Part shown: piece by piece, positions 1-50,305 of the stretch
How the letters are laid out: each line of letters opens with the position of its first letter
How positions within the stretch are numbered: position 1 is the first letter of the stretch
Origin: an uncultured SAR86 cluster bacterium
GTDB lineage: Bacteria; Pseudomonadota; Gammaproteobacteria; Magnimaribacterales; D2472
Direction: 5' to 3'
NCBI GenBank assembly: GCA_902520495.1
Contig: CABYNW010000006.1
Location: 1-50,305 of the forward strand
DNA length: 50,305 nucleotides
Program-made: the position numbers and the translations under genes
Notes under the pieces: generated by a model
The model's input: the letters and a program-made list of their open reading frames with translations, nothing else
What the model was told of the DNA's origin: nothing
Databases searched by the model: none

Positions 1-1492
<1,492 letters not shown>

Positions 1493-1612
1493 TATCATGT
1501 CTGTTGATTTTTAAATAAAAATCTAAATTTTATCTCGTATTTTGAACACCCACACGAGTAACCAAATATTTTAAAGAACAACCGACTCCATGGACGGGAA
1601 ACGTATTCTAAC
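1493..1612 (-). promoter_or_regulatory. rRNA leader with boxA and boxC-like elements and likely promoter -10
   Basis: On the minus strand upstream of 16S there is TGTTCTTTAAAA (1569-1580), which matches 10 of 12 positions of the enterobacterial rrn boxA TGCTCTTTAACA. GTGTGGGTGTTC (1544-1555) resembles the conserved boxC region, and it sits in the loop of a short CTCGT/ACGAG stem (1534-1558). Further upstream TAGAAT (1605-1610) is a plausible -10 followed by a G/C-containing discriminator; no good -35 is visible. In related bacteria these boxes recruit the Nus antitermination complex. An 8-bp A/T hairpin (1506-1523) lies between leader and mature 16S. Confidence 0.65.
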
Positions 1613-1655
1613 GGAGATATGTTTAAGAAGATAGCTTTTTATTTAATAATTTTAA

Positions 1656-3008
<1,353 letters not shown>

Positions 3009-3012
<4 letters not shown>

Positions 3013-4745
3013 GTTTTATTTCCCTTAGATAGCCACATATCTTTTAAACTTCCGTTAGGTGCAACCAACATTGGATAAACATGTTCATTAGGGTCAACAA
3101 AGATATCAACAAAAACTAGTTTATCTTTTATTGAAAAAGCTTTTTCAATCCCATTTTTTAATTCGGAGTTTTTTGTAATCTTAATTCCTACATGACCATA
3201 CGATTCAACCAAGCTTTTAAAGTCTGGCAATGAATCCTCATAGCTAATTGATGAATGTCTTCCATCGTAATTCATGTCCTGCCATTGTTTAACCATACCT
3301 AAAGATAAATTATTAATATTGAATATCTTAATTGGTAATTTATATTGAGAACAAGTTGAGAGCTCTTGAATACACATCTGTATACTTCCTTCTCCGGTAA
3401 TACATACCACTTCTTCATTAGGATAAGCAAGCTTTACTCCCATAGCTGAAGGCAATCCAAAACCCATAGTTCCAAGTCCACCTGAATTAATCCATTTTCT
3501 TGGTTCATCAAAATGATAATATTGTGCAGCAAACATTTGATGTTGCCCAACATCTGATGTAACAAATGCATCTCCTTTAGACGCTTGATAAATATGTTGC
3601 ACTACTGCCTGAGGTAATATTGGTTTATCATCAGATGTATCTTTATAAAGATCATGATTAAGACCATGACTGTTTTTCCATTCAGCAATTTGAGCATGCC
3701 ATTTTTGAATTTTAGTACTATCAATTTCAGCTGATCTTTTTTTAATTAATGAATTAATTGCTGTAAGTGAATTCTTGACCTGTCCAAAAACTGCAATATC
3801 AGCTTCTATAATTTTTGATACTGAAGAATGATCTACATCAAAATGTACTATTTGTGCATTAGGTGCAAATTTTTCAGGTGTGTTTGTAATTCTGTCATCG
3901 AACCTTGCTCCAATCGCAAGAATTAAATCAGCGTTATGCATTGCCATATTTGCTTGAAATGTTCCATGCATGCCAAGCATGCCTAAAAATTTTTCATCCG
4001 TTGCTGGATAGACTCCTAATCCCATGAGAGTATTTGTAACCGGTACATTTATGTAACTATTTAGCTCTTTCAATTCTTCAGAGGCATTGCTTGATATAGT
4101 CCCTCCACCTGCATATATAACTGGCTGATTGGCATTTAATATTGCTTCTACAACTCTCTCAATTTGCAAAGGATCAGGATCTAATGGTGGATTGTAAGAT
4201 CTAATATTAACTTCTTTAGGATACTCAAAATCAAATAGGTTATCTGGGCTTGTTATATCCTTAGGTATGTCTATTACAACTGGTCCTTGCCTACCAGATG
4301 TTGCTATATGAAAAGCCTCTTTAACTATTTGAGCAATATTAGATTGATGATCTACAGTAAAACTATGTTTAACGATAGGTCTTGATATACCAATCATATC
4401 TGTTTCTTGAAAGGCATCAGTGCCAATTAAATGGCTCTGGACCTGTCCAGATATAACAATCATAGGTATTGAATCCATAAAAGCAGTGGCTATTCCTGTG
4501 ATGGCGTTTGTTGCACCTGGTCCTGATGTCACCATAACCACTCCAGGTTTACCAGTTGCTCTTGCATATCCATCAGCTGCATGAGTAGCACCTTGTTCAT
4601 GTCTAACAAGAATATGTTGCATTTCTTTTTGTTGAAAAATTGAATCATAGATATGCAGAGCAGCCCCACCGGGATACCCAAAAATATATTCAACTCCCTC
4701 ATTTATAAGGGATTGAATTAACATATCATTTCCAGCTAACTTCAT
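3009..4745 (-). CDS. ilvB: Acetolactate synthase catalytic subunit
   Basis: ThDP- and FAD-dependent acetohydroxyacid synthase, the first common step of branched-chain amino-acid synthesis. At 578 aa it has the normal length. The catalytic Glu is at residue 50 (VRHEQGATHAADGYAR). The FAD-domain stretch with GMHGT...GARFDDR is around 258-285. The ThDP/Mg motif begins GEGSIQM at 451 and ends NN at 478-479. The Asp normally found in GDG is Glu here (codon GAA, 3390-3392), and the usual N in QMNIQEL is C. It closely resembles the E. coli IlvI type. First gene of ilvB-ilvH-ilvC. Confidence 0.96.
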
Positions 4746-4766
4746 AATAAATTCCTAAGACAAAGG

Positions 4767-4796
4767 TTTATACAATAATCTTACTTATAAAAACAA
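4767..4796 (-). promoter_or_regulatory. Possible promoter of ilvB-ilvH-ilvC
   Basis: On the minus strand upstream of ilvB, TTGTTT (4791-4796) is followed after 18 bases by TATAAA (4767-4772), about 20 bases before the start codon. The -10 is good and the -35 is weak. No leader peptide rich in Leu, Val or Ile is visible in the 66-bp gap, so classical ilv attenuation is not supported. Confidence 0.35.
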
Positions 4797-4811
4797 GTTT
4801 TTTTCATATTT

Positions 4812-5747
4812 TTAAATATGTTTTTTAAACCTTTTAATTAAATTTTTCATGTCTTCATGCATTGGCACTTCAAAATTAAGTATCTCATTTGTATGTGGGT
4901 CTTCAAATGACAATCTATATGAATGTAAAGCCTGTCTAGGGAAATCTCTTATCACATCAACTAAATCACTTCGAGTTTCTTTAGCAATATGCTTTGAAGG
5001 GTTATATATTTTATCTCCAATAATAGGAAGCTTCTTGCTGCTTAAATGAACTCTTATTTGATGTGTTCTTCCAGTTTTGATTGAAATATCTAATAAAGAA
5101 TAATTTTGAAAGCTTTCTTCTAATCTGACAAATGAAAATGCTTCTTTGCCATCAGGTCTTACTGCCATCTTAGTTCTATTGTTTTTATCTCTGCCAATTG
5201 GATCTGTGATTTCAAAGCTACCAATAATTTTACCTACCACAATTGCTTTATAATTTTTTTTAACTTTTCTTTCTTGAAGTAGTTGTACAAAGTAATTTCT
5301 AAACTTCTCAGTTTTAGCAATTAAAATAATTCCTGAAGTATCTTTATCGAGTCTATGGACAATTCCAGCTCGAGGAATGTTTCTTAATTCTGGAAATCTA
5401 AAAAGCAATCCATTCGCAAGAGTGCCGTCATGACATCCAGCACCAGGGTGCATTATTAAATTGCTTGGCTTATTAATAATTAGGTATTCATTTTCTTCCT
5501 TGATTACTTCAAAGTGTATTTCTTCTGGTTCCCAGGATGTTTTGATTTCCGATATAGGATTTATTTCGATCTCATCATCTGTATGGACTGTTTCTTTAGG
5601 AGATGCTAGCTCATTATTTAATAGGATCCTCCCCTCAATAATCCATTTTTTGAGTTGAGTTCTAGAAAAATCCTCAAAAATTATTGAAGAAGCCTTATCT
5701 AATCTCATGCCTGAAAACTCTTCAGATACTTTCTTTACTATTTGCAT
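4812..5747 (-). CDS. rluD: 23S rRNA pseudouridine synthase RluD
   Basis: Isomerises uridines 1911, 1915 and 1917 of 23S rRNA helix 69 in E. coli. The sequence shows an N-terminal S4 RNA-binding domain (about 11-60) and a RluA-family catalytic core with HRLDKDTSG at 131-139, where D134 is the expected catalytic Asp. The late motif GRTHQIRVHLSS is also present. Length 311 aa is normal. It is divergent from bamD, the same arrangement as in E. coli and Pseudomonas, which favours RluD over RluA or RluC. Confidence 0.93.
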   Translation of the reverse strand: MQIVKKVSEEFSGMRLDKASSIIFEDFSRTQLKKWIIEGRILLNNELASPKETVHTDDEIEINPISEIKTSWEPEEIHFEVIKEENEYLIINKPSNLIMHPGAGCHDGTLANGLLFRFPELRNIPRAGIVHRLDKDTSGIILIAKTEKFRNYFVQLLQERKVKKNYKAIVVGKIIGSFEITDPIGRDKNNRTKMAVRPDGKEAFSFVRLEESFQNYSLLDISIKTGRTHQIRVHLSSKKLPIIGDKIYNPSKHIAKETRSDLVDVIRDFPRQALHSYRLSFEDPHTNEILNFEVPMHEDMKNLIKRFKKHI

Positions 5748-5832
5748 ATGAACTTATTCAAAAAAAATTGTTCTAATTTTATGTTTTTAAAGACCAAAAT
5801 GTAATTATGCAGGTAAAATAAATAATCAAATA

Positions 5833-6648
5833 ATGGAAAATAAAATTTATTCTCAAAAATATAACATTTTAATGGTATTAATGGCTTCTATTTTAGTCGG
5901 ATGCAATTCTGATGGCCCTGAAATTGAGCAGCCTGAAAAAATTTATTACGATCAAGCTCAAAAGAGAATGAATGCAAAAAATTACTTCGGTGCAATAGAG
6001 TCTCTTGAGGCAATAGAAAATAGATATCCATTTGGTGTATATGCTGAACAAGCTCAAGTAGAATTAATATATGCTCATTTCATGAATTCAGAAACTGAGG
6101 CATCGCATACAGCAGCTGAAAAATTTATTCGTCTTCATCCAAGGCATCCAAATATTGATTATGCATATTTCATGAAGGGACTTTCAAGTTACACAAGAGA
6201 TAGAGAATTTTTAACTAGGGTTTCAGACACTGACTTGTCTAATAGAGATATTTCAGGTGCAAAAGAATCATTTGCAGAACTTACAGAATTCTTAACAAGA
6301 TTTCCTGATAGTCAGTATGCGCCATATGCAAAACAAAGAAATGTATATCTAAGAAATATGATTGCAAAGAATGAGTTAGCTGCAGCAGACTATTACCTTA
6401 CAATTGATGCTTATATTGCAGCAATAAGAAGAGCAAACTATGTCATTGAAAATATTCCAAATTCTAGTGAGAATTATAGAGCGCTTAAGGTTTTAGAAGT
6501 AAGCTATGATGCTCTTGGATACTCTAATTTACTTGATGATTTAAGAGTCGTAATAAATATTAACTATCCTGATCAGGAATCTATACAGAAGTCTCAACAA
6601 AAAAGCTGGTCATGGAATTTTTTAAATAATACAAAACCTAATAAATAA
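5833..6648 (+). CDS. bamD: Outer-membrane assembly lipoprotein BamD
   Basis: Essential lipoprotein of the BAM complex that inserts beta-barrel proteins into the outer membrane. A lipoprotein signal peptide ends in the lipobox LVGC with the lipidated Cys at residue 24. The rest is a run of helical TPR-like repeats, typical of BamD/ComL (for example YGAIESLEAIENRYPFG-like and RFPDSQYAPYAKQR stretches). Length 271 aa is slightly above the 245 aa of E. coli. It is divergent from rluD with 85 bp between the start codons. A small membrane protein follows after 7 bp. Confidence 0.93.
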   Translation: MENKIYSQKYNILMVLMASILVGCNSDGPEIEQPEKIYYDQAQKRMNAKNYFGAIESLEAIENRYPFGVYAEQAQVELIYAHFMNSETEASHTAAEKFIRLHPRHPNIDYAYFMKGLSSYTRDREFLTRVSDTDLSNRDISGAKESFAELTEFLTRFPDSQYAPYAKQRNVYLRNMIAKNELAAADYYLTIDAYIAAIRRANYVIENIPNSSENYRALKVLEVSYDALGYSNLLDDLRVVININYPDQESIQKSQQKSWSWNFLNNTKPNK

Positions 6649-6655
6649 TAATAAA

Positions 6656-6874
6656 GTGGTGTTATTAAAATTATTACCGCTATTAATACCTCTTCTTATA
6701 TATCTCTTAACAAAAATGGCTAGAGCCTATGTAAGTAAAATTATATTTACCAAGCAAAATAGAAAGTCTGAACAAATGTTAAGCTGTTCAGTATGCGGAA
6801 CTTATGTTCATGAGTCTCTAGTAATTAAAAAATATGGTAGCAGCTATTGTTCAAAAGGTTGTTCTAAGTCTTGA
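6656..6874 (+). CDS. Small membrane protein with Cys-rich tail (PP0621-like)
   Basis: 72 aa. One N-terminal hydrophobic segment (about residues 3-18) is followed by a basic stretch and a C-terminal CSVC...YCSKGC pattern that could bind zinc. This layout and the position right after bamD resemble the small PP0621-type proteins of gammaproteobacteria, for which I know no function. The chosen start is GTG at 6656 (a second GTG follows at once). No clear ribosome-binding site is visible, so it may be translated by coupling to bamD. The 3' end overlaps the convergent RND gene by 11 bp. Confidence 0.7.
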   Translation: MVLLKLLPLLIPLLIYLLTKMARAYVSKIIFTKQNRKSEQMLSCSVCGTYVHESLVIKKYGSSYCSKGCSKS

Positions 6875-9800
6875 TCTTCTTCAATAAAATGAACATTGCA
6901 GGGATATATAATAAAGCGGTCATTGTTGCTCCCAAAACGCCGATACTCATTCCCCAGGCTAAAGGCCTAAAGAAAATATTCGCAAAAATAAGTGGTAAGA
7001 ATCCACCTAAAGTTGTTAAAGAAGTTGTAATAATATGTCTGGTTGATCTAATAACAACCTCAATTAAATCAGCCTTTGTCATTGCAATTTGATTAGCTTT
7101 TTCTTTGATATGAGATAGAACGATAATCGAATCATTTATTGAGAGACCTATTAAACCTAGAGCACCAACTGTTCCAATAAATCCATAATTTTGTTGACCA
7201 ACTTTTAATCCTAAAAAAGAAAGTCCTACGGAAAAAATAGCTACAGATAAAATGATTGCCGTTTGCCTAAATGAATTTAATGCAAAAACTAAACCTATGG
7301 TAATTAACAAAATATAAATAATTGCCGATGAATATATTTGGGATTGAGATTGGCCCCTAGATTCAGCCTCACCACCAACTATTATTGAATACCCAGGTGG
7401 TAAATTCCTTTTAAATTCATTAAATTTTTCTTCTAAATATTGCTCTGTTTTATGTGGAAGTGTTCCTGTCCATATCCATCCTTCAACTTGATTGACTCTT
7501 TGGCTATTTCTTCTTGTAACATATGAAGTCGTTTTGTTAATTGTGGCTTCACCATAATTTCCAATAAAATCTATACCATTTTGGGTGGGTATAGATAGAT
7601 AGCTAGTATCACCAATTATGTCTGAGGATTCTCTTATACCTTTAACCCTAATTGGTATTTCTTTGTTTGAGTCAAGCATGGAACTTACAATAATTCCATT
7701 ATTTTCAGCATATAATTCATTCACAAGAAGTTCAGTATTTTTACCAGATAGTGAAACATTAGAACTATTAAATTCAAATTCTATATTGGTATTTGAATAG
7801 CCTGCTAAAGATTTCGTATGGCTAACGTCTGGCGCATCATTGATAATTAACTCTAATTCTGAACCAATAGCTCTTAAAACATTTTCATCATCACCAATAA
7901 TAGAATATTGGATATCAGAAAATACTGGAGGTCCCGATTGAAAACTATCGACAAAAATAATCAGATCAGAATTTTTGGCAACCAACATTTTTGAAAGCTC
8001 TGGTAAATTATCAATCATTTCAAAATAATCTTTTGCAAATAAGACTGCTTGTGCATGATTATTGGCGCCATTTTTCTCTTCACCACCAACAATATTCATT
8101 AGCACCCTGGGCATCCATCTTCCTATAAACCAATAATCTCTATCTAATTCAATAAGATTGCTATCAATTATCTGTTGTCTTAATTCTTGAACTCTTTCTA
8201 GTGTTTTAGTTGAAGATGAATTTGTAGGCAACTCTATATGTATGCGGAACATATCTCTATCATTTGCTGGAAAGAAATCTTTTGGAATTGTGCTAAATAA
8301 CAAAAAACCAAGCATGGGCAAAGAAATTGAAATTAATATTGCACGTCTTGGAACATCAAAAGCCCAAGTAAGAAATTCTCTATATTTTTTGAGAATTTTT
8401 TCATTCTTATACCCCTCTTCATGAACATTTATATTGGCAAAATATGGAATACGCTCCATATAACTCATCAAAACTGGAACCATTATTAATGCTAACAATA
8501 ATGACGAAATAATTGACATGATAACTGTTAGAGCCATCCCGCCCACAAATTCAATACTAGAGCCCTCTCCGGTAACTATAGGCATAAAGGCAAAAACAGT
8601 TGTTGCAGTTGCAGCAGCTAATGGGGTTGAGATATGAACTAATGTTTGATTAATAGATTCTCTTATTGAGAGTCCAATTGATCTTCTATATTTGTAGTCT
8701 TCAACAACTATAATTCCATTATCAATTAATAAACCTAGGGCAATAATTATTCCAGTAATAGATGTCTGATGAAGAGGTAGATCTATTAATCTGCAACCAA
8801 GTAAAACAAGTGAAACTGAAAATGGCAAAATAGCAGTTACTATTATTCCTGGTCTAATTCCTAAAAAAAAGAAACTTAGGCTTAATACAAAAAAAGATGC
8901 TAATGAAAAGCTCTTAATCAGCTCACCAAATTTACTAGAAACGTATATAGACTCATCATATATTCGCTCTATTTGAAATTCTTCTGGCAATGTTTGTCGC
9001 ATATCATCAACTTGATCATCTACGTTTTCTACATATTCAAAAACTCTTTGAGAGAAAGAGCCTGTAGCAGATACTGATATAACCCTTCTGCCGTTATATA
9101 AAAATATATCCTCAATTGGATTTGCTGGTTGCATGGAAACTTCAGCAATATCTTGAAGTCTGATGATTTCTGATTGATTTATTACCTTTACTGGTATCTC
9201 GCCAATCTTTTGTGGGCTGGTAATATTATCTTTTAATCTTATTAAAAATTCTGAATATTCATCAGAAACTACTCCAATAGGCTTCTTATTATCGTAGGAC
9301 CTAATTGCTAAACTAATTTCTTGATATGTTAATCCCAAAGATGACATTTTTGCTGAATCAACTTCAACAACTATTTCTTCTTCTGCTTCACCATATATAG
9401 CTGTTTTTTCTGTTCCTGGAACAGAACTTAATTTTTTTTGAAGTTGTTGCGCTAGCCTAGACATCATAATGATTGGTTCACTGCCTTCGCCTTTCCAATC
9501 AATAATATATTCAACTGTTATGGGAGGACCTGATGACCTTTCAAGCAACATTGTTGTTTCATCAGGCATCTCTATTTGATCAATTTTATTTTGAACTTTT
9601 GACCATACTTCTTCTATTAATGCTGGCGGAACACTTTGACGTAATTCAACAACCGTTTCAGAAAAACCTTGAGTTATTACAGATGATAGATCTTCAATAT
9701 CAAGCTCAACAATTTCTCTTAATTTATTTTCAAGATTATCAACAACTTGAGTTTCTATTCTCTCTGGCGTAGCTCCAGGATAAGAAATCGTAACAGTTGC

Positions 9801-9932
9801 CCATCTCTCAGCCAGCTCTGGATTCTCTTGAATTGGTAATGTGAAAACTGAAGAAATTCCAGATAGCAATATAAAGGCTAGAGTTAAAAAGAGAATTCTT
9901 GGTCTATCAAGAAAAATGCTTATAAATTTCAT
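6864..9932 (-). CDS. RND efflux transporter, inner-membrane pump (HAE1/MexK-TriC-like)
   Basis: Proton-driven inner-membrane component of a tripartite efflux pump. At 1022 aa it has the usual RND layout: TM1 at about 12-31, a first porter loop, TM2-6 at about 340-490, a second loop, and TM8-12 at about 860-1015. The TM4 proton-relay region reads LLIDNGIIVVED (401-412), so the second Asp of the AcrB DD pair is Asn; TM10 carries SINDSIIVLS. These variants are typical of the MexK/TriC branch rather than AcrB. It lies 5 bp downstream of its adaptor gene. Substrate cannot be told. No outer-membrane gene is adjacent; a tolC-like gene at 41526 shares the operator. Confidence 0.93.
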   Translation of the reverse strand: MKFISIFLDRPRILFLTLAFILLSGISSVFTLPIQENPELAERWATVTISYPGATPERIETQVVDNLENKLREIVELDIEDLSSVITQGFSETVVELRQSVPPALIEEVWSKVQNKIDQIEMPDETTMLLERSSGPPITVEYIIDWKGEGSEPIIMMSRLAQQLQKKLSSVPGTEKTAIYGEAEEEIVVEVDSAKMSSLGLTYQEISLAIRSYDNKKPIGVVSDEYSEFLIRLKDNITSPQKIGEIPVKVINQSEIIRLQDIAEVSMQPANPIEDIFLYNGRRVISVSATGSFSQRVFEYVENVDDQVDDMRQTLPEEFQIERIYDESIYVSSKFGELIKSFSLASFFVLSLSFFFLGIRPGIIVTAILPFSVSLVLLGCRLIDLPLHQTSITGIIIALGLLIDNGIIVVEDYKYRRSIGLSIRESINQTLVHISTPLAAATATTVFAFMPIVTGEGSSIEFVGGMALTVIMSIISSLLLALIMVPVLMSYMERIPYFANINVHEEGYKNEKILKKYREFLTWAFDVPRRAILISISLPMLGFLLFSTIPKDFFPANDRDMFRIHIELPTNSSSTKTLERVQELRQQIIDSNLIELDRDYWFIGRWMPRVLMNIVGGEEKNGANNHAQAVLFAKDYFEMIDNLPELSKMLVAKNSDLIIFVDSFQSGPPVFSDIQYSIIGDDENVLRAIGSELELIINDAPDVSHTKSLAGYSNTNIEFEFNSSNVSLSGKNTELLVNELYAENNGIIVSSMLDSNKEIPIRVKGIRESSDIIGDTSYLSIPTQNGIDFIGNYGEATINKTTSYVTRRNSQRVNQVEGWIWTGTLPHKTEQYLEEKFNEFKRNLPPGYSIIVGGEAESRGQSQSQIYSSAIIYILLITIGLVFALNSFRQTAIILSVAIFSVGLSFLGLKVGQQNYGFIGTVGALGLIGLSINDSIIVLSHIKEKANQIAMTKADLIEVVIRSTRHIITTSLTTLGGFLPLIFANIFFRPLAWGMSIGVLGATMTALLYIPAMFILLKKIKT

Positions 9933-9937
9933 CTTCT

Positions 9938-10906
9938 CTAATTAATTTTTTTACCTTCAATAATTTTAGATGCTCCACCCAAAACCACTAAATCACCATT
10001 CTTTATAGTGCCACTAACAAAAGCATAGTCATTTTCAAAGTAAACTATTTCAACAATATCTCTAACAACAATATTGTTACTGTCTATTGTGTAGATCGTC
10101 CATAAACCTTGATCTGATTGAGAGAGAGATTTTAAAGGAACCCAAGTACCTTTTGCTTGTTTAGAAATTTTTAATTGCAGATTTGCTATTGAACCTGGAT
10201 TAAAGAATTCACTAAATTTAAATATTGCCAATCTGCTATTTGAGCCACCTGGAGACATTGGTGCTAACTTTGAAAAAGTTGCCTTTACTATTTCTCCATC
10301 AAACTTAAAATTATATTTTTCTTCAAGCTGCATATCTTGTAAATAGATAACAGGTACAGAAATATGTGCTTCAACAAAATTTGAATCAATGATCTCAAGT
10401 ATAGGGATTCCTGAGTTGATTACTGTACCTGTATCTAAAAATCTATTTTGAATAACTCCATTAAAAGGAGAAATAAGACTGGTTTGCTCTAATTTAACTT
10501 TATAAAACTCATATTGAGATTCTGCAATAATAAAGTCTGATTTAGCTTTATCTAAATCTTGTATCGATATATGCCCTTGTTTTCTTAGGTCTTCAAATCT
10601 TTCTAAAATTTGTTTGGAAAGATCATAACTAGCTTTTGCTTGATTAACTTGCGCAAGAGCTTCTCTATCATCTAATTTTGCAAGTATCTCGCCTTCATTA
10701 ACTGAATCACCAACGTCCACATTAATCTTTTTTATCTTCCCTGGTATTTCAAAAGCCAATTTTGATTGCTCTATTGGAAGAAGTTTACCGGGGAACTCTT
10801 TAGTAATTGAATAAGAATTTAGGATTTTTACTTCCAGAACTTCTATAGAAGAAACCTTTGACGGAAAAATAAATCCAATTAAAAGTAAATATTTAAAATT
10901 TGACAT
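9938..10906 (-). CDS. RND efflux periplasmic adaptor subunit
   Basis: Membrane-fusion protein linking the RND pump to an outer-membrane channel. It has a cleavable N-terminal signal (about 1-20, no lipobox Cys), then the split lipoyl halves (AFEIPGKIKKINVDVGDSV near 48-66, and SPFNGVIQNRFLDTGTVI near 145-162). A coiled-coil hairpin (about 82-140) and beta-barrel and membrane-proximal domains complete it. Length 322 aa is short but normal for this branch. First gene of the adaptor-pump operon; two copies of the shared operator lie 18-66 bp upstream of its start, where they would control it. Confidence 0.92.
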   Translation of the reverse strand: MSNFKYLLLIGFIFPSKVSSIEVLEVKILNSYSITKEFPGKLLPIEQSKLAFEIPGKIKKINVDVGDSVNEGEILAKLDDREALAQVNQAKASYDLSKQILERFEDLRKQGHISIQDLDKAKSDFIIAESQYEFYKVKLEQTSLISPFNGVIQNRFLDTGTVINSGIPILEIIDSNFVEAHISVPVIYLQDMQLEEKYNFKFDGEIVKATFSKLAPMSPGGSNSRLAIFKFSEFFNPGSIANLQLKISKQAKGTWVPLKSLSQSDQGLWTIYTIDSNNIVVRDIVEIVYFENDYAFVSGTIKNGDLVVLGGASKIIEGKKIN

Positions 10907-10923
10907 TTTTTTATAAAAATCCT

Positions 10924-10944
10924 AATGTATGCAGTGTAAACATT
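10924..10944. promoter_or_regulatory. TetR-type operator, site 1 (RND/tetR intergenic)
   Basis: A 21-bp imperfect palindrome with AATGT and ACATT ends and core GCAGTGTAA; 8 of 10 base pairs of the dyad match. It lies in the 77-bp region between the divergent starts of the adaptor gene (10906) and tetR (10984). It is 20/21 identical to the complement of the site at 41485-41505 and 18/21 identical to site 2. Binding by the adjacent regulator is inference. Confidence 0.75.
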
Positions 10945-10951
10945 AATGGAT

Positions 10952-10972
10952 TATGTAAGCAGTGTCAACATT
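10952..10972. promoter_or_regulatory. TetR-type operator, site 2 (RND/tetR intergenic)
   Basis: Second 21-bp copy, in the same orientation as site 1 and 28 bp further on (start to start). It differs from site 1 at three positions. Its complement contains a perfect TTGACA (10963-10968), which could be the -35 of the adaptor-pump operon, so a bound repressor would block that promoter. It ends 11 bp before the tetR start codon, compatible with autoregulation. Confidence 0.72.
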
Positions 10973-10983
10973 GTGATAATAAA

Positions 10984-11592
10984 ATGAAAACATATCATCA
11001 CGGAAATCTTAAAGAAGAGCTTGTAAAGATTGCATGCAGGTTATGCGAAAAAGATGGATATAACAAACTAAGTATTAGATCTTTAGCAAAAGAAAGTAAA
11101 GTTTCGCAAACTGCACCATATAGACATTTTAAAACAAAAGAAGATCTTTATGCAGCGGTTGTGAAAGAGGGTTTTGATAAGCTCAATAAAGAAATGTCAT
11201 CTATAGAATCTAAGAATCCAAAAAATTATCTTATTAATTGTGGGAAGTCGTATATTAATTTCGGCCTTAAAAATTCAAACACATATGACCTAATGTTTGG
11301 AACCGCTGTTAAAAATTATGCAGACCATCCTGAGCTTAATGATTCAGCAAATAACTTATTTCAAATCTTATTATCCAGCTTTAAAAAGTTATCTGATGAT
11401 GATGATGAGATAGTCGCTTTTAAATGTATAACTTTATGGTCTATGGTTCATGGATTAGTTGGAATTATTAGAAAAGTAAACATTGCTGGTGATGGAAATA
11501 AAAATGGCCCAATGCCATTTGCCAATCAAATATCAAAAAATCTCGATTTCCACTTAGATAAGGTTATAACAGGTCTGATTGAAACTAGCTAA
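10984..11592 (+). CDS. TetR family regulator with WHG C-terminal domain
   Basis: Predicted repressor of the neighbouring efflux pump. I start it at ATG 10984, which gives MKTYHHGNLKEEL, the usual beginning of this TetR subgroup, and 202 aa. An in-frame ATG at 10900 would add 28 residues, but that stretch is the operator region and overlaps the adaptor start, so I reject it. The HTH is around LSIRSLAKESKVSQTAPYRH. The C-terminal half has WSMVHGLVGI, the signature of the WHG-type ligand domain. It is divergent from the adaptor gene with two operator copies between them. The ligand is unknown. Confidence 0.9.
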   Translation: MKTYHHGNLKEELVKIACRLCEKDGYNKLSIRSLAKESKVSQTAPYRHFKTKEDLYAAVVKEGFDKLNKEMSSIESKNPKNYLINCGKSYINFGLKNSNTYDLMFGTAVKNYADHPELNDSANNLFQILLSSFKKLSDDDDEIVAFKCITLWSMVHGLVGIIRKVNIAGDGNKNGPMPFANQISKNLDFHLDKVITGLIETS

Positions 11593-11602
11593 TCTGATAA
11601 TC

Positions 11603-12067
11603 TTATCGGTATTCTCCATCAACATAGGTCAATGTTGAAATATCATTAGAATAATTTGCATCCTTAACAAGCCCAACAACAATAGTATGGGTATGGTATG
11701 AAGTAAGTTTATCCACTTTGCAGAAAATATTTGCTTGAGCATTTCTTAAATATGGAATTTGTTCAATATCCCAATTATCATCTTTGAATCTTTCTTCATA
11801 TCTATCTTCATCTGAGCATATATTTGATAGTCCCTCTTGATTCTTATTTAATAAATTGATGCAAAATTTTGAATCAATTTTTAAGGTATCATGAATTCTT
11901 GAAGACTTGTTTATACAAATTAATAAGCTTGGTGGATCCATTGATATAGATGTTACAGAAGAAACAGTGATTGCATTGGGGTCTCCATTTTCATCTTTGT
12001 TAGACATAATGCTTACAGAATAAATATATCGCCGCATTGCTAGTCTAAAATTATCTTGAATACTCAT
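11603..12067 (-). CDS. Flavin reductase-like FMN-binding split-barrel protein
   Basis: 154 aa. The beginning (FRLAMRRYIYSVSIMS) and ITVSSVTSISMDPPSLLICIN are typical of the flavin-reductase-like domain found in the reductase partners of two-component monooxygenases, and FCINLL is the next conserved strand. The C-terminal end is shorter than in many relatives. Such proteins reduce FMN or FAD with NAD(P)H, but no oxygenase partner is nearby, so the substrate and role are open. It is convergent with tetR (10 bp gap) and divergent from rsmD (33 bp between starts). Confidence 0.82.
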   Translation of the reverse strand: MSIQDNFRLAMRRYIYSVSIMSNKDENGDPNAITVSSVTSISMDPPSLLICINKSSRIHDTLKIDSKFCINLLNKNQEGLSNICSDEDRYEERFKDDNWDIEQIPYLRNAQANIFCKVDKLTSYHTHTIVVGLVKDANYSNDISTLTYVDGEYR

Positions 12068-12100
12068 AGTATGAATTATACTTAAAGAAAAATATTATAG

Positions 12101-12655
12101 ATGAAAAATAATATCAGAATAACTGGAGGGAAACTTAAAGGTAACAAAATTTCTTTTGACTTTAAGAGCTCTCTTAGACCAACATCAAGCAAATTAAGAG
12201 AAGTCTTATTTAATTGGCTACAATTTGAAATACAAGATTATCAATGTCTAGACTTATTTGCTGGAACAGGTGCTCTTGGTATTGAAGCTATATCAAGAGG
12301 TGCTGAAAAAACAGTTTTCATTGAATCAAACAAAAAAAACTATATAGCACTCAAGAAATCTATCTCAGAACTTAATTTAAATACTCAATCTATGGTGCTA
12401 TTTAAAAATGGTATAGCTTGGATAAAAGAGAATGACCTATCTGTTTTTGATTTGATTTTTCTTGATCCCCCATTTGATAATAATTATGAAACAAAGGTAC
12501 TGGAAATACTTTGTAAGAATAAAGATTTAAAATCTTCATGTAAAATCTATATCGAGTTTAGTAAATTTTCTGAAATAAAATTATCTAATTCATTTGAAAT
12601 ACTAAAAGAAAAAGCAATTGGTGATGTTAAGGCGTTATTGGTGAAAATAAAATGA
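12101..12655 (+). CDS. rsmD: 16S rRNA (guanine966-N2)-methyltransferase RsmD
   Basis: SAM-dependent methylation of G966 of 16S rRNA. RITGGKLKGNKI at the N-terminus, RPTSSKLREVLFNWL, the SAM motif LDLFAGTGALGIEA (about 47-60) and the catalytic LDPPFDNNY (about 121-129) are all characteristic. Length 184 aa is normal. It overlaps hemC by 4 bp, so translation of hemC is probably coupled to it. Confidence 0.93.
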   Translation: MKNNIRITGGKLKGNKISFDFKSSLRPTSSKLREVLFNWLQFEIQDYQCLDLFAGTGALGIEAISRGAEKTVFIESNKKNYIALKKSISELNLNTQSMVLFKNGIAWIKENDLSVFDLIFLDPPFDNNYETKVLEILCKNKDLKSSCKIYIEFSKFSEIKLSNSFEILKEKAIGDVKALLVKIK

Positions 12656-13644
12656 CAATAAAAGTAGGATCAAGAAAATCGAAACTAGCACTCAAGCAAG
12701 TTGAAATTGTTATGAGGCATTTAGAAATAGATGATTATGAGGTTGTTAAATTTTCTACCGAAGGTGATAAGAAGAGTGAAATGGGTTATACGCAATTTGA
12801 TAAACTAAATTTTGTAGAAGATATTGAGAATAAATTACTTTCAAAAGATATTGATATTGCAGTTCATTCAGCAAAAGATATGCCAGCTGAACTTAATCTT
12901 AATCTTGATAATTATTTTATAAGCGATCACAAGGATGGTGGATATGAAGATTTAGAAATAATGAATAAAGATATTCTAATTTTTAGAAGCGACATAGAGC
13001 CAGTCTTTAAAAAAGATATGAGACTTGGCACATCTAGCCTAAGAAGACAAATGCAAGCTAAATTTGAATTGGGTGCAAAAAATATCGGCAATCTTAATGG
13101 AAATATTGATACCAGAATAGATAAATTAGAAGGTGGTGAATTTGATTGTATTATTCTTGCATACGCTGGATGTAGTAGGCTGGACTTTATAGAAAGCAGG
13201 GATGATTATTGTGACTTTGGTAAAATAAATGCGATACCACTATACGATCATTTAACTCCAACTGGTCAAGGTATGCTTTGCATGCAAAAAAATAAAGACT
13301 TTATGTTGCCGGATTCAGAATGGTTAGAAGCTACATTAAACACAGCTGTTACCTCGGCTTCAGATATAAATCTAAGTAATATTAGTTTAACAAATAGATT
13401 TCTTAAAGAAATAGGTGCTGATTGTCATTCTTCATTAGCTGTTTCTGCTATTGGTGAACTTTCTGAAAATTTCAACTATTCAGAAATTAATTGCATCATA
13501 TATGGAAAAAGTAGAAGTTATTTTCTGCATGCTAAGGGAAATAAAGGTGAGGATGGGCATAAAGGTGAGGATCAAGTTTTACAAGATGTCTTAAAAGAAT
13601 TTTATAATGTGGGGGGGGAGGATCTGTTAAATGAACATAATTGA
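12652..13644 (+). CDS. hemC: Hydroxymethylbilane synthase (porphobilinogen deaminase)
   Basis: Polymerises four porphobilinogens to hydroxymethylbilane in heme synthesis. Family motifs: VGSRKSKLALKQ at the start, HSAKDMPAEL (with the catalytic Asp), LGTSSLRRQMQ and NGNIDTRIDKLE. The dipyrromethane-bearing Cys is most likely the one in IGADCHSSLAVSA. Its surroundings (usually GGCxxP) and the usual GQGALAIE (here GQGMLCMQ) have diverged. The C-terminal part holds a six-residue in-frame repeat NKGEDG/HKGEDQ from an 18-bp tandem duplication (13541-13572). It overlaps rsmD by 4 bp and hemD by 14 bp. Confidence 0.92.
   Translation: MTIKVGSRKSKLALKQVEIVMRHLEIDDYEVVKFSTEGDKKSEMGYTQFDKLNFVEDIENKLLSKDIDIAVHSAKDMPAELNLNLDNYFISDHKDGGYEDLEIMNKDILIFRSDIEPVFKKDMRLGTSSLRRQMQAKFELGAKNIGNLNGNIDTRIDKLEGGEFDCIILAYAGCSRLDFIESRDDYCDFGKINAIPLYDHLTPTGQGMLCMQKNKDFMLPDSEWLEATLNTAVTSASDINLSNISLTNRFLKEIGADCHSSLAVSAIGELSENFNYSEINCIIYGKSRSYFLHAKGNKGEDGHKGEDQVLQDVLKEFYNVGGEDLLNEHN
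13611..13621 (+). promoter_or_regulatory. Poly-G tract serving as hemD ribosome-binding site
   Basis: Eight consecutive Gs followed by AGG lie inside the hemC 3' end. The GGAGG at 13617-13621 is 9 bases before the hemD ATG. In so AT-rich a sequence this long G run stands out. It is part of hemC codons (Val-Gly-Gly-Glu), so a length change would shift the last residues of hemC. Confidence 0.6.
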
Positions 13645-14284
13645 TACCAGAGCTTCCGATTTCCAGATATATTCAAAAGAAAGCTCTATTAAAAACATAC
13701 CATTATACAAATTCAAGACCATTGAATATAAATTATTATCAGAGGACTATACCGATATAGTTTTTCAAAGCATTGCTGCTGTTAAATTCTTTCAACATCA
13801 TCATATATTAAATAAAAATAATATTTACTCTATGGGGAGAGCTACATACCAATCCTTATTAGAAAAAGGTTTTGAATCTACAAATCCTGAAATTCCAGGA
13901 TCAGCTGGGCTTATTAAAGTTATTGAAAATAGAATTAAGTCAGGAAAGTTTCTCATAGTTAAAGGCAGAGATGGGTTAGATGAGATATTCAACTATCTTA
14001 AGAATAAGAAAGTTGAGGCTGACCAAGTCTGTTGCTATAAAAGAATAAAATTTGATAATTATGATGATCTCAAGGAGGATTATTTTTTAGCAGATGCAAT
14101 AATTTTTCCAAGCACATTGGCTGTTAAGATATTTTTTAAAGAAATTTATTTAAATGAAACTAAAGCTAAGTTCTTTGGTATATCCAATAGAATTGTTGCG
14201 TCCATTGAAAATTTAGGTTTTGAGGGAGTATTAATAGATTATTTTTCAAATGATATTGCAAAAGAAATTAAAAATTCTATTTAG
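13631..14284 (+). CDS. hemD: Uroporphyrinogen-III synthase
   Basis: Cyclises hydroxymethylbilane with D-ring inversion to uroporphyrinogen III. The family is poorly conserved; support comes from the fixed position right after hemC, the length (217 aa), and stretches such as [26 protein letters not shown] and [16 protein letters not shown] that match the two-domain Rossmann-like fold. The start ATG at 13631 is preceded by a strong GGAGG site within hemC. It is convergent with rho, overlapping by 8 bp. Confidence 0.88.
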
Positions 14285-15554
14285 ATTTCTTCCCGCTTCC
14301 GTTTTTCATTGAGCTGAAAAACTCATCATTAGTCTTAAAGGTTTTAATTCTGTCAATGAGGAATTGAATTGCTTGAGCATCTTCCATCTCATCAAGAATT
14401 TTTCTTAACACCCACATTCTTTGCAGCTCTTCATCAGTAGTAAGCAGATCTTCTCTTCGAGTTCCTGATCTTCTTATATTTATCGCCGGATAGATTCTTT
14501 TTTCAGCGATTTTTCTTTCAAGATGAATTTCCATATTACCTGTGCCCTTGAATTCTTCATAAATCACTTCATCCATTTTAGAACCAGTCTCAACTAAAGC
14601 AGTAGCAAGAATAGTTAAGCTTCCGCCCTCTTCTAAATTTCTAGCTGCTCCAAAGAATCTCTTTGGTCTTTCAAGAGCATTTGAATCTACACCACCGCTT
14701 AGGATTTTTCCTGAGGCAGGTTGAACGGAGTTATAAGCTCTTCCTAATCGAGTTATTGAATCTAATAAAATAACAACATCTTTTTTATGCTCTACTAACC
14801 TTTTAGCTTTTTCTATAACCATATTCGCAACTTGCACATGTCGTGTTGGAGGTTCATCAAATGTACTTGCTACAACCTCTCCTTTAACAGTTCTAGACAT
14901 ATCTGTAACTTCTTCAGGCCTTTCATCTATCAAAAGAACAATTAGCTCAACTTCTGGATTATTACTTTTTATTGAATGCGCAATACTTTGTAGCATTAAA
15001 GTCTTACCTGCTTTAGGTGGAGATACAATCAAACCTCTTTGGCCTTTCCCTATTGGTGCAATTAAATCAATTATTCGTGATGATAGATCTTCATTTGAAC
15101 CACTACCTTGCTCCAGCATTAATCTTTCATTTGGAAATAAAGGTGTTAAGTTTTCAAAAAGAATTTTATTTTTTGTTTTTGCTGGCTCTTCACCGTTGAT
15201 AGTATCAACCTGAATAAGGGCGAAATACCTTTCTTTGTCTTTTGGAGTTCTTATTTTACCTGCAACAGAATCACCTTTTCTTAGACCAAACTTTCTAATT
15301 TGACTTGGTGATACATAAATATCATCTTCACCTGCACAATAAGACCCTTGAGGTGATCTCAAAAAACCAAAACCATCATTAAGTATTTCTAAAACACCGC
15401 CGCCAAAGATATCTATTCCTTCAGAAGCCTTATGTTTAAATATACGAAAAATTATTTCTTGTTTTTTTAATCTTCCAAGATCTTCTAGACCAAGCTCAGT
15501 TGCGATTTCAACTAGCTCGCTTATCGGTTTATCTTTAACTTCACTAAGATTCAT
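14277..15554 (-). CDS. rho: Transcription termination factor Rho
   Basis: Hexameric RNA helicase that terminates transcription. N-terminal Rho_N helices (about 8-45), the cold-shock-like RNA-binding domain with [10 protein letters not shown], the P-loop [10 protein letters not shown], Walker [14 protein letters not shown] and the Q/R-loop region [16 protein letters not shown] are all present. Length 425 aa is close to the 419 aa of E. coli, so there is no large insertion. It has its own predicted promoter and is downstream of trxA. Confidence 0.98.
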
Positions 15555-15622
15555 AAAATAATTCCGTTTTGTTTAATTAGAAAAGATTGTAACTGGTAGG
15601 TTTTTTTTACTCTGGAAGCAAA

Positions 15623-15651
15623 ATGATAACTCTCTTTTTTAAAAGATGCAA
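15623..15651 (-). promoter_or_regulatory. Predicted sigma-70 promoter of rho
   Basis: Minus strand: TTGCAT (15646-15651), 17-base spacer, TATCAT (15623-15628). This matches 4/6 and 5/6 of the consensus boxes and leaves a leader of about 60 nt before the rho start. The long leader would suit the autogenous control known for rho in other bacteria. Confidence 0.55.
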
Positions 15652-15666
15652 AGTTATATATAAAAA

Positions 15667-15993
15667 TTAAACCTTAGATCTTATAAATTCATCAAGTTGC
15701 TGTTTAGTTAATGCGCCTATTTCCGTCCCTATGTTCTCCGCATTTGAAAAAATCATTAATGTTGGAATTGATCTAATGCCATATTCTGCTGCAGTATCTC
15801 TATTAGAATCAATATCCATTTTACATACTTTAATCTTGTCTTTAAATTCTTCTGCAGCCTCTTCGACAAGAGGAGCTAGTTGTTTGCAAGGTCCACACCA
15901 TTCTGCCCAAAAGTCTACCAAAACTGGTACTTCAGAATTAATGACCTCGTTTACAAAATCTTCTTTATTTTGAACTTCTACAACATTACTCAT
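15667..15993 (-). CDS. trxA: Thioredoxin
   Basis: Cytoplasmic dithiol reductase. 108 aa with the active site WAEWCGPCK (Cys 33 and 36), the buried Asp in VDFWAEW and the cis-Pro loop IRSIPTLMIF. No signal peptide. It is the last gene of the esterase-ABC-ilvD-hemB-trxA unit, its start overlapping the hemB stop by 4 bp. Many gammaproteobacteria likewise have trxA upstream of rho. Confidence 0.97.
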   Translation of the reverse strand: MSNVVEVQNKEDFVNEVINSEVPVLVDFWAEWCGPCKQLAPLVEEAAEEFKDKIKVCKMDIDSNRDTAAEYGIRSIPTLMIFSNAENIGTEIGALTKQQLDEFIRSKV

Positions 15994-16988
15994 ATTTTTT
16001 TCATCTCCTTGGATATTTCTTTAGCAGCGTATGAAAGAATAGCGTCTGCTCCTGCTCTTTTAATACTAATTATGGATTCTAGCATAACCCCTGTATCAAG
16101 CCAGCCTTCATTAATCGCAAGTTTAAGCATGCTGTACTCTCCACTTACTTGATATGCAAAAGTTGGTATCCTAAAATTTTCTTTTATTGCATGAATAATA
16201 TCTAAATATGGCATTGCAGGTTTAATCATAACGATATCAGCTCCTTCATTTATATCCATAGCAACTTCGTGAAGAGCTTCTTCTTTGTTTTTTGCAGACA
16301 TCTGATAAGAAGACTTTGATGATTTTCCTAGATTTGATGATGACCCTACTGCATCTCTAAATGGGCCATAAAATTTAGAATTGTATTTAGCAGCATAGGA
16401 TAACAAAATTGTATCTTTATGATCATTGTCTTCAAGAGCTTTTCTTATCAAACCAATCCTTCCATCCATCATGTCAGATGGGGCGATAATATCCGCACCT
16501 GCGCCAGCCAAAATCAAAGATTGATCTATTAATATTTTAATAGTCTCATCATTATCAACCTCATCATTAATGACAACTCCATCGTGGCCATGATCAGTAT
16601 ATGGATCAAGTGCAACATCTGCTATGAGAACAATATCAGGGAATTGTTTCTTGATTGTCTTAATAGAATTTGAAATGAAATTATTACTATTCACAGCCTG
16701 GCTACCTTTGCTATCTTTATTTATCGAATCTATTACAGGGAAAACTGCTATTGAGTTTATTCCTGAATTTTTAATATCTTCAATTTCTTTTATAGCATTA
16801 TCAATTCCATGTCTAAAAATGTTAGGCATTGAATCAATTGCTTCTGAACCATCAAAATTCTCTTTAATAAAGACAGGTTGAATTAAATCATTTGAGCTTA
16901 AATTTGTTTCGGATACCAGATCTATTAAACTACTATTTCTTCTCAACCTTCTTAGTCTTGTATTGGGAAATTTTCTATCAATAAACAT
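15990..16988 (-). CDS. hemB: Delta-aminolevulinic acid dehydratase (porphobilinogen synthase)
   Basis: Condenses two 5-aminolevulinates to porphobilinogen. The Schiff-base lysines are expected at K201 (SYAAKYNSKFYGPFRDA) and K256 (MIKPAMPYLDII). The metal region reads DVALDPYTDHGHDG (124-137): the Cys ligands of the zinc type are replaced by Ala/Asp, as in the magnesium-dependent branch. Length 332 aa is normal. The start is 1 bp after the ilvD stop and the end overlaps trxA. Confidence 0.97.
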   Translation of the reverse strand: MFIDRKFPNTRLRRLRRNSSLIDLVSETNLSSNDLIQPVFIKENFDGSEAIDSMPNIFRHGIDNAIKEIEDIKNSGINSIAVFPVIDSINKDSKGSQAVNSNNFISNSIKTIKKQFPDIVLIADVALDPYTDHGHDGVVINDEVDNDETIKILIDQSLILAGAGADIIAPSDMMDGRIGLIRKALEDNDHKDTILLSYAAKYNSKFYGPFRDAVGSSSNLGKSSKSSYQMSAKNKEEALHEVAMDINEGADIVMIKPAMPYLDIIHAIKENFRIPTFAYQVSGEYSMLKLAINEGWLDTGVMLESIISIKRAGADAILSYAAKEISKEMKKI

Positions 16989-16989
16989 T

Positions 16990-18648
16990 TTAATCAGTTA
17001 TTGCTCCTAAGCTTGCTGATTGCACACTTTTTGCATACTTAGATAAAACTCCTTTTTCAGGAATCTTTGTAGGATTACTCCAATTTGATTTTCTTTTTTC
17101 TATTTCACCTTCATCAACTTTTAAAGTTAGTTGGTTGATATTTGCATCAATTAATATGCTGTCTCCATTTTCAATTAATGCAATAAGGCCACCATCTGCA
17201 GCTTCAGGAGAAATATGTCCAACAACAAATCCATGGGTTCCTCCAGAAAATCTACCATCAGTAATGAAAGCAACCTTATCACCTAGTCCAAGTCCCATAA
17301 TTGCAGAAGTTGGTTTCAGCATTTCTCTCATACCAGGGCCGCCTTTTGGTCCCTCATATCTTATTACTACAACATCACCTTCATTGATTTGATTGTTTAG
17401 TATTGCATCCACGCCTTCTTCTTCAGAATTGAAAACCTTGGCTTTACCTTCAAAAGAAACTCCCTCTTTTCCAGTAATTTTTGCAACTGCACCATCTTTT
17501 GCTAGATTGCCATATAGGATTCTTAGATGACTGTCTTTCTTAATAGGGTTCTCAAAATCTTTTATAATTTCATTATTTGGATAGGAGGGAATATCTACCA
17601 GATTCTCTCTTAAAGTGTTGCCCGTTACCGTTATGCAATCACCATTAAGTAACTCTTTTTCTAGTAAAGTTTTCATTAAAGGTTGAATTCCTCCCGACGC
17701 ATTAAGCTCAGACATATAATGACTTCCAAAAGGTTTGAGATCGGCTAAAACAGGTGTTCTTTTTCCAATCTCAGTGAAATCATCCAAAGAAAGCTTGACT
17801 CCAATAGAGTGCGCCATAGCCAATAAATGAAGAACTGCATTTGTTGAGCCGCCTAAAGCAATAACTATTGTAATTGCATTTTCAAAAGCTTCTTTAGTCA
17901 TGATGTCAGATGGTTTTATATCTTTATCTAATAAATGCATTATTGCAGTTCCTGCATCAATACAATCTTGATTCTTAGATGATGAAACAGCATCTTGACT
18001 GCTACTTCCTGGGAGGCTCATGCCTAATGCCTCAATTGCAGAAGCCATAGTATTGGCAGTATACATGCCTCCACATGAGCCTGGACCCTCAACAGATATT
18101 TCTTCAAAATGAATTAATTCTTCTTCATCAATAGTTCCTTTTGAAAATTCTCCGACCTTTTCTGAAACAGTAACATAGTCAGTATTCTCTTTACTTGGTT
18201 TAATAGATCCTCCATATATAAATATTGAGGGTCTATTTAGCCTTGCCATCCCTATGAGGCAACCAGGCATATTTTTATCACAACCGCCTATAGTGATTAG
18301 TCCATCATAACCAAGACAACCAACGACAGTTTCAATTGAGTCTGCAATAACTTCTCTAGAGACTAGTGAATACTTCATGCCTTGTGTGCCCATTGAAATA
18401 CCATCTGAGACAGTAATAGTATTAAATAAAACTCCTTTTCCGCCAGAGGAATTAACTGAATCTTCAACAACTTCTGAAAGTTTATTTAAATGCATATTGC
18501 ACGGAGTTACTTTAGCGCCCGTTGAAGCAACACCTACAAGAGGCTTTGAGAAATCTTCTGTTGTAAAGCCAACACCTCGAAGCATGGAACGAGATGCAGC
18601 TTGATTTGGTCCATCAATTAGATCTTTGGAGTATTTTCTTGAACTCAT
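16990..18648 (-). CDS. ilvD: Dihydroxy-acid dehydratase
   Basis: Iron-sulfur dehydratase of the IlvD/Edd family that makes the 2-keto acids of valine and isoleucine. Cluster cysteines are seen in TPCNMHLN, GGCDKNMPGC and GPGSCGGMYTANTM; the late motif IMGLGLGDKVAFITDGRFSG is also typical. At 552 aa it is the shorter form (E. coli has 616). It completes the pathway begun by ilvB-ilvH-ilvC 12 kb away. It lies 16 bp after the ABC ATPase gene. Confidence 0.97.
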   Translation of the reverse strand: MSSRKYSKDLIDGPNQAASRSMLRGVGFTTEDFSKPLVGVASTGAKVTPCNMHLNKLSEVVEDSVNSSGGKGVLFNTITVSDGISMGTQGMKYSLVSREVIADSIETVVGCLGYDGLITIGGCDKNMPGCLIGMARLNRPSIFIYGGSIKPSKENTDYVTVSEKVGEFSKGTIDEEELIHFEEISVEGPGSCGGMYTANTMASAIEALGMSLPGSSSQDAVSSSKNQDCIDAGTAIMHLLDKDIKPSDIMTKEAFENAITIVIALGGSTNAVLHLLAMAHSIGVKLSLDDFTEIGKRTPVLADLKPFGSHYMSELNASGGIQPLMKTLLEKELLNGDCITVTGNTLRENLVDIPSYPNNEIIKDFENPIKKDSHLRILYGNLAKDGAVAKITGKEGVSFEGKAKVFNSEEEGVDAILNNQINEGDVVVIRYEGPKGGPGMREMLKPTSAIMGLGLGDKVAFITDGRFSGGTHGFVVGHISPEAADGGLIALIENGDSILIDANINQLTLKVDEGEIEKRKSNWSNPTKIPEKGVLSKYAKSVQSASLGAITD

Positions 18649-18664
18649 TTCTTAAAACATTTTT

Positions 18665-20251
18665 TCAATCGGATGCGTATCTTAACGCAGCTGAAAGTAA
18701 TTTTTTAGTATATTTTTCTTTTGGGTAATCAAAAACCTCATTTGAAAGACCAGATTCTACTATTTTCCCATCTTTCATAACAAAAATATAATCTGACATA
18801 GACCTAATAACTTTTAAATCATGGCTGATAAAGAGATAGGTTAATTTATATTCGTCCTGAATATCTTTTAATAAGTTTATTACCTGTATCTGTATTGATC
18901 GATCAAGTGCCGAAGTTGGTTCATCTAAAATCATAAAAGCAGGATTCATTATTAATGATCTGGCTATTGCAATTCTTTGTCTTTGTCCACCAGAAAATTC
19001 ATGCGGGTATTTATTTTTTGCATTAAGATCAATGCCAACATCTGTAAGAACTTTATCGATCCTTTTCTGTGTTTCCGTTTTTGATAATTTAAAATGCACT
19101 CCTAAACCCTCTCCAACAATTTCTCCAACTGTCATTCTTGGTGATAATGAACCATAGGGATCTTGAAAAACTATTTGTATATGTTTTTTAATTTCTTTTG
19201 ATGAGTCTTTAATTTGTTTTCCATTAAAACTAATTTCTCCTTCGAAATTAGTAAGATTTGCTATTGCTTTCCCTAATGTTGACTTGCCAGATCCTGATTC
19301 ACCTACCAGACCTATAGTTGTATTCTTATATATCTTTAAAGAGGTATCTTTTACTGCGTGGAACCTATTTTTCTTTAAAAAATTAAAACTTGGCATATCG
19401 TAATAAACATTTAGATTATTTATCTCAATAAGCGAATCCTCATTATTATTGATATCTAATTTTGGCTGAGGCTCGGCGCTTAATAATTTTTGAGTATAGG
19501 TGTGTTGAGGGTTTTCAAAAACATTTTCAGTATTTCCAGCCTCAACTATCTTCCCATTTTGCATTACGCAAACCTGATCTGAAAACTCTTTAACCAAACC
19601 TAAATCATGTGTAATAAATAAAATAGACATTCCTAAATCTTTTTTTAATTTTGACATAAGATCAAGTATTTGGGCTTGTATAGTTACATCTAATGCTGTT
19701 GTAGGTTCATCTGCGATTAATAGTTTTGGTTTATTTACCAAGGCCATTGCTATCATTATTCTTTGTCTTTGGCCTCCCGATAACTCATGAGGATATGAAT
19801 TAAATCTTCTTATTACATCATCAATTTCAACCAATTTCATTAGCTCGATTGCTTCATCTTTAGCTTCTTTTTTTGAAGAATTTGTATGTAAAAGAACTGA
19901 TTCAGTTATTTGATCGCCAACCCTATGATATGGATTCAGCGAAGTCATTGGTTCCTGAAAAACCATTGAAATTATATTGCCTCTTATTGATAGAAGTTCA
20001 TTCTTTGAGGCATTAATAATTTGTTTTTCGTTAAATTTGATAGATGAATGTTTCGAGTATGTTGCTTGTGGAATTGGCAAAAGTTGCATGATCGACATTG
20101 CTGTGACTGATTTACCAGAACCTGATTCTCCTACCAGTGCTAAAGTTTTATTAGTTTTAATATCAAAACTAATATCATCTACAGCTCTAAAAAAGCCATC
20201 CCTAACTTTGAAATTGATGCTTAAATTTCGCACTTCAACAATATTTTTCAT
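18665..20251 (-). CDS. Fused dual-domain peptide-type ABC transporter ATPase (YejF/DppDF-like)
   Basis: Two complete ATPase domains in one 528-aa chain. Each has a Walker A GESGSGKS, a GGQRQRI signature, and a Walker B (LLIADEPTTALD and MILDEPTSALD). The second part of each domain resembles the oligopeptide-binding C-terminal region, for example HTYTQKLLSAEPQP. The closest pattern I know is YejF, the ATPase of an oligopeptide/microcin C importer. No permease or binding-protein gene is nearby, so its partners must be encoded elsewhere. Its start overlaps the esterase gene by 4 bp and it is followed by ilvD. Confidence 0.9.
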   Translation of the reverse strand: MKNIVEVRNLSINFKVRDGFFRAVDDISFDIKTNKTLALVGESGSGKSVTAMSIMQLLPIPQATYSKHSSIKFNEKQIINASKNELLSIRGNIISMVFQEPMTSLNPYHRVGDQITESVLLHTNSSKKEAKDEAIELMKLVEIDDVIRRFNSYPHELSGGQRQRIMIAMALVNKPKLLIADEPTTALDVTIQAQILDLMSKLKKDLGMSILFITHDLGLVKEFSDQVCVMQNGKIVEAGNTENVFENPQHTYTQKLLSAEPQPKLDINNNEDSLIEINNLNVYYDMPSFNFLKKNRFHAVKDTSLKIYKNTTIGLVGESGSGKSTLGKAIANLTNFEGEISFNGKQIKDSSKEIKKHIQIVFQDPYGSLSPRMTVGEIVGEGLGVHFKLSKTETQKRIDKVLTDVGIDLNAKNKYPHEFSGGQRQRIAIARSLIMNPAFMILDEPTSALDRSIQIQVINLLKDIQDEYKLTYLFISHDLKVIRSMSDYIFVMKDGKIVESGLSNEVFDYPKEKYTKKLLSAALRYASD

Positions 20252-21264
20252 AGTATTTTTTTATATTCTGATAAAAAATCATTTACTGCTTTTTTTGCAG
20301 CTTTCAACCGAGTCATTGATGCAAAACCATGAAACAATGATGGGTAATGTAATTGTTTCACAGAAGTACCACTTTCATAAAGTAAAAAAGCATAATTTTC
20401 AGCTTCATCAGATAAAGGATCAAAACCAGCTGTAACTATAATTGTTTCTGGTAATTTTACTGATTTTTTGTGTAGCAATAAATTGAAGGTGTTCATTAAT
20501 TCATCTTTTTTGTTAGATTGAAATTTTTTCCAAAACCAATGCATTGCTTTTTTTGTTAGCAAATAATCCTCTTTAAATAATTCATGTGATTCATAATCAC
20601 AACTTGGATCACACATAGGATATATCAAGAATTGACTATGAACATTTTCTTTATTTTCATTTGCTAAATGATGGGTTATTGAAGCTGCGAGGTGAGCTCC
20701 AGCACTATCACCGCATAAACTTATATTTTTAATATTTATTCCACAGCTTTCAAGCCAGTCTATTGCTTTCATTCCCTCATTTAATGCATAAGGAAATTTA
20801 TATTCTGGTGATAAAGAATAATTTAAAGAATAAATTTTTGTTCTAAGCTTTTCTGAAAAATATGCAACAGTAGGATCATGGGTTTCTACAGAATTTAATA
20901 CATATCCACCACCATGAAAAAATAGTATTACATTATCATTATCAGTTTTATAAGGAATATATTCTCTAATAAGAATGTCTTTACTTTCTCCAATCAGATG
21001 ATCTTTTCTTTTTACAACTTTTTTTGTTTTTTTTGATAAATTTAAGTTTTTTCTTTTTGTCTCTATGAGTTCTCTTATTTTTGGAAGCTCTTCATCAGAA
21101 ATCTCATGGATATCAAATTTAGGCATAAGTGATAAGAAAAATTTGGACTGAGTATCAAAAATAAATTTTCTTTTCACATCTTTATTTAAAAAAGATATTA
21201 GATTTAATAGCCATAAGGGCATTAAGAAAAAAAGATTTATTAAAAAATTTCTAATCATATTCAA
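20248..21264 (-). CDS. Alpha/beta hydrolase, hormone-sensitive-lipase-like esterase
   Basis: 338 aa. The oxyanion motif FFHGGGYV and the nucleophile elbow GDSAGAHLA are those of the family IV (HSL) esterases. The remaining triad members are probably the Asp in TAGFDPLSDEAE and the His in SLFHGFASM. A hydrophobic N-terminal segment (about 5-27) suggests membrane anchoring. It heads the minus-strand operon with the ABC ATPase. The substrate is unknown. Confidence 0.88.
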   Translation of the reverse strand: MNMIRNFLINLFFLMPLWLLNLISFLNKDVKRKFIFDTQSKFFLSLMPKFDIHEISDEELPKIRELIETKRKNLNLSKKTKKVVKRKDHLIGESKDILIREYIPYKTDNDNVILFFHGGGYVLNSVETHDPTVAYFSEKLRTKIYSLNYSLSPEYKFPYALNEGMKAIDWLESCGINIKNISLCGDSAGAHLAASITHHLANENKENVHSQFLIYPMCDPSCDYESHELFKEDYLLTKKAMHWFWKKFQSNKKDELMNTFNLLLHKKSVKLPETIIVTAGFDPLSDEAENYAFLLYESGTSVKQLHYPSLFHGFASMTRLKAAKKAVNDFLSEYKKIL

Positions 21265-21285
21265 ACAATTATAATCAAAAGTATC

Positions 21286-21309
21286 ACTTCACTTTACATT
21301 TGGTGAAGT
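21286..21309. repeat. Inverted repeat in divergent promoter region
   Basis: ACTTCAC (21286-21292) and GTGAAGT (21303-21309), separated by 10 bases, form a perfect 7-bp dyad in the 60-bp gap between the divergent esterase and DsbD-like genes. It could be an operator or an RNA hairpin. Seven base pairs is short, so chance cannot be excluded. Confidence 0.35.
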
Positions 21310-21324
21310 TTATCCTACATATTA

Positions 21325-21741
21325 ATGAAACAAGTATTATTAATAATTATTACAATTGTAACTAGCTTTGGAATGCTAGCTGAAAAAAGCGTCTTATTTC
21401 TAGAAGAAAATAATGGAATTGTTTCAGCAGAAGAGGCTTTTGATCTGAGCTTCCTTAAAAAAGATGGAAACATTATTGCTATATGGAATATCAAAGAAGA
21501 TTGCTACTTGTATCAAAGTTCAATATCTGTAAAGCACAATGATAATGAAATTGGCTTTAAGAAGCTTGAAGGAAATGTTTTGGATCATGAGGATGAATTT
21601 TTTGGAAAAACAAAAATAATCAAAAATTCATATAAAATCTCTTTTAAATACATGCCTGAAAAAAAAGGAACAAAAATATACTATCAAGGATGCTCAGAAA
21701 AAGGTTTTTGTTATCCTGTTCAGAGCTTTAATATCAACTAA
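21325..21741 (+). CDS. Stand-alone DsbD N-terminal (alpha) domain, periplasmic
   Basis: 138 aa with a signal peptide (about 1-19) and a single DsbD-alpha-like domain. The hallmark is GCSEKGFCYPV with Cys 123 and 129, matching the redox pair of E. coli nDsbD, plus WNIKEDCYLYQSSI and DEFFG. Full DsbD has a further eight-helix CcdA-like domain and a C-terminal thioredoxin domain; neither follows here. Position before aroQ matches the dsbD-aroQ-accB order of Pseudomonas, so this looks like a trimmed dsbD. How the cysteines are reduced cannot be seen here. Confidence 0.8.
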   Translation: MKQVLLIIITIVTSFGMLAEKSVLFLEENNGIVSAEEAFDLSFLKKDGNIIAIWNIKEDCYLYQSSISVKHNDNEIGFKKLEGNVLDHEDEFFGKTKIIKNSYKISFKYMPEKKGTKIYYQGCSEKGFCYPVQSFNIN

Positions 21742-21781
21742 ATTCTTATAATTATATCTAAAATCTGTTAAAATCTATTAA

Positions 21782-22216
21782 ATGAACATATTAGTTTTAA
21801 ATGGTCCCAACCTAAATTTGCTTGGCTTAAGAGAAGAAGATATTTATGGATCCGATTCACTTAAAGACATTGAAAACAGACTTAATATAATTGCTGAAAA
21901 AAATAATTGTAAATTATATTTCTATCAGAGCAACGCAGAGCATGAACTTATAGATGTAATACAAAGTTCATTAAATAAGGATATCGATGCAATTATTTTT
22001 AATCCTGCTGCATATACTCATACAAGTGTAGCTTTAAGAGATTCCTTGTTAGCAGTGAAGATTCCTTTTTTTGAAGTTCATATATCTGATGTTGAATCGA
22101 GAGAAGATTTTAGAAAAAAATCATATTTTAGTGATATAGCCGAAAAGGTTTTTAGTGGTCATGGAGTTAAAGGCTACGAACTTGCTTTAAATGAAGCATT
22201 AAATATAAATAGGTAA
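21782..22216 (+). CDS. aroQ: 3-dehydroquinate dehydratase, type II
   Basis: Third step of the shikimate pathway. 144 aa. [15 protein letters not shown] at the N-terminus, YG in [10 protein letters not shown] (catalytic Tyr), [17 protein letters not shown] and [15 protein letters not shown] are family features. Two usually firm motifs vary: NHEGELID reads NAEHELID, and the His in SNxHAREPFR is Glu. It lies between the DsbD-like domain and the accB remnant. Confidence 0.93.
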
Positions 22217-22220
22217 AATT

Positions 22221-22379
22221 ATGGATATAAGAAAAATTAAAACGCTAATCGAAATGTTAGAAGAGTCAAATCTAAAAGAAATTGAAGTAAGTCAAGGAGA
22301 TGAATCTGTAAGAATTTCTAAGCAATCTGATGATATCAAAGTTGATAAAGATAATAGTTCTCCAGATAAAATAGATTAG
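22221..22379 (+). CDS. accB: AccB (biotin carboxyl carrier protein) N-terminal domain only
   Basis: Open frame of 52 codons, 4 bp after aroQ, that begins [16 protein letters not shown] and continues [13 protein letters not shown]. This is the N-terminal domain of acetyl-CoA carboxylase BCCP, about two-thirds identical over 34 residues to the E. coli protein as I recall it. It stops (TAG at 22377-22379) before the linker and the biotinyl domain with the AMKM motif, and leuS starts 38 bp later, so neither the rest of accB nor accC is present. The frame is intact with a normal start. It may be a relic of accB-accC or a retained, biotin-less interaction domain. Confidence 0.8.
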
Positions 22380-22417
22380 GTAAAGGCAAAATTTAGCCAA
22401 ATCGAAAAGTAATAATA

Positions 22418-24823
22418 ATGAGTTCAAATTATAAACCCCAATTAATTGAAAAAAATATTCAAGAAAGCTGGGATAAGCAAAATAAATATGTCACCAGGAT
22501 AGACGATAGAGAAAAATATTATTGTTTATCAATGTTTCCATATCCGTCTGGAAAACTTCATATGGGACATGTTAGAAACTACACCATTGGGGATGTGATT
22601 TCTCGATATAAAAGAATGAAAAATTTTAATGTATTTCAGCCTATGGGGTGGGACGCATTTGGGCTACCAGCAGAAAATGCAGCTATTGCTAATAAAGTTA
22701 ATCCAAAAGATTGGACAAGCCAAAATATAGAAAATATGAAAGTTCAACTTAAATCTCTTGGATTGAGTTATGACTGGTCAAGAGAACTAAGGACATGTGA
22801 TCCAGATTATTATAAATGGGAACAAGTTATATTTAAAAAATTCTTTGATGCCGGTTTAGTATATCGAAAAAAATCCATGGTTAACTGGGATCCTGTTGAC
22901 GAAACAGTTTTAGCAAATGAGCAGGTTATTGATGGAAAAGGTTGGAGATCTGGTGCCCAAGTAGAAATCAAAGAGATAGATCAATGGTTTATCAAAATCA
23001 CCAAATATGCTGAAGAGCTTCTTGATTCACTAGAAACTCTTGATTGGCCAGAAAATGTTAAAACAATGCAAAAAAATTGGATTGGTAAATCTTATGGGGC
23101 AGAAATTAAATATAGGCTTGATGGCTCTAAAGATTTTTTAACAACTTTTTCTACTAGGCCTGATACTATATTTGGGGTTTCATTCTTAGCTATTTCTCCA
23201 AATCATAGTCTCGCAATCAAATTAGCAGAAAATAATAAAGAAATTTTTGATTTCTTAGAAAAATGTAAAGAAATAAAGGCTGCCGAAGCAGATATTGCAA
23301 AAGCAGATAAATTTGGAATAAATACAAATATAAATGTTATACACCCCCTGACAGGTGACAAAATTCCTATATGGATTGGAAATTTTGTTTTACTAGATTA
23401 TGGAACTGGTGTTGTTATGGGAGTACCAGCTCATGACGCTAGAGATCATGAATTTGCAACAAAATATAAATTAGATATTAAACAGGTTATTGAAACAGAT
23501 AATAATGAACTTCCAATTGTAGAAAAAGGAGAGCTTATAAATTCAGAAAATTTTAATGGAATATCATCTGATATTGCTTCAAAAAAAATTATAAATGAAC
23601 TTATAAGATTAAAATTAGGTGAGGAGCTAATACAGTTTAGATTAAGAGATTGGGGAGTAAGTAGGCAAAGATATTGGGGATGTCCGATTCCCGTAACATA
23701 TAAAGATAATGTCCCAAAAGTTATAGATGAGATTGATATGCCGGTTGAACTTCCAAAATTAAAAGAAGACTCACTCCCAATCCCATTAAGTCAAAATAAA
23801 GACTTCATAGAAATCAGTGAGAATCTAAAAAGAGAGGGTGATACTTTTGATACCTTTATGGACTCATCATGGTACTATGCAAGATTCACATCATCTAACA
23901 ACAATACAGAAATATTTGATGAAAATACTAGATACTGGCTCCCAGTAGATCTTTATATTGGTGGAATCGAACACGCTATCTTACATCTTTTATATTCAAG
24001 ATTCTTTCATAAAGCATTAAGAGACATTGGTTTGGTTGAGGGCGATGAGCCATTCAAGAGATTATTGACTCAAGGAATGGTTCTAAAAGATGGCGCCAAG
24101 ATGTCAAAATCAAAAGGAAATACAGTTGATCCTCAATCATATATTGAAAAATATGGAGCTGATACAGTAAGGCTATATATGATGTTCACCTCTCCTCCAG
24201 AACAAAGTCTTGAATGGAGCGAATCATCTGTAGAGGGATCTGCTAGATTCTTAAAGAAAGTATGGAATTTAGTAAATAAAAGAAAATACAACAACCTCGA
24301 TGATCAATTTAAGTTCTCTGAAGATGAACTTGCTGTAAGAAGAAAATCTCATGCAACATTAAAAAAAGTAGAGAATGATTACGAAGTAAGATTTTCTTTT
24401 AATACTGCAATTGCTGCAATTATGGAACTACTTAATTTTATACCTGAAGACTTTAAATATGCTGAGGCTTCTAAATCAAAAAAGTATTGCCTTGATGAAG
24501 CTATATTATTTATATTACAGATGCTATTTCCAATTGCGCCCCATATATGTGAACATTTATGGAAAGAGTTTTACGAAGAAGATTCTGATATCGAAGCTTC
24601 ATGGCCAAAGGTAAATGAAAGTTTATTGGAGGTGGAGGAATTTGAGTTAATCATTCAGGTTAATGGAAAGGTAAGAGGTAGGGTTAAGATACATAAAAGC
24701 GCTGAGCAAGAAGAAGTTAAAAATATTGCGATAAATGTTGAAAACGTGAAAAATTTTATAAACAGTTCAGAGATTAAGAAAACTATATACGTTAAAGATA
24801 AACTTATTAATTTCGTAATCTAA
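22418..24823 (+). CDS. leuS: Leucyl-tRNA synthetase
   Basis: Class I synthetase charging tRNA-Leu. 801 aa. [11 protein letters not shown] carries the HIGH motif (48-51) and KMSKS is at 561-565; the CP1 editing domain is present ([12 protein letters not shown]). It is about 60 residues shorter than E. coli LeuRS. The gap lies just before [19 protein letters not shown] joins what in E. coli and Pseudomonas is separated by the leucine-specific domain. No T-box or other leader structure is seen. First gene of leuS-lptE-holA. Confidence 0.97.
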
Positions 24824-24859
24824 GCTCTTATTCTTAATTTCTAATATACTAATTATCAA

Positions 24860-25333
24860 ATGATACAAAAAATAAACTTTATCGTTCTTTTAATGGCATT
24901 AATGTGCATTCAAGGCTGTGCATTAAATGAATATCAAAAAATAAAAATTAATGATAATAGCTATTTAGTAACTTTTGATTCTGGTATCCCTAAATCACTT
25001 CAAACTAAAGTTAATTCAACGTTAAAAATGAAAATTGATAATCAAAAAAGTGAGAATATTAAAATTTCTATTAGTAATTACATATCTAAGCAATATGACA
25101 TATATTCAGGCGAATCGTTGAGATCCTTAGAAAGTGAAATTAAGGCATCTATCAACTTATCAATGAACAATAATAATAAAATTGTGAATAAAACTTTAAT
25201 GAGCATGAAAAGATTTGGTTCAGTAGAATTGAACCCTCTTGCTGAACAAGAGATGATTGATTTTATTGAAAATGAAATTCTAGAAGACTTGTTTAATCAA
25301 ATAATTTTAGAGGTGAATCTAGTTGATATGTGA
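24860..25333 (+). CDS. lptE: LPS-assembly lipoprotein LptE-like
   Basis: 157 aa lipoprotein with a signal sequence and lipobox (CIQGC, Cys at about 20). LptE proteins are poorly conserved in sequence. The call rests on size, lipoprotein signal and the leuS-lptE-holA position that is fixed in gammaproteobacteria. LptE plugs the LptD barrel that delivers LPS to the outer leaflet. It overlaps holA by 11 bp. Confidence 0.75.
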   Translation: MIQKINFIVLLMALMCIQGCALNEYQKIKINDNSYLVTFDSGIPKSLQTKVNSTLKMKIDNQKSENIKISISNYISKQYDIYSGESLRSLESEIKASINLSMNNNNKIVNKTLMSMKRFGSVELNPLAEQEMIDFIENEILEDLFNQIILEVNLVDM

Positions 25334-26303
25334 CGCAGGCTCTTTAAAAAAATATATTGATAAATCCCCTCAAATATTTTTTGTATTCGGTCCAGAAATT
25401 GTTTTAAAAAATAATTCTTCAGACCTGATCAAACAATTTTATACAGAAAAGGGATTTACAGAGAGAAAAACTATTTTTGAAAAAGATTTCAAGAACATAG
25501 AAAAACTAATAATTGAAAATGCTGGAGGTTCTTTGTTTGGCTCAAAAACAATAATAGAAATATTTCATAATGGTGGAAAAGTTCCCAAAGACATTACAAA
25601 TATATTTGAAATCTTAAATATAGAAAAAATGAAGAATATAGTTATTGTAATAAGGTCCGGATTAGAAAAAATTAATCAAAAAACAAAATGGGTTAAAAAA
25701 ATGAATGCCTTAGCATTGATTATCCAATGCACAAAACTAAAATCTTTTGAAGAAAAAATTTGGGTGAAAAATCAGTTAGATTTCATGAGTGAAAAAAATG
25801 CAAAAGAATATACTGAAAGAATTACAGACATATATTCTGGAAATCTAATTGCCCAGAACAACGAGATTAGTATTCTAAAACTAACATATTCTGAAGACAG
25901 AAATGATCAAGATATTGGATCAGATAATGCTGAATTTTTACCATATCACTTAGAAGATAAGATAATAGAATTGAATACTGATTATGCTTTAAGAATTGCA
26001 AAATCTATAAAAAAGAATGATGACCATTATGGTCCACTGTTAGTGTTTATTATAGGAAAAATAATTACTACTTCAGTTAGTTGTCATCAAAATAAAAATA
26101 CTAGTCTTGAAAAAGCTGGAATCTGGAAAAATAAAATACCAGCCTACATGAACTTTATAAAAAAAAATACACTTAAAAAAATGATGCCTCTTCAGAAAAA
26201 GGTATACGAGCTAGATTTGGCATCAAAGGGTTTGGCAGGAATTACAAAAGATCAGTTCTGGCAAGAAATCGATAATATGATTATTGATTTAACTACCACT
26301 TAA
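25323..26303 (+). CDS. holA: DNA polymerase III delta subunit
   Basis: Clamp-loader subunit that opens the beta clamp. 326 aa with the family start IFFVFGPEIVLKNN and the mid-region NAGGSLFGSKTIIEI. The start is TTG at 25323, inside the end of lptE, with GAGG 9 bases upstream; no ATG is available nearby in frame. In most gammaproteobacteria nadD and rsfS follow on the same strand; here the next genes are convergent and overlap holA by 15 bp. Confidence 0.87.
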   Translation: MICDAGSLKKYIDKSPQIFFVFGPEIVLKNNSSDLIKQFYTEKGFTERKTIFEKDFKNIEKLIIENAGGSLFGSKTIIEIFHNGGKVPKDITNIFEILNIEKMKNIVIVIRSGLEKINQKTKWVKKMNALALIIQCTKLKSFEEKIWVKNQLDFMSEKNAKEYTERITDIYSGNLIAQNNEISILKLTYSEDRNDQDIGSDNAEFLPYHLEDKIIELNTDYALRIAKSIKKNDDHYGPLLVFIIGKIITTSVSCHQNKNTSLEKAGIWKNKIPAYMNFIKKNTLKKMMPLQKKVYELDLASKGLAGITKDQFWQEIDNMIIDLTTT

Positions 26304-27122
26304 AAACTTTTCAACGAATATTTGTTCACATTTCTGAAAAAGAATGTGATCCTCAATAAGATTAGTTTCTAGATTTAAAATATCTATAACCTGAGCCAGT
26401 CCTTTTGTAGAGCTTGTAAGCCAAATAGATTTAGCGTCTTTTATTTCATTTATATCAAAATCACCCTCTTCAACTTTTATACCTAAATTTTTTATTTCAT
26501 TTATAAGTAACTCTCTTGTAATACCAGGTAAAATATTATTTGATAAAGCCGGGGTGAAGACCGTGTCTTCATTTGCAAAAAAAACATTTGATGCACCGCC
26601 CTCTGTAAGGATATTATTTTTATGCATAATTACTTCATCACAGCCATGACTATTTGCATCGTTCATACTTAAAACATTTCCGAGCAAGGATGTGGATTTA
26701 ATATCGCATCTTTGCCATCTCAAATCCTCACAAATCATTACTTTTAATTTTTGAGACTTAAAGGCATGGTCAACCACATATCCAAATGTTTCAACAGAAA
26801 GTGAATCATCAAAAATATGGGATCGAATAAGATCAACTCCCCTAGATACTTGATAATAAACATAGCCATTAATTAACTTACTTCTAGAAATTAAATCGCA
26901 TATTTCTTTAGATGTTTTTTCCATATCTAAGGATAAATTTAATGCATCACAACTTTTTTCTAATCTATTAATGTGATTTTCAAAAGCTATCAAGTTAGAG
27001 TTACAAAAAGGTATTACCTCATAGACGCTATCAGAAAAAGTATAAGCTCTGCTCAAGGGTGATATTTTTATTTCGTCAAGATAACTAAATATGCTGTTAT
27101 AAACAGCAAAGATTTTATCCAT
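26289..27122 (-). CDS. dat: D-amino-acid aminotransferase (class IV, Dat-like)
   Basis: PLP-dependent transaminase, probably making D-glutamate/D-alanine for peptidoglycan. I start it at ATG 27122 (MDKIFAVYN), 1 bp after the dacA stop, giving 277 aa; an in-frame start at 27182 would add 20 residues lying inside dacA. K142 in RWQRCDIKSTSLLGN is the PLP lysine, with YQVSRG and LTEGGASNVF (E174) as in Bacillus Dat. The Arg-Cys-Asp-Ile-Lys-Ser stretch favours Dat over IlvE or PabC. It is the last gene of the minus-strand cell-wall block. Confidence 0.85.
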   Translation of the reverse strand: MDKIFAVYNSIFSYLDEIKISPLSRAYTFSDSVYEVIPFCNSNLIAFENHINRLEKSCDALNLSLDMEKTSKEICDLISRSKLINGYVYYQVSRGVDLIRSHIFDDSLSVETFGYVVDHAFKSQKLKVMICEDLRWQRCDIKSTSLLGNVLSMNDANSHGCDEVIMHKNNILTEGGASNVFFANEDTVFTPALSNNILPGITRELLINEIKNLGIKVEEGDFDINEIKDAKSIWLTSSTKGLAQVIDILNLETNLIEDHILFQKCEQIFVEKFLSGS

Positions 27123-27123
27123 T

Positions 27124-28272
27124 TTAAGAAATTCCAAATATACCCATAACCCAAAGAATAAATCTAGACCATAATCTTCCAAAGAAACCTTTTGCTTCTA
27201 CTTCCTCTAAGGCGACGAGCTCAGAGGTTAAAACTATATTGTCGTTGCTAATAATCTCAAGAGTTCCTATTTCTTGTCCTTTTGAAATAGGTGCTTGAAT
27301 ATTATTTTTAATATTATAGTTAACCTTGAGATCTTTAAAGCTCGTTCTTGGTAAAGTGATTGAAATATCTTGAGAGACGCCAAGGCTTATAGTATCTATT
27401 TTGCCTCCCCAAACTTTAGATGATGTATATTTTTTATTAGCTTCAAAATATTTTTGAGTCGCATAATTTCTAAAGCCGAATTCGAGCAATCTTTGTGTGT
27501 CTGAAAAACGACTATTCGCATTATCACTGCCAGCAACTACTGTTATTAGTCTCATATTTGCTCGTTTTGCTGAACCAATTAAACAATATCCAGCAGATGA
27601 GGTATGGCCGGTTTTTACTCCATCTGAAGTTTCATCTCTCCACAATAATTTATTTCTATTATATTTATTTCCAGATATCCCTCCATATTCAAATTCTTTC
27701 TCTTTAAACAATAAATAAATATCAGGGAAGTTAGTTATAAACTTAGAAGTGAGTAGAGCTAAATCACTTGCAGAGGTCAAATGGCCTTCGTTAGGCAATC
27801 CAGTAGAATTTACAAAATAAGTGCTTTGCATTCCTATTGCGCCTGCATAAGAGTTCATAAGATCCACAAAACCATCTTCGCTTCCACCAACATACTCTGC
27901 AATTGCTACAGAAGCATCATTACCAGATTGAATCATTATTCCTTTAAGGAGATCCAAAACAGTTACTTTTTTACCAACTTCAATAAACATTTTAGCGCCG
28001 CCCATCTTCCATGCTTTTTCACTAATTAAAACTTCATCATCTAAGCTAATAAGATTATTATTAATTTGGTCTGCTACAACGTAGGCAGTCATCACCTTTG
28101 TCATACTTGCAGGCTCAATGAGTCCATCAGAGTTAGATTCTGCTATTACTGTATTGGTATTTGGATCAATCAATATATAGCTTTTTAAATTAAGTTCAGG
28201 GGCATTTGGAACAAAGCTCTGACTTAAAATAAAATTAGATGATATCAAAGCTAATAATAATATTTTTTTCAT
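27124..28272 (-). CDS. dacA: D-alanyl-D-alanine carboxypeptidase (PBP5/6 type)
   Basis: Trims the terminal D-Ala from peptidoglycan stem peptides. 382 aa with a signal peptide (about 1-19), the active-site SMTK, SGN (QSGNDASVAI) and KTG (VKTGHTSSAGY). There is a beta-rich C-terminal domain and a C-terminal amphipathic/hydrophobic segment (about 366-380) for membrane association. Its start overlaps the mltB stop by 4 bp. Confidence 0.96.
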   Translation of the reverse strand: MKKILLLALISSNFILSQSFVPNAPELNLKSYILIDPNTNTVIAESNSDGLIEPASMTKVMTAYVVADQINNNLISLDDEVLISEKAWKMGGAKMFIEVGKKVTVLDLLKGIMIQSGNDASVAIAEYVGGSEDGFVDLMNSYAGAIGMQSTYFVNSTGLPNEGHLTSASDLALLTSKFITNFPDIYLLFKEKEFEYGGISGNKYNRNKLLWRDETSDGVKTGHTSSAGYCLIGSAKRANMRLITVVAGSDNANSRFSDTQRLLEFGFRNYATQKYFEANKKYTSSKVWGGKIDTISLGVSQDISITLPRTSFKDLKVNYNIKNNIQAPISKGQEIGTLEIISNDNIVLTSELVALEEVEAKGFFGRLWSRFILWVMGIFGIS

Positions 28273-29189
28273 TTTTTAAACTCTTCTGATAAATAATACA
28301 CTGACATTGCATAAACATCACTAATATTATATTTAGCTATAGCGCGAAAATTGTCATCTCCAATAAAATGAAATTCTTCTCCATTCTCGATAAATGTTAA
28401 TGGAATGAACTGTGTTAAAGATTCATGAGGTTTATAGAATTTTCTTACATTGTTTGGATCAGTTTTAGTTACAATGCTTCCTTCTCTTTTCCAACCATGA
28501 ACTTTTAGATAATTAGCAATACTACCAATGGCGTCATCGACAGAATTAAATAAATCTACATACCCATCTCCATCATAATCAATTGCATATGCACGATAGC
28601 TTGATGATATGAATTGTGCGTAACCCATAGCTCCAGCATAGGAGCCTTTAGTTTTAAGAATATCTAAATTATTCTCTCTTGTTAGAAGAAAAAATTCTAT
28701 AAGCTCACTCCTAAAAAATTTAGATCTCCTAGGATCATCAAAACCTAATGTGGTTAGACTATCTATTACTCTATAGCTTCCTTTATTGCTTCCAAAATTT
28801 GTTTCAACTCCTAAGATAGCTGTTATGACTTCCTTAGGGACACCAAAATCTTGTTCAGCTCTTTCTAAAGTATCAATGTTTTCATTTAAAAATTTCTTGC
28901 CATCTTTTATTCTTTTTTTCTTTATAAAGATAGCCTTATAGTCATCCCAAGTTTTTGTCTTTTCGGCTGGTTTTGCTACTGATCTAAGCATTTCATCTCT
29001 TCTTTCAGCATTCTTTAATACTTCAATAACATAAGATTCTTTAAATCCATGTTCATTTACAAGCTCATTTATAACATCTTTGCTTTTAATGTGATTTGAA
29101 TAGTCAGCATGAATATCAAAACTAAATAGCACTAACATGAATAAAGATATGTTACGAGAGACTGAATAAATATTTTTTTTATTTTTCAT
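28269..29189 (-). CDS. mltB: Lytic murein transglycosylase B
   Basis: Cleaves peptidoglycan glycan strands to 1,6-anhydromuramic ends. The catalytic Glu is expected in ILGVETNFGSNKG; YAGAMGYAQFISSSYRAYA and DYDGDGYVDLF are family motifs. I prefer ATG 29189 because the product then begins with a normal signal peptide (MKNKKNIYS..., cleavage after HA). An in-frame ATG at 29240 overlaps the mrdB stop by 4 bp and would add 17 residues; coupling makes it possible too. No Cys for lipidation is apparent, unlike E. coli MltB. Confidence 0.9.
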   Translation of the reverse strand: MKNKKNIYSVSRNISLFMLVLFSFDIHADYSNHIKSKDVINELVNEHGFKESYVIEVLKNAERRDEMLRSVAKPAEKTKTWDDYKAIFIKKKRIKDGKKFLNENIDTLERAEQDFGVPKEVITAILGVETNFGSNKGSYRVIDSLTTLGFDDPRRSKFFRSELIEFFLLTRENNLDILKTKGSYAGAMGYAQFISSSYRAYAIDYDGDGYVDLFNSVDDAIGSIANYLKVHGWKREGSIVTKTDPNNVRKFYKPHESLTQFIPLTFIENGEEFHFIGDDNFRAIAKYNISDVYAMSVYYLSEEFKK

Positions 29190-29236
29190 ATTAATATAAC
29201 GTTGTGGAAGCTGATTTGTTACAAAGTAATAATTCT

Positions 29237-30337
29237 TCATTTTTGCATAAGTTTTTTATGTGTAGCCATAGAAATTATAATACCAAATGCTATGTAAAAT
29301 GATAACAAAGATGATCCTCCTTTGCTTATAAATGGAAGAGGCATACCCACTACTGGGATTATGCCAACAACCATTGATAAATTTATAAATATTGTAGAAA
29401 TAAACAACAGACTAAGTCCTCCAATTGTTAATCTACAAAATCTATCTCTGGCATTAATAGCTAAATAAAAACATCTAAGCATAATAAAGAAGAAAATGCA
29501 TAACAAAATACAGGCTCCAATAAAGCCAAATTCTTCTGCTATAACTGAAAAAATAAAATCTGTTTCGGTTTCAGGTAAAAAATCTAGATGGGCTTGTGAT
29601 CCAGATCCATATCCCTTACCTTGTATCCCTCCAGAACCAATTGCAATTTTGGATTGAGTGATATTCCATCCAGATCCATATGGATCTGCTGTTGGATCTA
29701 ATAAAGTAATGATCCTTTGTCTTTGGAAGGGTTCTAAGAAATTATTCCAAATAAAAGGAAGGGATAAAATAAGAATACTTAAAGATGCTCCGATAAATTT
29801 CCAACTTAGACCAGCTAAAAATAATATGTAAAGCCCTGCTATCAGTATAACCAAACTAGTGCCTAAATCAGGCTGAATTCTAACTAAATTAACTATGACA
29901 AAAATAACAACCATACTGATTGATGTATTCAATAAGCTTATTGGAAGTGGTTTATCATATAAATAAGCTGCTAAAAAAACAGGTAATGCTATTTTGACAA
30001 TCTCTGAGGGTTGCAATGTAAAAAATCCTAAATCTAACCATCTTTTTGCACCATTTACTTCTTTGCCAAAAAGAATAGTTAATAGTATTAATAAAATAGA
30101 GAGTATTAAAAAAAATAAAGCATTATTTTTATAAAAATCTGGGTCTATTTGACTTAATGCAAACATAAGAATTAATCCAAGTATCACAAAAAAAGATTGT
30201 TTAATAATGGTCTCGATATTCCCTTGAGAGGCGCTATAAAGAAATAATAATCCCATTAGCGATAACAAAGTTATAGATATAAAAAGATATTGATCAAAAT
30301 AGACCTTTGATTTAAATATTTTTAAAAACCTATTCAC
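29237..30337 (-). CDS. mrdB: Rod-shape peptidoglycan glycosyltransferase RodA
   Basis: SEDS-family polymerase that works with PBP2 in cell elongation. 366 aa with about ten transmembrane segments. Typical stretches are GAKRWLDLGFFTLQPSEIVK, RIQPDLGTSLVI, WNITQSKIAIGSGG and GIIPVVGMPLPFISKGGSS. It overlaps the mrdA stop by 8 bp and follows it, as in E. coli. Confidence 0.96.
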   Translation of the reverse strand: MNRFLKIFKSKVYFDQYLFISITLLSLMGLLFLYSASQGNIETIIKQSFFVILGLILMFALSQIDPDFYKNNALFFLILSILLILLTILFGKEVNGAKRWLDLGFFTLQPSEIVKIALPVFLAAYLYDKPLPISLLNTSISMVVIFVIVNLVRIQPDLGTSLVILIAGLYILFLAGLSWKFIGASLSILILSLPFIWNNFLEPFQRQRIITLLDPTADPYGSGWNITQSKIAIGSGGIQGKGYGSGSQAHLDFLPETETDFIFSVIAEEFGFIGACILLCIFFFIMLRCFYLAINARDRFCRLTIGGLSLLFISTIFINLSMVVGIIPVVGMPLPFISKGGSSLLSFYIAFGIIISMATHKKLMQK

Positions 30338-32171
30338 TATTTATCAAACTATTTAAGACCTCGATAGCGACTGGTCCTGCAACAGATCCGCCACTTTCTC
30401 CATTTTCAATGACTACGCTAATTGCATATTTTGGATTTGGCATAGGCGCAAAAGCAATAATTATTGCGTGGTCCCTTTGGCCTTCAACTTTTCTGATTAT
30501 CTTGTAGTCTTCTTTCGTTTCAGTACTAACAAGCTCAACAGTTCCAGATTTAGCTGCAACTTTATAACTTTTTAAATTTTTTAATCTTCCTGCTGTTCCT
30601 TTTGGATTGTCTATAACTCCAATCATACTATTATGAATATTATCCCAATCTTGATCTTTAAGATTATTACTTATAAAAATATCTTTTTTTGGTGGGTTAG
30701 CATCTTGAATAAAAGAAAATCTATCTAGTTTTCCTTTTTTTGCCAAAAATGCAGAATAATAGGCAAGCTGAATCGGTGTCGCACTCAAGTATCCCTGACC
30801 AACGCCCATGTTAACAGTATCTCCTTTAAACCATCCGAAATTAAGTGTATTCATTTTCCATTCTGGATCAGGCAACAATCCTTTATCAGGAATAAAACAG
30901 TCCATGCAAATATTTTTTCCAAAACCAAAATTAGATAAGTGTTCAACTAATTTTTCTATTTCTGAGTTATATGCCAACGAAAAAAAGAAAGTATTCGAAC
31001 TTTCAATGATTGCATTCATAAGATTAATTGTCCCATGACCACCCTTTTTCCAACCTCTATAAACCCTTTTATCCTCTGGCAGAATAAAAAAACCCGGGTC
31101 ATCAATAGTATATTCCCAATCAATTATCTTATTTTCTATTCCATACAATCCAATTGCAGGTTTAATAGTTGAGGCTGGTGAATACCTTCCCTGACCAGCT
31201 CTATCAAAAAAAGGTTTATCTTTATCATTTAATAATTTACTAAATTCTTTGGATGACATTCCATTTGTAATTTTATTGATTGGAAATGAGGGCGAACTAA
31301 TGTAAGTGACTATGGCGCCTGTATCTATTTCTACAGCAACTACTGCCCCCCTTCTACCATCTATTTTTTCATAAGCGACTTTCTGACTATTTAAATCAAG
31401 AGAGGTATATAAATTCTCTCCATCCCTAGCTGGAATCTCTTCTAACTCATCTAGCAATTTTCCAGATGCATCTACCTCATAGATCTTTTTACCAAAATAC
31501 CCTCTCAGTCTTTTATCATAAACTTTTTCAAGCCCTGTCTTTCCCTCCAAATAACCGTTTGAATATTTAAAGATGGTTTCTTTAGGGCTAAGATTTTGTT
31601 CGTTAAGTATCTCTTCTAAATTATCATCACTTAAACCACCAACATATCCAATTGAATGAGAAAATAATCCTGAATAAATACTTTCTCTAGAATATCTTTC
31701 ATCAATAAAAGTGTTTGGAAACTTATATCTTCTGGTTTCAAACTTAGCAATTTCCTCCGCGCTAAGATTTTTCTTTAAGATGAGCTCTCTATTTAGCTTA
31801 GCTTTTCTTTTAAAATTTTCTTTTACAAATAAAATATCTTCCTCAGATATATTTATTAAGACTTGTATCTTAGAAATATGCTCATCAATATTATTTATCT
31901 TTGAAGGATTTAGTATTAAATTATAACTAGGTTTGTTGTTTACTATGATCTTTCCATTTCTGTCATAAATAATTCCCCTTCTTGGCTGGATGAGTATTTC
32001 TCTTGTCTTATTTTTTAAAGAAGCAAGTTCATAGTCCGTATAGCTTGAAACTTGAAGAGAAAATGTTCGAAATAAAAAAAATGAAAATAACAGTCCAAAA
32101 AATAAATAAACTACAGTTAATCTATTAGAGAAATTCTTTTTTTCTTGAGTTCTTTGGTTCAGATCAATCAT
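30330..32171 (-). CDS. mrdA: Penicillin-binding protein 2
   Basis: Elongation transpeptidase. 613 aa: one N-terminal transmembrane segment (about 19-41), a pedestal region (RGIIYDRNGKIIVNN), and a transpeptidase domain with SPASTIKP (active-site Ser), ESSNTFFFS (SxN) and AAKSGTVE (KSG). It is upstream of rodA and overlaps rlmH by 4 bp. Confidence 0.96.
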   Translation of the reverse strand: MIDLNQRTQEKKNFSNRLTVVYLFFGLLFSFFLFRTFSLQVSSYTDYELASLKNKTREILIQPRRGIIYDRNGKIIVNNKPSYNLILNPSKINNIDEHISKIQVLINISEEDILFVKENFKRKAKLNRELILKKNLSAEEIAKFETRRYKFPNTFIDERYSRESIYSGLFSHSIGYVGGLSDDNLEEILNEQNLSPKETIFKYSNGYLEGKTGLEKVYDKRLRGYFGKKIYEVDASGKLLDELEEIPARDGENLYTSLDLNSQKVAYEKIDGRRGAVVAVEIDTGAIVTYISSPSFPINKITNGMSSKEFSKLLNDKDKPFFDRAGQGRYSPASTIKPAIGLYGIENKIIDWEYTIDDPGFFILPEDKRVYRGWKKGGHGTINLMNAIIESSNTFFFSLAYNSEIEKLVEHLSNFGFGKNICMDCFIPDKGLLPDPEWKMNTLNFGWFKGDTVNMGVGQGYLSATPIQLAYYSAFLAKKGKLDRFSFIQDANPPKKDIFISNNLKDQDWDNIHNSMIGVIDNPKGTAGRLKNLKSYKVAAKSGTVELVSTETKEDYKIIRKVEGQRDHAIIIAFAPMPNPKYAISVVIENGESGGSVAGPVAIEVLNSLINSE

Positions 32172-32632
32172 TTGTGATAAGGCATGTTATTAATTATTGA
32201 ATGGGCTCTATATATTTGTTCCACTAATAATAATCTAAATATTCTATGTGGGAATGTTAATTTTGAAGCAGAGAAGACTTTATTTGATTTTTGTTTAACC
32301 TTTTCTGATAATCCAAACGAGCCTCCAATTACAAAAACAATCTTAGGCTTTGATCTTTGGCAATCTAAAATAAAGCTGCTGAAGTTTTTACTATTTATAA
32401 TTTCTCCTCCAGAGTCCCAAGAAATAACATAATCATCCTTTAAAACCTTAGAAAGAATTAAGTCTGATTCCCGTTCAAGTATTTCATTTAATGAGTAACT
32501 AGGATTTTGTTGACTTTTTAAATTTACAAATTCAATAGTTAGATTCTTTGGTAATTGCTTGGTATAGAATTCAATGCCTTTTGATTCCCATTGATTAGGT
32601 TTATTTCCAATTGTAATAACCTTAATCAACAT
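32168..32632 (-). CDS. rlmH: 23S rRNA (pseudouridine1915-N3)-methyltransferase RlmH
   Basis: SPOUT-fold methyltransferase that modifies the pseudouridine made by RluD, whose gene is also in this window. 154 aa; the knot motif FVIGGSFGLSEKV and the C-terminal LLLVEQIYRAHSIINNMPYHK-type end are diagnostic. It overlaps rsfS by 1 bp and mrdA by 4 bp. Confidence 0.95.
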   Translation of the reverse strand: MLIKVITIGNKPNQWESKGIEFYTKQLPKNLTIEFVNLKSQQNPSYSLNEILERESDLILSKVLKDDYVISWDSGGEIINSKNFSSFILDCQRSKPKIVFVIGGSFGLSEKVKQKSNKVFSASKLTFPHRIFRLLLVEQIYRAHSIINNMPYHK

Positions 32633-32976
32633 TAGTTAAGTTTCTTTAAGAAACTGCTCTCACTCCAGAGTCCTTCTAGATCATAAAAATCTCTTTGATC
32701 TTGTTTCATTATATTAACCACAACATCGCCACAATCTACAAGTATCCATCCGGACTCAATCTCACCTTCAACACCAATAACATTGATATTATTTTTTTTA
32801 AGATTTTCTACTAACTTCTCAGATACAGCAGCAGCATGCCTATTTGAATTTGCGGTTACTATTATTATCTCATCTGCAAAAGAAGATATGCCTTTGACAT
32901 TTATAGAAAGAGTATCTTTGGCCTTGCTTTCAATTAGGCTTAAGTTACAAATTTGAGAGAGATTTTTCTTCGACAA
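32632..32976 (-). CDS. rsfS: Ribosomal silencing factor RsfS
   Basis: Binds ribosomal protein L14 and blocks subunit joining under starvation. 114 aa with DEIIIVTANSNRHAAAVSE, GVEGEIESGWILVDCGDVVV and YDLEGLW. The start is TTG at 32976 without a clear ribosome-binding site, so the first few residues are uncertain. It heads the rsfS-rlmH-mrdA-mrdB-mltB-dacA-dat unit. nadD, usually next to it, is missing. Confidence 0.92.
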   Translation of the reverse strand: MSKKNLSQICNLSLIESKAKDTLSINVKGISSFADEIIIVTANSNRHAAAVSEKLVENLKKNNINVIGVEGEIESGWILVDCGDVVVNIMKQDQRDFYDLEGLWSESSFLKKLN

Positions 32977-33047
32977 AATTAAGTTAATATTATCAATATA
33001 ATAGTAGTTGATATACTAAATCATAATTATTAAAAGGGTAAGTAATT

Positions 33048-33473
33048 TTGGAAATAAACTTTATTGAAATATCTAATAATTTTTTATTAACTTATAAGAT
33101 ATACATATTTTGGCTTGGGACGATTTCTTTTTTTATTTTTATTTTTAGTTTAATTAGCATTAAATGGCTTGCAGCCCAAATTCCAACTAATTATTTTATT
33201 GATAGGGATGACTCAGAATTTAAAAAAACATATCCATTTTTATGGTTAATATCTATTATTATTAAAAATTTAATTGGGTACACCTTAATTTTTGGCGGCG
33301 TTCTTATGTTAATTCTTCCTGGACAAGGTTTATTTACAATATTTATTGGATTGATATTAAGCAATTATCCAGGAAAGTATCGTTTAGAAAGAAAACTTAT
33401 TGCTATCCCTAGTATTTTAAAAACAGTAAATTGGCTAAGAAAGAAATCTAATAAAGATCCTCTTGAAATATAA
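33048..33473 (+). CDS. PGPGW-like small membrane protein
   Basis: 141 aa with about three hydrophobic segments (near 17-38, 62-90 and 92-102). The stretch GGVLMLILPGQGLFTIFIGL followed by a charged tail resembles the PGPGW transmembrane family, with LPGQGL in place of the usual LPGPGW. Function unknown. The start is TTG at 33048, chosen because AAAAGGG lies about 9 bases upstream and no in-frame ATG occurs before the second hydrophobic block. Divergent from rsfS. Confidence 0.65.
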   Translation: MEINFIEISNNFLLTYKIYIFWLGTISFFIFIFSLISIKWLAAQIPTNYFIDRDDSEFKKTYPFLWLISIIIKNLIGYTLIFGGVLMLILPGQGLFTIFIGLILSNYPGKYRLERKLIAIPSILKTVNWLRKKSNKDPLEI

Positions 33474-33478
33474 ATTTT

Positions 33479-34069
33479 TTAATTTGATGATATCTCATCG
33501 ATATACTTTGAAAGAATAGAAAATCTTTGTGATGCATCAAATGCTTCCAATAAACTTTGCTTATGAGACCATGGTATTGGTATTAGTCCTGCCAAGTGGT
33601 ATGCAACAGAGTCTGCAGAATTAAAATCAACATTTATAGGTAAATCTGCCACTCTGGGATGCCTAATAAGTTGAGAGAGAATATTAGAAATTTCTGGAAA
33701 CTCAGCTAATAAGGCCTGATCATCTACTTCAGGATCAACTATCGGATTTGTTTGAGCTATATTGAGTCCATCTTCTAATTTAACTATATTTTTAATAGAT
33801 ACTTTGTTTAAAGATTTTACATTAATTACAAGCAAGCCATTTGGTAAATTATTAAAATCTACTATTTCAACATAGGTTCCCTGTTCTGAAATTTCATAAT
33901 CATCTTTATCAGATAATTTTTTTTGAAAGGTTATTACAAATCCATGATTATTTTTCATACAATTTTTAACCATGTCTATATATCTTGGTTCAAAAATCTG
34001 AAGGTTTTGAACTGTTCCTGGTAAAGCAACAATTCCTAAAGGGAAAATGGGTAGATTATTTTTTTTCAA
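33479..34069 (-). CDS. LON substrate-binding-domain protein
   Basis: 196 aa consisting of the N-terminal substrate-recognition domain of Lon protease only: LPIFPLGIVALPGTVQNLQIFEPRY at the start, a beta-rich half and a helical half. No ATPase or protease domain. Free-standing LON-domain proteins are common in bacteria and their role is not well defined. It overlaps the end of mpl by 14 bp and is convergent with the PGPGW-like gene. Confidence 0.85.
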   Translation of the reverse strand: MKKNNLPIFPLGIVALPGTVQNLQIFEPRYIDMVKNCMKNNHGFVITFQKKLSDKDDYEISEQGTYVEIVDFNNLPNGLLVINVKSLNKVSIKNIVKLEDGLNIAQTNPIVDPEVDDQALLAEFPEISNILSQLIRHPRVADLPINVDFNSADSVAYHLAGLIPIPWSHKQSLLEAFDASQRFSILSKYIDEISSN

Positions 34070-35354
34070 TGTAGCTTAATATTGGTTGAATAAATTTTTG
34101 ACTATCTTTGTTAGTCATTATCAGAATAATATCATAATCAAAAATTATTTCCCTAAGCTTTGAGATAAGAGATTCGTGAGAATTATAAGCACTCTTGTGC
34201 TGATAGACTTTCTCATGATCAAGTAAAAGTATTTCATCAAGAAACTTGAATGAATCTAATAGATTTTCTTTGTGATATCCTGATGACATTGTATTGGAGC
34301 CAAGTTCCACAATCCCTAATATTTTTTTGTTAGGATATTTAGCTCTAATTGCTCCTGTTGAAAAATTAATTGCAGTTGGATGATGTGCGAAGTCATCATA
34401 TATTTTAATATTTGGAAATTCGGCCACTACTTCTAACCTTCGCATTACTCCCTTAAAAGTTTTTAGAGATTCGATTGCATCATTAATCGAAATTCCATCA
34501 AGTCTAGCTGCAAGGATTGCTGAGATATAATTTCTAAAATTATGCTCGCCTATCAATGGTAAATCTTGGAGTGAGAATTTTTTATCAACTACTAAAAGCT
34601 CCATTGAAGAAAAGTTAGCTTTAATTGAATCAGAATTAATAATCGTTTTTGTACACCAAATACCACTTTTGACAACTTCATGACTGTGATAATCATCCTT
34701 AAAGTAAATAACATTTCCCGTACTTGGAATAATTTTAATTAAATGATGGAATTGTTTTTTTATAGCATTAACATCTTCAAAGATATCTGCATGATCGAAC
34801 TCAATATTATTTATAACTAAATTTAACGGAGAATAATGAATAAATTTTGAGCGTTTATCGAAAAAAGCAGAATCGTATTCATCTGCTTCGATAACAAACG
34901 ATTTGTCTGTTCCAAGTTTAGCAGAGCAATCAAAGTTTTTTGAAATACCTCCAATTAAAAATCCAATATCTTTTCCTTGATCCTTTAAGATATGGGCAAG
35001 CATATAAGACGTTGTAGTTTTTCCATGAGTTCCAGATACAGCATAAACATTTCTATTTTTAAGTTCCTTTCCAAGCATTTCTGGGCCTGAGACAAATGGA
35101 AGTTTTTTATCTAATATTTCTTCAACAGATTCATTTCCTCGAGATAATGCATTGCCAATTACATAAAGATCGGCATCTGGTAAAAGATCTTTTTGGTAAC
35201 CATGAATAGTTTTAATGCCTAGCTTTTCAAGATAATCTGACATTGGTGGATAATATTGAATATCCGATCCAGATACTTCATGTCCTGATTCCATAAGTAT
35301 TTGTGCCAAGCCCGCCATAAAGGTTCCGCAAACACCTAGGATATGTATTCTCAT
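34056..35354 (-). CDS. mpl: Murein tripeptide ligase Mpl
   Basis: UDP-MurNAc:L-Ala-gamma-D-Glu-meso-DAP ligase of peptidoglycan recycling. 432 aa; the start IHILGVCGTFMAGLA, the ATP motif SGTHGKTTTSYMLA, EADEYDSAFFDKRSKF and IYDDFAHHPTAI are those of Mpl rather than MurC. It is followed by the LON-domain gene and is divergent from the phosphofructokinase gene. Confidence 0.95.
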   Translation of the reverse strand: MRIHILGVCGTFMAGLAQILMESGHEVSGSDIQYYPPMSDYLEKLGIKTIHGYQKDLLPDADLYVIGNALSRGNESVEEILDKKLPFVSGPEMLGKELKNRNVYAVSGTHGKTTTSYMLAHILKDQGKDIGFLIGGISKNFDCSAKLGTDKSFVIEADEYDSAFFDKRSKFIHYSPLNLVINNIEFDHADIFEDVNAIKKQFHHLIKIIPSTGNVIYFKDDYHSHEVVKSGIWCTKTIINSDSIKANFSSMELLVVDKKFSLQDLPLIGEHNFRNYISAILAARLDGISINDAIESLKTFKGVMRRLEVVAEFPNIKIYDDFAHHPTAINFSTGAIRAKYPNKKILGIVELGSNTMSSGYHKENLLDSFKFLDEILLLDHEKVYQHKSAYNSHESLISKLREIIFDYDIILIMTNKDSQKFIQPILSYIEKK

Positions 35355-35407
35355 ATTAGTTATAATACGATACTTGAATTTTATTCAAAGTATAAAGCGG
35401 GGAAATA

Positions 35408-36664
35408 ATGAAAAAAAATGCTTTTTATGCCCAATCTGGAGGAGTAACCTCAGTAATAAATGCTACTGCTGCTGCATTAATCTTAGAAGCAAAAAAACAT
35501 AAAGATAAAATTGGGAAGATTTATGCAGGAAAAAATGGAATACTTGGTGCATTAAGAGAAGAGCTTATTGATACTTCAAAAGAGAGCATTACTGCAATTG
35601 AATCTTTAAAATCTCGAGCTGGTGGAGTATTTGGATCATGCAGATTAAAGCTTAAAGATTTTAATGAAAACAAAAAAGAATACGAAAGATTGGTTGATGT
35701 CTTTAAGGCACATAATATAGGTTATTTTTTCTACAACGGTGGTAACGATTCTGCTGATACCGCCTATAAGGTTTCTCAAATTAGTAATGCGTTAAGCTAC
35801 CCAATCAAATGCATTGCTATACCAAAAACTGTTGATAATGATTTAGCAGTAACTGATTGCTGTCCTGGCTTTGGTTCCGCAGCTAAGTACATTGCAACGT
35901 CAACTTTAGAAGCCTCTTTAGATGTTGAATCTATGTCAGAAACCTCAACTAAGGTTTTTATTCTTGAGGTCATGGGGCGTCATGCTGGATGGATGGCTGC
36001 TTCTTCTGCGTTAGCTAGAACATCAAGAAATAATGCGCCGCATATTATTCTTTTTCCAGAGGTTAAATTTAATCAACAAAAATTCTTAAAGAAAATAAAA
36101 GATGTTGTGAAAAAAAATGGATATTGCGTAATAGTAGCATCTGAAGGTGTTAAAAATTCTAAAGGAAAGTTTCTAGCAGAATCAGATACAAAAGATGCTT
36201 TTGGTCATACTCAGCTTGGAGGCGTAGCTCCATACTTATCATCATTGATTACCAAAAAATTAAAACTAAAAAATCATTGGGCTGTTTCAGATTATCTTCA
36301 AAGAAGTGCAAGACACATTGCATCAAGAACAGATCTTCTTCATGCTGAAGCAGTTGGAATTCATGCTATCAAGTATGCAATTCAAGGTCTGAATGGTGTT
36401 ATGCCAGTAATTATTAGGGGTGAAGGAGCTAAGTACTCCTGGAAAATAAAACCTGCTCCATTGTCAAAAATAGCTAATGTAGAAAAAAAATTACCTAAAG
36501 CCTTTATCACAAAAGATGGTTTTGATGTAAATGCAAAGGCTATCAAATATTTACAACCATTGATTTTAGGTGAAGCTTATCCGAAATTTTATAATGGGGT
36601 TCCAAAACTAGAACAATTAAAACTTATTGAAGTAAAGAAAAAACTTCCCGAATGGAAGTTTTAA
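35408..36664 (+). CDS. 6-phosphofructokinase, probably pyrophosphate-dependent
   Basis: 418 aa PfkA-superfamily enzyme. AQSGGVTSVINATAAAL at the start, then GGNDSADTAYK and PKTVDNDLAVTD. In ATP-dependent enzymes these two sites read GGDGS and PGTIDND; Asp and Lys in place of the two Gly residues are the known marks of pyrophosphate use. The third residue is Asn where most family members have Asp (GGDD). VMGRHAGWMAA is the substrate motif. PPi enzymes are reversible and serve both glycolysis and gluconeogenesis. Divergent from mpl; overlaps the DUF2244 gene by 4 bp at its end. Confidence 0.88.
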   Translation: MKKNAFYAQSGGVTSVINATAAALILEAKKHKDKIGKIYAGKNGILGALREELIDTSKESITAIESLKSRAGGVFGSCRLKLKDFNENKKEYERLVDVFKAHNIGYFFYNGGNDSADTAYKVSQISNALSYPIKCIAIPKTVDNDLAVTDCCPGFGSAAKYIATSTLEASLDVESMSETSTKVFILEVMGRHAGWMAASSALARTSRNNAPHIILFPEVKFNQQKFLKKIKDVVKKNGYCVIVASEGVKNSKGKFLAESDTKDAFGHTQLGGVAPYLSSLITKKLKLKNHWAVSDYLQRSARHIASRTDLLHAEAVGIHAIKYAIQGLNGVMPVIIRGEGAKYSWKIKPAPLSKIANVEKKLPKAFITKDGFDVNAKAIKYLQPLILGEAYPKFYNGVPKLEQLKLIEVKKKLPEWKF

Positions 36665-37146
36665 TAGGCTTTTAAATTTAAATCTTCAATAATACTTTTA
36701 ATCTCTTCTTTTAATATCTTTTTATCATCTTCATTTAAAAAATCACCAATGTTTATATCTTTGCCCTTAGATCTAAAGCTTAATCTAATTGAGTCGTCAC
36801 TTTTCTTTTTTATATTAAAAAGTGTAAAAGTTCTAAATTCTTCCCATGAGTATTCGGCTTTATTAATGCCCTTCTCAACCCTTACAATATCTTGAGAAAG
36901 ATATATCTTTTCTTTATTGCTGCTCCATCTAAAACTTAAATAAAATGCTGTAAATAGAATTATCAATTCAAGTCCGGCAAATGGAAGTATTAAAACTGCC
37001 CCAAAGAAATAGAAAATTATTCCAATTCCACCACATAATAGGGTGATGCTTGATAAAAAAATGACTCTATATATACCAACCAATGAACTATTTGGGCTTA
37101 AGGATATAAGATATTCAGAATCATTAACTTTTTGAATTGTTACCAA
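36661..37146 (-). CDS. DUF2244 family membrane protein
   Basis: 161 aa. SLSPNSSLVGIYRVIF, then FFGAVLILPFAGLELIILF with two adjacent transmembrane helices (about 26-49 and 51-70), and a soluble C-terminal half fit the DUF2244 pattern. Function unknown. It is 24 bp downstream of parC, probably in the parE-parC transcript. Confidence 0.75.
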   Translation of the reverse strand: MVTIQKVNDSEYLISLSPNSSLVGIYRVIFLSSITLLCGGIGIIFYFFGAVLILPFAGLELIILFTAFYLSFRWSSNKEKIYLSQDIVRVEKGINKAEYSWEEFRTFTLFNIKKKSDDSIRLSFRSKGKDINIGDFLNEDDKKILKEEIKSIIEDLNLKAY

Positions 37147-37170
37147 CTTTGAATAGCTCCTATCTAAATA

Positions 37171-39417
37171 TTACTTATCTTTGGGTGTATTTACTTCTTC
37201 TGAAAGCCTTTCGATATTGATTAGCTTTCCAACTTTCTTTCCTCTCTTGGCTCTAGAAAGAACATATTCAGACCAGTCTTTTGGTTTTAGTGTAACTGAT
37301 CTCTTTCCAACTTCAATTTTTAAAGAGCTATCAATTGCTAAAAGTTGAGCATGAGCCATAAACTCCTCACCTGCTGCTAATTTGTCTTTTGGTATATTAA
37401 TAATTTTGTTCCCTTTTCCTTTTCCAAGATTTGGTAATTCCACAATCTCAAATATTAGCAGCTTGCCAATGTTTGAAACAGCTGCTATGTGAGTATGGTC
37501 ATCTCTTACAGGAATAGCCTTTAACATTTCAGCATTTTCAGGTAATTTCATAAAAGCTCTTCCAGTTTTCTTATTTGAAGTCATATTTTCATAATATGCA
37601 ATATATCCATAACCTCCTGAATTCATTATCAAAAACCTATCTTTATCATTTCCTATAACAGATGAGATGAACTGAACGCCTGAGTCAGCATTAAGTCTTC
37701 CAGTTATTGGTTCACCCATTCCTCTTGCTGAAGGAAGTGAATGACTGGGTATTGAATATGCTTTTCCATTTGAATCTAGGAATACTGCGAGCTGATTGCT
37801 TTTACCTCTTGCAAAATCTTGTAAAGAATCATCTCCTCTATATGAGAGTGATTCAGGATCAATTTCGTGCCCTTTTGCACTTCTTATCCATCCAGCTTTT
37901 GAAAGAACAACAGTTATAGACTCAGTAACTATGGTCTCTTCCTCAGAGAATACCTTTGCATTAGAAGACTCTATAATTGGAGACCTTCTTTCTTCTCCAA
38001 ATTTTTCTTTTATTTCAATCAGTTCATTCTTAATCAATGTCTTTAATCTTGTCTTAGATTTAAGAATTTTTTCTATGTCGCTTTGTTCGTTAACAAGTCC
38101 ATCTCTCTCATTTTGTATTTTTATTTGTTCTAGTTTTGCTAATTGCCTTAATTTAATTTCAAGAATTGCGTTTGCTTGAATATCAGATAATTTAAATACT
38201 TTTATAAGATCTTTTTTCGGTTCATCAGACTTTCTGATGATTCTGATAACTTTATCTATATCAATAAAAATAGTTAATAGTCCTTCAAGAACATGAAGCC
38301 TATCATTTACTTGGTCAAGTCTGTGTTCAAGCTTTCTTTTAACGGTATCTTTTCTAAAAACTATCCATTCTTTTAATAAATCTACTAATTCAAATACCTT
38401 TGGACCACCTTTTAAAGAAATAAGATTCATATTCATTCTGTAAGACTTTTGAAGATCGGTTGATGCAAAAAGATGATTCATTAGATCTTCGGCATTAACT
38501 CTATTGGATTTAAGGGTTATAACAAGCCTTATAGGAAATTCATGATCTCCTTCATCAGTTAAATCAACAACCATTGGTAATTTTTTATTAAGCATCTGTT
38601 CAGCTATTTGCTCTAAGATCTTTGATCCAGAAGCCTGATAAGGCAATGCATTAATAATTATTTGAGTTTTCTCTTGTTTCCAGTTAGCCTGAATTTTAAA
38701 GCCTCCTCTTCCAGTTAAATACATTTCTTCTAGCTCCTCATTACTAGCTATTATTTGTGATTCATTAGAGAAATCTGGGCCTTTTATTATTTTTAAAATG
38801 TCTTTCAGTTCAGATTTTGGCTTTTCTAATATACGTATAGTTGCATCAATAACCTCATTAATGTTGTGAGAAGGAATGTCTGTTGCCATTCCAACTGCAA
38901 TTCCTGAAGTTCCATTTAACAGAATTGTTGGTATTTTTGATGGGAATATTACTGGTTCCAAAAGCGAGCCATCGAAATTTGGTTGCCAATCAACAGTTCC
39001 GGACTTTAATTCAGAAATTAGTAAATTTGCAAAATCTGTTAATTTTGATTCTGTGTACCTCATGGCTGCAAAAGATTTAGGATCATCTTGAGACCCCCAG
39101 TTGCCCTGACCATCTACTAATGGGTATTTAAATGAAAAATTTTGTGCCATTAAAACCATAGCCTCATATGCAGCACTGTCTCCATGAGGATGAAATTTTC
39201 CAATCACATCTCCAACAGTTCTTGCAGATTTCTTATATTTTGAAGAGGCATCCAAACCTAATTCAGACATTGCATATAAGATTCTTCTTTGCACAGGCTT
39301 TAATCCGTCTCCAATATTTGGAAGCGCGCGATCAAGAATTACATACATTGCATAATTAAGATAAGACTCTTCAGCATATTTCTTGAGACTTATTGAATTT
39401 ATTGGATCTTTTGCCAT
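37171..39417 (-). CDS. parC: DNA topoisomerase IV subunit A
   Basis: Breakage-reunion subunit of the chromosome decatenase. 748 aa. [24 protein letters not shown] near the N-terminus, the active-site Tyr in [10 protein letters not shown], and a short C-terminal beta-propeller mark it as ParC, not GyrA (no GyrA-box region visible). The quinolone-region residues read [12 protein letters not shown], with Ser at the usual susceptible position. It lies 2 bp downstream of parE. Confidence 0.96.
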
Positions 39418-39419
39418 TT

Positions 39420-41312
39420 TTAAACTCTCACTAATGAGCCTTTCTTCTCAAGCCATTCTTTTCTTGCTGGTGCATTCTTCTTTGAAAGAAGAAGGTCCAT
39501 CATTGCATTTGCATTATCTGTTGCCGATATTGATAACCTCACAAGCTGTCTGGTTTGGGGATCCATGACAGTCTCTCTTAATTGAGAAGGATTCATCTCA
39601 CCCAAACCTTTAAATCTTTGAATATTGATTTTCGGTTTACCCTTTCTATTTTTGAAGTCTTTCACAATCTTATCTTTTTGAGTTTCATCTAAAGCATATA
39701 AAACTTCTTTTCCACAATCTATTCTATATAAAGGAGGCATTGCTATAAAAATTCTTCCCTCTTGAACAAGACTTTTAAAATGCCTTAAAAATAATGCGCA
39801 AAGTAATGTAGCTATATGCAGGCCATCTGAATCTGCATCAGCAAGAATGCATATTTTTCCATATCTCAGTGAAGCAATATCTGAGTTTCCAGGTAAAACT
39901 CCGATAGCGGTAGAAAGATTTTTTATTTCTTGAGATTTAATAATCTCACTACTTTCTAAATCCCATGTGTTAAGTATTTTTCCTCTAAGTGGCATTATTG
40001 CTTGAAAAGATCTTTCCCTTGCTTGCTTAGCTGATCCTCCAGCTGAATCACCCTCCACCAAAAATAATTCTGTTTCATTTAAATCTTCACTATTACAATC
40101 TGATAATTTTCCTGGTAATGCTGGGCCTTTAAAGGTTTTCTTTCTTTCAACAGTACTTGAAGCTTTTACTCTTGCCTGAGCAGAAGTGATTGCAAGCTCA
40201 GCTATCCTCTCCCCCTCTTCTGTGTGTTTATTAAACCAAATGCTTAAAATGTCTTTGGTTGAGGTACTTACAAATGACATATGATCCTTTGAATCTAGTC
40301 TCTCTTTTGTTTGTCCAGCAAATTGAGGATTTTGCATTTTTGAAGAAACAACAAATATAGCGTTTGTTATAACATCTTCTGCATTCAGTTTAAGACCTTT
40401 GGGTAGAAGACTTCTATAATCACAAAACTCTTTTAAAGCCTCTAAAAGACCAGACTTAAATCCATTTAAATGAGACCCGCCAAGCGTGGTAGGAATTAAG
40501 TTTACATAAGTTTCATCAAGCTTATTTTTTGAAGGTTTGTTTGACCAATTAATTACAAATTCTACCTCTTGTTCTTTTGAATCTTTTGAAGATAATATTG
40601 AATCTTCAAGAATTAAATCAATATCTTTTGAAGCATCTTCTAGATAGCTTTTTAAGCCATCTTCATAAAACCATTTAATTTTTTCCTTCTTTTTTTCATG
40701 ATGAAAATCTATTGTCAATCCAGGACACAAAACTGCTTTAGCTTTTAACAGATGCTTGAGGTTTTTTAAATCAATCTGATCCGACTCGAAATATTTTTTA
40801 TTTGGTTTAAACTTTATTGAAGTTCCGTTATTTCTCACCCCAACATCTCCAACAGCTTCTAATTCACTTATCTTATCTCCATTTTTAAAATGCATCTTGT
40901 ACTCTTTAGAATCTCTTTTTATATTAACTTGAAGAGATGCTGATAAAGCATTTACAACCGATACACCTACACCATGCAATCCTCCAGAAAAACTATACTC
41001 ATCACCGGAAAACTTAGCACCTGCATGTAATTTGCATAAAATTAATTCAACTCCGCTTACCTTATGCTCAGGATGAATATCAACAGGCATACCTCTTCCA
41101 TCATCACTTACTTTTATGTAACCATCTTTTTCAATTTTTATCTTTATATTTGAGCAATACCCAGCTATAGCCTCATCAACTGAGTTATCTAGGACTTCTT
41201 GTATTAAATGATTTGGGCATGACGTGTCTGTATACATACCAGGCCTTTTTTTAACAGGATCTAAACCAGAAAGAACTTCTATTGCTTTTGAGTCGTATGT
41301 ATTCTTGGCCAA
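39420..41312 (-). CDS. parE: DNA topoisomerase IV subunit B
   Basis: ATPase subunit of topoisomerase IV. 630 aa. GHKL ATP-binding motifs ([38 protein letters not shown]), the TOPRIM acidic site ([22 protein letters not shown]) and the [14 protein letters not shown] end are present. Lack of the GyrB insert and pairing with parC identify it as ParE. First gene of parE-parC-DUF2244. Confidence 0.97.
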
Positions 41313-41484
41313 TCTAATTTGCCTTATGAATTAATCTATAAAAACTTTTTTTAAGATAGTCTTTCATAAAAATTTCTCAATATCATATTCATTCTACTCT
41401 AAACAATTAAGTAAAGATGTATTATTTAAGCTTTTTAAACAAATTTATAGTCTCATGTATATTATAATCTTATGCGAATACTAT

Positions 41485-41505
41485 AATGTTTACACTGCAC
41501 ACATT
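41485..41505. promoter_or_regulatory. TetR-type operator upstream of tolC-like gene
   Basis: The reverse complement of this 21-bp site differs from site 1 (10924-10944) at a single position. It begins inside a perfect -10 box TATAAT (41482-41487), and the start codon of the tolC-like gene is 20 bp beyond its end, so binding here should block transcription. A second TATAAT is at 41463-41468. No good -35 is visible for either. Confidence 0.78.
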
Positions 41506-41525
41506 AAATGGGTTAGAATGTACTT

Positions 41526-42860
41526 ATGAAAATTAATTTTTACAAAAAATTTCTTGTGATTCTTATTTCCTGTTCGCCCTTATCTTCTGAAAATATTCTT
41601 GAGATATATAATGAAGCATTAGAGAATGATCCAACATACAAGTCTGCAGAATATTCATATCTTGCAGATAAACAGATTATTGTTCAAGGAAGAGCCGCCC
41701 TTCTTCCAAGCATAACTCTAAGTGGGTCAACTAACTGGAATGAGTATTATCAAAATGATGTTTTGCAACAAGAATATAATTCATTTTCAAAATCAGCTAG
41801 AGTTACTCAACCATTATTTCGGCTAGATACCTGGTTCAATTTTAAAAGATCAAAATCGCTTACAAATGCTGCAGAAGCAGATTTTGCATATGAGCAACAG
41901 AATCTTTTATTAAGAACAGCTGAGTTATATTTTGGAGTATTAAGAGCAATAGATAATTTAAATGCTGCTATATCTGAAGAAAAAGCAATAAAGAAACAAT
42001 TAGATCAAGCTCAACAAAGATATGAAGTTGGTTTATCAGCCATAACCGGAGTTCAAGAAGCTCAGCTTGCATATGATTTAAGTAAGGCTTCTAGAATAAA
42101 TACAGAAGGTAATTTATTTTCTGCGAGAGAGGCCTTAAATGCACTAATTGGAAGAGAAATTTTTTCATTAGATGAATTAGGAGAGGAGTTAAATGTTTCA
42201 TCCCCATATCCAAATTCAAAAGAAGAATGGGTTGAATTAGCTTTAAAAAATAACTACCAATTAAAAGCTTCATATCTTAGAAAAGATGCAGCCAAAAATA
42301 ATGCAAGAAATGCTGCTTCTAATCATCTTCCAAAGATTGATATTGTAGGATCCGCATCAGAATCTGAAACAAATCAGTTTAATTATGAAGGGTTTGAAAT
42401 CAATGGTCAGGGTATACCTGTTCCTGCGGTTACTGGAAGAAGAAATTATGCAATTCAAATGAGTATTCCAATCTTTCAAGGCGGTGCTGTTAACTCAAGA
42501 AGGAAACAAGCGTACTCTCAATATAATCAAGCAGACGAAAATACTTTATTTGCTGAAAGAAGAGTTATACAAGAGGTTAGATCACAATTCTCAAATGTTG
42601 TAACCTTAGTAGCTAATGTTACTGCTCAAAAGCAAGCAGTTATTTCAGCAACAAGCGCCTTAGAAGCTACTCAAGTTGGTTATAAAGTTGGTACGAGAAA
42701 CGTTGTTGATCTTCTTCAAGCTGAAAAAAATCTTTACAGTGCTGAAAAAAATCTTGCAAATGCGAAGTATGACTACATTCTCGCTAATCTGAGACTGGCT
42801 TTAGCAGCAGGAACAATAAGCCCAAGTGATATTGTAGATATCAATAATCTATTAAAATAA
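41526..42860 (+). CDS. tolC: TolC-like outer-membrane efflux channel
   Basis: 444 aa with a signal peptide (cleavage near residue 20) and the two tandem OEP repeats typical of TolC: LEIYNEALENDPTYKSAEY at the start, QRYEVGLSAITGVQEAQ in the first repeat and VGYKVGTRNVVDLLQAEK in the second. It forms the exit duct for RND pumps and type I secretion. It is followed after 3 bp by mutM. A copy of the operator found at the RND/tetR locus overlaps its promoter, linking it to the pump at 6864-10906. Confidence 0.93.
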   Translation: MKINFYKKFLVILISCSPLSSENILEIYNEALENDPTYKSAEYSYLADKQIIVQGRAALLPSITLSGSTNWNEYYQNDVLQQEYNSFSKSARVTQPLFRLDTWFNFKRSKSLTNAAEADFAYEQQNLLLRTAELYFGVLRAIDNLNAAISEEKAIKKQLDQAQQRYEVGLSAITGVQEAQLAYDLSKASRINTEGNLFSAREALNALIGREIFSLDELGEELNVSSPYPNSKEEWVELALKNNYQLKASYLRKDAAKNNARNAASNHLPKIDIVGSASESETNQFNYEGFEINGQGIPVPAVTGRRNYAIQMSIPIFQGGAVNSRRKQAYSQYNQADENTLFAERRVIQEVRSQFSNVVTLVANVTAQKQAVISATSALEATQVGYKVGTRNVVDLLQAEKNLYSAEKNLANAKYDYILANLRLALAAGTISPSDIVDINNLLK

Positions 42861-42863
42861 ATT

Positions 42864-44155
<1,292 letters not shown>

Positions 44156-44227
44156 CTAGAATCATACTAAAAATTATTATTTAATCAAAATTATTAATAA
44201 AGATTAATATTCCTATAAAACTGAAAT

Positions 44228-44256
44228 TTGATACATTTTTCAGATTTTTGTATGAT
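44228..44256 (+). promoter_or_regulatory. Sigma-70 promoter of proteorhodopsin gene
   Basis: TTGATA (44228-44233), a 17-base spacer, and TATGAT (44251-44256) give a near-consensus promoter; transcription would start near 44263, with a leader of about 56 nt. No operator-like repeat overlaps it, which suits strong constitutive expression. Confidence 0.75.
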
Positions 44257-44268
44257 ATGCACTTGTAT

Positions 44269-44313
44269 ATTACGGGGGGGAGTAATTTTTACTCCTACTT
44301 ACTTATAAGGAGT
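44269..44313 (+). promoter_or_regulatory. Proteorhodopsin leader with G7 tract and mutually exclusive hairpins
   Basis: Three stems are possible. A: GGAGTAA (44279-44285) with TTACTCC (44289-44295). B: ACTCCT (44291-44296) with AGGAGT (44308-44313), which contains most of the Shine-Dalgarno AAGGAG (44307-44312). C: ATTAC (44269-44273) with GTAAT (44282-44286), looping out the seven Gs (44274-44280). A excludes B and C; B and C can coexist and hide the ribosome-binding site. Base pairing is visible; a switching role is inference. Confidence 0.5.
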
Positions 44314-44318
44314 TATAT

Positions 44319-45047
44319 ATGAAATTTTTATTAACAATGGCTGGTGTTCTTGCACTGCCTGCATTTGCTGCTGATTTGTCAACAAGTGATACAACAGGAA
44401 TCACCTTTTGGTTAGTTACTGCTGCTATGCTTGCTGCAACTGTATTTTTCTTTGTTGAAAGAGACAGAGTTCATGGCAAATGGAAAACTTCACTATCAGT
44501 TGCTGGTTTAGTTACTGGTATTGCGTTTTGGCATTATTTATATATGAGAGGCGTTTGGGTTGAAACTGGCGAATCTCCAACTGTATATAGATATATCGAT
44601 TGGCTTATTACTGTGCCGCTTCAAATTATTGAGTTCTACTTAATACTTAAAGTATGTACAAATGTAAGTTCAAGTCTTTTCTGGAAATTACTTGGAGCAT
44701 CTTTAGTTATGCTTGTTGGTGGTTTCATGGGAGAAACTGGATCTAATGCAATGGTTTGTGGTGCAATAGCAACATTGGCATGGTTGTACATTATCTATGA
44801 AGTGTTCTCTGGCGAAGCTGGACAACTTAATGCTTCAAGTGGTAATGCAGCAGCACAAAGTGCTTTTAGTACTATTAGATTAATTGTTACTTTTGGTTGG
44901 GCTATTTATCCTATTGGATATTGGATGACCATGGGTGACGGTGCTGATCTAGCTAATGCTAACTTAATTTATAACCTTGCTGATTTTGTAAACAAAATCG
45001 CGTTTGGTTTAGCTATTTATGTAGCAGCTGTTAGCGACTCAGAATAA
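44319..45047 (+). CDS. Proteorhodopsin, blue-absorbing type
   Basis: Seven-helix retinal protein and light-driven proton pump. 242 aa with a signal peptide (MKFLLTMAGVLALPAFA). The helix C region RYIDWLITVPLQIIEFYLI has the proton acceptor D94, T98 and donor E105 (97, 101 and 108 in standard numbering). The tuning residue 105 is Gln (Q102 here), the blue form. H72 matches His75, and the retinal lysine is K226 in ADFVNKIAFG. AAGGAG lies 6 bases before the ATG. It has its own promoter and terminator. Retinal-synthesis genes are not in the window. Confidence 0.98.
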   Translation: MKFLLTMAGVLALPAFAADLSTSDTTGITFWLVTAAMLAATVFFFVERDRVHGKWKTSLSVAGLVTGIAFWHYLYMRGVWVETGESPTVYRYIDWLITVPLQIIEFYLILKVCTNVSSSLFWKLLGASLVMLVGGFMGETGSNAMVCGAIATLAWLYIIYEVFSGEAGQLNASSGNAAAQSAFSTIRLIVTFGWAIYPIGYWMTMGDGADLANANLIYNLADFVNKIAFGLAIYVAAVSDSE

Positions 45048-45062
45048 TTTTATTTTATTCAT

Positions 45063-45090
45063 AAAACCCAGCATTAAGCTGGGTTTTTTT
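45063..45090. terminator. Rho-independent terminator, probably bidirectional
   Basis: CCCAGC (45067-45072), loop ATTAA, GCTGGG (45078-45083), then seven Ts: a strong intrinsic terminator 16 bp after the proteorhodopsin stop. The flanking AAAA before the stem gives a T-run on the other strand, so it can also end the minus-strand SDR-symporter transcript, whose last stop codon touches it. Confidence 0.9.
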
Positions 45091-45811
45091 ATGGAAGAAT
45101 TTCTTCTCCATCCCAAGCAAAAATTTTACCGCTATCCTTGCTTTTTAAATTGTCTATTACTTTAAGAAGTTTCTTTGCACTGTAATCTGGTGTAAAGAGC
45201 TTATCTGCCTTAACATTTTTTTCAAATGGTTTGCTTAAAAAACTTTTAACAGTACCAGGCTGCAAGCCAACAAAAATAGCATTTGGATTTGACCTTTTTA
45301 TTTCTATGCTAAAATTTTTAATAATCTGATTAAGAGCTGTTTTGCTTGATCTGTATGAGTACCATCCTCCAAGATTGTTATCAGTAATGCTTCCGACTCT
45401 GGCACTTAAGAACGCGAATGTACTTCTTATATCTTTTTTAAGGAAAGGTATGAAATATTTACCAACTAAAGTTGGTCCAATAGTATTCACTAAAAGAACT
45501 TTTTTAAGTCTTTCAGCATTGATATCCTTAATACTCTTTTCTGGAAATATATCGTCATCATTATGCAATATGCCTGTTGCTACAAAAATTAAATCAAACT
45601 TGGTGTCTTTGGGTAATTTTTCTACTGCACTTTTTATTGAATCTTCTTTCTCAATATCAATTGTGATATTTTTAATTCTTTCTGTATCTTTATTTACATT
45701 TGTTCTTGAGAACTTATAAACAACATCTATTAAATCATTATTGACAAGATTTTCTGATATTGAATTTCCAATCGCCCCACTAGAACCAATTACAGCAACT
45801 GTTTTCTTCAT
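45089..45811 (-). CDS. SDR family oxidoreductase
   Basis: 240 aa short-chain dehydrogenase/reductase. The NAD(P) motif GSSGAIGNSI is at 9-18, and the catalytic Ser and YSYRSSK (Tyr-x3-Lys) are around 140-156, after FLSARVGSI. The overall layout resembles the CsgA/C-factor-like SDRs. The substrate is unknown. It is 2 bp after the symporter gene and so probably in its transcript. Confidence 0.88.
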   Translation of the reverse strand: MKKTVAVIGSSGAIGNSISENLVNNDLIDVVYKFSRTNVNKDTERIKNITIDIEKEDSIKSAVEKLPKDTKFDLIFVATGILHNDDDIFPEKSIKDINAERLKKVLLVNTIGPTLVGKYFIPFLKKDIRSTFAFLSARVGSITDNNLGGWYSYRSSKTALNQIIKNFSIEIKRSNPNAIFVGLQPGTVKSFLSKPFEKNVKADKLFTPDYSAKKLLKVIDNLKSKDSGKIFAWDGEEILP

Positions 45812-45813
45812 AT

Positions 45814-47562
45814 TTATGGTTGTCTTATATTATCTATCATCTGATAGATTTCCTTAGGGGGCTTACTATAAAAATTTGTAACAATTAATGCAACACAAAA
45901 ATTTATAATCATTCCAAAAAAACCGAATCCTTCTGGTGATATACCCAGAAACCAATTTTCAGCAGTATTAAGTTGAGAATTAAAAAATTTAAAATAAATT
46001 ATATAGGATGATGTTGCGACAAGCCCTGAGATCATTCCTGCAATTGCGCCTTCTTTATTTAACCCTTTATAAAAAATACCAAGAAATAATGCAGGGAAAA
46101 TGGTGGAGGCTGCTAATCCAAAAGCAAATGCTACAACTTGAGCAACAAAGCCAGGCGGATAAATCCCAAACAGGCCTGCAATAAAAATTGCAACAGCTGC
46201 TGCGCATCTAGCAAAAAGTAACTCTTGTTTTTCTGTAATTTTTGGCATCAAAATCTTTTTCATTAAATCATGTGATATTGATGCTGAAATAACTAGTAAG
46301 AGTCCTGCAGCTGTTGACAAGGCTGCTGCTAGAGCTCCTGCAGCAACTAAGGCAATAACCCAATTAGGTAACTGTGCGATTTCAGGATTTGCAAGAACCA
46401 TAATGTCATTGTCTATGTAAACCTCATTTGAATTTGTGGTATTTGGATTATTTGAAGTCAATCTTTCGCCATGTGTGCCTTCTTTATCTAAGTATTTAGG
46501 CTTAATCCCATCTAGAGCATTACCTTTTGAATAGTTTATTATTCCGTCATTATTTTTATCCTTCCATGCTATTAGGCCTATTTCTTCCCAGTTCTTAAAC
46601 CATTCTGGAGCATTTTTATATTCAACCTCTTGAACTGAATCAATAAAATTTATTTTTGCGAAAGCTGCGACTGCTGGAGCTGTTGTATAAAGGAGTGCTA
46701 TAAAAACTAATGCATATCCTGCTGATTTTCTAGCATCACTTACCTTGGGAACTGTAAAAAATCTAACAATAACATGGGGAAGACCTGCGGTTCCAAACAT
46801 TAAAGCAGCAGTAATAAAAAATATGTCTACATTACTCTTATTATTATCTGTGTAAGCATTGAATCCTAATTCTAATGACAGTTGATCTAATTTATCCAAT
46901 AAATATACGGAAGATCCTGCTATTTTATCACCAAACCCCAGCTGTGGAATTGGGTTATTTGTGATCATTAAAGAGATGAATATAGCAGGAACCATGTATG
47001 CAAAGATAAGAACACAATATTGAGCAACTTGTGTATATGTTATGCCCTTCATACCACCTAAAACTGCATAAAAGAAAACTATTAACATGCCTATAATTAC
47101 GCCGGTATTAATATCAACCTCAAGAAATCTTGAGAATACAATACCCACTCCTCTCATTTGACCGGCTACGTATGTAAAAGAAATAAATATTAAACAAACT
47201 ATTGCAACCAATCTAGCAGCCTTTGAGTAATATCTAGTACCTATAAAATCAGGTACAGTATATTTTCCAAATTTCCTTAAGTATGGTGCTAGTAACAATG
47301 CTAATAAAACGTATCCTCCAGTCCAGCCCATTAAATAAACTGATCCATCTTTTCCTAAAAATGCTATTAAGCCAGCCATTGAAATAAATGAAGCTGCTGA
47401 CATCCAGTCTGCAGCTGTTGCCATGCCATTAGCTATTGGGTTAACGCCTTTACCAGCAATGTAAAAATCATTAGTTGACCTTGCTCGCGACCAAATTGCA
47501 ATTCCTATATAGATTGCAAAAGAAATTCCAACAAATAAATAAGTTAGCGTTTTTAATTCCAT
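45814..47562 (-). CDS. Sodium:solute symporter, large subunit (VC_2705/ActP-like)
   Basis: 582 aa SSS-family transporter with about 13 transmembrane segments. FYIAGKGVNPIANGMATAAD near residue 33, DWMSAASFISMAG and GGMKGITYTQVAQY are typical of the acetate/cation symporter branch. A soluble insert (about 310-385) contains a DKNNDGIINYSKG stretch that looks like a calcium-binding EF-hand loop. With the small subunit encoded just upstream (1-bp overlap) it matches the two-part symporters annotated as VC_2705 type. Likely substrates are short carboxylates, but this is not shown by sequence. Confidence 0.9.
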   Translation of the reverse strand: MELKTLTYLFVGISFAIYIGIAIWSRARSTNDFYIAGKGVNPIANGMATAADWMSAASFISMAGLIAFLGKDGSVYLMGWTGGYVLLALLLAPYLRKFGKYTVPDFIGTRYYSKAARLVAIVCLIFISFTYVAGQMRGVGIVFSRFLEVDINTGVIIGMLIVFFYAVLGGMKGITYTQVAQYCVLIFAYMVPAIFISLMITNNPIPQLGFGDKIAGSSVYLLDKLDQLSLELGFNAYTDNNKSNVDIFFITAALMFGTAGLPHVIVRFFTVPKVSDARKSAGYALVFIALLYTTAPAVAAFAKINFIDSVQEVEYKNAPEWFKNWEEIGLIAWKDKNNDGIINYSKGNALDGIKPKYLDKEGTHGERLTSNNPNTTNSNEVYIDNDIMVLANPEIAQLPNWVIALVAAGALAAALSTAAGLLLVISASISHDLMKKILMPKITEKQELLFARCAAAVAIFIAGLFGIYPPGFVAQVVAFAFGLAASTIFPALFLGIFYKGLNKEGAIAGMISGLVATSSYIIYFKFFNSQLNTAENWFLGISPEGFGFFGMIINFCVALIVTNFYSKPPKEIYQMIDNIRQP

Positions 47563-47831
47563 TAATTTTTGTCTTTAGAATTCAACTTTTTTGAATCAGA
47601 GAAGAATTTTTTTTCAAGCTTGTTCATTAAATATACGTATAAAAATATTATTAGAACAAAAAAATAAATACTTCCTTGCTGAGAAAACCAAAAACCTAAT
47701 TTGAATCCACCAATTCTGAAATTATCTAAGTTATCTGACCAAATTATTCCGAAACCAAAAGATACTATGAACCAAATTACTAAAAGAGATGACAAGATAA
47801 TTAAATTAGATTTCCAATAAGAGAATTTCAT
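47562..47831 (-). CDS. DUF4212 small subunit of sodium:solute symporter
   Basis: 89 aa with two transmembrane segments (about 11-29 and 50-68) separated by a short loop containing FRIGGFKLGFWFSQQGSIYF, the signature of DUF4212 (small solute/sodium symporter subunit). Always found next to the large subunit, as here. Starts 63 bp after the formate dehydrogenase stop, with a terminator-like hairpin in between. Confidence 0.88.
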   Translation of the reverse strand: MKFSYWKSNLIILSSLLVIWFIVSFGFGIIWSDNLDNFRIGGFKLGFWFSQQGSIYFFVLIIFLYVYLMNKLEKKFFSDSKKLNSKDKN

Positions 47832-47840
47832 AAATTTATT

Positions 47841-47882
47841 AAAAACTAATCAGAGATAAAATTAAAAACTTCATCTCTGATT
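47841..47882 (-). terminator. Terminator-like hairpin after formate dehydrogenase
   Basis: Perfect 10-bp stem AATCAGAGAT/ATCTCTGATT (arms 47848-47857 and 47873-47882) with a 15-base loop, followed on the minus strand by AGTTTTT. It lies between the formate dehydrogenase stop and the symporter small-subunit gene, so the two are probably separate transcripts or partly insulated. Confidence 0.6.
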
Positions 47883-47894
47883 AAAACGATTAGA

Positions 47895-49091
47895 CTACTT
47901 CTGATATTTAGCCGCTTCTTCTGAACCGTCAGTAGCGGTACCCTTTGTATAAGAATGAGCTCCCATTCCTGCTAAATCACCATTTTGAACAATTAAATAT
48001 GGGTCTCTTATTGGCTTGCCTTCAAAGAGACACTCAAGAATTTCTCTAACTCCAGCTGCATACCGAGCTTGTGCAGAAAGAGATGTTCCTGAGGTATGTG
48101 GAGTCATGCCATGATTAGGCATTGTTCTCCATACATGGTCATTGGGTGCTGGTTGAGGAAACCAAACATCACCAGCGTAACCACTTAATTGGCCAGACTC
48201 TAAACCTCTTGCGATTGCGTCTTTATCACAAATTTTTCCTCTTGCGGTATTAACAATATATGCGCCCCTTTTCATTTTACCAATCATCTCATCATCAAAT
48301 AGATGTTCGGTTTTAGGGTGTAAAGGGCAACTAATATTAACTACATCACAAACAGCAACAAGTGATTCCACAGAATCATGGTAAGTAAGATTCAACTCAG
48401 CTTCAACTTCATCAGATAGTTTATGAATATCAAAGTAATGCAAATGAACATCAAAGGGCTTCATTTTTCTCAACATGTCTATACCAATTCTTCCAGCTGC
48501 TACAGTTCCAACATGCATTCCCTCTACATCATAGGATCTTTGAACAGCATCAGCTATATTCCATCCACCTTCTTTTACAATCCTGTGTTGATTATGATAG
48601 TCCCTTACCATTGAAAGGATCATCATTACAATGTGCTCAGCAACAGATCTAGAATTACAGTAAGTAACCTCGACTACATCAACTTTGTTATCCATTGCGG
48701 CTTGTAAATCAACATGATCAGAACCAATGCCTGCTGTAATAGCCATTTTAAGATTTGGTGCAGATTCCATTTTTTCTCTAGTTAAATAATACGGGAAAAA
48801 AGGTTGCGAAATTACTATATCCGCATCCACCAGTTCTTTGTCAGCAACACAGCCATCCCCGTCTTTGTCAGATGTTACAACTAAAGTATGTCCAGCATCC
48901 TCTAAAAATTTTCTTAAACCTAATTCTCCAGAGACGCAGCCAAGAAGTTCTCCAGGTGTAAAATCAATTGCACTAGGAGATGGTAAAGACATTCCGTCAG
49001 GATATTTATCTAACTTAGGTAAGTCATCTCTAGCATAATTATCAGGCATTCCTGATATAGGATCATCATATAAAATACATAAAATTTTCAT
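47895..49091 (-). CDS. fdh: NAD-dependent formate dehydrogenase
   Basis: Oxidises formate to CO2 with NAD+. 398 aa of the D-2-hydroxyacid dehydrogenase fold, aligning almost without gaps with the Pseudomonas sp. 101 enzyme as I recall it. Key residues fall at the same numbers: I122, N146, D221 (NAD preference), R284, Q313 and H332 (PHTSG). VCILYDDP-type start, HVGTVAAGRIG dinucleotide motif and the GAHSYTKG tail agree. No molybdenum or selenium is needed in this class. It is a single-gene source of NADH from formate; the neighbouring sodium symporter could feed it a carboxylate, which is speculation. Confidence 0.96.
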   Translation of the reverse strand: MKILCILYDDPISGMPDNYARDDLPKLDKYPDGMSLPSPSAIDFTPGELLGCVSGELGLRKFLEDAGHTLVVTSDKDGDGCVADKELVDADIVISQPFFPYYLTREKMESAPNLKMAITAGIGSDHVDLQAAMDNKVDVVEVTYCNSRSVAEHIVMMILSMVRDYHNQHRIVKEGGWNIADAVQRSYDVEGMHVGTVAAGRIGIDMLRKMKPFDVHLHYFDIHKLSDEVEAELNLTYHDSVESLVAVCDVVNISCPLHPKTEHLFDDEMIGKMKRGAYIVNTARGKICDKDAIARGLESGQLSGYAGDVWFPQPAPNDHVWRTMPNHGMTPHTSGTSLSAQARYAAGVREILECLFEGKPIRDPYLIVQNGDLAGMGAHSYTKGTATDGSEEAAKYQK

Positions 49092-49189
49092 TTGCGCTCC
49101 CCAATAAATAATTTTAAGTAGTAATATTAATCCAATATCTTATAAAATACACTTAAATTATTTACTTAAATCTTAGGAGGTTTATTAAT

Positions 49190-49504
49190 ATGTTGAGATG
49201 GGCAATAAGAGCAGTAGCTGCTAATAGTTACAAGAAAAGGGCAGTATCAGAATCAAGCCGAGCTTCAAGAAAGTCAAATGATGCTATAAGGGAATTTAGA
49301 TATGCAAAAAGGGAGAAAGATCTTAATAAAAAAATGGATTATATGGCGGAAGGTATGAGCAAATTATCTGAAGCAGTAAGCCATAGCTCTAATTCAATTG
49401 AACCACTGGCTGAAATGTCATTTGTTGCCTCATTGCTGGTTGAAAGCATTCAAGATAATTTAGATGAACAAACAAAAGATATAGTTACAAAATTAAAGGC
49501 ATAA
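49190..49504 (+). CDS. Unrecognised small helical protein
   Basis: 104 aa, not recognised. It begins MLRWAIRAVAANSYKKRAVS, is rich in Lys, Arg, Ser and Glu, and looks almost entirely helical. Residues about 20-65 could form a coiled coil. A less charged stretch (75-90) is not long enough for a membrane span. A perfect AGGAGG (49175-49180) lies 9 bases before the ATG, one of the strongest ribosome-binding sites in the window, so it is probably well expressed. It is divergent from formate dehydrogenase and stands alone. Confidence 0.7.
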   Translation: MLRWAIRAVAANSYKKRAVSESSRASRKSNDAIREFRYAKREKDLNKKMDYMAEGMSKLSEAVSHSSNSIEPLAEMSFVASLLVESIQDNLDEQTKDIVTKLKA

Positions 49505-49544
49505 TATTACTAACTATAAGAAAAATGACTATATTAATCTATAA

Positions 49545-49564
49545 ATATGAGTACATATGAGTAC
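49545..49564 (+). repeat. Tandem 10-bp repeat with start codons
   Basis: ATATGAGTAC occurs twice in direct tandem, and ATGAGTACAAAT recurs at the start of the next gene (49610) and inside it (about 49884). Each copy would encode Met-Ser-Thr. The second tandem copy opens a mini-frame of 11 codons (49557-49592) that begins Met-Ser-Thr-Asn like the downstream protein. Confidence 0.6.
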
Positions 49565-49609
49565 AAATATTGAAAAATCAATAATAATTTAGTACATTAA
49601 GCATACATT

Positions 49610-50116
49610 ATGAGTACAAATGAACAAAAATACCTAGTCTTAAGAGGTAAGAATAAAGACATATATTTTATGCAAAAGAGGCTTTCTAAGGTGCAAGCAG
49701 CTGTTTATGGAAAAGAATTCATAAAAAAATCATTGGAAACTAAAGATTTAAATGAAGCAATGCGTAAAAGGGATGAAATATTAAAAAAACTTGATTTAAT
49801 AAGCTTAAATGAAGAAAAAAACTCATTAAATGAATTAAATATAATAACTATAAAAGATCAAAATACCTCTACAGAGAATTATATGAGTACAAATCAGGAA
49901 AATGAACTTAGTTTTGATGAAAATTTTTCAAATAATGTACCCATTGCATCAAATCATAATAATTTTCTTGATAAAGATGAAAATCAAGGAAAATATTCAA
50001 TTTTTTCTCTAAAATTACTTAAAATTCCAGAAAAAGAGGATTTGATTGTTAAAATTGATAAAATCATACCAATAGCTATAGTCCTTATAACTCTATTTAT
50101 TGCTCTAATTGCTTAG
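49610..50116 (+). CDS. Unrecognised protein: recombinase-N-terminus-like domain plus C-terminal membrane anchor
   Basis: 168 aa. Residues about 7-60 (YLVLRGKNKDIYFMQKRL, then KKSLETKDLNEAMRKRDEI) look like the short N-terminal domain (DUF6538-like) found in front of many tyrosine recombinases/phage integrases. No catalytic domain follows: there is an Asn- and Glu-rich low-complexity linker (about 62-130) and then a hydrophobic C-terminal helix (about 150-168) ending the protein. MSTN at the start recurs internally (MSTNQENEL). The topology suggests a tail-anchored protein. The domain assignment is tentative; the function is unknown. It overlaps the convergent partial gene by 12 bp. Confidence 0.6.
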   Translation: MSTNEQKYLVLRGKNKDIYFMQKRLSKVQAAVYGKEFIKKSLETKDLNEAMRKRDEILKKLDLISLNEEKNSLNELNIITIKDQNTSTENYMSTNQENELSFDENFSNNVPIASNHNNFLDKDENQGKYSIFSLKLLKIPEKEDLIVKIDKIIPIAIVLITLFIALIA

Positions 50117-50305
50117 TTTAGTATCAAAATCTATAAATCTTTTTAGATAAAAATATTTAAGATTTTCCTTAAAAGGTAGTTCTTTATTACTTTTGATTAA
50201 TAATGCCCAAATATAATCTAAATACAAATTAAATCTTTGCCAAAGGATTATTTGTTTTTCTGTATGTTTATCGAGAGTAATTCTGTAACCATCTAAAAAA
50301 TATTT
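50105..50305 (-). CDS. Partial unrecognised protein (C-terminal 66 residues)
   Basis: An open frame enters from the right edge and runs 66 codons to a TAG at 50105-50107. The residues include LWQRFNLYLDYIWALL and KYFYLKRFIDFD, rich in aromatic and Lys residues. No family is recognised. The codon pattern and absence of stops over 200 bp in an AT-rich sequence favour a real gene, but the start lies outside the window. Confidence 0.5.
   Translation of the reverse strand, partial: KYFLDGYRITLDKHTEKQIILWQRFNLYLDYIWALLIKSNKELPFKENLKYFYLKRFIDFDTKLSN

Follow-up and report, generated by a model that had tools for sequence, protein, structure and literature searches.

A free AccB N-terminal domain retained in SAR86 bacteria that appear to have lost heteromeric acetyl-CoA carboxylase

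Results

A short AccB-like frame lies between aroQ and leuS

The window analysed is a stretch of 50,305 nucleotides from an uncultured SAR86 cluster bacterium, whose genome (G000) comprises 1.088 Mb in 36 contigs and is 85% complete. Between aroQ and leuS, the forward strand carries an intact frame of 52 codons (22221-22379), which starts with an ATG at 22221, ends with a stop codon at 22379 and encodes a product of 52 amino acids, with 4 nt separating it from the aroQ frame and 38 nt from leuS (Table 1). Residues 1-40 of the product match positions 1-40 of TIGR00531, the NCBIfam model of the biotin carboxyl carrier protein (BCCP, AccB), with an E value of 3.7e-8; the score of 34 bits is far under the whole-protein cut-off of 115.2 bits because the product is only a fragment. 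A PDB search allowing E values up to 1 yields a single match, to E. coli BCCP (4HR7) over residues 1-36 (E 3.3e-9), and no Pfam family is matched above cut-off. Together, these matches bear out an earlier note on this DNA, which took the frame for the BCCP N-terminal domain. The note was also right that the biotinyl domain and accC are missing and that leuS comes next, aroQ and leuS being identified by Pfam. The frame ends at residue 52 and lacks the biotinyl domain with its biotinylated lysine (PF00364 matches above cut-off fall in other proteins), and the short protein thus cannot carry biotin.

The product is predicted by AlphaFold2 to form a helix-hairpin module of 34 residues with a disordered tail. 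The model has a helix at residues 3-15 and a two-stranded hairpin (strands 20-25 and 28-33), with pLDDT of 90-91 over residues 1-30 and low values from about residue 40 onward. A fold search of the PDB gave no relatives at E up to 0.001. Just upstream of aroQ lies TCTGTTAAAATC, a promoter-like element that is similar in genomes with and without full accB, as read by eye from an alignment of 28 genomes.

Table 1. Features at the aroQ-leuS locus (window coordinates) and at the former accD site (contig coordinates)
Feature	Location	Strand	Basis
TCTGTTAAAATC, putative promoter-like element just upstream of aroQ	21764..21775	+	alignment of 28 genomes, by eye
aroQ, class II dehydroquinase, upstream neighbour	21782..22216	+	PF01220, 181 bits
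Codons 1-34 of the free AccB N-terminal domain	22221..22322	+	TIGR00531, selection counts, AlphaFold2
Variable tail (residues 35-52) and stop codon	22323..22379	+	variation between genomes, low pLDDT
Gap of 38 nt to leuS; elsewhere the site of the remaining accB and the whole of accC	22380..22417	+	locus comparison
leuS, downstream neighbour	22418..24823	+	Pfam leucyl-tRNA synthetase domains
Malonyl-CoA decarboxylase, G000 contig C3 (others at L372, L374, L375, L377)	L376:17069-18322		

The acetyl-CoA carboxylase genes are jointly absent from 17 genomes of the genus

Genome-wide profile searches of G000 detected neither a full accB nor accA or accD, and no accC match exceeded its cut-off. Three proteins match PF00364 above cut-off: the alpha chain of an acyl-CoA carboxylase (641 aa) and two 2-oxoacid dehydrogenase acyltransferases, i.e. 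lipoyl proteins. A full-length accB in the same strain, which the earlier note had named as the sign of an assembly error, was thus looked for and not found. The note's first option, a deletion relic with a complete accB elsewhere, is ruled out by the failure to find a second accB and by the strong purifying selection on the frame described below.

Among the 34 genomes of the genus, the domain is detected in 28, of which 17 have only the short frame (51-58 aa) and 11 have full accB (144-147 aa) followed by accC. The distance from the accB stop to the leuS start is 1342-1347 nt in the 11 full-accB genomes and 16-53 nt in the 17 short-frame genomes, and the gene order around aroQ-leuS is the same with and without acetyl-CoA carboxylase (ACC). 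In the remaining six, the locus is cut or leuS is missing from the assembly: G014, G023, G032 and G033 show no leuS match, leuS of G004 is cut by a contig end, and leuS of G013 lies next to a partial accC that a contig end truncates. None of the 34 genomes thus shows an intact aroQ-leuS junction without the domain.

Profile searches found accA, accC and accD all missing from each of the 17 short-frame genomes. Across the genus, accC exceeds its cut-off only in the 11 full-accB genomes, and matches to its model below cut-off are the carboxylase alpha chain, frames the size of carbamoyl-phosphate synthase and the partial accC of G013. The accA gene is present at full strength in 13 genomes (all eleven accBC genomes, G013 and G023), and a further accA-model match in short-frame G021 (24 bits, above cut-off) falls within the carboxylase beta chain. 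The accD gene is above cut-off in 11 genomes, namely nine of the eleven accBC genomes plus G004 and G023. The two exceptions, G009 and G027 (71% and 63% complete), have accA, accB and accC with accD not found, which may be a gap or a transitional state. Furthermore, AccA, AccD, AccC and full AccB were compared by tblastn (E up to 0.01) with short-frame genomes over 27 stretches, nine at former accA/accD sites and 18 at the accB site; besides one weak longer AccB alignment in G018, only the N-terminal part of AccB was found. A full-length accB elsewhere or in a gap is ruled out by the searches of the 34 genus genomes and of G034, a one-contig genome of another genus. Some SAR86 bacteria therefore appear to have lost heteromeric ACC while keeping a 34-residue piece of AccB nearly unchanged.

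Short frames occur outside the genus

BCCP is matched above cut-off in 87 of 120 relatives; the 33 without such a match are 23 genus members and ten genomes of other genera. Two genomes outside the genus look like the short-frame type, with accC sought, and found missing, in the aroQ-leuS interval. One is G034 (one contig of 1,229,821 bases, 95% complete), which has the short frame and no accA or accD by PF01039. The other is G120, which was reached by way of a named SAR86 contig and falls outside the genus in the LeuS-AroQ tree; it has a frame of 53 aa and a single PF01039 match, which is partial and ends with its contig. In both, PF01039 finds only the acyl-CoA carboxylase beta chain. Nine of the ten other-genus genomes without a BCCP match above cut-off, G034 among them, were examined for ACC genes; eight of these retain accD and seven also accA (going by how long the frame is and which part of PF01039 it matches), so that the missing accB is more likely a gap there. 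The tenth, G068, has a near full-length BCCP match under the cut-off. G077 (one contig, 95% complete) has accA-like and accD-like matches, but no BCCP match above cut-off and no match to the N-terminal domain.

All 19 short-frame genomes found keep the frame intact with codons 1-34 nearly unchanged, and this comparison of the locus in relatives shows that the frame is not an assembly error. Among 80 named loci kept of 147, 17 are short frames, all from SAR86, and 63 are full length. Viral copies of the domain were sought as well, and none of 24 pattern matches was confirmed.

Codons 1-34 are under extreme purifying selection

Selection was estimated from Nei-Gojobori counts with Jukes-Cantor correction. 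Over codons 1-34, pooled dN/dS is 0.013 in clade A, 0 in clade B and 0.025 in clade C, where pooling counts related pairs repeatedly and clade B is one pair; the corresponding value for the 11 full-length genes is 0.035, and LeuS pairs give 0.06-0.12. In five non-overlapping short-frame pairs, 25 synonymous changes over 98.0 sites compare with one nonsynonymous change over 412.0 sites. Individual pairs show the same pattern, with 9 synonymous and 0 nonsynonymous changes between G000 and G012 and 18 and 0 between G008 and G030, P values for these counts presuming equal and independent site rates. The tail (residues 35-52) is under looser selection and strongly variable among genomes, with a pooled pS of 0.267 and pN of 0.090 in the five pairs, one of which has no tail change at all. 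The AccB N-terminal domain is also well conserved across 30 aligned gammaproteobacterial sequences. The junction sequences can be aligned among clade A genomes and, less closely, among those of clade C, which suggests that the deletion is probably shared there and that the conservation postdates the loss. The frameshifts and neutral evolution that the earlier note named as signs of decay in relatives are thus not seen, and its argument against rapid decay holds, the frame being intact in 19 genomes and strongly selected.

In five short-frame genomes, the former accD site carries malonyl-CoA decarboxylase

ACC is generally regarded as the required malonyl-CoA source for bacterial fatty-acid synthesis. 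The ACC-type loci examined have accD flanked by trpA on one side and, on the other, by a dedD-like SPOR-domain gene, cvpA and a neighbour that we take to be purF, and Pfam confirms trpA, SPOR and CvpA around this site in G000. Malonyl-CoA decarboxylase (PF05292, 301-308 bits) occupies the place of accD in all five short-frame genus members examined (G000, G002, G017, G030 and G031), and G034 has <100 nt there. The accA gene is gone from between the genes for DNA polymerase III alpha and a PP-loop protein (tilS-like) in all three genomes examined (G003, G018 and G030), with the gene identities backed by Pfam in G030. The malonyl-CoA decarboxylase of G031 is closer to that of G017 (88% identity) than to that of G030 (86%), whereas each of the five neighbour proteins compared for both pairs gives the reverse order, which points to recombinational exchange between lineages.

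The fatty-acid genes are retained. Of the 17 short-frame genomes, 15 have a fabD match (E no higher than 7.8e-74), which in some, G000 included (254.3 bits against 260.9), falls just under the cut-off, and fabD is followed by fabG-like and acyl carrier protein genes in G000 and in the viewed loci of both types. Malonyl-CoA is therefore probably still in use, and its source in the short-frame genomes may be malonate, at which these loci hint. A malonyl-CoA synthetase was not found by motif among the stretches scanned, and against the malonyl-CoA synthase model, with its cut-off of 558 bits, the synthetase beside the G000 carboxylase reaches 317.7 bits. With MatB and MatC, biotin-starved E. coli is reported to grow on malonate (PMC12303837), and a malonate-based life is therefore possible.

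ACC was lost in several lineages

The short-frame genomes G000, G012 and G021 cluster with G009 and G027, which carry accBC, and are split from the remaining short-frame genomes with support of 100 (LeuS-HolA-AroQ), 98 (LeuS-AroQ), 100 (fab locus) and 100 (six-gene tree). Five losses fit the LeuS-AroQ tree when only losses are allowed, counted by eye on a tree with several weak inner branches. The main groups of the LeuS tree reappear in that of AccC, with weak nodes, which favours loss over regain of ACC; exchange of malonyl-CoA decarboxylase and the position of G004 complicate this picture. G004 falls among clade C genomes in the fab tree and has accD in its normal place, with no malonyl-CoA decarboxylase there, and ACC may thus be gained and lost more rapidly than a simple ancient loss would imply. 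The accD of G004 is on contig C12 (L105), possibly a misplaced contig.

Discussion

A function for the 52-residue product is strongly supported, as a piece of AccB kept almost unchanged after loss of the enzyme probably has a job of its own. The short protein starts like the BCCP of heteromeric ACC and differs from it in having neither linker nor biotinyl domain, and in occurring, in 17 genus genomes, where AccC, AccA and AccD are absent. As its second option, the earlier note had suggested that the N-terminal domain is kept on its own, for instance to regulate the carboxylase complex or to act as its partner. Retention of the domain stands; the partnership fails for ACC, the other subunits of which are gone from these genomes. 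Furthermore, constraint on the domain is as strong in genomes lacking ACC as in those that have it. AccC, AccA and AccD are therefore not its main source in these cells, and the proposed interaction with a non-ACC partner probably already constrains the domain inside full-length AccB.

The short frame is not a product of misassembly, nor is it a relic in decay. Although the loss of the remaining accB and of accC is real, we give next to no chance to the idea that the frame is just what a recent deletion or a faulty assembly left behind, given that it is intact in 19 genomes, including single-contig G034, that 8 of 17 named short-frame contigs have titles that do not call them MAGs (isolate names of the AG and AH kind presumably denote single-cell genomes), and that purifying selection acts between short-frame genomes. 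A relic would also need all losses to be very recent and separate, which the junctions aligning within clades A and C oppose. The position of the frame directly between aroQ and leuS in 17 genus genomes could suggest that it sets leuS expression in cis, by translation coupling or as a leader peptide, with no protein acting in trans. This is very improbable, since synonymous sites vary freely while residues are fixed, and coupling requires no specific residues; constraint on a stalling peptide would be expected near the stop codon, which is the variable part.

The free domain could instead be a small subunit of the remaining biotin-dependent acyl-CoA carboxylase (fused alpha chain of 641 aa, beta chain of 551 aa), its hairpin joining biotin carboxylase dimers and perhaps enabling malonyl-CoA synthesis. 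In BC1 of Chloroflexus aurantiacus, a fused BC-BCCP, the BCCP N-terminal hairpin is reported to serve oligomerisation separately from the biotinyl core: it builds the tetramer, and without it the biotin carboxylase is not effectively active (PMC11077971). The SAR86 prediction contains such a hairpin, but that of BC1 lies inside the fused chain of a working ACC. The AccE/PccE epsilon subunits of actinobacterial acyl-CoA carboxylases are likewise small and non-catalytic and would be comparable if the domain does partner the carboxylase, except that the SAR86 protein derives from AccB. The beta chain is present in 16 of 19 short-frame genomes, and in the others (G003, G020 and G022) matches to its region end at contig ends. 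However, no site in the alpha or beta chain separates genomes with ACC from those without it (at least 80% agreement within each group, groups differing), bar one column at the C-terminal end of the alpha chain that has four letters in all, and no convincing adaptation of this carboxylase to ACC loss was thus found. In both groups, SAR86 AccC and the alpha chain are unlike in the segment expected to hold the contact residues of BC1, and a carboxylase making malonyl-CoA would be opposed by the malonyl-CoA decarboxylase encoded at the accD site. The carboxylase operon (L318, G000 contig C3:40000-54000; L317, L319-L349), with an AtuA-family gene adjacent, comes in two strongly diverged types, and both occur with and without ACC, which further weakens the link. 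The trees of these types depart from the species, the type of G034 being close to that of genus g1 members. We consider this partnership unlikely. Another ACC-independent partner, in fatty-acid synthesis, translation or nitrogen signalling, would fit the undiminished constraint and the conservation across gammaproteobacterial sequences, but no candidate has emerged from the analysis or from the fold search, and we find this possibility doubtful too.

The persistence of gene order and of the promoter-like element, with a remaining carboxylase that shows no sign of adapting, leads us to choose, with modest confidence, a regulatory role: the free AccB N-terminal domain would function independently of ACC and act in trans to damp its own operon (aroQ, leuS), for which we estimate a probability of about 0.4. 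The primary paper on autoregulation by E. coli AccB is said to be that of James and Cronan in 2004. A regulatory role in autoregulation of the operon has been ascribed to the E. coli AccB N-terminal domain (PMC3896788). It is the same domain, housed there in a working AccB and, judging by sequence, a separate protein without accC in SAR86. SAR86 lineages would thus have lost accA, accC, accD and the biotinyl part of accB, and the N-terminal domain, retained under strong selection, may act in trans with a non-ACC partner and continue to lower transcription of its own operon, with malonyl-CoA for the retained fatty-acid genes made otherwise, e.g. from malonate. Three points count against autoregulation: E. 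coli AccB is described as having no DNA-binding motif (PMC11602165), no operator-like dyad is seen by eye before aroQ, and so strictly kept a regulator is unexpected in a 1.1-Mb genome. The partner-or-regulator idea of the earlier note may hold for a different carboxylase or for regulation of the operon.

A search of titles and abstract openings, in which subscription journals are thinly covered, gave no earlier report of a free AccB domain or of ACC-less SAR86. We put at even odds that SAR86 bacteria in which ACC was replaced, with malonyl-CoA decarboxylase at the accD place and malonyl-CoA presumably coming from malonate, have split two roles of AccB and retained a protein of about 52 residues for the second. 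Evolution has here made a natural domain separation, sparing, in several lineages, only about 34 AccB residues of all the ACC genes. The old hint of a regulatory or structural role for the AccB N-terminal domain thereby becomes directly testable in E. coli, and ocean bacteria without ACC but with fabD would rely on an unrecognised source of malonyl-CoA.
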